Of a DNA stretch of 64,000 nt, positions 1-64,000 are shown piece by piece (position 1 is the first letter of the stretch; the number at the start of each line of letters is the position of its first letter). Under the pieces are notes generated by a model, which saw nothing but the letters and a program-made list of their open reading frames with translations, had not been told where the DNA came from and ran no database searches. Origin of the DNA: Jaminaea rosea (Eukaryota > Basidiomycota > Exobasidiomycetes > Microstromatales); NCBI RefSeq assembly GCF_003144245.1, contig NW_020289976.1:434001-498000 (forward strand), written 5' to 3'. The position numbers and the translations under genes were made by a program.

Positions 1-744
1 TCGCTGCGCAAGCGTGGCCTCTGGCTACAAGGCAAGGATGGGGTCACGGCGATGATTGGCGGGAAGAAGACGTTGGTCAGCTACGCAGATTGGGCAGAAC
101 TGATCCAGCGATCATTTGAGAGGTGCTACTGGGTTCCCCTCGACTCAGCACAGGACGGAAGCTTCCGGGTGGACCCTGGGCTCATCAACCGCCGAGGTAT
201 CTACAAGGATGTCTTTGGTTCGGGCAAGGGGAGGGAATGGTCCGACTATCAGTTCAGGTCCAATTTCCCCATCGCTATGTGCGTTGCTCCGGAGCTCTTC
301 GACAAGGAGCATGCACAAATCGCCCTGCAGGCTGCACACAATGTCCTCAAGGGGCCGCTGGGCATGCGTACCCTCGACCCAAGCGACATGAACTATCGTG
401 GAGACTACGACAACGCGAATGACTCGACGGACTTCCATCTCGCTCAGGGCTGGAACTACCACAACGGCCCTGAGTGGGTGTTCCCCACTGGGTTCTTCCT
501 TCGAGCTTGGGTCTTGTTCCACGGGAAAGAGGAGGGAGACGAGGCATATCACCATGTCTCGTCTTTGCTCGTTGAGCACACGAAGCATATCGCTTCGAGC
601 CCTTGGGCTGGTCTGCCCGAGTTGACCAACTCCAACGGGCAGTATTGCAGAGATTCGTGTGCGACGCAGGCTTGGAGCGCGAGTACTATCCTCGATGCGC
701 TGTACGAGATTTGGGAGCAGCGAGGGGGCGGGGGCAACAAGTGA
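1..744 (+). CDS. GDB1: Glycogen debranching enzyme, C-terminal part (cut by window edge)
   Basis: The frame is open from base 1 and ends at a TGA at 742-744, so about 247 C-terminal residues are visible and the 5' part lies outside the window. The visible part resembles the end of the eukaryotic bifunctional glycogen debranching enzyme (4-alpha-glucanotransferase plus amylo-1,6-glucosidase), the GH133-type glucosidase half. Recognisable stretches include VTAMIGGKKTLV near the start, WSDYQFRSNFPIAMCVAPEL, the region around WNYHNGPEWVFPTG, and the closing NGQYCRDSCATQAWS. The enzyme works in the cytosol, trimming glycogen branches left by phosphorylase. No intron is seen in this part. The family assignment is from recognition of these blocks; the transferase half cannot be checked here. 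Confidence 0.9.
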   Translation, partial: SLRKRGLWLQGKDGVTAMIGGKKTLVSYADWAELIQRSFERCYWVPLDSAQDGSFRVDPGLINRRGIYKDVFGSGKGREWSDYQFRSNFPIAMCVAPELFDKEHAQIALQAAHNVLKGPLGMRTLDPSDMNYRGDYDNANDSTDFHLAQGWNYHNGPEWVFPTGFFLRAWVLFHGKEEGDEAYHHVSSLLVEHTKHIASSPWAGLPELTNSNGQYCRDSCATQAWSASTILDALYEIWEQRGGGGNK

Positions 745-844
745 GACGAGTAGACGTGATAGAGAAAAGCGTCGAGGCGAGACTGCGCGAATAGTGTTAC
801 ATTTGAAATCTGAAGCAACGTTTACAATTGCTCATCCGCTCAGC

Positions 845-2010
845 TTACCACTCGAGCTCGAGCGCCTCTTCCACTGATCCAACAGCCTTGGCGCCCATCA
901 ACCCCAAGTCGAAGCGGAAGCTCTGCCCACGCTTGATACCTCGCAGGGGCGAAGCGTCGGGCTGGTCCGAGGGTCGAATGGTCCCATCGCGACCCCAGTC
1001 ATCCTCCCCTTCCCTTGGCGCAGCCTCAGCCGCCTCGGCTGCCTGTGTGATGCTCGCCCCTCCACCGCGCAGCGCAGAGGGTGCTCCATTGACATCGCTC
1101 TTCTCCGCAGGCGCAGCATTCGCATCCGGTCCTGGCGGCCTCGGCGCCTCCAAGATGCATGATATGCCAACAGTACGAACGGCCTGTCTCATCATCTTGA
1201 TCTGGCTATCAGCGAGCGTTCCCGTGTTGAGCATCAAGAAGCGATCGAACGGGATGACAATCGTCTGCCACTCATCCCCAGCTGCAGGGTCGAGCCAGAT
1301 GCGGTGCTGGAAGAGGTCAGAGGTTACCGGCCCGTCCGTTTGAATGTTGGCGAAGAACTTGGGGCCCAGTGGCTCGTCCATTCCGTGGCCTAGAGCGGCA
1401 CGAGCTCGCTGTTGAGGAGTCAAGGATGAGAAGCTTTCACTACGGCCACTGTTGAGGCTGCTCCGATCGCCGGGAGAGGCGTCGATTTGGCTGAGCGGAG
1501 AGGGTGGGGCTGGTGGGCGCGGGGACGTGGCGAAGAGGGAGTTGCGGACTCGGAGGGCGAGGTAGGAGTGGAGAGATGTGTCCCATGTCTGAGCGCCGAA
1601 GAGGGTGGGACGATTCTACGACGCACAATGACAGAGTAACAGCAGGGTCAGTACGAGAATGCTGCATGTATGCAGCTGCGAAGTCCCTCTCTGCTCACCC
1701 TCGTTCTCATTCCGGCGTACCCGGTCCTCTGGATTGGCGCATTCCTAGGTAGCTGGTTGCTCAGCGTACCAAAGAAGCGGCCGTGTCCCTCGTCGACGCC
1801 CAGCTTGACGTCGGAGAGACCTCCGATGTCTTTATCGGATCCCGTAGCAAATCCATCGAGATCCTTTTGCGACTTGATGGAGAAGAGGTGAATTGGCTTC
1901 TTGGTGGCTGTCCCGGGATTGACCTCGAGTCGCATGACCGAAGCTGCGCCATCCCTGACGACTTCGAGACTGCGTCCCAAGGCGGCTGTAAAGGCTTTAC
2001 CGTACGACAT
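845..2010 (-). CDS. CIA30-family protein (complex I intermediate-associated protein 30-like)
   Basis: Two exons: 2010-1699 and 1615-845, with an 83 nt intron (GTGAGC...TAG). The product is 360 residues. I chose the ATG at 2010 (MSYGKAFTAALG) because the open frame upstream of it has no ATG. The CIA30 fold is suggested by the tracts around GYAGMRTR (residues about 97-104), WDTSLHSYLALRVR just after the splice junction, and DEWQTIVIPFDRFLM further on. Two low-complexity inserts (about 125-175 and 260-325) interrupt the domain. Animal CIA30/NDUFAF1 assists assembly of mitochondrial complex I; fungal members of the family have varied roles, so the exact function is inferred only. The gene is divergent from ADE17, 253 bp away. 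Confidence 0.8.
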
Positions 2011-2136
2011 GGCGGGGATGGCGTAGGTGCGTTGATAGCGTTGGTTGAGGATGCTACTGAGTAGTTGAGAACGGCTCAAGACATCGGTCAGCTCGGCCTC
2101 GCTCGTGGAGGCGACGACTGCCAGTCCGCCCTTCGC

Positions 2137-2142
2137 CACGTG
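2137..2142. promoter_or_regulatory. CACGTG E-box in the CIA30/ADE17 divergent promoter
   Basis: A perfect CACGTG palindrome lies between the two divergent start codons, 122 bp upstream of the ADE17 ATG. In yeasts such boxes bind bHLH factors (Cbf1, Pho4 type). A second CACGTG sits at 13713-13718, upstream of the Sec14-like gene. Function here is inferred; the hexamer also occurs by chance. Confidence 0.3.
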
Positions 2143-2263
2143 AGCCTCACCTTTCAGCCCAATCTGCCGCTCTGCTTCGCAGCGCCGGCGCCAATCTTGG
2201 AGGCCCCGATTCAGCTTCTTCCTGCTTGTCCATTCTCACAACTCTACTCCACACTGCTACGCA

Positions 2264-4147
2264 ATGGCATCACAACCGACTGCTATCCTCTCCGTCTACA
2301 ACAAGGCGGGGCTCCTCGACCTTGCTAAGGCGCTTCATGCTCAGGGGGTAAAGCTACTCGGCTCGGGAGGGACGGCCAAGATGGTCAGGGAGGCTGGCAT
2401 CGACATTGGGTGCGTGTATGCGCCTCAGAAGGCTGCATGTATGCTCGACTGCTGACCCATTTGAAATGCCTTCTTCGTCTGCAGCGACGTCTCTGACATC
2501 ACCAAGGCACCGGAGATGCTCGGCGGCCGTGTCAAGACTCTGCACCCCGCAGTACACGGCGGTATCCTCGCCCAGACGAAGAAGGACAGCGACAAGCAGG
2601 ACCTTGCTGCTCAGGGCTACAACCCCATCGACATCGTCGTCTGCAACCTTTATCCCTTTGAGGAAACTGTCGGTCGCGATCCTGCCCCGACACTTGCTCA
2701 GGCCGTAGAGGAAGTCGACATTGGCGGCGTCACGCTTCTCCGTGCAGCGGCCAAGAACCACGAGCGCGTCTGGGTACTCTCGGACCCTGCAGACTACAAG
2801 ACGTTCCTTGACGCCTGGTCCAAGGGCGGCGAAGCTGCTCAGACTCATCGCAACCAGCTGGCCCTCAAGGCATTCACGCACACCAGCAACTACGACACTG
2901 CCATCTCCGACTACTTCCGCAAGCAGTACGCCTCCACGAGCGCTGGGACCTCGCTCGTCCAGCAGATGCCCCTGCGCTACGGAGCTAATCCTCACCAGAA
3001 GCCCGCTCAGGCATTTGTGACCAATGATGAGATGCCAGTGAAGGCCCTGTGCGGCTCTCCCGGATACATTAACTTCCTGGACTCGCTGAATGCTTGGGCA
3101 TTGGTCAAGGAGCTCCAGGAGAGCACCGGCCTCGCCGCTGCCGCCTCCTTCAAGCACGTCTCCCCCGCCGGAGCAGCCGTCGCCGTACCCTTGACGACGG
3201 AGGAAGCTCGCGCCGCATTCGTCGACGACCTGGGAAGCCTCACCCCCTTGGCAACAGCCTACGCCCGCGCCCGTGGAGCAGACCGTATGTCTTCCTTCGG
3301 AGACATCATTGCGCTGTCTACGACTTGCGACGAACAGACGGCCCGCATCATCTCTCGCGAAGTTTCAGATGGTGTCATTGCACCTGGCTACGAGCCTGCT
3401 GCCCTCGAGGTCCTCTCCAAGAAGAAGGGTGGCAAGTACTGCGTGCTTCAGATTGACCCCCACTACGAGCCCGACCTTATCGAGACGCGTCACGTCTATG
3501 GCATCCAACTGCAACAGCGCCGCAATGATGCGAAGATCACCAAGGACCTCTTCAAGAATGTGGTATCAAAGGAGAAGAGCATCCCGGACTCCGCCCTTCT
3601 GGACCTCGTCGTCGCGACCCTTGCCCTCAAGTACACCCAATCCAACTCCGTCTGCTACGCCCTTCACGGCCAAATCGTAGGCTTGGGTGCGGGGCAGCAA
3701 TCCCGTATCCACTGCACGCGTCTCGCCGGCGGTAAAGCCGACAACTGGTGGCTGCGCCAGCACCCGCGCGTGCTCGGCCTTCCCTTCAAGAAGGGCACCA
3801 AGCGCCCCGAGAAGTCAAACGCCATCGACGTCTTTGTCGAGGGTATCATCGATGCGCCCGCCCTCGTTGGTGGCGAGGAACGCGCTCAGTGGGAGGCCCT
3901 CTTCGACAACGTGCCTGCGCCGCTGAGCGCAGAGGAGCGCAAGGAATGGGCGGACAAGTTTGAAGGAGTGTGCTGCGCGAGTGACGCTTTCTTCCCCTTC
4001 GAAGATAATGTTCATCGTGCGGCGAGGTCCGGCGTGAAGTACATCGCTGCGCCGGGCGGTAGTGTGATGGATGAGCAGTGCGTCAAGGCTGCGGATGGAC
4101 ATGGTATCGTCGTCGCGAGGACGGAGCTGCGTCTCTTCCACCACTAG
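2264..4147 (+). CDS. ADE17: Bifunctional AICAR transformylase / IMP cyclohydrolase
   Basis: Two exons: 2264-2409 and 2485-4147, with a 75 nt intron (GTGCGT...CAG). The 602-residue product has the length typical of ATIC proteins. The N-terminal third is the IMP cyclohydrolase domain, with [11 protein letters not shown] near the start, [11 protein letters not shown] and the NLYPFEETV tract. The rest is the AICAR formyltransferase domain; the catalytic Lys-His pair is visible in [10 protein letters not shown] at residues 272-273. The enzyme performs the last two steps of de novo purine synthesis in the cytosol, making IMP. No oddities were noticed: the frame is intact and the splice junction joins Gly-Asp-Val in the expected place. 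Confidence 0.96.
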
Positions 4148-4475
4148 AAGGGCATAGTAACAAAGCTGGGCAGATTGGATCAAAATGGGGAATAGATATG
4201 CGTCGCAACCAAGCAATGCCAAGGATCATTTACGGTCGTGGGCGTGTGCGTGTGCGTGTGAGTGGATGCAATCGTGTATCAGTTGCGGTAGAAAGATACA
4301 AACGCCGGGCTCTTATGAGCATCGTAGCGTCAATGGATAGAAGTACAAGCGAATAACAATGACAGGGCGAAGCCTTCGCCCGGGAAGGTGAGGTATCTGA
4401 TGAAGAAATAGGTGACGACGATGAAAGGAGAAAAGTCACGACACCGACAAGGACAGGGGCTGCCTGTGCCTGAGG

Positions 4476-6683
4476 CTATTGGTGGTGGTGCTGAGCCTCA
4501 GTCTGTTGTTGTTGCTGCTGTTGTTGCTGCTTCTGCTGCGTGATGGCTTGCCACCAGGACTGCGCATCTGTCTGCGGAGGCTCGAGATGCCGCTGCTGCT
4601 CAAAAGGTCCGGGACCAGTCGCGTAGTCTTCGTATGACGAGGAAGATGCGCCGGGTAGAGCTTGTGTAGACCCACTCAGATCCAAGTATGGAACCTGCTG
4701 CTGACTGATGCCGCCATGTTGATGATGAGAAAGCAGGCCCTGCTGATATTGAGCCATCGTGCTGGGCGGGCCCATCGTGCGAGGCAAGGGCGGTGGGGGC
4801 TGAGCGAAGTAGGCCTGCGATTGAGGATAGGACGTCGAGGCAGCAGAGGTGGGACAAGATGCCGAAGGTAGCCACGCCGGCACGCCAGAAGCAGTGGTGA
4901 TTGGCGTCGTTTGCTGAGTCGACGCCTGTCCTGAGCCCCATGTACCAGGCGAGTCGAAGATGCTTCCGCCCCCGTCCACTGATGAGCTGACGCCCGGACT
5001 GATCCGTCCACCACCCTGGTGTTGATGCTGAGGCTGCAATACCATGGCTGCAGTGGCGGCGGTGAGTCCTGCAGAGGAAGTGGCCGAGGAGCCTTGAAGT
5101 CCACTCATGTCCAGTGGGTCTTGTCCTGAGAAGCGGCGCGACGATGAGCCCATGCTGGCGAGTCCTGAGCCAACGGAATTTGATGATGAACCCGGACTGA
5201 GCCCGCCGCCGCTCATCCTGCGATCCTCTGTGCCGCTTTGGCCTTGCCCTTGGGGGTACGGCGCAAGATGGGAAAGAGTTGCGCCGACTGGCGATGTGAT
5301 TGCTGGAGAGGTGTGAGTGCTGGTTGGCATCAGTTGAGCCTGACGAAGGTCCATTTGCAATCCAGAAGCCTGGTCGGTGGGCAGATTAGCTGCGAGTCCG
5401 AAGAAGCCAGAAGATGACGGCGTTTCGTTGCTACCATGAGCCGTGAACGGAGGTGGCAGAGGAGGCGCTGGTTGCGTGGACGTTTGGGAAGATGGAGGAA
5501 GAGGGGAGGCAGAGGCGACAGGTGAATTGAACCTACTCCGGTCGCCGAAATAGTTGGACCAGTTGAGAAGTTGATCACGGGACAGCTCTTGGTGGGACAC
5601 GGATCGATTAGTGAGCCAGGCAGGTGGCTCGTGACCCACGCGAGGAGCTAATGCTGCTGCTGGCCTCTGGGCAGCTGCAAACGCAGCAGCTGCGCTGGCG
5701 GCGGCAGCGACCGTGTCTTGCGATGATGTCCACGAGCCCTTCCCAATGTAAGGCATGTTATCGACAGAGGAACGTCGGCGCAAGCCGGCATTGGAGTGAT
5801 GTGCGACTGCTTGGTTGGTAGAATGGCCTTGCCAGGTCTGATCTGGACTCCATGCCAGGCCCTGAGGCGGTATCGTCGTCCTGGCCCAGGGTGGGAGATC
5901 GCTGCTCACGACGTCCGTTTCTTCGCCGGCCGAAGGGCCAGCACCGGGCATCGCCTGACGAGTGATGCCGCCCATCTGCAGGCCGCCCATCGTCGAGTAC
6001 GGTGATGTCGACGTACTTCGCATCAGGTCGGTTGGGCCTGACACGGTAGCACCCCGTCGTCGGAGTGCTCCTGGTCCAGTGTCGAAGCTGTGGTCCGAGA
6101 AGAAGCGCTTGTTGCTGCTGTACGCATCAGGCGACACGACTGCTCCGTACGGTGTGCCGGGCGATGGGACGACGAAGCGCGAAGAGGACGAGCCGGCGAT
6201 ACCCAGTGGGCTGTTGGTGGCTGAGAAGCTTGCGAGGCCAGCGAGCTGGGCCTTGCGTATTCGAGAGGCTCTCTTCTTCTCGCGAGCAATGACGTTCTCT
6301 TCTCTGTCGAGGGTGAGACGGGTGAGAGAGGAGAGGAGGTTGTGTCAGTCGAGACGACTCAGTGCGTGGCAACGGCGTCAGGGCAACTCACTCTGAGATT
6401 GCTTCGTACTCGCACGGCTTGTTCAATCGCTGACATGTGCCACAGGCTGGCTCTTGACCATCACAGCGGATCTTCCTGTGAGTGAGCAGAGGAAAATTGT
6501 CAGAAGACTGGTCGCCTGAGGTAGAGGAAACGAGGTTCCGGTCTCGACGCACCTTCTTCGACAATGAACGCAAGCCATCGTCGCTCGCTGACGGCTTTTG
6601 CCCTTGTCGGTAGAGCCTTCGTTGCCATCATCTGGCGGCCCAAAGAGAAACCCGCCCAGCCGTCCATCGTGAGATGATGACAT
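4476..6683 (-). CDS. Zn2Cys6 transcription factor with a long disordered tail
   Basis: Three exons: 6683-6553, 6475-6392 and 6303-4476, giving 680 residues. The binuclear zinc cluster is complete only after splicing: C38, C41, C48, C55, C58 and C65, spaced x2-x6-x6-x2-x6, with the first intron falling between C41 and C48. A short basic stretch (REKKRASRIRKAQ) follows. The remaining 580 residues are rich in Ser, Gly, Pro and Gln and look disordered; a run of nine Gln lies near the C-terminus. I see no fungal-specific transcription factor middle domain. Such proteins bind DNA in the nucleus; the target genes are unknown. The upstream 3.1 kb has no convincing gene, which would fit a large regulatory region. 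Confidence 0.85.
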
Positions 6684-7514
6684 CGGGAGGTGCTACAGCG
6701 TTGATGCTCTTTCGTCGAGTAAGCCTGAAGCCCGTGATCAGCGGTCCAGGTGCCTGTGTGAAGTCGACAGCCAGCGAGACGGAGAAGCCCAGAAGGAAGC
6801 AAGAGCTGCTAAAGACCGGCTGAAACGCTACGGCGAAGAGGCTGTGATACAGAACAGACGCCGTCTGCGATACAGAGAAGATTAAGAAGAAGGAAGATGA
6901 TGATGTGTCGCTCGGCGCCTTCGAGCTGCTCCCTCGATCAGTAGTGATCGAAGGCGCAAGGAAGGCTACTTAGCAGCGTGTCGCTGGCAACTCGGTGTCT
7001 GGAACGACACAGAGCGGGACGGTGTTGCAGCGGTCGGCTATGGAGGTGCTGCAACTGAGTCTGAGATCTTCGGATTGAAGCCGAAGAGTGAGTCGAGGTA
7101 GGGGGTGTGGCTCTCGTGTGAGTCCGACGATGACGACTAGTAGGATGAGGAGGAGAGCTGGTTGAAGAAGGAAGGTCATGACACACACGGGTCGTCATCA
7201 GCGCAGGCTATATGACTCTTCGTGCCCACTTGCGCATCCCAAGCCTGATGCCTGGCGCCTGACGCCTATTGCCCCGAGAGAGAGAGCTCATAGCGCTGTG
7301 ACCCATCTAAATCGGGCGGGCGAAGGGGTCCTGCCATCACGACTGATCTCGCAGCTCAGCCTGAATTGCGAGCAATCTGCACGCTGCGCCCTCACGCACT
7401 CCTCTCTGATTGGCAGCAAGGGTAAAGCGATGGTGATAGCTCCTCAGCTCTAGGAATGAGAGGACCGGGCGGAGGCTCAATTGTCGTCTTTGGAGGTGAA
7501 AGGCTCGCCTACGT

Positions 7515-7553
<39 letters not shown>

Positions 7554-9814
7554 TGCTTGCTTCCCTTGTCCCTGTCTCGCGATTGTGACGACTTGGCGTT
7601 GAGCGGAGCGCTACCACCCCTTCTTCGTTCGCCCCCCCCCTCTCTCTACCCAAGAGACGGCCCCCTCGCTGAGCGTCATGAACCTTTGACTCCCGTCTTC
7701 AGACTCAGACGCAATGAACCACGGGCGCACCGATGCAGTGGCACTGACCGCGTTAGCGACGCTTACCGGACCAAGCGGCTCTGGGACGGCACGACGGGCG
7801 AACCGAGTGGAAAGAAGCCGCCTTACTCTTGCTGCTGCTGCTGCTGCTCCTCCCTGCCCGTCGCGATGCGAAGCAGCTGGTGAGATACACCTGCATCACT
7901 CGCAGCTGACTTGGCCTCTGTTGCTCAATTCAATGGGAGTTGATGTCGCTAAGTGCGAGATTGGGTCTCAGTCGTTTTCTCATCTCACGCTTAATACACG
8001 GCTCAAAAAGCTACCGCTGTCAGGCCCGCAGGCTCAGATGGAGCTTATGTTGGGGTCGAGCGAATGTGGCACTTGAGCTACCAATTGCTAGGTACGATGC
8101 AGTCAGTGCAAGGAGCTCATTAAGCTGACTTGATTGAAAGAGCAACATGCAGAGGGGAAGGACGAGGAGCAGCAGGCGTCTTCGTACGCTCGGTGGCCTC
8201 AGCGTCAGCGTGAGAGTTCTCGTCTCGCTAGGTTTCGAATGTATAATTCACCATATCAGCTTGCGACATGATGTGGGGACGTCGAGACGGTCATGATGCT
8301 GGCTGATGTGCGTCTTCCTTTCTGGAAAAGAGAGACTAGTCGCCCTACCCGTCGCACATTCTTTACCACACACAGCCTATCTCTTTGATTTTTGCCTCCC
8401 CATCAGATCGGAGCTAGAACTTGAAGTGTGGCGTCGGTGACGAGCGTCTTTGTTGCCGGTCGTGCTGTGAAGTCAGTTTCACCCCCAGCTGTTCCTGACG
8501 GTGGGAAATCGGGCTCGATCCTCCTTGAAGATATATCCTCTCTCCTCTGCTCAGGTGCTCCACGGTAGCCATTCATCTCATCTCAATCTCGACGGAGAGT
8601 ACGTAAATGGCCGCGCCACTGTGGAGCTTGGTGATCTCCGCCGCGGCCCGCTAGCGGTATTTTGGAGATGATCCACGGCAAAAGAGGCGTCGCAAAGGAC
8701 AACGCCATCACTGATGATGATGAGCGCTGCGACGACATTCGTTCGTGATAGATGCGCCAGTGCTGTGCTGAGTACCTTTGCCTTATCTGCGCGTACGCGC
8801 CGTGCATCATCTCCGTCCAAGATCTCAGTGCACAAACAATGAACTCAATTCGCGCAGACGAACCGCAAGCTGCCAAGACATCCCGCAGCAGCCCGAAGTA
8901 CGACGTGCAGCGTACGTCAAGCTGGCAACGGACTCATTCAACTCACCCTCGTGGCCTCGTTGCGCCTCATTATGATTATGCCCGCGACTCCACCTCGGTC
9001 TGCAACCCAGCATTGTGATTGTGAGGTCAACGTCAACCACACCGGGAGTATGTCTCCGACGAACCACTAGCGTAGAAAGATGCTCGGAGTTGGATACGAG
9101 GAACAGCCGCGGCAGGTACGAGGCACTTGCAACGAACGTTGTCGCCGCCTAAACTCAGGTCAACGAGGACCGAGTATGACTTGACCTGACACTGTCACGC
9201 GACGCCTTTGGCTGTAAGCAAAGGGTCCAGTGTGGGGTCTTTGATGACGCGCAGCTCTCCTCGTCGGTACCAAGACTTTGTGCTCTAGCAACACCAATAA
9301 CGCCCGATGCCACGGCTTGTCTGCATACGGGAGAGGCTAGTCCAAGTCTCCGCAAATAACACCAATTGGAGCGCCGCCGGTATCTCGACAGACAGGCGCT
9401 CTTGACAAGCTTCCAATGGCTCTCAGCGTCTTGTTCATCCGAGAGAAGAGAGGAGAGCGAGCGTGTCGCTACAATGGAGAAGAATGGGTCCCCACGCTCT
9501 TATGAGCTCGTCATCATCTCCTTGAAGCGAAACCTTCTGCTCTCCCGTGCGAGAGTAAAGTGAGAGCGCCTGTGAAGAACCAGGTCACGCGACAAGGGTA
9601 GGCCATCGGCTATCGCGGGTTGAGCTTCGCGTGTCGGGCGAGTCATCAGCCTGATGTTGACAGAGTGTCAAGATCGTGCTTCTGGTGTGGGCAAGCATAA
9701 GTTTCGAGTTTCGAAGAGCACGACTCAATATATCCACCGCTACCGTAGCTGCTACGGAAGTCGCAGTCGCGCATCGCAGGCTTCTTCCTCCTGAGTTGCG
9801 CCCGTAGCGCGCAA
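6684..9814. other. 3.1 kb gene-poor region upstream of the Zn2Cys6 gene
   Basis: No open frame here shows a recognisable motif or a convincing set of splice sites. The region holds a CTGG tetranucleotide repeat, a short CTG run near 7829-7849 and, close to its left-neighbour gene end at 9743-9757, a 15 bp perfect-arm hairpin. It most likely holds the promoter and 5' leader of the transcription factor gene and the 3' end of the Ran-binding gene. Confidence 0.5.
7516..7551. repeat. CTGG tetranucleotide microsatellite
   Basis: About nine uninterrupted CTGG units, followed by two to three CTTG units. It lies in the long noncoding region upstream of the Zn2Cys6 gene. Confidence 0.95.
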
Positions 9815-11946
9815 CTACGCAGCCTCGTCCCCCTCAGGCTCGGTTTCCTTCATCACAAAGCCGGTAGCCTTGCTCATCTCCTTCTTTGTCCCGTCCTCTT
9901 CCCCCACTTCCTTCTTAGCAGGCGCCTCCGGAATCTGCCCCTTTACTGCCTCGTACAATGCCCTGCCTGCCGCTCCGTTTGAGCAGCGTACTGCAAAGTG
10001 ACATGGTGCCCCTCCCGACTCGCCACCTTCCAGAGCTACAAAGCGCACGAACTTCTCCTGGGCTAGCTCGACGCCCATGCCTGGGAAGAGGCGAACATTC
10101 AGAATCAGTCGCAACACGCCTTCGGCTCGCATGACGAGACGAGCGGCGCTTGCTCCACCACTACCTCCTGATGCGGAGACAGAGGGCCTCGGGTACTTCC
10201 CCAGCTGCGGGTACTGTTGGCTTCGCTGCTGGTAGTAGAGATCCTTGGGCACGTTGACGCGTAGCGTGCCCGTTCCTCGTTCCTTCCACGTGCCGTCTTT
10301 GGACCCTTCTTTGGTCATTGTGTACAACTTTGCTCGGACACTGTGGATCGTACGCTCCCCTTCTTCGCCTGTGGCGAGATCGGTCTCGGCCAGCTGCTGG
10401 ACTTTGGGTTTGGGGGCGGACCCAGTGGCTGCTTCGTCGTCGCCAGCTGTGGCTTCAACGTCTGTGGTATCGCTTGCCTTCTTGCTAGACTCGGCAGCGT
10501 CTGCTTCATCCGCTGTTGTCCCTTGCTTCTGGTCGAAGATTGACTGGCTGGCTGCAGGCGTCCCTTCAGCTGAAGAAGAGCCAGCTGCAGCCTCGTCACC
10601 AGGTGCCGGCGTAGCAGGTGAGGATGTACCGCTAGTTGTTGCTCCTGCTGATGCAAAAGGCTTGGAAGCCGCGAAGGCTCCAAAGCCCAAGCTAGGAGTA
10701 CCGCCTGCTTTCTTTGCTGACGGAGCCGAAGTCCGTGCCTTTGGCGTGGCTGTGCCGACTGATGATGTGTCCGATGTAGGCGACTTTGCACTACTGCTGC
10801 TACTGCTGCCTAACGCGCTCGGCTTGATCGCACCAGTCGTGCCGCTCATTCCGCCGCTTAGCTTGGATGATGATGCCGCCGCTGAGCCATTCGGGGCGCC
10901 GAAAGGTGAGGCGCTTCTCTGAGAGGGCGAGGACGACGACGCTCCAGAACCGGCAAGCCAGCTAGGTCCAGAGACTCCGGTTCTTGCGCTAGTACTCGTA
11001 AAGGGAGAGGAAGTCGATGAGAAGGAGGCGAAGGTGGGTTGTTTGCGCACGGGAGTAGCCGAAGCTGCTGCAGCTGGTGTTGATGAGGAAGAGGTAGCGG
11101 CGACAGCGGCGTCCTTGCGCGGAGGGAGAGCCGGTGGCTCGGATGACTTGGCATTGTCACCCTTTGAAGGTTGATCACCTGCGTTGGCGGAATCTTTGCC
11201 AGCTGCCTTGGTCGTACCCTTCTCTGCCTCGCCGTTGCCCTCAGCCGCGTGACTCTCCCCCATATCGGCCCTCTTCGACTCTCTCTCATCATAGCTCAAC
11301 TCCTCAACTCTCCTCCTGATATGCCCAACTTTCTCGCCTCCGTCGCCCTGTGCGCCCTCGACGCTGGCAGTAGCAACGGCACCTCCCTCATCACTTGCAG
11401 CTTCGTCGTCCTTCGCCACAACTGTAGGGCTATCGCCGCTGCTGCTGCTCTCGATGAGCCTGTTCTTCTTTGTGGGCAATGCCGCATCTGGCATAGATGG
11501 GTTGTCTTGTGACGACTTTTGCAGAGCAGATGTAAAGGACGAGGAGGGCTCGAGACTGCCCTCGCGATCACGTTTGCGGCTAGCGATTTCTTCTAAGTGC
11601 GTGGAAAGAAGGGGGCCGGCGGACGGGGTTGTGGGTGGTGACGATCAGCATATGGCCTCTGTAGCAGGGTTTACGCGCGTCATCCCTACCACTCACCACT
11701 GATTTGCGCTTCTTCCATGGGTATGACTCGCCTGTATACCTTCTTCGAGGGGGATCGTGGCGGCTTTGGCTTGTTGATGCTATCCTGATCGGCGGCATCG
11801 ACGTCGACGACTGATTGGATTGCATCGGCCTCATCCGCCTTTGCTACCGATGTCTCGTTGTCCTTTGCAGGCTGTGAGGCCGCAACATCTTGCGCAAGCT
11901 CTCCGCGCTTGGATGACTGCTGGGCCTCTGCTTCTTCGCTCGTCAT
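9815..11946 (-). CDS. Ran-binding-domain protein of the Hba1/Yrb2/RanBP3 type
   Basis: Two exons: 11946-11697 and 11592-9815, separated by a 104 nt intron, giving 675 residues. The C-terminal part (about 500-640) is a Ran-binding domain: RAKLYTM, a GTGTLRVN strand and a closing region with an FVRFVALEGG tract are visible. An N-terminal motif at about 93-112 (REGSLEP followed by KKNR) is typical of nuclear Ran-binding cofactors of the Yrb2/Hba1 group. The middle 350 residues are Ser/Ala/Thr-rich with scattered Phe-Gly-type patches, as in nucleoporin-like proteins. The likely role is in Ran-GTP dependent nuclear export. It could instead be a Nup2-type nucleoporin; the N-terminal motif favours Hba1/Yrb2. 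The intact frame and single intron give no sign of decay. Confidence 0.82.
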
Positions 11947-12137
11947 GGTCTGTTGATGCGTGTGGTGTGGTACGAATTCAAGTCGTCGATTGGATGCGCC
12001 TCAGGCGAGTCGAGTCCACTCAACGGCGCCGCCGCGCCTCTCGATCCGGGTCCGCGTGCAGTCGACCAGTGCACGAGCCATCGAGTTGATGACGACTTTC
12101 TCCCCTCGTATCCTATCATCGACCTCGACTCGCAGCC

Positions 12138-13336
12138 ATGTCCTCTTCATCATCGAGCATCGATCCGCAGCAAGTACTCGAATGGACCATCTCCCTCGCC
12201 AAGCAAGCGGGATCCGTCATCAGCAAAGGGCGCGAGACGCTGCGCGACGACATTGCAAAGGACTACGATTCCATCATCAAGAAGAACTCGAGCGATCTCG
12301 TCACAAAGACGGACCAGGATACCGAAGCCTTTGTAAAGAAGGCCATACTGGACAAATGGGGCCCAGAAACAAAGTTCATCGGAGAGGAGAGCTATGCGGC
12401 TGGGGAAGAGAACGTGTTGGATGATGCCTTGACTTTCATCGTCGACCCGATTGATGGCACTACGGTGAGTCCAAAGAGGCAGAGAGACTGGGTGTTGCCC
12501 ATCGCCTTTGACTGACCGCCATGCTATCTCACCACTTCTGCCGACTTCCAGAACTTCACCCACGCCTTTCCCTTTTTCTGCATCTCCATCGCCGTAGCTT
12601 ACAAGTCCCAACTGCTCGCAGGGGTAGTCTATGCTCCCTTTCTGGACCGCCTGTACACCGGTCTAGCCGGGCAAGGCTCCTACCTCATCACTCCTAGCGA
12701 CGGTACACCTCGCAAACTTCCTCTGCAGAAGCCGCTGCCTCTGCCATCACTCAAGCAGGCGCTGATTGCCTTGGAGTGGGGGTCGGACAGGAAGCATGAG
12801 ACAGTTGAGAGGAAGGCGAGGACGATGGAGAAGCTCGCATCGCAGAGGGGCAACATGGTCCAAGGCATCAGGAGTATCGGTAGTGCCGCTCTCAGCTGCT
12901 GCTTTGTGGCTGAGGGCAGCATGGACTGTGAGTGCGCAGTATTCAGGCCAGGCATTAAGCATTCGAGCTGACCAGCGTCATCACCCCTCTTTACCGACAT
13001 CAGTGTACCACGAGATCGGCTGCTGGGCTTGTGAGTGGACGGTCAGCCCCAGAAGCCTGATGGTGCTAAGCGACGAAGCTGATATCCCCTTTACTGTTTC
13101 AACTCGCAGGGGACATTGGCGCCGGCTTCACGATCATCAACGAGGCCGGCGGCCTCACCGTCGGCTCCAAGGATGACACGCTGTCCAAGATCAAGGCTAA
13201 CGGCAAGGAGCTGGGTATCGTCACTCCGCAGGTTCTGCAAGGTCGCAAGTACTGCGTCGTGCGAGGCGCAGAGCGTGACGATCAGGTTGGACTTTTGAAG
13301 GAGTTCTTTGAGGCCATGGACGAGTGGGAGGCATGA
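12138..13336 (+). CDS. Inositol-1-monophosphatase
   Basis: Four exons: 12138-12464, 12552-12927, 13004-13030 and 13110-13336, giving 318 residues, normal for the family. The metal-binding motifs are intact: FIGEES (first acidic pair), DPIDGTT joined to NFTHAFPF across the first intron, and WDIGAG formed across the third intron. Exon 3 is only 27 nt, flanked by good GTGAGT and CAG sites, and adds nine residues leading into that motif. The enzyme removes phosphate from myo-inositol monophosphates, feeding free inositol into phospholipid synthesis. The start is the first ATG, followed by a Ser run. The gene is divergent from the Ran-binding gene, with 191 bp between start codons. Confidence 0.94.
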
Positions 13337-13844
13337 GCGCCCCGCTGACATCTGGAGAGTAGCGAGTTGCGGGGCATGAGTTATGCTTCAAAAGGCGATC
13401 AGTACATGTGTTTCCGATCGCCGAAAGAAAGAAACTTGAATGGTCGAGAGAAGTAGAGAGTGGAATGTATGCACCTCTGCTCCCCTCTGTCTGCGTCTTC
13501 CTTGTCAAAGTCTCCGGCCCGCCCTCCACCCCTGGTCCGGCCGGTCTCGGCAGTTGAAGGCCGCGACCGTCGAATCCGCAAGTCGCACACGACGCAGCAA
13601 CGGCTGTTGCATCGAATTCCTGACCTCCTAGCCAAATCATAGATTCGACGATCATCACGACTTCTTCAGCCGCCCAGCATCTAGATCATCGCACCGATCC
13701 CCGTGCAAGTTCCACGTGGTCCGCCGCCTGCAAGGCTCAGCCCCTCCACCCACAAGGCCGACGAATCGACGTCGCCTCTTTCATTCCTTATCTTGTCCGT
13801 GTCCCTCCTCGTCGTCCAATCCAACCCACCGCCAGGCTAGCAGC
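13337..13844. other. Intergenic region before the Sec14-like gene
   Basis: About 500 bp without a coding candidate. It contains CT-rich tracts and the CACGTG at 13713-13718, which lies 127 bp before the next start codon, so it is probably promoter. Confidence 0.5.
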
Positions 13845-15328
13845 ATGTCCTTCTTCTCTCGAAGCCGCTCAAGCGCCTCATTGAACGCCAACGCCGCCGG
13901 CGAGGGCTCATCCGCTGACTCGCCACGCGGGTCGCGCAAGCCTTCGCCAGTCCCTCCAGCCTCCAACGACGAGTCTGTCAATGCAGCTACGAAAGACATG
14001 CAGTACCTCGACGTTGGCGGGAGCAGAAGCGGTAGCAGTAGCCCAGAGAAGGAGCGCAAGAGTGGCTTTCTGGGGATGAGATCGCGGACGGCCAGTCAAG
14101 CGAGCTTGAAGAGCAATAAGAGCGCAAAAGAGGGGGCGGGTGGCGCAAAGGGCGAGGCAGCTGCGACGACGAGCGCAACGACATCGACAGGAGCAGGTGT
14201 CAGCGTCAACGGCGCCCTCGCAGCGGGCTCGTCAGTGGGCATGAGAGAGAAAGCCGCCCTCAATACAGCAGGAGCCGCAGTGTCCAGCACGAGCACGAAC
14301 GTAGACGAAAATGCAGAGGAGCTGCCACCAGAGATGACGGGTAAGAAGTGGGTGAGTGTCCGCGCTGATGAGCTTCGTGTCACGGCACCGTACTCAATGT
14401 CGTGCTGACCATTCTCCTCGTCAACCTGCCGCTGCTACAGCGACCCCGCCCAGGCCATCCAGGAAACCTATCGCCTTCTCAAACCTCTGCCCTCCTCCAA
14501 CTCACCGGTCTCTTATCCTCTGACTCTGCCCTCCCACCAACATCTCAATTCACACCAGAAGAGCTCGAGATCCCGCTATGCCGCTTCCTACGCGCTCGCA
14601 ACTGGAATGTGAGCCAAGCCCGGGAAATGTGGAACAAGAGCGTCGAATGGAAAAAGAGTGTCGATCTCGACCGACTCATGACGGAGTTCGACTTTTCCGA
14701 GAGGGAACAAGTGGCCAAGGCGGGCTGGCAGATGTACTTCCACAAAGTGGACAAGCTCGGTCGTCCCATCTTCGTTCAGGATCTCGCAGGTTTGGACCCA
14801 GCTCAACTCTGGGTTCATACGAATCCGGACCGCATCGTAAAGAACTTCGCCGTCACGCTCGAGCACGCAGTACGGTATCGCTACAAGGCTTGCAGTGCTG
14901 CCACGCCCGACGGGAGGTTGATAGAGGACAATCTGATGATCCTCGATATCCAGGGATTGGGGATGAGCACCTTCTGGAATTTCAAGGGGCAACTTCAGCA
15001 ACTCCTCTCGATTTTGGACAACAATTTCCCAGAATTGAGTGGGAGAGTACAGATCATTAATGCTCCTTGGCTTTTCAGCACAATCTGGGGCTACTTGAAA
15101 GGCTGGCTACCCCCGAATACAGTCGATAAGATCGACATCACCGGGGCTGACTACAGCGGGGTATTGCTGCAGTTCATTGATGCAGAGGCGCTGCCCAAGC
15201 GACTTGGAGGCAAATGTGAATGTAAAGGTCCGGGCGGTTGTGTGAGGAGTGATGCGGGACCGTGGAATGCGGCAGGCGTGGATGGCAGGCCGGCCGCTGC
15301 GGCCGACAAGGAGAAGCTTACGGGTTAG
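13845..15328 (+). CDS. Sec14-like CRAL-TRIO lipid-transfer protein
   Basis: Two exons: 13845-14351 and 14441-15328, joined in phase 0 by an 89 nt intron, giving 464 residues. The first 165 residues are Ser/Ala/Gly-rich and probably disordered. Exon 2 opens with a CRAL-TRIO N-terminal helix region (LSPSQTSALLQLTG, then LCRFLRARNWNVSQA), followed by the lipid-binding domain with IFVQDLAGLD, NLMILDIQGLG and VQIINAPWLFSTIWGYLKGWLP. Proteins of this family move phosphatidylinositol or other lipids between membranes and tune phosphoinositide synthesis. The short Cys/Gly-rich tail after the domain is unusual but small. The exact subfamily (Sec14, Sfh) is not assigned. Confidence 0.9.
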
Positions 15329-15529
15329 ATGGCCGAAGTGGAACTCAAGGCGAGAAGACTGGGATAGACAGCGCTGTACCACCTCATGACTGATGCGTAA
15401 ATACACTTGCAGACGAATGCCTCACGATTCAGATGGCGTGTGATGTAAGAGATTGATTTTTGCTCGCTTCTATTAGACTCGACACCTGGCTCCCTCATTT
15501 GTCACCCTCTGTCTCACCCAAACCCGAGC

Positions 15530-17008
15530 TCACCCGAACATCTTGGCGTACTGCCTCCTCTGCCTCTCCTTCTGCGCCTTCTTTGCCTCCTCCAACTTGA
15601 CCTTCTCCCTCTTGATACCGGCATCGTTAGGCTGCACCCTCGCAGCGTCGGTCAGATCACTGCCTGCCCCTTCAAAGTCATTCAGACGTGAGCGAGCGAG
15701 AGCTCGACGGTAGTACGCTTTTGCCAGGTCGGCGTCGTCCTTCGATGAAGTGGCAGACCCAGGGACGTGGTATGACTCTACGACGGAGATGGCGCTACTC
15801 GCACTGTCCTCTGCCTGGCGGGCATGAGCCTTTGCCTCGCCTTGCGCGCCTTCCTTCTTAACGTCACCGGCAGCCGCCTCCGCCATCTTGAGAGCACAGA
15901 GCGCCGAGTTGAGGTACAAGGCCGCCTTCAACTGCGTGTACTCTCTGGCGAACTCTGGCTTGGCTTTGCTGTCGTGCGTGTCGGGTAGGACGGGGTGGAC
16001 GTTGAGGTAGCGGAGCGATTTTGTGAATTTGGCAAGGGCAGGGCCGTAGGAGCCAGAGGCAAAGAGGGTGCCGCCCATGGACTTGAGCTCTTGCGAAATG
16101 CGCAGAGCAATTTCCGGCTGCGATCGACGGGAGGAAGGGTGGGCTTGTCAGTGAAATGCTGATTGAGGAGACTGTCGCGGCTCGCTCGACACTCACGCTC
16201 TCCTCGACATTCTCCGTCTCCCTGTCCTCAGGGAACTCTTCGTACTTGTCACCCGACGCATCAGCTTCAATTCCCCACCCATTCTCCTCTTCACTCCTCT
16301 GCAGCTCTCCGGCACTCTCAATCGTGATGGCCTTGACGGGCTTGTCATTGGCGCCCTTCTGCGTCTTCTCAATCTGCCTAACCACGTCCTTGCCCGCGAG
16401 CACACGGCCGAAGACGACGTGCTTGCCGTCCAAATGGGGCGTGGGTACGGTGGTGATGAAGAATTGGGAGCCGTTGGTGTTGGGCCCGGCGTTGGCCATC
16501 GAGAGAAGGAAGGGGCGGTCGTGCTTGCCTGTAAGGTCCTCGTCGGCGAACCTGGCGCGCGAGGCGAAAGAGCGGGAAGCAATGGTGGTGAGCGCTCTCA
16601 GGCCGACGTTTGTATCCTAACAGGCCCGTCAACACACTCACTTCTCGCCATAGATGCTCACACCGCCCGTCCCGTCACCATTTGTGAAATCCCCACCCTG
16701 GATCATGAACTTCTCGATGACCCTATGAAATCCACTACCCGCATACTGCAGCTTGACGCCATCCTCGTTGGTACCCTTTTCACCCGTGCAGAGGGCGCGG
16801 AAGTTGTCGGCCGTCTTGGGTACCTTGTCCGCATAGAGCTCGAAGACTATGCGGTTGGCATTTTGGCGGGTCGGGGCTGGAGAGCCGGAGAAGGAAACGT
16901 CGAAGTCTGCGGACAACAAGGGAGGAGGTAAGAGGCTGAGCTGGTTGATATGTCCCGCATTTATGAACAGATGAGCTCACAGACGATAGGGTTGCTTGTA
17001 GATGCCAT
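15530..17008 (-). CDS. CPR6: Cyclophilin-40 type peptidyl-prolyl isomerase with TPR region
   Basis: Four exons: 17008-16981 (only 28 nt), 16906-16642, 16551-16197 and 16117-15530, giving 411 residues. The N-terminal cyclophilin domain keeps the active-site tracts [16 protein letters not shown] and [14 protein letters not shown]; the position of the classical Trp is His in [10 protein letters not shown], as is usual for Cyp40. The C-terminal half carries TPR helices ([26 protein letters not shown]). Cyp40 proteins bind the Hsp90 C-terminus and act as co-chaperones in the cytosol. The 3' end faces the Sec14-like gene, 201 bp away. Yeast has two such proteins, Cpr6 and Cpr7; this choice of symbol is by overall type only. 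Confidence 0.93.
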
Positions 17009-17324
17009 GATGAAGTGAAGCTTGACAATGATTAGTGAGAAAGGAAGATCCGCAAACGCAACGACTCGCCCAGATTTGCGCTCGAGTCCGTGCGTCGTTC
17101 TGGGGATTCTCGCGACTTCGACTCGACTGGAGATGCCGTCGACGCGGCAGCCCAGCAGGGAGAGGCGATGAGACGAGCGCCAAGCAGCACACAACGCCAA
17201 TCAGCACTCATGATGAGCACCAGACCCCCCCCCCCCCGAGCATTGCAGGCCAAGCCGCAGCGCACACACGACATCATTGGGTATTCGCTTGCAATTGACA
17301 GAATCCTCGCTCCCACATGAGCGC
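17009..17324. other. Spacer between YTH1 and CPR6, with a C homopolymer
   Basis: About 316 bp between two minus-strand genes. It includes a run of 13 C at 17225-17237 and no coding candidate. It probably holds the CPR6 promoter and the YTH1 3' UTR. Confidence 0.5.
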
Positions 17325-18328
17325 CTATCCCCTCTCCCTCCCCCCCGCCCCCCTCTCCACACCACCGCGATTACCAGGTCGATTTTGATTCGTACAGACG
17401 TTGGCAAAGTGACCATATTCACCGCACTTGAAGCAAAGGACCGTGCTGAGATCGCGACGTCCTCCGCCACCTCCCCCGCCGCCGCCTCCTGCTGCTCCGG
17501 GAGGACCTCCTCCTTGTCCCGGAGGCGGACGTGGCGGTCGACGCTCGCCCCCGCCTGCGTTGTCTCTGAAGCCGCCTCCTCCGCCTCTACCGCCTCCGCC
17601 TTCTTGATCGCGCAGATGCGGAGGAGGGCCAAAGGCTTCTTCTGCTGTGAGGACCTTGTGCGTGAGGATGGGTGAGGTGCGGCGTGATTGAGCTGAGGGA
17701 GGGGTGGACTTGGGACTGTTCGGCGAAACAGGGAGAAGCAAGCAACGTCAGTGCCACCTCTCAAAATGATCTTGACTCGTCTCGACACTCACTGCGCCCT
17801 CTCACACTCGGGTCCTTTGGGACAGAATCCCGCCAGATAATAGTCGCACACCACCCTCCTCACATGCTTCTTGGCGCACTCGGGTCCCCTCGGACAGAAC
17901 CCTCTCGTATACTCCTCACACTCCCTTCTCTTCTCTTTGGGCAGCTTATGACGGTACAAGCACTCCTCTCCCGCATTGCAGAAGCCAAAGGTGGCGAACA
18001 TGCGGCACTCGGGCATCTTGCGCATGTCGTACTCGTGGAGATAGTCGCAGGTCGCATCTGACTTCTTGCAGAGGCCACGCAGCCAGTGTTTGCAGACTGT
18101 GCGCTTTGAGGAATCTTGCAGGGGCGGTGGAAAGGGGAGAGCGAGCGGGAGCGGGTAAGAGGTGTAGAGGGATTGGAGGAGCGGGCCGGGTAGCGGGGTG
18201 AGGGTTGGAGGAGGAGTGAGAGGAGGGGTGGGAGAGCGTGATGTTGATGATGGTGGAGGTGAGTGAGACGACGGGCCCGCAACCGGAGCGCCATCCATGG
18301 TGCCCTCAAAGCCTGCCTCTTGCGCCAT
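17325..18328 (-). CDS. YTH1: CPSF30/Yth1 mRNA 3'-end processing factor
   Basis: Two exons: 18328-17793 and 17715-17325, giving 308 residues. Four CCCH zinc fingers are visible in exon 1, starting at CKHWLRGLCKK (the usual finger 2), then CRMFATFGFC, CEEYTRGFC and CDYYLAGFC. The last His of the fourth finger is coded by the first base of exon 2. A Gly/Pro/Arg-rich linker and a CCHC zinc knuckle (CFKCGEYGHFANVC) follow, an arrangement known from CPSF30. The protein belongs to the cleavage and polyadenylation factor and contacts the poly(A) signal. The usual first finger is not found; a Ser/Pro-rich segment takes its place. The start is the first ATG upstream of the fingers. Confidence 0.93.
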
Positions 18329-18653
18329 CGCTGCCAGAGTCGAAGAAGATGTGTGAATGGTAAGGATACCAAGTCTAGCAGGCGGCCATCGCGCTGAGTC
18401 GTCAGACCTTTGATCTCGACTCGGCCCGTCTGTCTATGTCCGTCGTCTGGTCGCTCTCATCTGGCTCGCGTGGCACGGAAGCAGCCCCGCCTCGCGACTG
18501 GGTCAATTCGATGCAGGACGCAGCACAGCTTGGCGAGGCCCTGCAGCCCGTGGAATTCGACCCAGATTGAGCTTCGATGGCAGCTTTCATTTGCTGTTAT
18601 CTTGCTTGACTTACCATTCATCCATCCCATCAATCCAAGCGTGATCGCCTTCG
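18329..18653. other. Divergent promoter between YTH1 and the AVT1-like gene
   Basis: 325 bp between divergent start codons, with no coding candidate and no motif I can name with confidence. Confidence 0.5.
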
Positions 18654-20930
18654 ATGCCCGCCGCTAGTAGGCCGATCCAAGGAAGAGGCCAGGCTACGGC
18701 GGCGGCACCAAGCTCGCGCCGAGGAGAAGAGCAGCAGGCGCAAGGCCAATGGAGAAGCAGCTTGTGAGCACAATCAGGCTACGTCTTGCGATCGTCTCAC
18801 TGACATGCCCTTTCTCCCCACGCTCGCCTTCTCAGAGACATTGTCTTTTCATACTCTCGCTCTCAAGCATTCTATGGGCAGAACCTCAACACCTCGCCAA
18901 GCTTCGCGGCCGAAGCGCGATGGAGGGGACCGCATGGCGATGATACCGACGCTGAGGGAGAGGACGATGACAATGTCGGCGAAGAGGACAGTCTTTATCA
19001 AGACGAAGATGACGAGGACGAGGCAACTTCAATCAAGCCAAGCATCAATGGCGACGAGGACGGTCTCTTCCCTCAGCCCCTTGACTTTGGCACAGTAGAT
19101 TCTTCACGCACTGCGACGAGCGCAGCGCCCACGTCCTCAGCGACAGAAAATTCGCCCCTTCTCCTCCGTTCCAAACGCGCATCGCGCTCGTCTCTCTCCC
19201 ACCAAGAGCAACAAAGGCGACGCTCCTCTGCCGTGCAAAGCAACCTGTCCCACCCTCACCACTCCCTGCCCGCAGCAACAGGCAGCTCAACCTTCGGCCA
19301 GACCCTCTTCAACTGCGTAAATGCTCTTGCGGGCGTGGGCATCCTCTCCCTACCTCTGGCTCTCTCCTACGCCGGGATGCCGCTGGGCATCTTCCTGTTC
19401 ATTATCGCGGGACTCATCACCAACTACACGGGCAAGCTGCTACACAAGATTATGATGAGCGACCCTTCCTTGGCTACTTATGCGGACATCGGGAGGCTGG
19501 CATTCGGGGAAAAGTCCAGAGTAGCAGTCACGCTGCTGTTCTGCTCGGAGCTCTGGGCAGTTAGCGTCGCCCTTCTCGTCCTGTTTGGGGACAGTATAGC
19601 CGCCATTCTCCCAGCGAATACGTCACTCCCCAGCTGGCTGCTGAAGGTAGCCGGCTTTGCAGTCGTACTCCCCACCTGCTTCATGCCGATGCGCCTCCTC
19701 TCTCCGATCTCGCTGGTAGGCATCTTCACCACCTGCTCTCTCCTCCTCATCGTCTTTGTCAACGGATCAGTCAAGACCCACTCTCCCGGCTCACTCTGGC
19801 AACCAATGCCCGACTCACTGGATTTCACTCCGCAGTGGGGCAAGTTACCACTCGCGTTCGGACTGATCATGAGCGGTTTCTCCTCTCATCCTATCATTCC
19901 GAGCTTGGTACGCGACATGCGTCAGCCAGAACGCTTCCCCAGAATGCTGGATACGGCCTACGTGATCGCCACGATCCTCTATCTCTCTATGGGTATCGCC
20001 GGGTATCTCATGTTTGGACGCTCTGTCAGCGACGAGATCACCCAGGACCTGGCTGGAGTTCAAGAGTACCCGAGGTGGACAACCCACCTGGCCGTTGGGC
20101 TCATTGCGGCTGTGAGCGTGAGCAAATTCGCGCTTGCGTTGAGGCCAGTGCAGACGACGGTCGAGGGACTCGTCCCGGGTGGGGTTCATGCGGCCGTGGA
20201 AGCTAGTGAGGAGTCGCAGATCGCCACTGATACAGAGGCGGAGGCGGAGGGAGATAGGACGATTGGGCATGATGAAGAGGAGCAGCACACTATCAGCACA
20301 ACGCCCGCAACGCCTGCCTCGTTGCTGGGCTTGCGAAAGCAACGGAGCATCGAGCAGAGCCAGCAGCAGCAGCATCAACCCCGGCGCCCAACATCGAGTC
20401 ACGCCTCAGCTCAAGCTTCCTCCTCGCAATCTCACGCCCGGAGTCGAGCATGGCGCCGCTTCCTCGTCACGCTCCTCCTTCCCTCGCTCGTATTGGTGAC
20501 CGCTATTCTCTTACCCGGCTTTGCCTCCCTCATGTCCTTTCTTGGCTCGGTCCTCGCTGGCCTATCCTGCATCTGCGGACCATTGGCCGCGCACTTGGTT
20601 GTCTTTGGCCCTAGGCGAGGAAAGGCGAGACGGCGCATTGAGAGGAGGGTGAGCGGGGCGAGTGGGAAGAGGGCGAGCGGGGTGACTGTGGGCGTCACGG
20701 AGGGGCAGGACGGTGAGGATGAGGTCCTCGAGGACGGTCTAGTGCCGAGGAAGGCAGCATCTCGTCGCCCCTCTGCGAGCACAATGAGGTCCACTCATAC
20801 TCGCTCTCAGCCTCATCAGACTCTCGGCCCATTAAGACGAGCTGCAGAGACGACGCTCATCGTCCTCGCGGCCATCATGGCCGTGCTGGGAACGGTGTGG
20901 AGCGCGCTACCTGTCGGTCAGGCTGCGTGA
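18654..20930 (+). CDS. Vacuolar amino acid transporter, AVT1-like
   Basis: Two exons: 18654-18763 and 18836-20930 (72 nt intron), giving 734 residues. The first 185 residues are hydrophilic and acidic. The amino acid/auxin permease domain starts at about 190 with STFGQTLFNCVNALAGVGIL, the hallmark first helix, and continues through roughly eight hydrophobic helices to about 480. A hydrophilic loop of about 100 residues with Gln and Ser runs separates the last helices (near 580-630 and the extreme C-terminus). The acidic N-terminus with an SRSQAFYGQNL-like tract is typical of fungal AVT1 proteins, which load neutral amino acids into the vacuole. A second hydrophilic loop before the final helix carries many basic residues. 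The frame is intact. Confidence 0.88.
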
Positions 20931-21034
20931 GTGAAGCGGACGGAGATGGACTAGCAATGGATGCGAGTTGTGTGCGTAGAAGGCATTGCCCTCTTAACGT
21001 AATTGACAGGCAATACGTGACCGATCTCTCCTCT

Positions 21035-22956
21035 TCAACCCCTCTTGACCTGGCCGTGCCCCACCATCCCTACCGTACCGGCAGATCGCAAGCCCCTCAA
21101 CCACTCTCCAACCCACCAAGCCCCGCCCCCGAGCAGGGCGATGGCTCCCAATCCCCGCAGCAGCAAGGCAACAATCAGCGCCCGTCTCACTGCGGAGTAG
21201 AAAGCGGCGAGCGCGAGACCAGACCAGTTGAAGCGTCGCTCCATCGGTGTGCCGAGAGCCGATTGCCATGAACGGATGACCGTGCGGTAACGGAAGCCAC
21301 AGATCCAGATCCAGCTGTGCGTGATGGCATGAGAAGAGGATCAGTTAGACGAGCATAGAACGAGGTGAGCGTGGGCACTTACAAATTGACGTCCGCATTA
21401 CTGAATCTGGGGAATACGCTCGTCAAGCTGGGAGCCTTGGCGTTTGCCATTGGTGGAGGATTGAGGTGTAGCTCTGATCGTAGTCTCGCGGTCGCGTCGC
21501 GAATTGATTGCGGGATTGGGAGGAGACGGCTCCGTTGATGGTGCGATGGGTGGAGGATGCTATGCATCGATGGTTGAGAGTGGCGGTCATTGGAGCTGGA
21601 AGAGGGCCGTGGTGAGGTCGGGAGGGTCGACATGTGGGCGAGGAGATCGCTGTGAAGGGTACACAATGGGAGTAAAGGCAGTCAGCAACAGGAGCAGAGC
21701 ATAGTTCATCTCATGCCTCCTACACTCACATCGTCATACCCAATGTCAGTCCCCACAACTTCAACTCCATCTTGCTCTCGTCCTCCCAAGGCAGCGTAGT
21801 CATTGCAGCTGCCCCTGCTCTTGCCTTTTCTCCATTCGGGCCCACCTCCTCACTGCTGGGCGTCTCCGTCTCGCCCTCTTCCCCAGCAACAGCCCAAGGC
21901 TCGTTGGGCAGCAGGATACACCTGAAATCCATTTTGCCCAGCAAGCCCTGGAGAAGCATGCGTATGCCCCGCGATTTGGGGGCTAGACGCGTAGAGATGT
22001 CTATGGAGACGACACCCCATTTGGGTGCGGGGGTGTACAGGTGCGAGAGAGGGACCCAATGCGCTGAGGCTACTTCTGTTGGCTGAAGCTCCGGGTGGTG
22101 TGAGAAGGGGGTGGTCTGTATGAAGACTGCGGCGGTGCGAGAGGGCAGAGACTCTTTCAGTCAGTGGCTGCAGACTTTGCTGCGCTTCGGTTTTGCGATA
22201 CCCACCGAACGGGCTCAGTACCATCAACAATCTCTTGCCCAATGAGCTAGTAATCTCTCTATCATCCAGCTGCCCAACATTGACGAAGTCTCTATCAGCC
22301 AAATCAAGCCCGACTTCCTCCCAAGTCTCCCTCATTGCCGTATACAAGCCATCCTCGTCCGTCTCATCTCTCCTGCCACCGGGGAAAGCTACATGCGCTG
22401 ACCACTTGTCGGTGGGACGTGTGGCGCGCTTGATGTAGAGGATCTCGGGAGTTCCGCGCTTGACCCAAGGGAGGGAGAAGAAGGATGAGAGCGTCGAATG
22501 GAGGCCGGGTTGCTGCGTGGCTGCAGTCGCAGTGGTCGAGGTCGAGGCTGCACTTGCGGCAGACGACATGTGACGATGCTGCCTTGAGGAGGCCTTTGAG
22601 GGCGGCACAGGTGGAGTGGCGGGTACGCCCACCTGGCTCGCAGCTCTGGACACCGCGCCATCGTTCTGACCCATTCCTAGTCCTGACTGGGTAAGAATTC
22701 TGTCGACCTCTGACCCCGGCAAGGGGAGACCATCAGCGTCGTACTGTCTCGCGAGATACTCGTCATCCTCCGGGCGAGGTCGCACACGAATGATGAGCGC
22801 GACAGAGGCGCGTCGTGGCTGAGTGGCTGGTGAGGGTATGAGACGAGGGGTTGTGATGGAGAGACGGGTGAGGGCATGTTGAAGGGCGGGGAGGATGTGA
22901 GTCGCGGATGACGACGACGACGACCACGCTCCTCCCGGTGGTGATGAGGTGCTCAT
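21035..22956 (-). CDS. Large Nudix hydrolase with a hydrophobic C-terminal extension
   Basis: Four exons: 22956-22206, 22126-21730, 21649-21383 and 21314-21035, giving 564 residues. The Nudix box is visible as GGRRDETDEDGLYTAMRETW followed by EEVGL; the REXXEEXGL core is intact, with one extra residue in the first spacer. An insert of about 80 residues rich in Ser/Ala/Thr precedes it. After the core, exons 2-4 code a segment with LWGLTLGMT, VFPRFSNADVNFWIW and a hydrophobic stretch (LIVALLLRGLGAIALLGG) near the C-terminus. This is a fungal arrangement related to coenzyme A diphosphatases such as Pcd1, but the substrate is not known. Divergent from LOA1, 372 bp between starts. Confidence 0.87.
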
Positions 22957-23328
22957 GCTTGCTATTTGGCGTGGCGAGCAAGAGTTGATTGAGGGGGAGG
23001 GGAGCAGCGTGGCACGCCAGTGGCTGTATGCTGTGGGAAAGGACCGGCGGAGGATGATGGCAGTAGCAGGGAGGAGGTGAGGGGCTTGAGAGTCGAGATG
23101 AAGTTGATGGTACGGACAAAAGCCGACAGCCGCCTCCGCCGCCGCCGCCGTTGCCGGTCGACTACTTCATTTCGCCCCACACAAGACGCGGTCCGAGGCA
23201 AGTTGAGTGGGAGCGGAGGCGCCGCGCGTGTGGTCCGAGCGAGCGGGAAGATCGAAGCGGATCAGAGGGACGCACGTCGTCGTGCCCTGCTAACCCTACC
23301 CTTCCATCGATCCTCATTCGTGGTCAAC
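22957..23328. other. Divergent promoter between the Nudix gene and LOA1
   Basis: 372 bp between start codons. The frame of LOA1 stays open upstream of its ATG but has no homology-like content. A CCGCCGCCG tract near 23132-23150 is the only notable feature. Confidence 0.45.
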
Positions 23329-24558
23329 ATGGAGAAGTTTTCGCGCTTCAGGGATAGCGGTACGGGTATTCAGGTCTTTCTGACACCCGTCGCCCCCTCG
23401 TCTGCGGCCTCTGCCTCCCCCTTGGCCATCCTCGCACGCCTGCCAGCCTACCTAGTCGCTGCCGTGCGGCTCATTCTCCTCAGCATCGTCGCACTCCTCT
23501 GGTCCCTCCTATCCTTCATCCCCGCAACCTCGCCGATCCTGTACTCCATCTTCGGTCAAGCATCCCTACTTCTCATCGGCTTCGCCCCCATCGCCACGGA
23601 CAAGGTCTCGCTGAAAAGCAGAGGCCGCGCAGCAGCCACTTCTGCCTCGCTGCAGCACAAGCCATGGCAGCCAAAGGCAGGGGACGTCATTCTATGCAAT
23701 TCTTCGTCTTGGATCGACATTCTCATCTTTGCCATCAAGTTCAATCCTCAATTCACCTTGCCCGTCGTCTCTGAGCCACCCAGCACCGCTAGCACTACGG
23801 CAACTGGGACGCCCAACTCAAAGACGGCGAGAAGGAGGAATGCGGGAGCGTCCGTCGTCTCCGAAGTCAACGCTGCCGCCTCAGCCGCCGCAGGCGCATC
23901 AGCGGGAGGAGTCAACGACCAACGAAAAGTCCTGGGCTTTGTACCCGTTCCCTTCCTGACGGCACTCAATCACGCAGCATCAGGCCAGGCCCCTCTCTAC
24001 CCATCCAACCCTCTGGCCTCACAACCCCTCGACATTCCTTCCCTCTCCTCCCGCTCACAGCGACCAATCCTCATCTTTCCAGAACTCGTCACTTCCAACA
24101 ATCGTGGACTTCTCTCTGCCCTTTCCCCAGCGATCTTTCCCCAATCATGGAGAGACCTCTATCGCGCCACTGGAGCGTTGCGCATGGGTAAGGGACAGGC
24201 CAACCTGTACATCGCGAGCGTCAAGTACGATCCGCCCACCCCTTTCGCGAGGACCAGCGCTACCAGCAGCGCTCCGCAGCCGGCAGGTGGGCCGTTGAGG
24301 CATGTGGTGAGCCTCTGTGCGGATTTGACCTTTGCGAGGGGTGTGCAGCTTCGCCTGCTGGATGTGGATGAGAGCCCGACAAGCCCCGGGTATCAGGCAG
24401 ACATCAGTGCCTTGGGCAATGCGCCGAGGGGACCTGAGATTGATGTGCTGGCTGATGGGGTCATGGGGCTGATTTCGAGCATGAGTAGATTGAGGAAGAC
24501 GGGACTAGGGTGGAGGGACAAGGAGGCCTTCCTGGCCGTTGTCAAGAAGGGGCCATAG
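23329..24558 (+). CDS. LOA1: Lysophosphatidic acid acyltransferase-like protein LOA1/VPS66
   Basis: A single exon of 409 residues. I chose the ATG at 23329 because MEKFSRFRDSGTGIQVFLTP is the typical start of the Loa1/Vps66 family; the longer open frame upstream is unrelated. A hydrophobic membrane segment spans about 38-85. The acyltransferase box appears as CNSSSWIDIL, so the classical NHX4D histidine is absent; an FPELVTSNNRGLL tract matches the second acyltransferase motif. The yeast protein is in the ER and on lipid droplets and makes phosphatidic acid for triacylglycerol storage. An Ala/Thr/Ser-rich insert at about 145-200 separates the two motifs. Confidence 0.88.
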   Translation: MEKFSRFRDSGTGIQVFLTPVAPSSAASASPLAILARLPAYLVAAVRLILLSIVALLWSLLSFIPATSPILYSIFGQASLLLIGFAPIATDKVSLKSRGRAAATSASLQHKPWQPKAGDVILCNSSSWIDILIFAIKFNPQFTLPVVSEPPSTASTTATGTPNSKTARRRNAGASVVSEVNAAASAAAGASAGGVNDQRKVLGFVPVPFLTALNHAASGQAPLYPSNPLASQPLDIPSLSSRSQRPILIFPELVTSNNRGLLSALSPAIFPQSWRDLYRATGALRMGKGQANLYIASVKYDPPTPFARTSATSSAPQPAGGPLRHVVSLCADLTFARGVQLRLLDVDESPTSPGYQADISALGNAPRGPEIDVLADGVMGLISSMSRLRKTGLGWRDKEAFLAVVKKGP

Positions 24559-24649
24559 GTGTACGCGGTGCGACGCGATTGTTGCAGCTCAGTCCAATTG
24601 ATCACTAGATAACGCAACTGCGGCAAGTATGCTGTCCTATTCCCGTGCC

Positions 24650-26047
24650 TCATGCGGGCACGCTCAATCCCTTCCTCTTCCATACTCCTTCGATCACTCT
24701 CCTCAACCTCTCAAAGCCCTCCTCAAAGTCATTCTCCGGCACCAGCGAGAAGCTCGTCCTAACATAACAGCTTTCCTTCCCCCTCATCGGCATGAACGCT
24801 CCGCCAGGCACCGCTAGCACGCCCGCATCTTTGGCCTCATTCGAGATGATGCTGAACGAGTCCTGCTCGTCCTCTGGCAATTTGAGCTTGAGCCACAAGA
24901 ACATGCCCGCTGTCGGTGTAATCCACTCTGCGACTGCAGGACCCCGACCCAGCACACGTCGCGCTGCCGCCTCGAATCGATCACGCCTATCGCGGTAGAA
25001 TGTGGCGACCCTGTCTGCGTGCTGGAGGAAGCCCTCGACGCCCCAGTGCTCGAGAATGGCTAGTGCGATACACTGCGCCGCGCCCGAGGTGGAAAGGTTG
25101 GCCACGCCCGTGATCAGGTCGATGCCCTTCACAAAGGTAGGGTGGGCAGTGAGGTAGCCCAGACGCATACCGCCAGAGAGGACCTTGCTGAAGGAGTCGT
25201 AGCGGAGCACCAGCCCAGGGCTGGCCGATTCGCCATCAAGGGCGAAATAGCTCAATGGCCTATATCGCGTCACGGGGTCCTCGCCAAGCTTGGAGAAGTC
25301 GAGGAAGTAGTAGGGATCGTCCTCCAGAATCAAGACGCTATGCCGCCTGCAGATGGCGAGAATGTCACGCTTACGCTGTTCTGATGCTGTCGTGCCTGAT
25401 GGGTTCGCGCCTGTAGGTGTCGTGTAGAGGCACTTGGGCTTGGGCTTGTCTTTTGGAAAGTTGGCGAGGGCTTCCTCCAGTGCTTGCGGATCAACACCTT
25501 GGTCGTCTGATGCTATGGACACAACATTTGCGCGGCAGGCGTGCAGGCAGGGGAGGATACCGGCGTATGCTGGCTCTTCGACGAGGATCGAATCCACATC
25601 AGGGTCGAGCAACATCTCAAAGCTCTTGCTCAACAGATCTTGTGAGCCCACGCCTAGCGTCACCTGCCACTTCTGCGCATCTACGTGGCGGCGATGCACA
25701 TGACTCTGGAAGTCTACCAGCCACTTATTCAGCCTCGGCAGGCCAGCCGTAGCCCCATATTGCAGGGCATCCTCAAGGTCTTTACCCTCGATGCGCAGAG
25801 GAGCGGGTGTGGTGCCATCCGGGCCGGGCTTGAGCTCGAGATTGATGCTGGCAAAGGGGTAGGTGTCTGCGTTTGGCTTGCCCGCAAGGAGAGAGATCAT
25901 GCCTGGGATGAGCTCAAGGGGGAAGAGAGAGCGGATCGGCGCGGGCAGGCGGGGTTTGGAGGTGCCTAGATAGGTCGACCAGTCCGGCGAGGACGATGAG
26001 GACGAGAAGGATGAGGCGCCATTTGTGTTGGTAGCTTCAGGTGCCAT
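24650..26047 (-). CDS. PLP-dependent aminotransferase, ARO8 / aminoadipate aminotransferase type
   Basis: A single exon of 465 residues from the ATG at 26047; the frame is open further upstream but has no earlier ATG. Fold-type I class I/II aminotransferase features are clear: IPGMISLLAGKPNADTYPF near the start, GSQDLLSKSFEMLLDP, TPTGANPSGTT, EDDPYYFLDF, and the PLP-lysine motif YDSFSKVLSGGMRLGYL. This subfamily covers yeast Aro8/Aro9 and alpha-aminoadipate/kynurenine aminotransferases, working in aromatic amino acid and lysine metabolism. Which substrate is preferred cannot be read from sequence. The 3' end faces LOA1, 91 bp away. Confidence 0.92.
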   Translation of the reverse strand: MAPEATNTNGASSFSSSSSSPDWSTYLGTSKPRLPAPIRSLFPLELIPGMISLLAGKPNADTYPFASINLELKPGPDGTTPAPLRIEGKDLEDALQYGATAGLPRLNKWLVDFQSHVHRRHVDAQKWQVTLGVGSQDLLSKSFEMLLDPDVDSILVEEPAYAGILPCLHACRANVVSIASDDQGVDPQALEEALANFPKDKPKPKCLYTTPTGANPSGTTASEQRKRDILAICRRHSVLILEDDPYYFLDFSKLGEDPVTRYRPLSYFALDGESASPGLVLRYDSFSKVLSGGMRLGYLTAHPTFVKGIDLITGVANLSTSGAAQCIALAILEHWGVEGFLQHADRVATFYRDRRDRFEAAARRVLGRGPAVAEWITPTAGMFLWLKLKLPEDEQDSFSIISNEAKDAGVLAVPGGAFMPMRGKESCYVRTSFSLVPENDFEEGFERLRRVIEGVWKRKGLSVPA

Positions 26048-27160
26048 TGCGAGAAGTAACAGCGAGCAATCGATGTGTGAGGAATGAAAGGAAGAAGTCG
26101 AGTGACTCAATGCTGCACTCGCCTGTCAGGGCGGCCGAGATCTCCGTCCTCACCGGCCCGCGTCTCTTTTTTCCCCGGCGGTCTGAGCCGCCAGCCCGCC
26201 AGGGTCCCGTCCGTCAGTCGGCCCTGCCTCTGCCTGAGTAACTTCGTTCTCTGACACACAAGCAGAGAGTGTCCATGAGACTGGCAAGACGAGGATGGCT
26301 GGCTCAGACAATGTCGTCGATATTATCGATCACCGTGCTTGCGCGCATCTGCACGCTCACTCACGATCGTCACTACCACCATCTCTCAAGTCAGCAGGCA
26401 TGTCATGTCGTGTCGTGTTGCTTGCGGTTGCGTTGCGAAGATCTCGATGCTTCGGCCGTCGCAGAGGCAGGCAGCGCAGACGTCGACGGCGGGATGCACA
26501 AACGCAAGCAAGGCCCAAGCGGGCGCTAGGTCGTCGGCGGCGTCTAGGGCGGCGGCGCGGCCAGAATAGCGTTTCGATGCGTAGAGGCGCACCGAGAGGC
26601 GCAGGCGCAGCAGCAGGCGTAGCAGCAGGAGGCCAGTCAGGCCAAAACAGTCGTCGACGCTCATGACGGAGCAAGGCAGCGGCTGGCGGTTGAGCGGCAG
26701 AGACGGGCGCGGCGGTCTCGTCTCGTCTGGTTGGTCTGTCATCGTCGCCGCCTAACTTTCTTCCTCAGCTGCAGCCTTGGGACCGGGGTCGCTCGCGCTC
26801 CAAGCGACGCCCCGTCTTCACCTTGCTGCTCTTGCTCTTGCTCTTCGCTTCTCATCTCATTGCGCCCCCTTCTCATCCTCCTCACCGCCCCTTCGTTCTC
26901 GTTGTCATCATTCGACCCATCTCACGCAGCTTGACTTCTTCATCCTTTGTCACCGATCGTCCGCTCGCTCCCCCCTGCTCGTCTTCATCGTCGATTCACG
27001 GCAAAGGGTCCAACGGAACGCCGCCGCCCATCATCGCTATCAACGCCGCCCTGTGCCGCCGCCTTCGCTGATCCGCTCGTCGTAGGCACGCACTTTGCTC
27101 TGCCGCAACCTATCTACGGGAGCAAATCGATCACCATCTGCCGTCGATCACGGCATTGTC
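26048..27160. other. 1.1 kb divergent promoter between the aminotransferase and RXT3
   Basis: No convincing gene. The right half is strongly CT-rich on the plus strand (about 26750-27080), a common feature of fungal promoters and leaders. Short open frames on both strands are low-complexity Arg/Ser-rich translations. Confidence 0.5.
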
Positions 27161-29653
27161 ATGAACCCATCTTCGCCTCCTCCATCATCTTACCAACACC
27201 AGCAGCAGCAGCAGCGCCAACGCACGGCAGCCTCGCCCTATCATCAGCACGCACAGCATCCGCATCATCTTCCTCCGCCGCCTCAGCACCAGCAGCACTC
27301 GCCCGCAGAAGGTTATCTGCCGCATCCGATGCAGCATCATCAGATGGACGGTCACGGCGGTGCATACCATCATGGCCATATCGATCATCATGAGGCTTGG
27401 CGCAGAGAGCAGCATCAGCAGCATCGCATGATGGAGCAAAGGGAGAGAGATAGGGAGAGAGAGCACTATGAGGCCCAGCATGGCCCTATAGCCGTCCACT
27501 ACCGCCACGAAGGATACGATGGCTACCCTCACCATGCGCATCCCCATGGTCCGCCTCACCACCAAGCCCCATCGCCTCCCGGACGAGGTCACAGCAGGAC
27601 CCAATCTCGGGATGCCTTTCTACCTCCTCCTCTCCCTCCTACGCTTTCTGATCGGCAGTCCCCTGCGATGAGGTTTGAGCCTCTCAAGCAGCGTCGCTCC
27701 CCTCCTTCCGCAGCAGCAACGGCAGAATATGGTGGGCGCGATCCCCGCGAGTCGCAGCACAAGCGCAAACGATCGGCGGCTTACGACCAATATGCGCCCT
27801 GGGAGCACCATCAGACGTATCCGCCAGGCTATGACTATCGAGCAGCAGAGGAAGAGTACTACTACCAGCAGCACCAGCAGCAACAGGCAGCAGCCGCAGC
27901 AGCAGCTCAGCAGCAGCGCCATGCTCAGCGTGAGCGAGATCGAGAACGTGACGACGTCAGACCGTCCGCTCCTCCCGTCCAGAAGGCGCATCGTCGTACT
28001 GCATCAGTGGAGCAGCAGAAGGCACGCAACAAGCAAGTTCCACCACCCGTAAGCCCGAGCGTCGCCGTTCCACCTCCTCCGCACCACATGGCCAGTCCAT
28101 ACGATGCTCCCCACATGCTACCTGGTCCGCCGGGAAGGCCCACGCACGAGGAGATGGCCATGTACGAGCATGGTCACTTATACGGGCAGCACCCGCCTCC
28201 TCCTCCGCCAATTGTTGCTACGAATGGAACTCGCCATCATGATGGACGCAGAGAGCCGGCAAGGAGGGTGGAGCATCCCTCTGCACCCCAGCACGAGATG
28301 CATCCACCTGCTGTCAACGGAAACGGCGCATATGACGACAGACATCACCGGGCTCCTTCTACGGCCGCCGCAGCTGCGGCTGCGGCTATGCCACCTCCGC
28401 CTCCACCTCCGCATGCTCACCCTGCGGAGATGGCTGCACATCATCCTCATCATCCTCACGGTCTGGTACCTGACCCGACTCCTGCGGCTCCTCTGCATCC
28501 GCCTGGCCCAGGTCACCCTGCCCACCACGGTCCTCCTCACCATCCGCATCACCTCCACCCGCACCATCAACAGCAGCAGCAGATGGGCCCGCCCATTCAT
28601 CAATTGCAGCGCCATCGCGTGATCAGCGATGGGGTCTGGCATTGGCTCGAAGAGAATGCCGCCGCAAGCAAAGAAGGCGAGGCCAGCTCTGATGGAGCAG
28701 CACCAAGCTCCGGCCCTCATCTCGCAGGCTCTTTCGTCTATGAGCCTTTCGTAAGTCCCCTCCTTCCTGCGGAGCTCATCGTACGAAACGTTGGCGCCCT
28801 CCTTGAGGTGCGCATCCCTGGCAAGCTTCTTGGAGCTTACCGGGAGAAGAGCGACTCAAGGGCTGGAGCAGGCTGGACTTTGGGTTGGAAAGCGAGACAG
28901 CATGGCTGCAGAGTAGATCTGCCTACTGACAGTGGGCGAGAAATAAAGGAAGTGCAGTCGACCGCTCGGACGATGCCTTTCTGGTCCAATCGTGGTCTGG
29001 CAGAGCGCAAGGTGTGGGGCAGCGAGGTGTACACGGACGATTCGGATGTGCTTGGGATGTGCGTGCATGCAGGCTGGATCGAGGGACCGACCCGTCTCCC
29101 CTCCTCTTCGCCTCAAGGCGAGTTGGGCGCCCCGAATGGCCATTCAACCAACGATGCTACACCCCTCTACTCTCCTCCCGACATCCGCGTCGTGCTGCGC
29201 GTAGCTCCCCGCCTGGTGGGCTATCGTGAAAGCTATGCTGGCGGCTTGTGGAGTCGCAACTGGCTGGGGATGCACGATGGACTGTCCCTCGTTGTGGAGG
29301 AGGTCGCCCTTGAGCCTGCTGGGTGGGCGGACAAGGCGAGGTTGCCTGGTCCGAGGGGCCTGAAGAGTGAGGCAGGACGGTTGGGGCTCGAGGGCAAGAG
29401 GATTGAGGCGCTTGAGGGCTTGAGGGAAGGGGAGGAGGAGAATGAAGGAGGCGCTCAGCCAGGCAAGGAGAAGGTGGGCACTGGTGGAGCTCGATCATTG
29501 GCGTCTTTGTTGACGGGCAAGACGACGTCTCTCAAGAAGACGGTCTTCCCGCTTTCGGAGGTGAGGTCGATGGGCAAGGCGGGCGAGTCAGCGAGTTCGC
29601 AGGATAGTCGGGCGTGGTATAGGCTCAACCAAGTGGTCTCCACGCGTGGTTGA
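27161..29653 (+). CDS. RXT3: RXT3-domain subunit of the Rpd3L histone deacetylase complex
   Basis: A single exon of 830 residues from the ATG at 27161; the frame upstream has no ATG. The first 480 residues are extremely rich in His, Gln, Pro and Ala, with several runs (His-Pro, Gln, Ala, Pro). The conserved part starts near residue 487 (ISDGVWHW) and carries Rxt3-domain tracts: LLEVRIPGKLLG, KVWGSEVYTDDSDVLGMCVHAGWI, and DIRVVLRVAPRLVGY followed by the LWSRNWLGMHDG region. Rxt3 is a nuclear subunit of the large Rpd3 deacetylase co-repressor. The N-terminal expansion is much longer than in budding yeast and looks disordered. Both ends of the frame are intact. Confidence 0.88.
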   Translation: MNPSSPPPSSYQHQQQQQRQRTAASPYHQHAQHPHHLPPPPQHQQHSPAEGYLPHPMQHHQMDGHGGAYHHGHIDHHEAWRREQHQQHRMMEQRERDREREHYEAQHGPIAVHYRHEGYDGYPHHAHPHGPPHHQAPSPPGRGHSRTQSRDAFLPPPLPPTLSDRQSPAMRFEPLKQRRSPPSAAATAEYGGRDPRESQHKRKRSAAYDQYAPWEHHQTYPPGYDYRAAEEEYYYQQHQQQQAAAAAAAQQQRHAQRERDRERDDVRPSAPPVQKAHRRTASVEQQKARNKQVPPPVSPSVAVPPPPHHMASPYDAPHMLPGPPGRPTHEEMAMYEHGHLYGQHPPPPPPIVATNGTRHHDGRREPARRVEHPSAPQHEMHPPAVNGNGAYDDRHHRAPSTAAAAAAAAMPPPPPPPHAHPAEMAAHHPHHPHGLVPDPTPAAPLHPPGPGHPAHHGPPHHPHHLHPHHQQQQQMGPPIHQLQRHRVISDGVWHWLEENAAASKEGEASSDGAAPSSGPHLAGSFVYEPFVSPLLPAELIVRNVGALLEVRIPGKLLGAYREKSDSRAGAGWTLGWKARQHGCRVDLPTDSGREIKEVQSTARTMPFWSNRGLAERKVWGSEVYTDDSDVLGMCVHAGWIEGPTRLPSSSPQGELGAPNGHSTNDATPLYSPPDIRVVLRVAPRLVGYRESYAGGLWSRNWLGMHDGLSLVVEEVALEPAGWADKARLPGPRGLKSEAGRLGLEGKRIEALEGLREGEEENEGGAQPGKEKVGTGGARSLASLLTGKTTSLKKTVFPLSEVRSMGKAGESASSQDSRAWYRLNQVVSTRG

Positions 29654-29945
29654 TGCCCGATCACGACGCCAGGCTGGTATGATGGACAAGTACGGTCACA
29701 AAGTCGGGTCACGTAGAAGGTCGGCTCGCACGCAAAAGGAAGGCGGGTCCCTCGGGGCTCTGCCACGCAGACACGATTTACATCGCTCAGGCGCCTCGCT
29801 CGCTCGTTTTTGCTCATTCAAATTGTATCCTTATCATATTTCATTCAGACATGCCACGTCGATGATGGAGCATTGAGATGGGTTGATGATGCCGGTGCTT
29901 GATCCACATTCTGCCCTCTTTCTCGCACAGTGCAAGGCGGCCTGC

Positions 29946-30614
29946 TCACGAAGAGGGGTTGGGACGTCCGTAGTCCGAGTTGATGAGAAGTGGCAGTCTG
30001 TTGCTCTGGCTCAGCACGTTGCCGTTGGAGGGGTCGTACTGGACGAACCAGGCGGCTGTGCGGAGGGAAAGGGAAGAAGGGTCAGCGTTTCTGGTGGGGA
30101 GATGGTGATCAGGTGAGGCAGGGAAGGATGAGACTGACTGTAGTTGCCGTATTGAAATCGGTTAGCATCGATGCGAATCAGGCTAGCCTGGGGACCGTTG
30201 ATCGAGAGGTCGTTCTGCCAGCTGCGTGAGCGGTGGGCGTCAAGTAGCTCAGCGTCAGCGTTCGCAAGATGAGCGTGGCAGGCCGAGCTGTTTTCGCACT
30301 TACTCGGAGGAGAGGAGAGTCTTGGGCGCGTTGCTTAGTGAGTCCTTGGTGATCCCCAAAGCGAAGCCGCTGTCGCAAGGGGCTCCTCCATGCCCGTTGG
30401 CGTACCAGATGGCCGAGAGGTTTGTCGTGCCCGAGACGACCACGGGGGACGACACTGTCTGACCATCGAGCGCGTAAGATTTGCCATTAATGAAGAATGG
30501 GCCTGTGATGCCGTAGCAGGATGGTGTGGCGCGAGGGGAGAGCGGACTGGCGGCAATGCTGGTGACCGAAACGGCAACGAGGGCCATGGAGCTGAGCGTG
30601 GACAGGAAGAACAT
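29946..30614 (-). CDS. Small secreted protein, unrecognised family
   Basis: Three exons: 30614-30304, 30221-30139 and 30055-29946, giving 167 residues. A signal peptide is clear: MFFLSTLSSMALVAVSVTSI, with likely cleavage after AAS near residue 23. The mature part is about 145 residues with only two Cys, and includes CYGITGPFFING, LSAIWYANGHGGAPC and, in the last exon, TAWFVQYDPSNG. I do not recognise the family. The size and secretion signal would suit an extracellular or wall-associated protein, or an effector, but nothing here proves that. The splice sites (GTAAGT, GTCAGT, CAG) are good and the frame is continuous. It faces RXT3 across 292 bp. Confidence 0.75.
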
Positions 30615-31186
30615 GCTGAAGTGGAGGTCGCGTCGGGGGAGTAGTGCTTGGTGACACGGAGGTTCGGTAGAGTTGGGAGGTAGGAAGAGCAGCCTTTTTG
30701 TATCTTTCGGACAACCGACTGCTCCCTCATTCATACAGCCTCCTCCTCTACATCGCCGTCGAGCATCATGTCACTCTCAAAGACAGGAACAACGAAGTAA
30801 TACGAACCAGCGACGCTCTTACGCCTACGCCTGCGTGATCTCGCTTCAAGGACGAGGAAGTCCGTCGACGAGCGAACCCTCTTTGATGGCAAGAGTCACT
30901 ATGAGAGATCTTCTCGTGAGACCGGCCTGGACGCCGAGTCCCGATCTGAACATCAGGATCAAGTCAGAGGGCGGTCAGTAAGATTCGACGGGCGTCGTCG
31001 TCGCCATCACCATTCATGAAGTGATGTCCGCCATGAGGATCGTGAACGGCTCGCGTGGGAGCTTCAAGTCGGCGGTGCAGCAGCTCTCCACCCAAACGCC
31101 GGGCGGACGGAAGACGGGCCAATCATCCGCTTTTGCTGCATCGCATCCTGCATTCGCTCCTTCCTCTTTCTCATTGCAACGCTACC
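30615..31186. other. Divergent promoter between the secreted gene and the Smr gene
   Basis: About 570 bp with no coding candidate and no motif I can name. Confidence 0.45.
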
Positions 31187-32405
31187 ATGGACCAAATCAT
31201 ACGCTTCGTCAAGGCGCACAAATATGAAATCAAGAAGTATGGCAAGAAGGTGCGCAGCGGCAGGGTAGGCTGAGAGTCGAAGTGGGGTAGGGTAGCTGAT
31301 CGTCCCCGATTCCCCTCATCCACATCCGCGCAGGCCTTCCTCTGGTGGAAGAAGAACAAGAACAAGCCGAGTAGCGGCGGAGGCGGTGCTGGTGCTGGAG
31401 GAGGATTTGGGGGTATGATGGGAGGAGGTGGTGGTGGAGGTCAGACGCAGCAGTACTCTGGCGCCGCAGGAGGTGGGTATGCAGGCGCGGCTGCAGGGAC
31501 CGGCTACACAGCCCAACAAGCTCAACAACAAGGCTACGGCTACGGAGCGCCGACTACCGGACAGAACTACCCTCAACAGGGAGGCTACGATCATCCGCCA
31601 CCTCACGGACAGTATGGCTACCAGCCTCAGCAGGGTCATCAGCAGCAGAGTGGCCTTAAGCCTCACCACCCGAATTACAATGACAATGCGGTGAGTACGT
31701 CGAGAGCTGCGTGACAGGACCACCGGAACTCACTTTGTATACCCTCCTACAAATCTTCCTGCAGGTCAACTCAAAGAATCAACGCTACATGCAGCTCCGT
31801 AATGACGCTCGCCGGGAAGGCGACTTGATGGCTAAATGCTTCGACCAGTCTCACTCAGCGTACAGCCACGGCGACGGCAGCAAAGCCAAGCAGCTCTCGA
31901 ATGAGGGCCACGAGCACAAGTCGCGCATGGAGCAGCTCAACAAGGAGGCGGCCGACTGGATCTACGTAGCCAACAACGAGGACTCTGGCCCGGACGAGGT
32001 TGATCTGCACGGCCTCTACACAGCAGAGGCCATCACCCGTACCGAGCAGGAAGTGGCGCAACGTCAACGACGCGGTGACCAGACTGTGCGGATCATCGTA
32101 GGCAAAGGCATCCATTCAAAGGACCATGTTGCGCATATCAAGCCGGCAATTGAGGATCTGATGAGGAAGTACAATCTGCAAGCGCATCTGGACCCGAAAA
32201 ATTCGGGTGTGCTTGTGGTAGATTTGACCGGCAAGGCGACGGGTGCCTTTGGAAGGGACGCTGGTGGGTTTACGAGGGGGCTGGCACAGCAGGCCAGTGG
32301 GAATGAGGAGCAAGTGAGTAGCCGCGACAGCCGGATGGTAGTGGCGAGCATCGGCTGACTGAACTCTTTTCTTCTCTTGCTCGCCCACAGTGCACCGTCA
32401 TGTAG
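31187..32405 (+). CDS. DUF1771/Smr-domain protein ending in a CaaX box
   Basis: Four exons: 31187-31249, 31334-31690, 31765-32313 and a 15 nt last exon 32391-32405, giving 327 residues. Exons 1-2 code a short charged N-terminus (FLWWKKNKNK) and a Gly/Gln/Tyr/Pro-rich segment. Exon 3 has the DUF1771 helix region (QRYMQLRNDARREGDLM) and a Smr domain with VDLHGLYTAEAI and IIVGKGIHSKDHV. Smr domains are often endonucleases or RNA-binding modules. The last four residues are Cys-Thr-Val-Met, which fits a CaaX farnesylation signal and would tether the protein to membranes. The exon 1 donor is uncertain: a GTAGGC site 18 nt downstream would add six residues in frame. Confidence 0.85.
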
Positions 32406-33814
32406 AGCAGCGCCGCAGGACTGCAGGGCCTCATCTCTTATACCTTTGTCCGCCAACCTCTACCTCGTAGCTAATCATGATATCGAGCGCTCTGCTGCGC
32501 ACGAGAAACAGACGTGACGCGAACGTGATGAGCGCGGCTTGCTCTCCCTGCGATGATCATCACATCCGCCTATCGGGACTGGCAGCTCCACCACGAGTCT
32601 ATTTGTTTGCCCGGTCAGGGGTGGTTGAGCGGGCCTGTGGCTGCACTGTCCGAAGCTCGCCGTCAGAACCGCTTGTAGCGAGCGAGGCTGCCCGTCCATC
32701 CCTGGCTGCGACTTCGTATCGCACGCTACACCGCCAAGACACACTCGCAACCGCACTGCCTGCTAGACGCCGCACCCTGGTATCATTGCATGCGTGGTCC
32801 TGGCCGGCGGGCTCAACGATCGTATGTCGTCATCGGAATCTTCGGTCGACATCCGGACGTCTCGTCTGAAGAAAAGCCCCTCACAGCTAGCTACTGCATC
32901 TAGCAGGTGTGCGAGCCTCGCACCCAGAGCCCTACGTGCTCCTCAATAAGGCAGGTCGGCTCGTCGCTGCCTGGCAGACGTCGAAGCTTCGGCGCCGTTG
33001 CTTGGGCGCGTCGCATGGCATCGCATGGTGGTACGAGACTAGTCTCCTGGCTGGCTGTTTTTAGTGCTGTGACGAGCTTGCGCTTCTTCCCCGCACCGCA
33101 TGCTGGTCTCGTCTCGAGCGCATTTCTCGGTAGAGTGGCGAGATGAGGCGGGCGATTCTAGCGACGCACTGCGTCAGTGGGCACGGCCCCTCTTTTGAGA
33201 TGCGGATCAGAGCCTGGCTCAGCCTCGCTCAACTCCTTGCGTCGAGCAAGCGATGGAGCGGACGGGCGGGCGGGTCGAAAGCGTCCCGCGATGAGCGGCA
33301 ACGACGACGGGTGGTCCAATGAAGCCGCTAATGGTGGGCGACTAATGGCCGGCGGGCGAATGGCGGCTCTAGCTCCTCTCTCTCTTTCTGTCCATCCAAC
33401 ATCCTCATCCGTCGTGGAAGTTGACGTGGCTGCGTCTGCATCTCGCCAACGCAAGCATCGCATCGCACGCACCGTACCTTCTTTTCCCCCTTGCTCCAAA
33501 CATCTCTTGCTTGCTGTGAGTACGACTGGGTTGCAGTGTCAGGGCCTTTTCCCCGTGGTAGTCACCGCATCCAAGTCTCAGCTTGGACTAGCTTCTCACA
33601 CCTCCACGCCCGCCTACCCACGCCCATCCGCACAATCTCCCGTCGACCGGCCAATCTCTCTCGTCGACGCTGACTGCAGCCTGGATCAGAGAGAGTTATA
33701 AGAAGCTACCTGCCGTCAAGACTTTCCCTCGATTGCTCCCATCAACCAGCATAGCTTTGCCCTCGAGCACCATCATCGACGTTCAACACCAACCTCCTAC
33801 ACTCTTCACACAAC
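32406..33814. other. 1.4 kb intergenic region before the Kre9-like gene
   Basis: No convincing gene. A 174-codon open frame at 33177-33701 reads as Ser/Ala/Pro-rich and has no motif. The last 400 bp are CT-rich and end in a TATA-like site. Confidence 0.5.
33697..33702 (+). promoter_or_regulatory. TATA-like box of the Kre9-like gene
   Basis: TATAAG preceded by a T, 113 bp upstream of the ATG. The position fits a core promoter with a leader of about 80 nt. This is inferred from sequence and spacing only. Confidence 0.4.
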
Positions 33815-34538
33815 ATGGTCTCCTTCCGCGCCCTCGCCATGGGCATTGCCCTCACTTTCGCAGCCACGGCCACCACCTCCCTCGCCGCCCCCTTCCCCGT
33901 TGCTCGCTCCCTCGATGAGGTCAACGGAGCCGCTGGCGTCGACCTCGTCGGACGCGGTTCAGCTGAGATGGCCGTCGGAGGTATCGCCGCGATGGACATG
34001 ATGCTCGAGAAGAGGGCCGCAGAGGAGCAGGAGCTCGCAGACCGAGACGTCGTCAACCCTCCCGTCACCAGCGTGAGTAGCGCAACCAAAGCGTTCGTAC
34101 AAGCCGCGAGTTCAGCATGCTGACGAGCCGATCCCTGCTACCCTGACGCACTCGCAGCCCACCACTGGGACAGTCTGGACGGCCGGCGACAAGGTCACCG
34201 TCACCTGGAACACAGACTTTGTGAACAGCAAGCCCGAGTACTCCAATCTCAAGGGCACCATTCTCCTCGGCCACCTCAACCCAGGCTCTCAGTCCGAGAA
34301 CCTGCAAGCCGAGCACCCTCTTGCTGAGGGCTTCCTCCTCACGGCCGGCAAAACTTCCTTCACTCTCCCAGCGAACACGACCCCTCGCGATGGGAACGCC
34401 ATCGTGGTTCTCCTCGGCGACTCGGGCAACAAGAGCAAGAAGTTCACCATCAAGGCGGCTGAGGGCAACAAGCACCCCCACCCTCACCCTCACCCTCACC
34501 CTCACCCGGAGGAGACGAACACTGAGGCGTCGGCTTAA
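33815..34538 (+). CDS. Secreted Kre9/Knh1-like N-terminal domain protein with His-Pro tail
   Basis: Two exons: 33815-34072 and 34158-34538, giving 212 residues. A signal peptide (MVSFRALAMGIALTFAATAT, cleavage near LAA) is followed by a propeptide-like acidic region with a Lys-Arg site (LEKRAAEEQE), a likely Kex2 site. Exon 2 starts a Kre9/Knh1-type N-terminal domain, with the TVWTAGDKVTVTWNTD signature and a FLLTAGKTSFTLP tract. Such domains occur in Ser/Thr-rich cell wall proteins, often GPI-anchored, but here the C-terminus is hydrophilic: six His-Pro pairs and an acidic end, with no GPI signal. It is probably extracellular. The family is recognised by pattern only. Confidence 0.8.
34473..34508 (+). 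repeat. Coding hexanucleotide repeat (His-Pro)6
   Basis: Six tandem six-base units, CAC followed by CCT or CCC/CCG, in frame inside the Kre9-like gene. They code for alternating His and Pro just before the C-terminus. Confidence 0.97.
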
Positions 34539-34775
34539 GAAGCTGATCTTCCATGGCGTCGCGACTCAACACCGTGTGCTGGCCACCCAATGACTCTCTT
34601 ACTCTGAGCACCGACAAGCCCCGTGTACATACATACGCCCGCCAACCTTCTCGCCCACACACCGCTCCACAAGCGCGCAGCGTCCACGCTCGCCTGCCCC
34701 TCCTTGTCTTCTCGTGCCGTGCTCAACTCAATATCCATTCACTTCTGCGCTTCTCTTTGTCTATCTTTGTCTGGC

Positions 34776-35711
34776 TCAAGGCGTGGCATTCGGGCTGCTC
34801 CTCAGCATGGCAACGAGCTTCTCATCTCTCGGCTCAACAAAGAGCGCTTTACCCTCCGCCAGCACCTTCCCATCCTCCTCGTCGGCATATCTCATTTCAC
34901 CGCTCACCATCGCTTTCCTTCCCCCTTTGCCCTCACTCCCCTCCTCCAGCCCAGCCTCAATCACCACGAACCTATGCGGCTCTACGAATTGCTTATATCG
35001 CACCTCCAAGCTCGCCGTCAAACCAACTCGTGTTCGAGTAAAGGCAGCAAAACCAGGAATGGCTAGCGCTTCATCGAAGAGAGTCGAGATCAGCCCACCG
35101 TGAATAATCGAAGGGTGGCCGCAGAGGGAGGGGCCCAGGTGGTAGATGGTGTACGTGCGGCGTGGGTTCAAGGAAGATGAGGTCTGGCTGACAGGTGCAG
35201 CGCTGGAGCCACTAATGGAATCGCTGCCATCGCTATCTCCGACGGGCGAGAAGCACAAAGGCAAAGTCGCAAAGCCTGTGCGTTTGCGCATGAGGCCTGC
35301 AGTCATGTGGTGCTGTAGTGAGGTAGGCGGGACTCCCCCGTACGGCCTGTGCATCTTGAAGATGGGCGGCCGTGACGAAGACGAGGAGGCAGAGGCATCT
35401 GTGGTGCTGAGGGCGATGAGCTTTTGGACGAGGGGAAGGGAAAAGAGGCTCGCCTCGATGCGAGCAGAATAGGCCTCGTCGTCCTCCAATTGTTCGGCAA
35501 CGGAGCCCCGGGTCGAAGATGCTGATGGCGACGATACTTGCGGAGCGGTCCGAGGTACTGAGGATGTCAAAGCTCTGCGTGAAGATTGCGATGTTGTGCT
35601 CCCACGTCCTTCGTTGAGAAGGCGTCTCCTGCCTGACCTAGCAGTGGGAGACGCCGCTGCCGTCAAGAGGCCGGCGGTCGAGCCCTGAAGCAATGGCCTG
35701 GTAGCAATCAT
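34776..35711 (-). CDS. Hotdog-fold thioesterase, probably mitochondrial
   Basis: A single exon of 311 residues. The hotdog core is near the C-terminus, with the characteristic HPSIIHGGLISTLFDEALA helix region and the ARTRVGLTASLEVRYKQFVEP-like strands (FTRTRVGLTASLEVRYK seen). The N-terminus (MIATRPLLQGSTAGLL, then ARSGRRRLL) is rich in Arg/Ser/Ala with no acidic residues, as in a mitochondrial presequence. The arrangement resembles fungal THEM4/PaaI-like acyl-CoA thioesterases. The substrate is unknown. A low-complexity Ser-rich loop at about 160-185 interrupts the middle. The gene converges with the Kre9-like gene across 237 bp. Confidence 0.85.
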   Translation of the reverse strand: MIATRPLLQGSTAGLLTAAASPTARSGRRRLLNEGRGSTTSQSSRRALTSSVPRTAPQVSSPSASSTRGSVAEQLEDDEAYSARIEASLFSLPLVQKLIALSTTDASASSSSSRPPIFKMHRPYGGVPPTSLQHHMTAGLMRKRTGFATLPLCFSPVGDSDGSDSISGSSAAPVSQTSSSLNPRRTYTIYHLGPSLCGHPSIIHGGLISTLFDEALAIPGFAAFTRTRVGLTASLEVRYKQFVEPHRFVVIEAGLEEGSEGKGGRKAMVSGEMRYADEEDGKVLAEGKALFVEPRDEKLVAMLRSSPNATP

Positions 35712-36043
35712 GGCTATATACTAGCAAGCCTTGCAGCTCAAGAGCGCTGCTACCGAGTCGTTCTGTCCTGGCCTCCAGAGCGATGGAATGATTAGGGAGC
35801 AGACGTGTCTTGTCCGTCCCGCGAATGTGGGGTCCAATCGAAAATCAAGGTGTCTCCGCACGGCCGCGAGATCCGGGTGCAGAGTCGAGAGACAGACGAG
35901 ACGAAGAGAAGAGAGACAGAGAGGATGGTGTAGATTCGCAGAGGCGAGAATGGGAAATGGCTACGTGACAGGAGTGCTCAGAGGGGCTATGGTGGGCTGA
36001 AGGCTCTGTGAGGACGGAGAGATGGTCGGCGCTCTCGAAATGA
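35712..36043. other. Spacer between the thioesterase promoter and CSN7 3' end
   Basis: 332 bp between two minus-strand genes; no coding candidate. It should hold the thioesterase promoter. Confidence 0.45.
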
Positions 36044-37213
36044 TCAGGTCCTCGTACGTTTGGCCCTGCTGCGCGAGCGTGGGAGGCAGACACCAAAGTC
36101 AACACGAGCTCGCACGTCGTCCACTGTGGCACGATCTCGCGGCACTCACCTCTTCTTGCCTGAAGCAACAGCATCGAGGTCCATCGCTCCTCCTTCTGCA
36201 CCCCCACCACGTCCATAAGACCCAGCAGCCGCCCCAGCCATATTTGACGCCTGGTGCGCCTTGTCCTGCTGCTCGGCCATGTACGCCTGAAACACATCGG
36301 CCAGTCGGCGGTCGTGCTCCCCTCTGGCTTGAGCTTCGCCTGCTGCTTGACTCTTGGCTTGGGCGATGCGCTGCGAGAGGGTGTCCAGGAGGGTAGAGGT
36401 GGTCTCGTCCCTGTGAGCGAGCCGAGGAGAGGAGTGGGGGACGTAGGAGGTCAGCGAGTCAGGTCAATACGAGCATCGTAGAGTCGTTGTAGAGGACCAC
36501 GTACCACTCCCTCAATTGCTCCTCCATTCCCTTCAATTCCTCCTGTCCAGCCACATCGCGCCCCATAACCGAGTCGACGTGGAAGCGAAGCTTCTTCTGG
36601 TCCAGCTTACCCGCTACCAGACCAGAGTACATTGCTTCGATGATGGCGTCTTCCAGCTTCCTAACCATTGTCGGGGCGAGGGTGGCATTCGGAGTGGAGC
36701 TGCTCGAGCCTGCCTCATCGCCGGAGAGCTGCAAGGCGTCAACGAGGTGCCGATAGCTCAGCATCCTCGACTGGCTGGCCAAGGTGACAAGGGTGAGCTG
36801 GCGCAGCTTGGCCAGGTGAGCGGGGCTGAGAGGTGGGTAGGCGTCAGGTCGGGCTTGATAGTCGGCAAGCGTGCCGTACATGAAGAGCTCAAGGAGGGCG
36901 AGCGTCTTGCCGTGTGTGGCCGTATCTGCCGACAGCTGCGCGTGCGAAGGAGGGGCGAGAGGTCAGCCAGCCGGTTGCTGAGTACCTGCTACTGGTATGG
37001 CCGGCTCACATCATTGACAGCCGGCGTATCAGCCAGCTCAGCAAAGACGTAGCAACCAGGTGCAGCCGTAGCTTCATGTATGATTCTGGCTGCAGCTGCG
37101 CCTCGAGCTGACTTGGCCAGAAGGAGGTAGGGCTCAATGCGGGCCAAAGAGGCGGATGAAGGCGATGAGCTGGCCCCTGATCCACTGCCACTGGCGCCGG
37201 CCGTATTGGTCAT
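36044..37213 (-). CDS. CSN7: COP9 signalosome subunit 7
   Basis: Four exons: 37213-37010, 36935-36505, 36410-36150 and a short last exon ending at 36044, giving 305 or 306 residues. The PCI domain is recognisable in exon 2: LALLELFMYGTLADYQ, KLRQLTLVTLA, SYRHLVDAL, ...AIIEAMYSGLVAGKLDQKKL and the CSN7 hallmark FHVDSVMGRDV. A helical tail (LLDTLSQRIAQAKSQA) and a basic end (KKR...KRTRT) follow. CSN removes Nedd8 from cullins, controlling SCF ubiquitin ligases in the nucleus. The last intron has two adjacent CAG acceptors (36069-36071 and 36066-36068), so two products differing by one Ser are possible. Divergent from the RING gene by 254 bp. Confidence 0.9.
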
Positions 37214-37467
37214 GGCGATGGCAAGACGAGGGTGATTGATTTGGATCGAATACCAGTGTCGGTCGTTGGTCAATGCTCATCCTCGACTTGTTCGTCTCTG
37301 TCCGTCCGTCGACGCCTTGCGCTCGTGCCACGCCACTTGCGCTCAGCACTGCTGCAGCCGTGTCCCGCCGTGTGGAGAAGCGGCCGGAACTGCATAGGCC
37401 CACACGACACGGCCTATGACCCGAACAACACTTCGCACCCTCGCATCCTTACCACATCTCTCAACTC

Positions 37468-39156
37468 ATGGCCACCTTACACTTCTGCCATGAGTGCGCC
37501 TCCGAGGTCACCGCGCTCATGCAGCCAGGTCCCGTCTGCCCGCGATGTGGCGGCGAGTTCCTCGAGGAGATTCCGGACTCGGGAGCCGGAGCCCATCCGC
37601 AGGCGTTTCACGATGGCGACCAGGATGACGACGATGAGGATGACTTTGACGCAGGGGGAGGGAGAGGCGGATTTGGGCAGGCGCCAAGGCAGCCAATGGA
37701 TATTGGCAGCTTGCTGAGCGGCGTGCTAGGCAATCTGGCTGGGGCTGCCACTGCCGGTCAGTCGAGTAATCCGTACATGAGGGGGCCGTTTGGGTCGCAA
37801 TTGCCTCGTCATGGGGAGGACCAGCAGCAGCGCGGCCAGCAGGCAGAGTCGCGACAAGGTCAAGGTCCATCCACTTCATCGCGCAGTGGCTCCTCCTCTT
37901 TTGGCCCATTCGGCTTTCAGTGGCACTACCAGACGACGTCGTCCACGGGCAGCAGCAGCAGCAGCGCCAACGATGCTCAGGGTCAAGGCAGCCAATCGCC
38001 TCGCCCAGACGATGGCATGGGTGGTGCAGGAGGGGCTTCAGATGGTCGCTACTTTGATCATGGTAGCGGTCCCTCGTCATCATCATCTCAACAGCACGCC
38101 AACTCCCCCTTCTCGGCCTTTGCGGGGCATGGTCCTGATCCGTCCTCAGGTCCTGACCTCCCACCACAGCTCGCAGCCTTGCCTGGCCTCTTTGCTGATC
38201 TATTTGGAGCGCAAGCCGGGGCAAGTGGGCCCAATCAAGCCCACGCCCACCACGCCCAATTCAATCCCCTGCAATCGCTGCTGGGCAGCCTCTTTGGCGG
38301 AGGTGCGGGAGCCTTTGCTTCGGGTCGTATGGGAGACTACGTCTTTGGGCAGCAGGCATTGGATGATATTATCTCGCAGATGATGGAGCAGACGCAGGGC
38401 AGTACGGCGCCTCCACCTGCTAGTGACGAGGCGATCAAGAGGCTCAAGCGATGTAAAGTCGGGGATGTGGACGCTGCTAGTGAGTTGCGTGTGCGACGGA
38501 GACGAGGGGAGCTCAATGTTGACCGGCCCATTCTTGCTGCTCGCTCAGAACTCGCCCGTAATCGTGAATGCCCCACCTGTCTCGACGCCGTCCTTCCGCC
38601 AACAGACTCAGCAGCAAACAGCCCGACAGCATCGCGGAGACCCTCTCGAGTGGATGATGTGCTCGGAGATGCGGGCGTCGGACTCGAGGATGAAGATCCA
38701 CCAGACGTTGCCCCAGGCGAAGCTGACGACCAGCCGAGCGACACCCTCGTCATCCTTCCTTGCAAGCACGCAGGCCACGAAGACTGCATCGTACCATGGC
38801 TGCAGCGGAATGGCACTTGTCCTATCTGTAGAGAGCCGCTCGAGCCCCGAGAGGCGACAGCATCAGCAGGAGCAGGAGAAGAGGGTGGTCAATCCGCAGC
38901 GAATTCGGGAGGCAGAGCTGGCACTTCGCAGCCCATCGACACCCCTCACAACCCAGCCGAGACAGAGACGTTCATGGGCGAGCTTGAGGACACTGACGAG
39001 GAGTACGATGATGCGCCTGAGGCTCAACTGGAGATGGATTCGCGGGAGGAGAGGAGAAAGAGGTTGAGAGAGGCTGCGGAGAGACGGGCGGCTGCGGGTC
39101 CAGCCCCTGCTAGTCAAGCAGCGCCAGCGCCTGAAGATCCTTTCGACCTCGATTGA
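37468..39156 (+). CDS. RING-H2 E3 ubiquitin ligase of the RNF115/RNF126 type
   Basis: The open frame runs uninterrupted for 562 codons. I think it holds one in-frame intron, 38480-38548 (69 nt, GTGAGT...CTCAG), whose removal gives 539 residues. An N-terminal zinc ribbon (HFCHECASEV...CPRCGGEFLEEI, residues 6-35) is typical of RNF115/126, where it binds ubiquitin. A long Ser/Gly/Gln-rich middle follows. The RING starts at ECPTCLDAV and ends with LPCKHAGHEDCIVPWL and CPICREPLE; about 50 residues sit between the first Cys pair and the rest, more than usual. The C-terminus is acidic then basic. The likely role is protein quality control or membrane-protein turnover. Confidence 0.88.
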   Translation: MATLHFCHECASEVTALMQPGPVCPRCGGEFLEEIPDSGAGAHPQAFHDGDQDDDDEDDFDAGGGRGGFGQAPRQPMDIGSLLSGVLGNLAGAATAGQSSNPYMRGPFGSQLPRHGEDQQQRGQQAESRQGQGPSTSSRSGSSSFGPFGFQWHYQTTSSTGSSSSSANDAQGQGSQSPRPDDGMGGAGGASDGRYFDHGSGPSSSSSQQHANSPFSAFAGHGPDPSSGPDLPPQLAALPGLFADLFGAQAGASGPNQAHAHHAQFNPLQSLLGSLFGGGAGAFASGRMGDYVFGQQALDDIISQMMEQTQGSTAPPPASDEAIKRLKRCKVGDVDAASELRVRRRRGELNVDRPILAARSELARNRECPTCLDAVLPPTDSAANSPTASRRPSRVDDVLGDAGVGLEDEDPPDVAPGEADDQPSDTLVILPCKHAGHEDCIVPWLQRNGTCPICREPLEPREATASAGAGEEGGQSAANSGGRAGTSQPIDTPHNPAETETFMGELEDTDEEYDDAPEAQLEMDSREERRKRLREAAERRAAAGPAPASQAAPAPEDPFDLD

Positions 39157-39458
39157 TCGAGTGGAGTGCAGATGTGTGTAATACCATGGGGCGAGTCCAT
39201 CGCCGTACCATTGCGAGCTGCGTGATGCTGCGAAGCAAGACGTGCACGGTCCTCTGGCAGCGCCACTTGAAGTGGGCGGCGGGCGGCGGGCAGACGGGCA
39301 GAAGGGGCAGACCTGATGGGCTCAAATCTGAGGCAGCGCCGCCTCTTTGGCCGATCGACTGGGCGAGGACGCGGCTCCATTTGCCCTCGCGTTGATTTCG
39401 TCTTGATCCTCCTCCACGTCACTCTCGTACTCTTTCATCCTCGTAGCTCTCTAAGACG
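39157..39458. other. Spacer between the RING gene and BUD6
   Basis: 302 bp with GC-rich and CT-rich tracts; no coding candidate. It probably holds the BUD6 promoter. Confidence 0.45.
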
Positions 39459-42400
39459 ATGCTGTCTGGAGTGCTTGGCCGAAGCGGCAAAGGCAGCGGG
39501 TCCAACAATGCTGCTGGCGGTGCCTCTGCCTCCGGGTCGGGCGCAGGCGATCGAACGCCAGACCGAGGTGGTCGACCATCGCTGAGCAACGATGCCATTT
39601 CTCCTCCTTCAGCGACGGGCGGCCCATCGACGTACATGAGGCGGCACGACGGCATATCATCCGCAGTAAACGGTACTGGCAGCGGCAGCAGTGGGCCCTC
39701 TGGTTCATCCTCGTCGTCCTCTGGAAAGAGGCCGATGGGCGGCGGAGGAGCTGGGAGCAGCGGCAGCAGTCTGGCAAACATGGGCGCCAGCGCAGCTCCA
39801 CCTCCTAATCTCTTGCCAGAAGAGATGAGGGCGCTACAAAAGGAAAAGGAGCGGGAGAGAGAAACGGCCATCAATGCTGAGATGAGCAGGCAGAGTAGTG
39901 GGTCCAGTGTGAGGACTTCGACTACTGCGTCGAGCAAGGTGGGTCTGCCGAGACCAAAGATGCCAAGTTGCTGCATGATTGACCTCCCTTGCTCGCACAC
40001 GCAGAGCCCTTACTCGTCGAATCACATGGAGTCATCGGTCACTCGCCTCCTCGTCGCGACCAAGATGCTCCTCGAATCCCTCACAAAGTGGTCCATCGGA
40101 CAGAAGTCGGAAACGCAGGTCAGCGACGTCTATGTGCGGCTGGGCAACGATTTCATTACTGCGAGGCAGGCTTTTGGCAGCTACAACATCGACATGAGGT
40201 GAGAGCGAGGCGCGCCAGTAGAGAGTCTGGTTCGCTGGAAAGCTGACCTCCTGCTGGCTCTCGCGCTCGCCCAGCGACCTGGCATCCGTCCCCGACGACC
40301 TTCGAGTCTGCCTGGAACGTTGCCTCTCAGAAGATGCCTCGCCCGCCGTCCTCGAGCAACACCTCCCTCGTGTGCGTGAGATCATCATTCATCTCCTCCA
40401 AGGACTCAAGCTCAAGCAAGCAGAGTACAAGCGCATCCTCGTCGCGCAGCAACGGGGTTCTACGACGTCGAAGCGCAGCAGCATCTTGCAGGCAGCGCCA
40501 GGTGTCGCGGCAAGCATGGCTGGCGAGCGAAGGTCGAGTAGAACAATCAGGCAGGAGCGACAAGGCGTCAGCGACAGTGCCCGCGGGTCGTACATTGCTC
40601 CAGAGCCACTCGAGCCCAATCCCAACTCACAGCCCGAAAGTCTCCCGCAGCGCTCCAACTCCTCCAGCGTCACCTCACCGAGGACTGCAGGCCTAAACGG
40701 TGGTACGCAGCTCGTTGACAACCCGACCCCTGCTCCGCCCGAGCCGCAAGAAGACTACCTCAAGACGCCGACCATGTCTCCTCCAGCAGCTGCCGACACT
40801 TCTCTTCCGGGCTCAGACCCTTCACCCTACACACCCGCCTCAACACCCCGTCGCGTATCTGGCTCGAGTTCGACGGGAAAACTCACCCGTTCACGCTCCG
40901 ACGTCGTGGTAGCAGATGCAACAGAGGCGGACCCCAGCCTGCGAGCGTTGAAGAGTCGCGATGCGCTAGAGCGTCGAGCCAGCAAGCGCTTCAGCGCATA
41001 CACCTTCAACAAGATGGGCGTCGGCCAAAGTGGGATGAGCAGCTTTGGCTCTGGCATCCTCTCCGGTGGTGGAGGAGCAAACGCCAGTCCTGAGATGCCG
41101 AGAAGCGGGGGCGGACACAAGCGCGGCGCCTCTCGCAGGCAGAAGCCCAGCGTTTCCAATATCTCTGAGCTCGCAGCCGCAGAAGAGATGCCACCCGTCC
41201 CCAAGTCGCCAAATCTCGCGCGCAAGTCTCCTCTGGCTACGCCGCAGCTGGGAGCGGGGGCGAGGGGCAGTGCGAGCACGAGGAGCAGCGCTGGTGCTGG
41301 TGCGGGAGGGAGTGAAATGGAGGAGTTGGCAGACTCGGCTTCGCGAGGAGGGAGCCCACTGCGCCGCACGGGCTCGCAGACGCTGGGTCTACCGTCGTCG
41401 TTGCGCAATGCCAATCGATCGCCTACGCCGTCGACTCAGGCTGCAAGCTCCAACGAGTCGCTGCCCTTTACCGACGCGAACCAGACGCCGAGGAGCCCAA
41501 TTGTGGCAACAGCAGCAGCCGCTTCCATCCGAGGAGAAGACGTATTCACGGCAGGCAGCACCGACTCGTCAACCGCTCAAAGTGCAAGCGCCCGTACCCT
41601 CACTGCCGCAAGCAGCTCGCGCGATCACGCAGGCAGCACAGACAGTCCTGCGACCACGGGCACGTCAGACCTTTCCGTCTTTCTCCAACTCGGACGCCAG
41701 ACACGCAAGACGACGCTGGACTCTTCGACTCCACTCAGCGTCGCGCGCCTCCGCATGTTGTTCGTGGAGCGCTTCGCCTACTCGCCGGGCAAGGACGACT
41801 TTCCTAGCATCTACGTCAAGGACGTCTCGAGTGGGGTGTCATACGAGCTGGAGGACCTGGCGGACGTGACGGAGGGGTGCGTGCTGACGCTGAACATCGA
41901 ACCACTGGACCAGGTGAAGCAGCATCTCGATCTAACGTTGGGCGCTATCACAAAGGAGATCAGAGAGGTCAAGGCGCAGTTGGCTGAGAGGGAGCAGAGG
42001 GATGCGTTGGCGCTTGCAAGGAGGCCGTCTACATCTCATGCCCCGCGACTGGCGGACGCTGTCTCGCCGAGCAAATTCTCAGACCGGCAATTCGCTGCGG
42101 CAGAGGAGAGAATGAGGCGTAGTGAGAGTCGCGGGGACGACGGCGAGGGTGACGCTCTCGCGAGCGGACAGGCATCGTCATCGACTGGCCCGGCGCCCGA
42201 CCTTCGCGGCCACTACGACGAGATCCTCTCCCTCCGCCGCGAGATGGCCATCCTCCGTCAATTACAGGGCGATTTCTCGACAGACGTTGGCGGTATGCTC
42301 AAGAAGATGAAAGAGCAGAGCGCGCGTGTTCGCTCCATCGCAGCGCAAGACGTTCCCACAGAGCGCAACTTCATTGTCGCAGGCAAGGCTCGTCTCGACG

Positions 42401-43278
42401 CCAGCTCGCAGGAGGTGCTCACTCTCGTCGAAGACCTGCAGGACGTGGTGGACGACCTCAAGCTGGACGTGATCCAGCGCGGGGTAAAGCCCAAGCCCGC
42501 AACGGTCAAGAAGATTAGCGCAGATATCGCCAAGGCCACCAGTGGGTTGGAGGACCTAGAGCGATACGTGCAGACGGTCAAGCCTAGCTGGAAGAAGACG
42601 TGGGAGAGCGAGTTGCGCGATATTGTCGAGGAGCAGGAGTTCCTCAATCACCAGGAAGGACTCATCGCCGACCTACGCGAGGATCACAAGGCGCTGCAGG
42701 AGGTGTATGAGAATATTCAGCAAGTCGTCAAGCTCCGCAGCGCTGGCCGGCCCACGGGGGGCAAATATATTCCGCCGTTGCCAGAGGAGGGGCACGAGGG
42801 GCTCAGCACGGTTATGCTTGAGGTGCGCGGCCAGAGCATCGACCACGAGAAGCGTTTGCGAGCTTTGCAGGCGGCAGAGAGGACGAGGCAAAGGGAGATG
42901 AGCAGTCGGACGGACGAGTTTCAGGAGGAACTGGCGGGCTTCGTTGCCGCGCCTGCTGGGTCGGGTAGCGGTGAGGCGGCTGGGAGTGGATTGCGCAAGA
43001 CTGGCGGCCACTTGGAGGTAGAGCGCATCCGCTCTAAGCGCGACAAGGCTACGCTACTTGCCATGTTCGGCGGTGGAGGGTCGGGAGGGGCGCCTCCGCT
43101 ACACGAAGGGGCGGCGCCGCCCAAGAAGCTGATCCTAGGCGGCGCCAAGGGAGCGGCACCTGCGGCCAAGTCGATGGCTAAATTGGCCTCGGCCACCTCT
43201 TCCTCGGCAGACTCTGCGCCCGGATTGTCGCCCACGACTTCGATGGACACGGCGAGCGATAGAGGTAGCGCGGAGTGA
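39459..43278 (+). CDS. BUD6: Bud6/Aip3 actin-interacting polarity protein
   Basis: Three exons: 39459-39938, 40005-40198 and 40275-43278, giving 1225 residues. After a 160-residue Ser/Gly-rich start, the AIP3 N-terminal module is clear: SSVTRLLVATKMLLESLTKW and VSDVYVRLGNDFITARQAF. A long disordered Ser/Arg region follows (about 280-640). The C-terminal half is the AIP3 core, with FLQLGRQTRKTTLD, LRMLFVERFAYSPGK and the coiled-coil region (ETNFIV-like, then LVEDLQDVVDDLKLDVIQRG and EEQEFLNHQEGLIADL). Bud6 binds actin and formins at the cell tip and bud neck and guides polarised growth. The first intron (66 nt) is a multiple of three and has no stop codon. Confidence 0.93.
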
Positions 43279-44323
43279 GAGAAGCGAGGGACGTTACACC
43301 TCGAGCTTGGGGATGTTTGTATATTTGCTGTGGTCCAATCGTGACACCTTCGAGTCCAAAGCTCGTGAAGCTGCGTGCTAGCATTCCATCGTGCCACCAT
43401 GCCTTGTGGCGCGAGCGTCGCCCCGGCCGAGGACTTTGCAGTGCGATCGAGACTGCAGCACCTGGTTTCATCAAACAGTTGCTACGGACTGGCCGGCCTT
43501 GTCAGGCCTCGGCGAGTGACCCAGAGAGAGTAGACTTGAGACTGCAGCGAGTTGGCAATGATCGCTGCAAGAAGGGAGAGGGGCGTGTTAGCTGGATGCT
43601 TTGCCGTCAATCCGCGCCTCTCGACCTTCCAGGGTCGTTGCCGCTGGCATCATAATGATGTCAAGGGCCGTACGCTACGTCGGCGGTGCTCAAGCATAGC
43701 AGTCGCACCCCACGCGATGATCAGCAGCTCGCACTGGAGGACAGTGGGCTCGCTCGTCATCCGTCGCTACTGATTATGAGTGGCTGTCGTCGCCGAAGCG
43801 CAGACATGTCTGCCTGTCCATACGCTCGTGTCGCACGCGATCGCTCGCCCCCGTTCCTTGTCTCAGAATGGGTCAGTAGTGCAAGTCGCGTTGAGTCGGA
43901 GGTGCATCGAACCAGAGCACGGCCTGGAAGGAAGCGGTGGTCACAGCAACTGGTCTCGAGAGCAGTACTTCAGGACACGATATCACCAGACGACATCGAC
44001 GAGGCTCGTCCACCTCGATTGTGGACCTAAATGTTGGTGTGATCGGTGCTCAAGTGTCCGTAATATCCTAATATACCGAAGGGCGACTGCGGATGAGAAC
44101 TGGTCAGGAGGGTGCCCACTTCGGCGGGGCCTGCCTGCGGCAGGCCCTGAGCTGAACGGCGAGGAGAACAGCGCTATATGTCGTGATCATCGTCCTGCTG
44201 CCGGCTCTCTGCCCTCCCTTTTTATCTTCGCTGCGTGACGGAGCAAAAGTTAAGTTTGATCATATCCTCAAGGCTCACCAAGGAGACGGGGCAAAAGAAG
44301 CTGTACGGGCACACTCCACTGAT
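43279..44323. other. Gene-poor region between BUD6 and tRNA-His
   Basis: About 1 kb without a convincing gene. A 152-codon open frame at 43780-44238 shows no motif. It contains a short hairpin at 44127-44147 (9 bp arms, 3 nt loop). Confidence 0.5.
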
Positions 44324-44421
44324 TGTGGGCGGGGGGAATCGAACCCCCATTTCCACGGAAAGATGTGTGAGATGCAAGAACTCGCCACAACGTAACGTCC
44401 TCACCGTTAGACGACGCCCAC
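44324..44421 (-). tRNA. tRNA-His (GTG) with a 26 nt intron
   Basis: Read on the minus strand, the 7 bp acceptor stem (GTGGGCG with CGCCCAC) is perfect and is followed by A at the discriminator position, as in eukaryotic tRNA-His. The D arm (GTC...GAC), a five-base-pair T stem of all G/C with the loop TTCGATT, and a short variable loop are all present. The anticodon loop is TTGTGGC, with anticodon GTG. A 26 nt intron sits at the canonical place, one base 3' of the anticodon; the anticodon stem needs two G-U pairs. The extra G at -1 of tRNA-His is normally added after transcription. Confidence 0.93.
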
Positions 44422-46254
44422 AGCCAAATTGCTGATGATTGATTGCACGAGCATGTGCGTATATGTTCAAACATTGTGATGTCTGCCAATGGTCGGCATC
44501 CTGGACCAACATCAGCCCCCCCCCACCCTGCTCCCCCGTCCCCCGCTTGCCCCTTTCGCCTCAGACGCGTCTCTCCAGACCAGGCCCGTTTACCTCTCTG
44601 CCTTCTGTTGGCCGCATCTGACGGTTCTCGCTCACCACCTTGGCGAAGAGCATCACTATCAGCTGGGCATAAGGCCCTAAATGACGAGGACGACCCGAGG
44701 CCACGAACCGCTCTGCCGAGCCTCACACTACAGACGTGGGCCTTTGCGAACTGCTTGATACGTTGTTGTCAGGCGCTGAGCCTCCCGCGAGCTTTCAGCT
44801 GCAGTACTTGTGCCAAATCGCGGCCCTCGTTTGACGTGGGCGAAGCCATGTCATCTCCCTCCTATACGCACAGGAAGCAGCTATCACCGTGATGGCACCA
44901 TCGAGTGACGTGCACAGCTGGCGTCGTGTTGCGAGGCTCAGAGAGGCGTGTGCTTGGGTTCGCCGGGCATGCTGTCGTAGTCGCAGAGTGCCACGGCGTA
45001 TTGCAACGAAGGTGCTGGCGTGATCTAGAGCACCTCGTTGTCTGATGCGCTGACGCAGCGCACTGAGGTCTTGACTCACATAGCTGTCCAGCATCGACTC
45101 AGAGGCGCCATTGAAGCAGACGAGAGCGACGCCCCATCGTCCATCGCTTGGCTCTTTCTCCGTGTCCATCTTCACATTCACCAGCCCTCGTACTTCCCCG
45201 CATCTTTTGCCCGCGTAGGCGCTGACCCAAAACAGACAATAGTATCAGAGCATGGCAGCTACCTCACTGCAGCTCTGACAAGACGCGTGGGCGGATATCG
45301 TGGAAAGCATCATTTCGCACACGTAAGGATGTTATGCCCTCCTCGCGCGCGATCGGGGGGTCGTGCTCTATTCGCCTCGTCCTCGCCTTTCACAACGCTC
45401 TTGAAGTGACTCCATTCGTGAGGTACGAGGACGTCCCGGCTTGTGGAAACGCGAGACGGGGAGTGCAGCCAATTGGTCAGTGCGTAGACGCTTGTGCGAT
45501 GACGCCTGATCGTGACCTCAATGAGGTCGAAACGTGTCAGTGCCTGGCTACGAGCAGCGGCTGGGCTGCCTGAGCACAGCGACTACACAGCGACTACATT
45601 CAACGATGGATCCGCGGGGCCAGCAGCAGGCGTGACGGTGGAGCGTGATGAGATCGTCGCTGAAGTTCAGACGGTAGCACGCTGATAGTCGAAACATCGA
45701 TCGAGGCTCGAAGCAACGCTGCCCCCTTAGGTCGTGCATGCGGTGATTGCCCACCTCATCTGGACCTGCAGTCGACTCAGCGCTTCGTCGTGAGCTGCAT
45801 ATACCCCTGCGAGCCCCGCATCTGCCTACCATCTCTATCGCGCTGCTCTCATCCATTCAAGGGGTGAGGCGAAGTGGAGTGTTCGCCGTTGACTTTTGGA
45901 TTCCGCCTACGGAAGGCAGCACTAGGTCGTCAAGCAGGCGCAGCTCTACGGTGACACGGCTTGGCACATGATGGCGATGATGAGTATGAATGATGATACC
46001 ATTGAGCAGACGCCACCTCCGCGACTTCGTCAAGTCATCCATTCTGTTTATTGCCCCTCGTTACAGTATTACCCATCAATCATCAGCACACCATACCCAT
46101 AAGCTGAATAGCACAGTGATAGCACATCGATCGAATGACAGTGCAAAGGGAAGGGAAACACCACGCACAAGTCCCCGGCCGCATCCCCGCTTTCCCCGTC
46201 CACTGCGCCGAGCGAACTCCCCGATCCTCCCGCCTGCTCTCGAGGATAGCACTG
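44422..46254. other. 1.8 kb gene-poor region
   Basis: No open frame with recognisable content on either strand. It has a run of nine C at 44516-44524. I see nothing else I can support. Confidence 0.5.
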
Positions 46255-47109
46255 CTAATCCTCATCCATCTCATCCTCGCCATCGTTCGCTTCCTCATCC
46301 TCGTCCGTCTCCTCCTCCTCCTCGTCCGTCTCCTCCTCCTTCTTCTCCGGCTCCTCCTCGAGCAGCTGCTCGCCGACGATGTGGCTCTTGAAGTAGCCCC
46401 ATACGCGCGTGCCATCCTGCCCGGGAGGGTCGACGGCGACAGGGGCCGAGAGCCTGACGATCGGCTGCGATGCTGGCAGCCGGTACTCGGCCGCCACCTG
46501 CAGCACGCTCGACCCCGCGAAGGCCATGCGCCTCGTCCCGCTCGAGCTGAGAGGGCAAGCCTTGGCTGCGCGGGGGGAGAGAGAGAGAAAGGGGGGGGTA
46601 GCAAAGGAACGAGGAGGAGAGTATCTGGATGAGCGTGCGTGATTGCGCTGTCCTGAATTTCGCAGAAACCTACCTGCCGACTCGAGCAGCCTCCTCTGCG
46701 CGCCAGATAGGATGTCCGGGAGGATCTCATCCGCGCGAGGAGCCTTGGTGTCGTGGAGGATGGCGAGGAGCTCGGCCGCCGTGAAGACCGTGGCACTCGA
46801 ATCGCTGGTCCAAGTGATCATCGAGCGGTTGCTGAGAGGGAACGAATGCACACGCCATTGAGACGACTGCTGACACAGCGCTTGACATGCAGCCGTCTTT
46901 GCTGCGAGCGCAACCTTGATCCCAGTGTCGACGAAGGGCGCCTGCTCTTGAAGCTGATGCCGCGCAGCGTCAAGAGCAGCGATGCTCGCATCATGTGCAG
47001 CGTTTCTCGTGTCGAAGTCCCGCGAGAGGTTGCAAAGGTCATCGTACTGGGCAAAGTACAGGTCGCACAGCCCAGCGCGATGCTCTTGCATATCCAGCTG
47101 TTGGTCCAT
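46255..47109 (-). CDS. Unrecognised mosaic gene A (shares blocks with genes B and C)
   Basis: Two exons: 47109-46674 and 46565-46255, joined by a 108 nt intron (GTAGGT...CAG), giving 248 residues. The start is the first ATG in the frame (MDQQLDMQEHRAGL). No known domain is recognised. Residues 1-58 look like an amphipathic helix or coiled coil, ending in RHQLQEQAPFVDTGIK, a block nearly identical to gene C. A second block at about 107-145 (VFTAAELLAILHDTKAPRA and onward to LLESAG) is nearly identical to gene B. Exon 2 codes a unique segment (VLQVAAEYRLPASQPIVRLS, RVWGYFKSHIVGEQLL) and a very acidic tail of about 35 Glu/Asp-rich residues. There is no signal peptide or membrane helix. Confidence 0.65.
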   Translation of the reverse strand: MDQQLDMQEHRAGLCDLYFAQYDDLCNLSRDFDTRNAAHDASIAALDAARHQLQEQAPFVDTGIKVALAAKTAACQALCQQSSQWRVHSFPLSNRSMITWTSDSSATVFTAAELLAILHDTKAPRADEILPDILSGAQRRLLESAGRFLRNSGQRNHARSSRYSPPRSFATPPFLSLSPRAAKACPLSSSGTRRMAFAGSSVLQVAAEYRLPASQPIVRLSAPVAVDPPGQDGTRVWGYFKSHIVGEQLLEEEPEKKEEETDEEEEETDEDEEANDGEDEMDED

Positions 47110-47987
47110 GATGACCCGGACACTTGTTCCGGCCTTGCGCTGAAGGGGCACTGAGGCCTGAAAGAATCGATCGACCTCGGTGCCAGCAGTGAGCAAGATG
47201 CGTGTTGTGACCTGGCGTGGATGTCTTGACGGCAGTCGCTATTGAGCAGAGGGTCGAGGGTGCGATGCCTAGCAGCATGCAGACCAGCGTGTTGAGTCAG
47301 TACCCTAACGTTGACGGTGGCGGTGACGGTGACGGTGATGGTGGCGTTGGCGTTGGCGTTGGCAGGCGGTAGGCGATTAGCAATGGCCGGTGATGATGGA
47401 AGCGAGCGTTGAGATGGCAGGGAGCGGATGTGCGAAGGAGCGTGTGTGGGCGTGCGCAGAGGTGCCACTGCCGATGACGATGAGGACGATGCGAGCGAGT
47501 GTGATGAGATCGAGAAGGAGGAGCTCAGCGTGGAGGCTAACGAGCGTGTGGTCGCCGGCTCAGCATCGTCTTGTCGCCGCCTATGACCGTGGCTTGAGCA
47601 TAGGCGGCTTCGCCGTGCGAGCGGAGTCTACGAGGACGGAGATGATGAGGATGGAGAGGATAGAAGGATGGAAAAGAGTGATGGGGAGGAGGCAAAGAGG
47701 GCAGGCTGTGCTGAGTCGATCTGTCGCTCAGCAACGAAAGTGACGGCAACAGCGAAGGGCGGTGTGCGTGCGGGCAGGGCAAACAGGCCAACGCGTCGAG
47801 ATTGGTCGCGGCTCAACCCCTGGCCCGCCCGTTCTGCCAGCCCGCCTTGCACTTCCCTTGACCGCCTGCAATAGCGATGAGCCAATCACATCCTCGCCGG
47901 CTGACGACTCACGCGGATGGCATGATGAGAATAATCTATTAGAGGGATTAGCGAGCTCGTGGAGGGAGTCGGCACTGCTCCCCTGCC
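47110..47987. other. Region between MCAD 3' end and gene A start
   Basis: About 880 bp with no convincing gene. It contains the six-base repeat array at 47309-47364. It should hold the promoter and leader of gene A. Confidence 0.5.
47309..47364. repeat. Hexanucleotide repeat array upstream of gene A
   Basis: About nine degenerate six-base units, GGTGAC/GGTGGC/GTTGGC on the plus strand, that is GTCACC-type in the direction of gene A. It lies about 200 bp upstream of the gene A ATG. A similar array in the same orientation relative to the gene lies upstream of gene B. Confidence 0.85.
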
Positions 47988-49600
47988 TTAGATCTTGTAC
48001 ATTTCCTCGATCTGCCTGCTGATGATCAGACGCTGGATCTGGCTCGTGCCCTAGCGCGCGAAAAATGGGACCAAACGGTGCGTCAGCATGGCCCGGGTCA
48101 TGCTCAGCCCTCGCGACCGAACTCACCTCGTAAAGCATGTAGATCTTAGCATCTCTGTACAGCTTCTCGACGGGTGACTCTTTGTTGTAGCCCATTCCAC
48201 CAAAGATTTGTACAGCTCGGTCTGCGTTGGCTACGGCCGCCTCACTCGCGAGAGCCTTGGCCATCGATGCGAAGTAGGAGTTGCGCAGGCCCTGATCCTT
48301 TGTCCAGCACGACTTCCAGACCATGTTGCGGGCTGACTCGACGGAGATGGCCATGTCGGCGAGCATGAAAGCAATTGCTTGGTGCTGGATGATGGGGCGA
48401 CCCATCGTCTTGCGCTCTTGAGCGTACTTGATGCTGCGGCGCGCGAGGGCAGAAGGGGAAGAGATTGGTCAGGACCGTGCTTTCATGCACGCCGCCTTGC
48501 TGGAACTCACGCCTCAACGAGCGCCCTCTGCGCGACACCGATGGCTCCCGCGGCAACGAGCGGCCTGGTGATATCAAAGGCGCCCATGGCAGTCTTGAAG
48601 CCATCTCCAGGCTTGCCCAGCATGTTCTCCTCTGGCACCTCGACATTGTCAAACGTGATCATCCTAGTGTCGGAGCAACGCTGACCCATGTTGACTTCCT
48701 TCTTGCCCTTGATGATACCTGGCGAGTCACCATCGACGATGAAGCCGCTCATGGACTTGGTAGCCTTTGCGGACGGGTCCGTCTTGGCCAGAACGAAGTA
48801 CCAGTTGGCGTGGCCTCCGTTTGTGATCCACATCTTGCTGCCGTTGATGACCCACTTGTCGCCTGACGCGGTGCGGTGCGGGGGCAGAGCATAATCAGCT
48901 ACGGTTTCGTGTTGTGATGCCTCTTCTCAGCTCACCCTTCTTCTCGGCGCGAGTCGAGATGCCCGCAACATCGGACCCAGCACCAGGCTCCGTCACACAG
49001 TACGATGCCACGAGGGGCTCCTCGGTCATCCTTCCCAGGTACTTTGACTTCTGCTCCTTGTTGCCCGCCACAATGACAGGTGCCTCTGCGAGCCCGTTTG
49101 CCTCCATAGCAGTCTGAACGCCTGAGCAGCCAAAAGCGAGCTCCTCGGAGATCAAGGCGCACTCCATCAAACCCAGACCAGGTCCGCCGAACTCCTCTGG
49201 AATATGGGTGTTGAGCAGACCAACCTCGTGCGCCTTCTTGATGGCAGGCCAGGGGTACTCCATCGTCTCATCGTGGTGGCGTGCTACGGGGATGATGTGC
49301 TCGGCTGTGAACTTGCGGGCAAGGTCTGCGAGCGGGCCGAGGCGAGGGAGTGATGAGTTCAGACAAAATGCTTTCATTGGTCTATGCTTGCACCTCCTAC
49401 CCACCCTGGTAAGCCTCTTGGTCTTCGCTTAGCTTAAAGCTAACAGAGCCAGCGCCCTCTGCTGCCTCGGAGGCAAAGCTGCGAGTAGCGCCGAGAGCCA
49501 AGGTGCGTGAGCACGAGGCAGTGGCGGCTGTGGTAGCCGTCGTCTGGCTGGCACGCAACAAGGTGCTGGGAAGACGTCGAGCGGCGGTAAAGGTGTTCAT
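47988..49600 (-). CDS. Medium-chain acyl-CoA dehydrogenase, mitochondrial
   Basis: Five exons: 49600-49405, 49325-48936, 48862-48511, 48433-48127 and 48050-47988, giving 435 residues. An Arg/Ser/Ala/Thr-rich start ([20 protein letters not shown]) is a typical mitochondrial presequence. The FAD- and substrate-binding tracts are clear: [49 protein letters not shown] and [23 protein letters not shown]. The catalytic Glu of the ACADM group is in YEGTSQIQR, formed exactly across the last intron. The enzyme catalyses the first step of mitochondrial beta-oxidation of medium-chain acyl-CoAs. The similarity is closest to ACADM rather than isovaleryl- or short-chain enzymes, judged by the C-terminal quarter. 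Confidence 0.93.
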
Positions 49601-49963
49601 GATGATGTTGTGCTGAGGGATATCGTGTGATGGCAAAGACGAGAAGGAGCTCTGATCGGGCCTTGTTGTTACTGCTCCCGCTCCTCTTGATTGATGATGC
49701 GAGCCAAGCCAGGCTGCGAGAGGGCCTGCGAGGCTGCGAGGCTGCGAGGCTGCGAGGCTGCGACCTCGGTCGGCAACCTGGGCTTACGATGCAGGCGCCT
49801 TGTTTTCAATTGCCGACCCGGTCAGAGCGGAGCCCCCTGCCCCCCTTTCACGCAGGGCCTAGGGTGATGAGAGCCACGCGACATAAACGACGAGAGCGCA
49901 GAACAACACGAAGAACTCAGGAATAACACGCGCAGGCATCAATTGCATTACGAAGACATCCAA
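49601..49963. other. Spacer between MCAD promoter and DBP5 3' end
   Basis: 363 bp between two minus-strand genes; it holds an eight-base tandem repeat and no coding candidate. Confidence 0.5.
49730..49761. repeat. Tandem repeat of an eight-base unit
   Basis: Four perfect copies of GAGGCTGC in a row, about 130 bp upstream of the MCAD start codon. Confidence 0.95.
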
Positions 49964-51722
49964 TCAACCCTTGATCGCCTTCTTGATCGTCGTCTCCATC
50001 TCTTCAAGGTCCTCCGTACCCACTCTGAGGATCTCGCACGACAGGGCTGCGCGAGGAAAGGGAGGTCGAGTTGGTCAGCTTCGTCGTGGTCGATTTCATC
50101 TTCGTCATCGCGCTGCGCTCCGCTCACCCTGCTCGATGCCATTCATGAGCTTCCAGCTGGCCTCGTCGTGGACAAAGTTGATTGACACACCCTTGCGACC
50201 GAATCTTCCGGTGCGACCTGCGGTCGAGAGAGAGAGAGAGAGGAGAAGGTTGCGAGGTCAGCGCCTGCAATACCGCGTGCGTGCTTCGAGCCTCTTCACA
50301 CTCACCAATACGATGCAGATACGTCTCAGCATCCGGCTGCCCACCCTGCGTCACCGGCATGTCGTAGTTGACGACGAGCGTGACCTGCATGATGTCGATA
50401 CCCCTCGCAATGACGTTCGTCGCAATCAATACCTTACTCTTGCCATCCCTAAAAGCATCGATGGTCCTATCGCGACTTGCGGTGTCCAGCTTTCCATGCA
50501 ACGAGTCCACCTTGTGCCCCTCGGCTGTCATCCTCCTCGCAATCTCGTCTGCCGTGTCGCGCTTGGCACAGAAGATGATGGATTGGCCAATGGTGAGGAG
50601 GTTGTAGAGCTCTACGAGAACCTCATACTTGTGCTCTTCGCTGTTGCAGTCCATGTAGAATTGCTTGATCAGGTCCACGTTGAGCTCCTCCTGCTTCAGG
50701 CGAATCTCGTTGGCCATCGGGGCGAGACGGGCAGCGAACTCGCGGACGTTGTCTGGGAAGGTGGCCGAGAAGAGGACGAGTTGGCACGTCTTGGGCATTG
50801 TGTTCTTGACACGAATACTCTGTTCTCCCAACCCTTGCTGGTCGAGCATATTGTCCGCCTCATCGAGCACAAAGACCTTGATGTTCTTGGTATCAATCGC
50901 CCGCTTCTTGATCAAGTCGAAAGCCTTGCCTGGCGTGCCGACGATGATCTGCGCGTCGACCTTGGTGTTCGGCGGAATGCCGTCTGGAATGGCGTAAGCT
51001 GTCTTGACCTTGGTGTACTTGCCCATCTCGTGGACGACGTCCATGATCTGGCGGGCGAGCTCGCGAGAGGCTGGCACATGGGCAGGAGAGATTGGGGTTA
51101 GAACACGTTGTCGCCCTGCCGCGTCGCCGCGCTACTCACGAGCGAGGGCGATGGCCTGGGGAGCATTGAGCGAGAAGTCGACGCGGCTCAGCATCGTCAG
51201 GACAAAGGCTGCCGTCTTGCCTGTACCCGACTGCGATTGGCCAATCATGTTGCGTGGCGGATTCTGCAGCAGCAGCGGCAAGGCCCTCTCCTGAATCTTG
51301 CTTGGCTTCTGATACTTCATTGAGTAGATACCCTTGAGCAGCTCCTCGGACAAGCCGAGTTGGTCGAACGACTTGACCGAGTAGAGGGGTGAATTGGGGT
51401 CTGCCTGCTGGTCTGCGAGGGTCACTGTCACGTCGTATTTGGACTCGAGGAGGTTGCCATCCTTGTCCTTTTCTTGCTTCGGCGATGATGGACCGGCGGC
51501 GGCGGATGAGGTGGCTGCTGCTGCTTCTGGCTTGTCTGTGGCGGCAGCCGGCTTGGAGTCGTTTGCGGATGTCGCTGGGGTATCCTTTTTCTCGTCGCCC
51601 TCGGCTCCTCCTGTCTTTTTTTCGTCTGCGGCAGGTGTCTTTGCCATCAGCGAGTTGATTCGCGCGGTGACAGCGTCGAGATCACCGCCGTCAGCCTTCT
51701 TGTCGTCGTTGGTTGAGCTCAT
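49964..51722 (-). CDS. DBP5: DEAD-box ATP-dependent RNA helicase DBP5 (mRNA export)
   Basis: Four exons: 51722-51140, 51070-50306, 50217-50128 and 50046-49964, giving 506 residues. After an Ala/Lys/Asp-rich start of about 90 residues, all helicase motifs are present: Q motif region ([16 protein letters not shown]), [14 protein letters not shown] (formed across intron 1), VGTPGK, DEAD, SAT, ARGID and HRIGRTGRFG (formed across intron 2). [18 protein letters not shown] and the [11 protein letters not shown] region are Dbp5/DDX19-like. Dbp5 acts at the cytoplasmic face of the nuclear pore, where Gle1-InsP6 activates it to strip export factors from mRNA. The second intron contains a GA dinucleotide run near 50223-50241. 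The start is the first ATG. Confidence 0.96.
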
Positions 51723-51961
51723 GATGGCTGCTACTGCTACGAGTGGTAAAGATGCTGCGAAAGTGTTGGTTCCTCTGCCCGCTCGTCCACCTCAAAGTCA
51801 GACAAAGCTGGCCTTCTCGTCTCCGTCCGTCCGTCCGTCCGCCCGCCAAACCGTCGGCTCCTTCTCGTCGACGTCGACGGCGCGCTCCACGACCTGCTTG
51901 CTTCCCTTCCTCCTCTCACCCCGCAACCTCACAGCTCAATCCCCCATCGTCGCCCGCCACC

Positions 51962-52700
51962 ATGGGCTTCCGAACAGGCTATGTGATCACGTCCCTCGGC
52001 TTTCTCTCCGGCGTCCTCTTCATCGCATCGATCTATGACTTCCCTCTGATCTACTCGACGCCCTTTGACCCTCAGTCGGCCATCGTCGCCGAGCAGTTCT
52101 ACCTCTCTGCCTACAAGGGGCCTGGAGCCATCGCTGCATTGCTTCACGGCATGATGGCGCTGGGCGTTGTCGGTCTGCTGGCTAAGCTTCATCGCTGGTC
52201 AGAGACGGCAAAGTACTTTGACGGGTCGTGTGTGGGTGAGTAGCCGGGAAGATAAGGCTACCGCGATGTGTGGACCTTCACTCACACCCTCTGCCCCTCC
52301 TCCTCCCGCATCGCCAGCCCTCATGGTAGGAGCCATTGCCATGTACGGTGTGGTGATCATCCCAAACCTCAAGCTCCTCGCCGACCCGGCAAACGTCGCC
52401 CTCCTCAACCGCTCCTCAATCCGCACAGAACGCGACGCCTACATCAAGCACCAGGGCGGCACCCCTCCCGATTTCTACACTGACCCATTGACCACCGAGG
52501 AGCGCATCTCAGCGCTGCGCATCATCGCCGCGACCAACACGATCAACATGGTCCTTCTCGCGGGTATTGCGCTGCTGCAGGCTACGGAAGTCTGGATCGA
52601 GGAGAAGGAAAAGAGGGAGGAGCAGAAGGCGAGGATGAATGCTGCCAAGGAACTGAGTCAGCAATTGAAGGAGAGTGAAGGGGCGAAGAAGGATCAGTGA
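51962..52700 (+). CDS. SHR3: SHR3-type ER chaperone of amino acid permeases
   Basis: Two exons: 51962-52235 and 52318-52700, giving 218 residues. Four hydrophobic helices are visible: about 5-25 (YVITSLGFLSGVLFIASIY), 52-75 (IAALLHGMMALGVVGLLAKL), 92-112 (LMVGAIAMYGVVIIPNLKLL) and 155-175 (INMVLLAGIALLQATEVWI), followed by a highly charged Lys/Glu-rich cytosolic tail. This is the Shr3 layout. Shr3 is an ER membrane chaperone that helps amino acid permeases fold and leave the ER. Divergent from DBP5 with 239 bp between starts; its 3' end faces TMA16. Confidence 0.9.
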
Positions 52701-52870
52701 GCGGCAAAGGGGAGTGAAAGCGAGGTTGGAGCGAACGGAGCGACGTTAGACAGGTTGTGAGAAGACGAACGTGAATTGGAGTGTGTATCTTGCAGCATTG
52801 TTGTACAGATGGGTCCGAAATCAAGTCATGTATACCTGCGCAGAGCGAGCCAGGTGTCCGGCTCTCAACC

Positions 52871-53627
52871 TCAAGCCTCAGCAGCCATCTCCTCGTCGCC
52901 GCCCATGACCTTCTTCATTGCGGCATCTGCGATCTCGAGATCCTTGTGTCGCCCAGCCTGCGTCTGGACGTACTGCTCGCTGCGTGGCGGGAAATGGCAA
53001 AGTATCAGCCGACTTCCCGACGCTCAACACCTCTCCTGCGCATCTCGTACTCACCGATGCGTTCCACTGATCCTCACGAATCGATACAAGCCCAACGCCT
53101 GCGCATCACCCTCCCACTGCCTCATCAACTTGACATTCTCCTCGTGCAGTAGATCTGGAACCTCCATCTGCTCCATGTACTCCCTCCTCTCCGCCGCAAT
53201 GACCTCCTTGAGCTCTACCTCCTGCTTGCTAGGCGGTCTCCCTGGTCGCCTCTTCGCTACCTCCTCTTCCAGCTCGGCATCTCTGCGAGTGAGGAAGGAC
53301 GCCTCCATGAAGGTGTGCAGGGCCGGCAGATCGGGAAGGCAAGGTATCTCGTCGGGAAGGAGGAGGAGGAGGGCGAGAATGCGTTCTACGCGATGCTCAA
53401 CGGCACGGTTGCGTTCCGTCTTGCGGGAAGAGAGCTTGACGTCTCGAAGAGCCACTCGCTCGAGCTGGTGGGCACGACGAGACTTGGGGTGCGTAGGCGC
53501 ATCTTTGCGCTTGATGCTTTTGGCGGTGATCTGGGTGTGAGAAATCAAAGACACGAGAAAATCAGCACGGGGCGAGTAGTCATTGGCAGGAGAGCACCGC
53601 GCTGCTGCTCACCTTGCGTCCGCCCAT
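52871..53627 (-). CDS. TMA16: Translation machinery-associated protein 16 (TMA16)
   Basis: Three exons: 53627-53613 (15 nt, only MGGRK), 53530-53055 and 52979-52871, giving 199 residues. The TMA16 signature is seen as a basic start (ITAKSIKRKDAPTHPKSRRA) followed by QLERVALRDVKL, an FMEASFLTRRDAELEEEVAK helix and a GRPPSKQEVELK tract, and closing with VPDLLHEENVKLMRQWEG. TMA16 binds nascent 60S subunits in the nucleus and affects ribosome assembly. The very short first exon is set by good GTGAGC and CAG sites in phase 0. Convergent with SHR3, 170 bp apart. Confidence 0.9.
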
Positions 53628-53977
53628 GCTTGATCTGGTGGGATGATTGGTAGAGGATGAAATTCACGCAGGAGCTGCTTCCGTGACCCGCCCGCATCTC
53701 GCGCCCGACCACATGGGGGGCGGAAGGCGGCGAGGCGATTTTGGGTCGCGTCTGTGCTCAGCGACGCCTTCGCGACCAAATCATCCGCTCTCGTTCCTGA
53801 CCAGCAAGAGGTCGTGCGGTGAGCTCGGCGGAATGGCCGAGACACTAGGCCCACTCTCGCCCTAGACGGCCGTCTGTGCTAGCGACCGCAAAAGACAGTC
53901 CGCCGCACAGCCTCGGAAACGCGAAGCCGACCACATTGCTCTCTTGCCCTGCCCTGAATGTGCGGATGAAGTTGGGT

Positions 53978-54048
53978 GATGAGTCGATGCCAGCGAGCCT
54001 CTGCTGAGCGGGCAGTGCAAGATGACTCGACGCCAGCGAGCCTCTGCT
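53978..54048. repeat. Direct repeat of 28 bp, two copies
   Basis: Copies at 53978-54005 and 54021-54048 differ at two of 28 positions and are offset by 43 bp. They look like a small local duplication. Confidence 0.9.
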
Positions 54049-54587
54049 AGATGACTCGACGACTCAGCACGCCTCGCTTCTTGCCTCCCTTCCCTCCTCT
54101 CCATCTCCTCTCTCTCTTCACCACCCGGCCCCGCTTCGTCACGGCTTCTCTCCTCGCCCACCTCACACACCCTTGCCTATCCTCAACGAGCCGGCCTCGT
54201 CATCGATAGCTTCCCTCTCTCACGGCTCTCTGCCACCTAGCGTCACAGCCAGGACTCGACCCGCCTGTCTCTCTGGTATCCTCTGCCTTGCGCCGCTCGA
54301 GACGTCAAGAGCATCGGTGAGTTGCGCAGAACCCGCCCCATCTGCCGGCCAGCATCCTTGCACGCACATCGTGGCTGACGCTAGCCATCGCCCTCCTCCT
54401 CGCTCAGGATGTCCACCGTGGCGCGGGTTCTGGTGCCCAGCTCAGCACTCTTCATCGGCCTCACCTGCCCGCACTCGAGCTCACTTGCTTCAAGCTAGGT
54501 CCCAGTCTCGCCTCAGCACCCACTCGTCAAGGCTCTACCACCCACCCATGCGTATCTGACTGATTGTCGCAAGTCTGCCCTCGGTCG

Positions 54588-54645
54588 TCATCGCCGTCAC
54601 CATCACCGTCAACGTCAACGTCACCGTCACCGTCACCATCACTCG
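54588..54645. repeat. Hexanucleotide repeat array upstream of gene B
   Basis: About nine degenerate six-base units of the CGTCAC/CATCAC/CGTCAA type on the plus strand. It lies about 540 bp upstream of the gene B ATG, with the same unit and orientation relative to the gene as the array upstream of gene A. Confidence 0.85.
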
Positions 54646-55179
54646 CCTCGCACAGTACACAGTCAAGGAGAAGAGCTGAGCCGTCACAATGCAGCTGTGT
54701 AGTTGCTAGCTTTCGACATGGTCCTGCTCTAAGACCGTCGCTGTAGGCATCAGTCGTGTACTCGGCACGGCAAGCAGGCGGCTTGGCACAGACCGTGTCC
54801 CCCATCCCCAGGGTTCGGCACACCATCTATGCTCTCGTCCTAGGCCTGGCTCAGTGCTTCCATCTTGCCGCTGGTCCATCGCTGAAGCAACTCAAGGTCG
54901 ACTTCGTCACCTCCCCACGTCTGTGGAGCAAGCTCGAGCACGACGTCCTCATTGACTTTATGGCTCAATCGCACCGCCCCTCCCGTCGGGACGCCGACTC
55001 AGTCGCACGTCCGCTCCGTCCTCAAGACAACACTCAGAGCATCAGGCGAACGCTCATCACCAACAGCACAAGCGTCATCGTGACGGCTCGTGCACACGTC
55101 TCAACGGCAATCGCGTTTGGTCCTAGACGACTTCCAATCGTCTTCCAGCTTTGTCCCTCTCACGAGCTCCACCCTCACC

Positions 55180-57369
55180 ATGGTCACATTCAAGAGCAGC
55201 AATTTCACCGCTGCCATGCGGGCAGGCCTCGAGATGCCCACAGAAAGCATCCCTCTGCCCTCACCAGAGACCGTGGAGAAGGCCGAGGCGCTGGATCCAG
55301 CAGCGAGGGAGGAGATTTACAAGGTCGGTCTAGCCTACATCAGGCACCGACGCGGGACTGAGAAGGCGGTGGGAAGGGTATACAAGATGGCCGAGGCGCG
55401 CGAGCAGGAGCTCAGGCGCGAGGAGGAGGACAAGAAGAGGAAGCGGGAGGAGAAGGAGAAGAAGAAGGCAAAGGGGGAGACGAAGGAGGAGGATGAAGAC
55501 ATGGACGAGGATGGCGACGAGGCGGGCGGTGAGGCGGGCGGTGAAGCGAGCGGCGAGGCTGCCGGCGAGGCTGAAGACGAGGCGGGCGGCGAGATGGACG
55601 GCGAGGGAGAGGAGTCGGCGGAGCAACTGGCGCGTGTGGTCGAGATTGGAAGGATCGCGCGCGCGTACGCTCTGGATCACTTCATCAAGGAGGCCGCAAA
55701 TTACACCGTCAAGGAGGAGGACTCCAACACCGCGCCTGCCGACCCCTCCCAGCCTCCTCTTGACCCTCCCCAGCCTCTCGTCAAGGACCTCGTCGTTGGC
55801 ATCGTCCGTTGGTCCACTCCAGGGGACTGCAAGAGCTACGACATGGACAAGGTGCTCGCGCACTTTGTCCAAGTACTCGAGCGCTCTTGGCACCTCTTCG
55901 GGGACCCGGCGCGGGGCTTCAAGCACCCGAACCCCCAAAACGGCGAAGTGAAGATCTTCTTCACAGGTCGCGTAGGGAGTGCCATGGCGAGCTTCACTGT
56001 CAAAGGAGGCAGAGTACAGCATCAGGTCTGGGAGGATGACCTGCCCCAGTTCGAGCGGGCATACAGGATCATCCTGTTCGGCGACGACGCCTGGTCGGTC
56101 GAGCGCCGCACGCTCCGTGAGTGAATCGATGATGTCTTCTCGTTGCATTGTTTGCAGCGCAGCAGCTTGCTGACCGCGCCTTCTCCTCTCCTTACTAGTG
56201 TACTTCCTCAGCAAGATCTCCGCCGACATTGTCTACCTGAAAGGAGACATCGACGGAGCGACGTTCAAGGTGTTCACGGCGGCCGAGCTCCTCTCCATCC
56301 TCCACGACACCAAGGCTCCTCGCGCGGACGAGATCCTCCCTGTCCTCCTCTCTGGCGCCCAAAGGAGATTGTTGGAGCGCGCTGGTAAGTAAGACTACGG
56401 TGTCAACCAGCACCAGCGTGCTGACCCGCCATATCTCCGCGTCCTGCCCCTACCTCTACCGCTTCGCTGCACCCACGCGCTGGTTCTTAGGCACGGGAGG
56501 CCGAGTCTGCCCATCGATTTACACTTCTTCTGTCTACCTGCCTTCACATTGAGCTCCTTGCTCACTCACCGCGCCTTCCCTCTTTCGACTCAACTTCACG
56601 TCCGCCTCACCCTTGGTCCAGCACTCCACTGGGCGTCACACCCATCCAAGGATGAGCAGCAAACAGTGATCAGCAGCAGCCTCGTCGCCCAGCAGCTTCC
56701 TTTCTCGACATTTCCTGCGTCAAGTCTCGCGGACAGCGTTGGGCCTATGCCAGGCCCATCTCCATCCCTCTCATCCGGCCTGCCGAGAGTACTACTACCC
56801 TGGAGCCGTGGAGCGCGGAGGCTCTTTTTCCCCCATAGTCTCGTTCTGCCCTTTGCGCCTGTCCCTGTCAGCACGCCCGCTTCCAGAAGGCGCTTCGTGA
56901 ATGGAAGAAGCAGCAGGGCAACAAAGGCCCTGCATCGCCGCTACAGAATCTCGCCGCAGGTGCTGCGAGCGTGTTCGGCCTGCGCTCTGCCATGCCGCCG
57001 GTCACCATGACGAGGAAAAAGAGAGGAAGCAAGACCCAAGCCTCCGAGACGGAGGACACGCAGGAAGGAGGGGTGGAGCAGACAGACGGGGAGCAGGGAG
57101 ATGACGAGGGGGAGGAGGAAGAGGAAGAGGAGGAGGAGGCAGGGACGGAGGCAGGGACAGAGGGAGAGACGGCGAAGGAGACGGCGGGAGAGACAGACAG
57201 CGCTGCGGTGCAGCAGACGGTGAGGAGGAGCAGCCGCATCGCCTCCGGCTCTCGAGCCCCTGCTCCCCAGCAGCAGGCGGCCTCTGCAGAGGCAGGCCCC
57301 TCGACGACGACGACCAGGAAGAGGAAGGCAGCCGCCTCCTCCTCCACCCGCAGCAAGCGCAAGCGCTGA
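55180..57369 (+). CDS. Unrecognised gene B, charged multi-exon protein (shares a block with gene A)
   Basis: Exons 55180-56116 and 56199-56384 are well supported; a last exon ending at 57369 starts at 56839 or 56872, but its phase does not fit directly, so a small exon between is probably missed. Expected size is about 540 residues. No known domain is recognised. Residues 60-110 are a Lys/Glu/Arg-rich helix; about 114-139 is a Glu-Ala-Gly repeat. A more globular part follows (VKDLVVGIVRWSTPGDCKSY, VKIFFTGRVGSAMASFTVKG, FERAYRIILFGDDAW). The block VFTAAELLSILHDTKAPRA onward, in exon 2, matches gene A. The C-terminus has an acidic stretch and basic nuclear-localisation-like runs (TRKRKAAASSSTRSKRKR). 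Confidence 0.6.
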
Positions 57370-57995
57370 TCGACTCGTCGCAGATTGCGCGAGACGAGCG
57401 AGCGCAACCACCACTCAATCATCTCAGACGCCGATTCACTCATTTTTTTTCTCTCGATCATCTTATATCTTTTTCTCATATCCTCTGGGGCAGCCTGGCT
57501 CCCATGCATGGGGACTCTTCGTGTGCGATGTCCAGGGTCAAGGCGGAGGCGTGTAGGTAGAAGGACGGACAAGGCGAGATTGCCAGTCCGTATTGGTCTT
57601 TGGGTACAGGCACCTTCTATCTTTACATTGTCCCTCATCTTGCGGTCATAAAACCATCACATCTCAGACCCATTCATGAGCTGGTCCGTTGCCCGCCTGT
57701 AGCTGGAGTCATCTCTCAAACGTAGTGATAGCAGCGGCGACGCCGCGGCGGAGTGATCTCTCGGGTCGTAGTGGTAGCGGCGATATCGCGGGAAGAGCAT
57801 CGAGGAATTAAAGGTAATGCATCAGCGTCGACGTCAAAGATGGTATGTGCTGCCCATGACGACGACGTGGCTACATCAAATCCACCAAGCTGGTCCGCGA
57901 ACGCTCATCCTCACCTACGCTCAAGCACGGTCGTCGCTGTTGCTGCCAGGCATCGACATCGATATCAGCCCTTCTTTTGCTCGCGATGGCATCTT
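57370..57995. other. Spacer between genes B and D
   Basis: About 630 bp; no coding candidate of note. Confidence 0.45.
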
Positions 57996-58937
57996 TCAAG
58001 GTCGCTGAGTGTGCTCGAGTGGTCGATGAACAAACAGCTGAGCGCCTGCGTGGCTCACTCGTGCTTCCTCTAGCTCCCCTGAGGCTTGTCCGCATTTCAT
58101 GCAGCAACGGAACCTCTGTTTGCCCGCACCGCCGTCGTCCTTTGCCTTCTTCGCCCAGCCCGGTATCGACTGCCCTGGCTGCTGCGTTTTATTTGCCTTG
58201 CTACACACGGCGAGCCCATATCCAGCGGCGCCTAGCCTGTTTATGACTTCCACGCTGTTGCGGGAGCAATGCAGAGGGACGCAGGGAAGTATGCTGGGTG
58301 AGCGAAATCATCAGTCGCAGTCAACAGCATCAGACCAATGCGCATCGCAGCTCGTTGAACGCCGAATGCGAGGAAGAAGTTTCCCTTGTCCAGCAGCTCG
58401 TAGACGTCGGCCTGAAGCATGAAAGTGATGCCGTTTCGGATCGCTCGCTTCTGTAGCTTAATCGCCTCTGCCATGAGAAGGGGATGGACGTAGTGCGATC
58501 CGGTTCGGCGGTGTAGACCGCGGTGCTGTAGGGCGAGGTCTGGTTAGAATGACGATAGGCATGAAGCGCTTGAGATGCCGCGGTTCGCTAATCCCATGAA
58601 AGCTCCTGTGACTTGCTAGAAGACCGTCTCGTCACCTATGGTGCGAGCAGGAGCGGGCGAGAATTATCATCAAAGCCCTGTCCTCGCTTGCTGCAGCCGT
58701 CTTACTACTCTCTGAATCCGTAGCGGCGGCGACATCGGCAGGGCGACCGCCTTAGGCATCCTCATCGTGGCAGCGAGGGCGGAGCGTACGGCGAGCGAGC
58801 GGCTGCAGGGTGGGAGACGCCCTTGCGTGCTGCTGCTTGGGGTCATCCAGAATACGTACCTTCACGGTGGTTGCGATGCTCGTGGCGACCACTGTCCAGT
58901 CGATGATGTGCCTGTGCATCGACGACTTTGTGTTGAA
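57996..58937 (-). CDS. Gene D: divergent relative of gene C, model incomplete
   Basis: I can see pieces but no single continuous model. A 26-codon exon (58937-58860) has strong CTCAG and GTACGT borders. A segment near 58720-58620 has an ADVAAATDSESSK tract resembling the PDVSSKYLDASESE tract of gene C. A segment from 58525 down to about 58370 aligns with gene C by eye: HYVHPLLMAEAIKLQKRA, VYELLDKGNFFLAFGV versus AYKLLQDGGFCLAFGL. A last part (58250-58010) has SIPGWAKKAKD, compared with PIPSWALQEAK in gene C. The order matches gene C. It may be a working but divergent gene with short exons, or a decaying copy; the evidence does not decide. Confidence 0.4.
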
Positions 58938-59122
58938 CTGAGCGGGGAGGCAAGCGTGCGTGACGCCTAGGAGCGTGCGGCGACGCCGCCAATTGCCCAC
59001 GGTCAAGCGGGCAAGCCGCCGCCCACCTTTAAGGTGCCAGATTATGTTACTTCACCCAGCCCCGCCTTGGCACAGAACAAAAAAAAACATGATCGTCTGG
59101 CCGCCCCGAAGGGCTTCCTCAA

Positions 59123-59293
59123 TTTATAGACGCTGGCAGTCTTTTTATTTCTGGCAGGCATGGACCTACGCGTAGGTCCCAAATGCCTGAGGACGTCCAT
59201 CCACACACTTCGTCAAGCGTCGCCCAGCGGTGGCCAAACCGCTGGGCTAAACTCTCCGCGGCGAGCACATTTGCAGTTGGGCGCGTCTATAAA
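59123..59293. repeat. 171 bp element with inverted ends and two internal hairpins
   Basis: The ends, TTTATAGACGC at 59123-59133 and its exact reverse complement at 59283-59293, are 11 bp inverted repeats. Inside are an 18 bp perfect palindrome at 59162-59179 extended by 7 bp arms (59155-59161 with 59183-59189), and a second hairpin at 59222-59247 with 10 bp arms and a 6 nt loop. I see no clear target-site duplication. It could be a small non-autonomous DNA transposon or a structured RNA/terminator region. Confidence 0.6.
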
Positions 59294-59538
59294 GCTTGAC
59301 AAGACACGCGGGACGGAGAGGGCGGGCCGGCAAGCGGCAGCTACGCCTTCTCGCAAGCACACAACTCGACGAAGGAGAGCAAAATGCGGCAATGAATAAT
59401 CGAATGAACTGGAGGAGGATTGATCATTATGCTGTGGAGCCTGTTGTACAGAAGAGGCCAGTGCGCTATGGATGAGGACGTGCAAACTAGTGGTACAAGG
59501 CAAACGCGGCAAAGCTTCTACAAATCTACTTGGATGAT

Positions 59539-60979
59539 CTACCTGCCGCTCCCGCTCTCGCCGTCTCGCCTGAAGCCGTGCAACGTCTGCTTCAGGCGCT
59601 GTCTCATGGTTCTCCTTCGCTTCGGCTCCCGTTTCGTCGAGTTGGCGGATGTCTGCGCCGAAGAGGACGGGCGCGACGAAGACTCCGATCTCGCCTGCTC
59701 AATGACCCGCTCATGCTCCGTTCTTGCCTGACTTGTCGCTACTTGCGGCGAGAATGAAAGTCGCGACGCAAGCGGCCTGGGATCAACTCTTCTTCCCAAA
59801 GACGACGAAGCCCTCTCGCCCGATTGCAGAGCCAGCAGCGAAGACGAGCGATGTGGCGGCTTGGGCGCACAGAGCGAAGATGACGCAGACCGCAAGGAAC
59901 TTGGCGCTTGCGTGGAAGTCGAGGCCGTGGGTGGCCTCAAAGCCTTGACCGCCTCCGCTACTTCCTTGGCCTCCTGCAGCGCCCAGGAAGGGATCGGATG
60001 ATCGGGGTCGGGTCCACGGCTCGATCTCCGCCACACGTTCCACCCATCACAGACCGGCCCGACTGCGTCCATCTCGTCCTCGGTCTGATGGTATCCGGCG
60101 GAAAATCATGGTGAGAGAATCCAGAGGAGAGATGTGGATCCAAGAAGCGGGATCGGAGGGCGAGGCGGAGAGCGAGGCGGCGGTAAGGAGAAGTGAAATG
60201 ACAAATGAGCAAGCCATCAAGTCTGAACGAGGCCATCGAGCCACTACGTACCGCGCTTAGCTCGAGACCAAAGGCGAGGCAAAAGCCACCATCCTGCAGC
60301 AGCTTGTAAGCAGCGGCTGACATGTAGCCTTCGCCGCCACGAGAGATGGACTGCTCGTGCCACTCCAGGATCTTCTTGACGCGCAGGGGATGAGCAGTGT
60401 GGGCGCCGTGGTTCCGTCTAGAGAGCAAGAGGTTGTACGGCGCTGGTCCCATCGTCGTCGCAGGTGAGAGAACCTGGTCGCGTGTCCAGTACACAGCCTG
60501 TAGCGAGGCTTGGAAGCTTGGGCTGCGACCTGCGCGGCCCAACATCTCGCTCTCGGAGGCGTCCAAGTACTTGGAGGAGACATCCGGTTCAACCTGACGG
60601 AGCAAAGGGACTCAGAATCGAACCTCGTCATCGCCGGCTTCCTTCAACTCACCCTGACCCTATAGTACTCAAAGATGCCATATGTCATCTTTGCCATCCA
60701 GTACAAGCGGGTGAAGACGACACCCAGCGCAATCTTGATCCCCGTGTCAACAAAGGGCGCTTGCTCTTGAAGCTGATGCCGCACAGCGTCAAGAGCAGTG
60801 ATGCTCGCGTCCAGCGCAGCCTTTGTCGTGTCGAGTTGACTCCGCAATGCTGCACATTCATCCATGTGCGAGAAGAACATATCGCACATGGCGCCCTCGC
60901 GATCCTCGATGATCCTGTCCCTCTGAGCCAGCTCAGCATGGTGATAGGGCGCATAGAAGACAGGAGCGGATGATGACAT
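59539..60979 (-). CDS. Unrecognised gene C (shares its N-terminal block with gene A)
   Basis: Three exons: 60979-60653, 60593-60252 and 60084-59539, all in phase 0, giving 404 residues from the first ATG (MSSSAPVFYAPYHHAEL). No known domain is recognised. Residues 15-75 look helical and coiled-coil-like and end in RHQLQEQAPFVDTGIK, nearly identical to gene A. A moderately hydrophobic stretch (LGVVFTRLYWMAKMTYGIF) closes exon 1. Exon 2 has YLDASESEMLGRAGRS and HPLRVKKILEWHEQS, then AYKLLQDGGFCLAFGLEL. Exon 3 is Ser/Arg/Pro-rich with nuclear-localisation-like basic runs (KREPKRRR). There is no signal peptide. Gene D downstream on the same strand looks like a distant copy. Confidence 0.62.
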
Positions 60980-63700
60980 GATCGAGGAAGCGGGAGAAGC
61001 GAGCGTTGGGCAGTCGCGAGGAGCGAGGTGGAGGACGATGCCCAAGAGTGAAGGGCAATGAGGGAAAGTCGTTGACCGGACGAGAAAGGAGCAAGTGGAT
61101 GAGTCGAGGCAGGTCAGGAGTCAGGCAGGGTATGGCTGAGAGCAGGTGGATGTCGAGTCGATGGCGATGATGTTGAGTGTCGAGTATGGCAATGATGATG
61201 AGTGGCTGTGCGGGCGTGGTACGTCGTGGTTGTTGTGGGAAAGAGGACAGGGTGCTTGTCCGCTCTCGCGTCCACCCTCATTCGGACGTGTTGATTGACG
61301 CGATGCTCGACCTCGCTGCTCGAGTCCAACACAACGCAGAGCAACAGTGTGCAGCACAGAGCTGCCATGTCTCATTCGACGACACCCGCGATTGCCTCAA
61401 GGGACCTGAATGCGGCAAAGAGGTTCTGAGTACCCACCATTCGAGATCATCCTAGCAGCGTAGCATGAATCAATCCATGGCAAGGTCTCAAAGCAGCTCC
61501 CTCCATACTCTACGTAGGCTTGTGGTAGTAGGCAGCCAGGCTAGGCAAGGACTTGGAATTGAATGCCGGGCGCGGGTTGCTGCCTGTCCGAGCTGTGACG
61601 CGGTCCCGGGCTTGACTGGGCGCCCGCGCTGCCCTCCCCAAGCGGTGCAGGACGAGGGAGAACGTCGACTCGACTTGAGATGAAGAGAATGCAGGCCAGA
61701 GGTAGACCTCGAGGACGAATCCGAAGCCTTCGTGCCGACAAGGGGCCTAAGATCATGAGTGATAGCGAAGGATCACCCAAGCCTCGAGTGGCAGTCTGGA
61801 GCCCAGGGACGCGAAAGAAGACCTCGATTCAGATGGTAGCCAGTTACCTGTGGAGGGAGGGAGCTAACCTGTACGAGCTGTTAGTGAGCAAGGGTGTGGT
61901 GGAGCGTGGATGATGGTGATGAGCTGCGCCACTGCTGCGAGAGCAGCACATGATGATGTTCAGCTGGGCGGCTGGGATGCCTGGAGGGTTGGGCAAGGGG
62001 TCAGGGGCTTCGCAGCATCTCATCTCTTCGTTGCTCAAGAGGGGGATGGGGCCACCCGCAGGCGCAGTGTTGGTCTCGAGCTGCTCTGCGAGGCCGTGAG
62101 GATGTGGAGGGGCGGGAGGAGGAGTCGGGGTTGGACCAGGCTGACATAAGCACGATGTCGAATTTGGAGGTCAAGGCTGGCGACCATCTGGTCCTATTGC
62201 ATATGGGTGATAGGTCAATGTTTCGTATATGATGGTGATGGTAATAAGAGCTCCATGAGGTCGCTCTTTTGGTGGTGAAGGCTACTTCGTTGACAGGTAA
62301 GGCAGCAGGGAAGGAGGTCGTCGTCCGCAGGCAAGCTCGCTGTGTGCTTTGAAGTGCTTGTCCACCGGATGTACTCTTTCGCTTCACGCCTGAAAGCTCT
62401 ACAAGAGCTCGTCTGAGTCGTCGGCATCGTTCCGTGATGCGGTAGGTGCAGTAGCCTCTTGCGCGCAAGCATTGCGAAGGGCGACGTTACCGTCAAATCC
62501 CAAACCCTTGCTTACTGAGCTGAGCGTTCGAGCCGCATTGCTGTATGGATTCTGATCCTTGGCGGCTCAGATGCGCTCATGTTTGACCCTTAACTGACAT
62601 CGAGCGGCCGGGTGTACTTTTCACCTCGACATCATGGTGTTCGCGTCCAAGTGCGACGGGCATCTTTGGAAAGATGAGCTTGGCGATTGACACGTCGTCG
62701 CATACCTGGACAGTACCAAAGCTAGCGGCCTTTAAGAATGCCTGGCTACTGCTTTGCAAAGCTCAACACCAGGTTGGGCGAATCGAGCTTGACTTTACTG
62801 AAGCTCTCTCCATAGGCACGTGAATGAAGGCGCGTCCAGTCGATGTTGTTAGTGATGCACGAGGGGAAGAGGAGGGATGGAGGAGGACGCCATCCTCGAT
62901 CGCGCGAGCAAGAGCGATTGACGATGTCGACGTTGAACGCGAGCGCGGCAAAAGCCCGCTTGGCAGCCGCTGAGATGATGACGAGCTTGGCCGAGCCAGC
63001 TTGAGCGGAGCTGGCGCCAGTAGCGACGCTGGCTACGAGAGGGCGAAGGCGGCGCCCCCCGAGCGTGAAGAAGATGCCAGCCGCGAGGATGTGTTTCGGG
63101 ATGGAAAAGATGAGAGAGGAGGGAGAAGTGTCACTGACGATCGACGACGACTGCTGGCATGACCGCAATGCCGATCACGTGGCGTGGAGCGTCCAAGACC
63201 GCATTTGCCTCCGTTGTCTGAATCACCTCTGACTCAAGTGAGACAATTCCGAGACGAATAAAGTTGGTGAGTTCATGATGAGATGACGTTGGTGAGAAGA
63301 CTGGCGTGGTGATGAAGGGAAAGGGATGTAGACGCGAGTCAAGGCGAGCACGCTGGTTGGGACTCGTCGATCTGTCGGCCGCTAGTCTCTGCCCGCCGCG
63401 CAGTCGACGCGTTGGCCGACCACCCCACCGGCCCGACCGGCCATGCTCAGCGGCCTCCTACTCGACCATATATGCGATACGAATCTGAGTCTTGTCTACT
63501 AGACGAGCTAGAGCAGACAGTTTTCGCCCTCGCTTGACCGTAGCGTAGACTTCACACGCTGCCTCGTCGCTCAGCGCCCACACGGTAGCGCGTCAGAATG
63601 AGAATCGGCCATTACGGACAGGGGAGGATTGGGGCATACGGGAATAGTTACAAGCACATTCGAATGAAATCCTAGAAAGGGTCTGCAGCACGAAGAAGCC
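60980..63700. other. 2.7 kb region without a convincing gene
   Basis: Several open frames of 60-155 codons exist on both strands but none starts with an ATG and shows a motif at the same time. A minus-strand frame at 62746-63168 (140 codons) has no ATG and a somewhat hydrophobic middle; I could not link it to a gene. Confidence 0.5.
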
Positions 63701-64000
63701 TTAGAACATACAGTCTAGACACATCTCCTTCTCGGTGGAAAGCATCGCAAGGAACGAGGTGGGGCAGGGTCAGCGGGGTGTTATCATGATCCTGAGTCGT
63801 GCGATGCCACAACGCAGCGCGAGGGGCAGCGCGATGACGGCGGCAAAGACTCACCTCAGCACAGCAGCAGACACACATTCCTGCGAGACAGGCGCAGCAG
63901 CCTGCTCCCGCACCCATGCCTCCCTTCTTCTGACCCTGTTGCTGGACGTAGACCTGCGCAGGGCAAGGGAGACGGGGATGGGCCGTCGAAGGAGTTCAGC
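63701..64000 (-). CDS. Cysteine-rich CYSTM-type small protein, 3' end only
   Basis: Two exons are visible: one from the window edge (or from a possible acceptor at about 63954) to 63855, and a last exon 63727-63701. The product ends with QVYVQQQGQKKGG, a GAGAGCCACLAGMCVCCCAE stretch and the final residues EMCLDCMF. This is the layout of cysteine-rich transmembrane (CYSTM) modules: a Gln/Pro/Gly-rich part, then a short Cys-rich hydrophobic tail that sits in or on the plasma membrane. Plant and yeast members are linked to stress tolerance. The last acceptor is an unusual AAG (63728-63730), with GAG three bases upstream as the alternative. The N-terminal part lies outside the window. Confidence 0.72.

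Follow-up and report, generated by a model that had tools for sequence, protein, structure and literature searches.

How did a single gene come to carry segments that match two different neighbours, and are those segments old inheritance or later copies? The question is raised by gene A of Jaminaea rosea, a leaf-dwelling, smut-relative yeast (Microstromatales, Ustilaginomycotina), a placing close to the smut origin assumed in a sequence-only reading of the locus. The window, the whole stretch of 64,000 nucleotides analysed here (G000:C2:434001-498000), was searched against itself and against an assembly of 16.6 Mb in 21 contigs. Genes A, B and C all lie within 15 kb on the same 1.5-Mb contig, with B ~9 kb and C ~14 kb from A.

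Gene models at the locus

The genes and their parts are as follows.

46255..47109, minus strand: gene A, an uncharacterised open reading frame of 284 aa, scored for codon usage by part
47109-46915, 46788-46675, 46563-46258, minus strand: likely coding parts of gene A
46673-46566, minus strand: possible in-frame intron of gene A, 108 nt, GTAGGT...GCAG
55180..56552, plus strand: gene B (BDZ90DRAFT_110403), 394 aa, 'hypothetical protein', Jaminaea rosea
55180-56116, 56199-56384, 56491-56552, plus strand: exons of gene B
59539..60979, minus strand: gene C, 404 aa, our own model of three exons with in-phase GT-AG introns
60979-60653, 60593-60252, 60084-59539, minus strand: model exons of gene C

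The exons of gene B agree with the public protein P0001 (= BDZ90DRAFT_110403), the limits of exon 3 having been derived manually by comparing the P0001 sequence with the window DNA, and P0001 tracks the gene through its predicted splice sites, including the position of the exon 2 donor. In the gene C model, the chosen frame is supported by codon usage in exons 1 and 2 but not in exon 3 (0.053, against 0.079 in another frame). The reading frame of A scores highest in the last two parts (46788-46675 and 46563-46258) and equals a reverse-strand frame in the first, 47109-46915 (0.236 each). Codon usage between the two blocks of A, described below, is ambiguous as to frame, and no convincing in-frame GT-AG pair was found there. 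Third-position GC is 0.68 in the first part of A and 0.66-0.72 in C, and 0.84-0.86 in the second block and last part of A and 0.79-0.82 in B; the two halves of A thus differ in composition, each resembling its partner gene.

A protein search of ~5.8 billion proteins returned no public protein for A or C, and in Pfam all three genes remain below the curated cut-off (0, 4 and 2 families at E up to 1 for A, B and C respectively). We infer that A and C are functional genes. Directly downstream of gene B, at 56992-57369 on the plus strand, lies an open frame of acidic and then basic low complexity, which could be a further exon of B or a separate gene.

Two blocks shared with C and B

The two best non-trivial self-matches of the whole window both involve gene A. 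In a self-BLAST of the window, A 46907-47015 matches C 60726-60834 on the same strand over 109 bp (88.1% identity, E 9e-33), and A 46668-46792 matches B 56266-56390 on the opposite strand over 125 bp (84.8% identity, E 3e-33); a further match, between A 46296-46359 and B 55447-55513, lies in the acidic tail and was set aside as low complexity. These matches bear out the sequence-only reading of this locus, in which A carries one block matching C and another matching B. Its count of 26 identical residues of 30 between A and C holds for codons 6-35, the whole block having 30 of 36, and its 35 of 39 between A and B holds when the splice-donor codon is counted (34 of 38 full codons). The proposed DNA identity of about 90% is close for A/C (88.1%) and too high for A/B (85%), and the A/C block that was described is real, with the correction that the C range paired with A 46906-46995 should end near 60814. 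The further claim that the proteins differ outside the blocks stands at the DNA level (A/C flank identity ~41%), but a weak N-terminal protein homology joins A and C, as set out below.

46906..47013, minus strand: A/C patch in gene A, 36 codons, 30 identical residues, dS 0.35, dN 0.085
60725..60832, minus strand: A/C patch in gene C, ending mid-exon in the exon 1 model
47014..47109, minus strand: gene A N-terminus upstream of the patch, old, saturated homology to C, 5/32 residues identical
60833..60928, minus strand: gene C N-terminus upstream of the patch, aligning to A without gaps
46717..46788, minus strand: A/B young part in gene A, first 24 codons, 23 identical residues, dS 0.18
56270..56341, plus strand: A/B young part in gene B exon 2, 5' end mid-exon
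46668..46716, minus strand: A/B old part in gene A, 14 codons, dS 1.8 (saturated), ending at the splice-donor-like GTAGGT
56342..56390, plus strand: A/B old part in gene B, ending at the exon 2 donor GTAAGT

The end-anchored, ungapped score of the 32 residues upstream of the A/C patch was matched by 1 of 20000 shuffles and reached by 0 of 22059 background 32-mers, drawn from six-frame open stretches of the window of at least 150 residues with C's own stretch and the A self-match left out. This upstream segment, with a dS of 2.9 over 26 codons as against 0.35 inside the patch, runs on into the patch in exact register as one gapless homology. Because the upstream segment is saturated and in register and the dS of the patch is low, the one A/C homology has an old and a young part, and the kinship of A and C predates the patch. 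Synonymous change is found in 7 of the 30 identical-residue codons of the patch; for B-family paralogues the count is 160 of 247 (Fisher p 2e-5), a baseline pooled from 11 non-independent B-family comparisons with Met and Trp codons excluded and taken as the saturated level. A longest-identical-run test within the A/C block is unremarkable (p 0.59), and the block looks young throughout.

Within the A/B block, synonymous change affects 3 of 23 codons in the first 24 and 7 of 11 in the last 14 (p 0.005, an optimistic value since the split at codon 24 was picked by eye after inspection); the longest identical run, which needs no split, gives p 0.02. All dS estimates rest on few synonymous sites, 11 to 27 per segment, and dN is lower than dS in all patches, which fits coding constraint. 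Directly upstream of the block A and B have no significant similarity (anchored p 0.36, gapped p 0.056). We also considered the last exon of A and the stretch between its blocks as continued B-family homology, which the comparisons leave unsupported, 6 of 6 pairs with the B family being not above shuffles in a test of low power that matches the downstream parts of known B-family members to each other in 0 of 3 pairs.

A genome-wide DNA search with the 401-bp segment of A that includes both blocks finds exactly three places, which are A, B and C. A 1501-bp region of A gives eight matches: A, B, C, four acidic or simple-repeat matches and one of 37 bp, discussed below. Longer genome searches add only this 37-bp patch, a two-copy repeat and low-complexity matches, and two further matches to the block searches are at chance level (E 0.04 and 0.2). 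As a protein query, the N-terminus of C retrieves C and A only. The sequence-only reading had suggested that many copies with different block combinations would mark a recombining family; one copy of each was found, a count that is a lower bound because the genome searches score the best candidates only. Simple repeats of GGTGACGGTGGCGTTG type stand in inverted orientation upstream of A (window 47308-47361) and upstream of B (54591-54647), and occur on contigs C8 and C7 as well.

The B family, region D and short dispersed matches

The sequence-only reading took B for an orphan, but within its own genome B does not stand alone: it has at least four diverged, dispersed paralogues, making a family of at least five. 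The C-terminal half of B matches C14:335935 (reading through one stop), C6:427945, C1:2730632 and C9:565930, with E from 4e-10 to 6e-4 and 27-33% identity. Used as a query, the member on contig C1 retrieves C6 (E 2e-6), B (0.002) and C14 (0.014); the member on contig C6 retrieves C1 (1e-5) and C9 (0.018), but neither B nor C14. The same C6 query gives two weak matches too, on contigs C5 and C10. The core of the family follows the pattern GSAIAG...H.VW...LP...RA.RI.L, then a segment with the VFTAAELL block. The block of B sits in a domain common to the paralogues on contigs C6, C14 and C1, and gene A retains only the last ~40 residues of that domain.

In protein searches with A, C and the C-terminus of B, which need shared five-residue words and proteins of similar length, the ~5.8 billion proteins yielded only B and a near-copy of B, P0002, on a 6.9-kb contig outside this record, whose source label 'lgn' may stand for environmental or archive reads. 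A domain pair widespread in fungi, which the sequence-only reading had named as the finding that would overturn a mosaic, did not appear in these searches. Five core sequences of the B family touch two Pfam families with one member each, the best (DUF6630, E 0.018) below cut-off, and a profile search of solved structures gives four matches treated as chance (best E 0.36). AlphaFold2 predictions for gene B, from two sequences, have a mean pLDDT of 38.

Gene C has one weak relative, within the window.

58249..58512, minus strand: region D, similar to gene C exon 2, 34% identity over ~62 aa

D is perhaps a diverged paralogue of C exon 2 or perhaps a relic, the latter because a search with the N-terminus of C gives no match beside D. 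Membership of C and D in a B superfamily was rejected (hhalign probability 0.1; in 6 of 6 pairs C exon 2 or D against the B family is no better than shuffles), as was kinship of the C or A N-terminus with B-family N-termini, where 5 of 5 pairs are not above shuffles.

A further piece of gene A recurs at a distance.

47039..47075, minus strand: 37-bp stretch of the A N-terminus, 35/37 bases at G000:C2:1497690-1497726

The distant site is ~1 Mb from A and ~7 kb from the contig end, and its flanks have no similarity to A. The last 2.9 kb of the contig contain no TTAGGG or CCCTAA by which a telomere might be recognised. Within A the 37-bp stretch aligns with C in register, and at the distant site the corresponding frame runs from the last stop into the patch without a start codon; A is therefore the likelier source. 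The patch favours some copying by template switching during repair. Against a background of short dispersed matches sampled at 17 loci (89,585 bases), many of which were chosen for matching the window, the other strong matches are a two-copy repeat and simple or CAG-rich repeats. The two-copy repeat is an intergenic element at window 59080-59262 and G000:C6:417793-417978, 88% identical between copies, with the strong palindromes GGACCTACGCGTAGGTCC and CCCAGCGGT...ACCGCTGGG and folding z-scores of -2.2 to -3.2. Nothing in Rfam matches it at E up to 1, and its second copy lies ~10 kb from the B-family member on contig C6.

Routes by which the blocks may have moved

We consider it probable that A is an old hybrid into which short tracts were later moved by ectopic (interlocus) gene conversion. 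A, B and C would belong to gene families of undescribed function, so far seen only in Jaminaea rosea; the N-terminus of A would be an old paralogue of the C N-terminus, and its middle a piece of the B-family C-terminal domain. Tracts of ~108 bp between C and A, and of ~72 bp between B and A, would later have been copied between these non-allelic genes within the 15-kb stretch, so that synonymous divergence was reset within the tracts, while the flanks went on diverging or had no relationship to begin with. Patches of low age within an older homology, in genes ~9 and ~14 kb apart, fit ectopic conversion, and we infer conversion as the mechanism. The loci are non-allelic and paralogous in the N-termini of A and C and in the last 14 A/B codons. 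Tract dS is lower than that of the adjacent homology (0.35 against 2.9 and 0.18 against 1.8, on few sites and with a post hoc split for A/B), and tract lengths of ~72 and ~108 bp are in the known range. The earlier view of A as a mosaic, with recombination or conversion as its simplest reading, is supported by this contrast between low synonymous divergence within the patches and saturation next to them. B is the likelier original home of the A/B block since the block is part of the B-family domain, and a direction from B to A would be the likelier one.

Interlocus gene conversion is usually seen between highly similar paralogues, unlike the present case, with its saturated or unrelated flanks and its two distinct contributing partners. 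What is shared is a short tract of low dS in otherwise diverged paralogues of one neighbourhood. The passages on yeast in the review PMC3924818 give conversion tract estimates from four data sets of ~50 to several hundred bp, a range that includes the present tract sizes, and cite older averages of 200-500 bp, longer than the present tracts. New combinations of paralogue segments reportedly also arose in a conversion-made mosaic pair of copepod GOT1 paralogues (PMC3728101); the parents there are paralogues of a named gene, whereas in J. rosea the parents are a pair of undescribed genes between which no kinship was detected. In its passages on Jaminaea, PMC7766764 covers growth form, mating-type and dimorphism genes, and none of the matches listed for literature on chimeric genes, ectopic gene conversion and Ustilago has a title on this gene family. 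We regard the case as a good example of an established process at work in a family of undescribed genes, and not a new kind of system. It offers a compact, datable example of an orphan gene that is a hybrid of two families, and short copied tracts of this sort would lead gene trees and the assignment of orthologues astray. A divergent J. rosea family, made up of B with no fewer than four dispersed paralogues and without a match in the libraries searched, comes to light here as well. If sister genomes show other combinations, the locus would be a natural system for the minimum conversion tract between barely similar genes.

Flanks as diverged or dissimilar as these would hardly serve homology-driven conversion at present; either the events are older or another copying route was taken. 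The patches may be the last similar islands of a formerly longer homology and still be exchanged now and then, or they may have been copied through template switching during repair. Templated insertions, or filler DNA, at repaired breaks are short copied pieces without flanking homology. That A was partly built in this way, from ~40-125-bp pieces of B and C and without prior homology, is unlikely but deserves serious attention, as the blocks end abruptly, each of them has one end or both inside an exon of the partner gene, A and B have no significant similarity upstream of their block, and the 37-bp piece ~1 Mb away has the dissimilar flanks that such copying leaves. Placement in register with an older homology is not expected of such insertions, however, and the A/C homology extends upstream in exact register at old divergence; a single recent insertion would likewise be expected to show uniform divergence across a block, and saturation marks the final 14 codons of the A/B block.

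Partial duplication followed by uneven purifying selection, with no later exchange and with the blocks as functional motifs, seems rather improbable. It accords with the excess of dS over dN in all patches and with the alignment of the B block to the matching part of other B-family members, but constraint on the protein does not slow change at synonymous sites, and these are changed in only 3 of 23 and 7 of 30 codons compared with 160 of 247 in the control paralogues; moreover, adjoining codons in the same alignments are saturated.

A broader proposal, which we put forward as a long shot, is that the locus holds a fast-evolving set of lineage-specific genes and that patches of ~40-110 bp are repeatedly copied across families, even to a site ~1 Mb off, so that new protein combinations arise with no need for long homology; this would be a route to orphan genes, perhaps diversifying self-recognition or surface proteins.

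Exon shuffling, by which whole exons of C and B would have been joined into A, is very improbable. In its favour, the A/B block stops at its 3' end just where exon 2 of B has its donor, and A carries a donor-like GTAGGT at this point. Against it, introns do not stand at both segment ends: the A/B block begins, at its 5' end, within an exon of B, the A/C block finishes, at its 3' end, within the model exon 1 of C, and with one end of each block mid-exon in its partner gene the arrangement is not simple exon shuffling. An assembly artefact can practically be dismissed, as the copies are 85-88% identical and not near 100%, synonymous sites change more per site than others, and A, B and C all lie on one 1.5-Mb contig.
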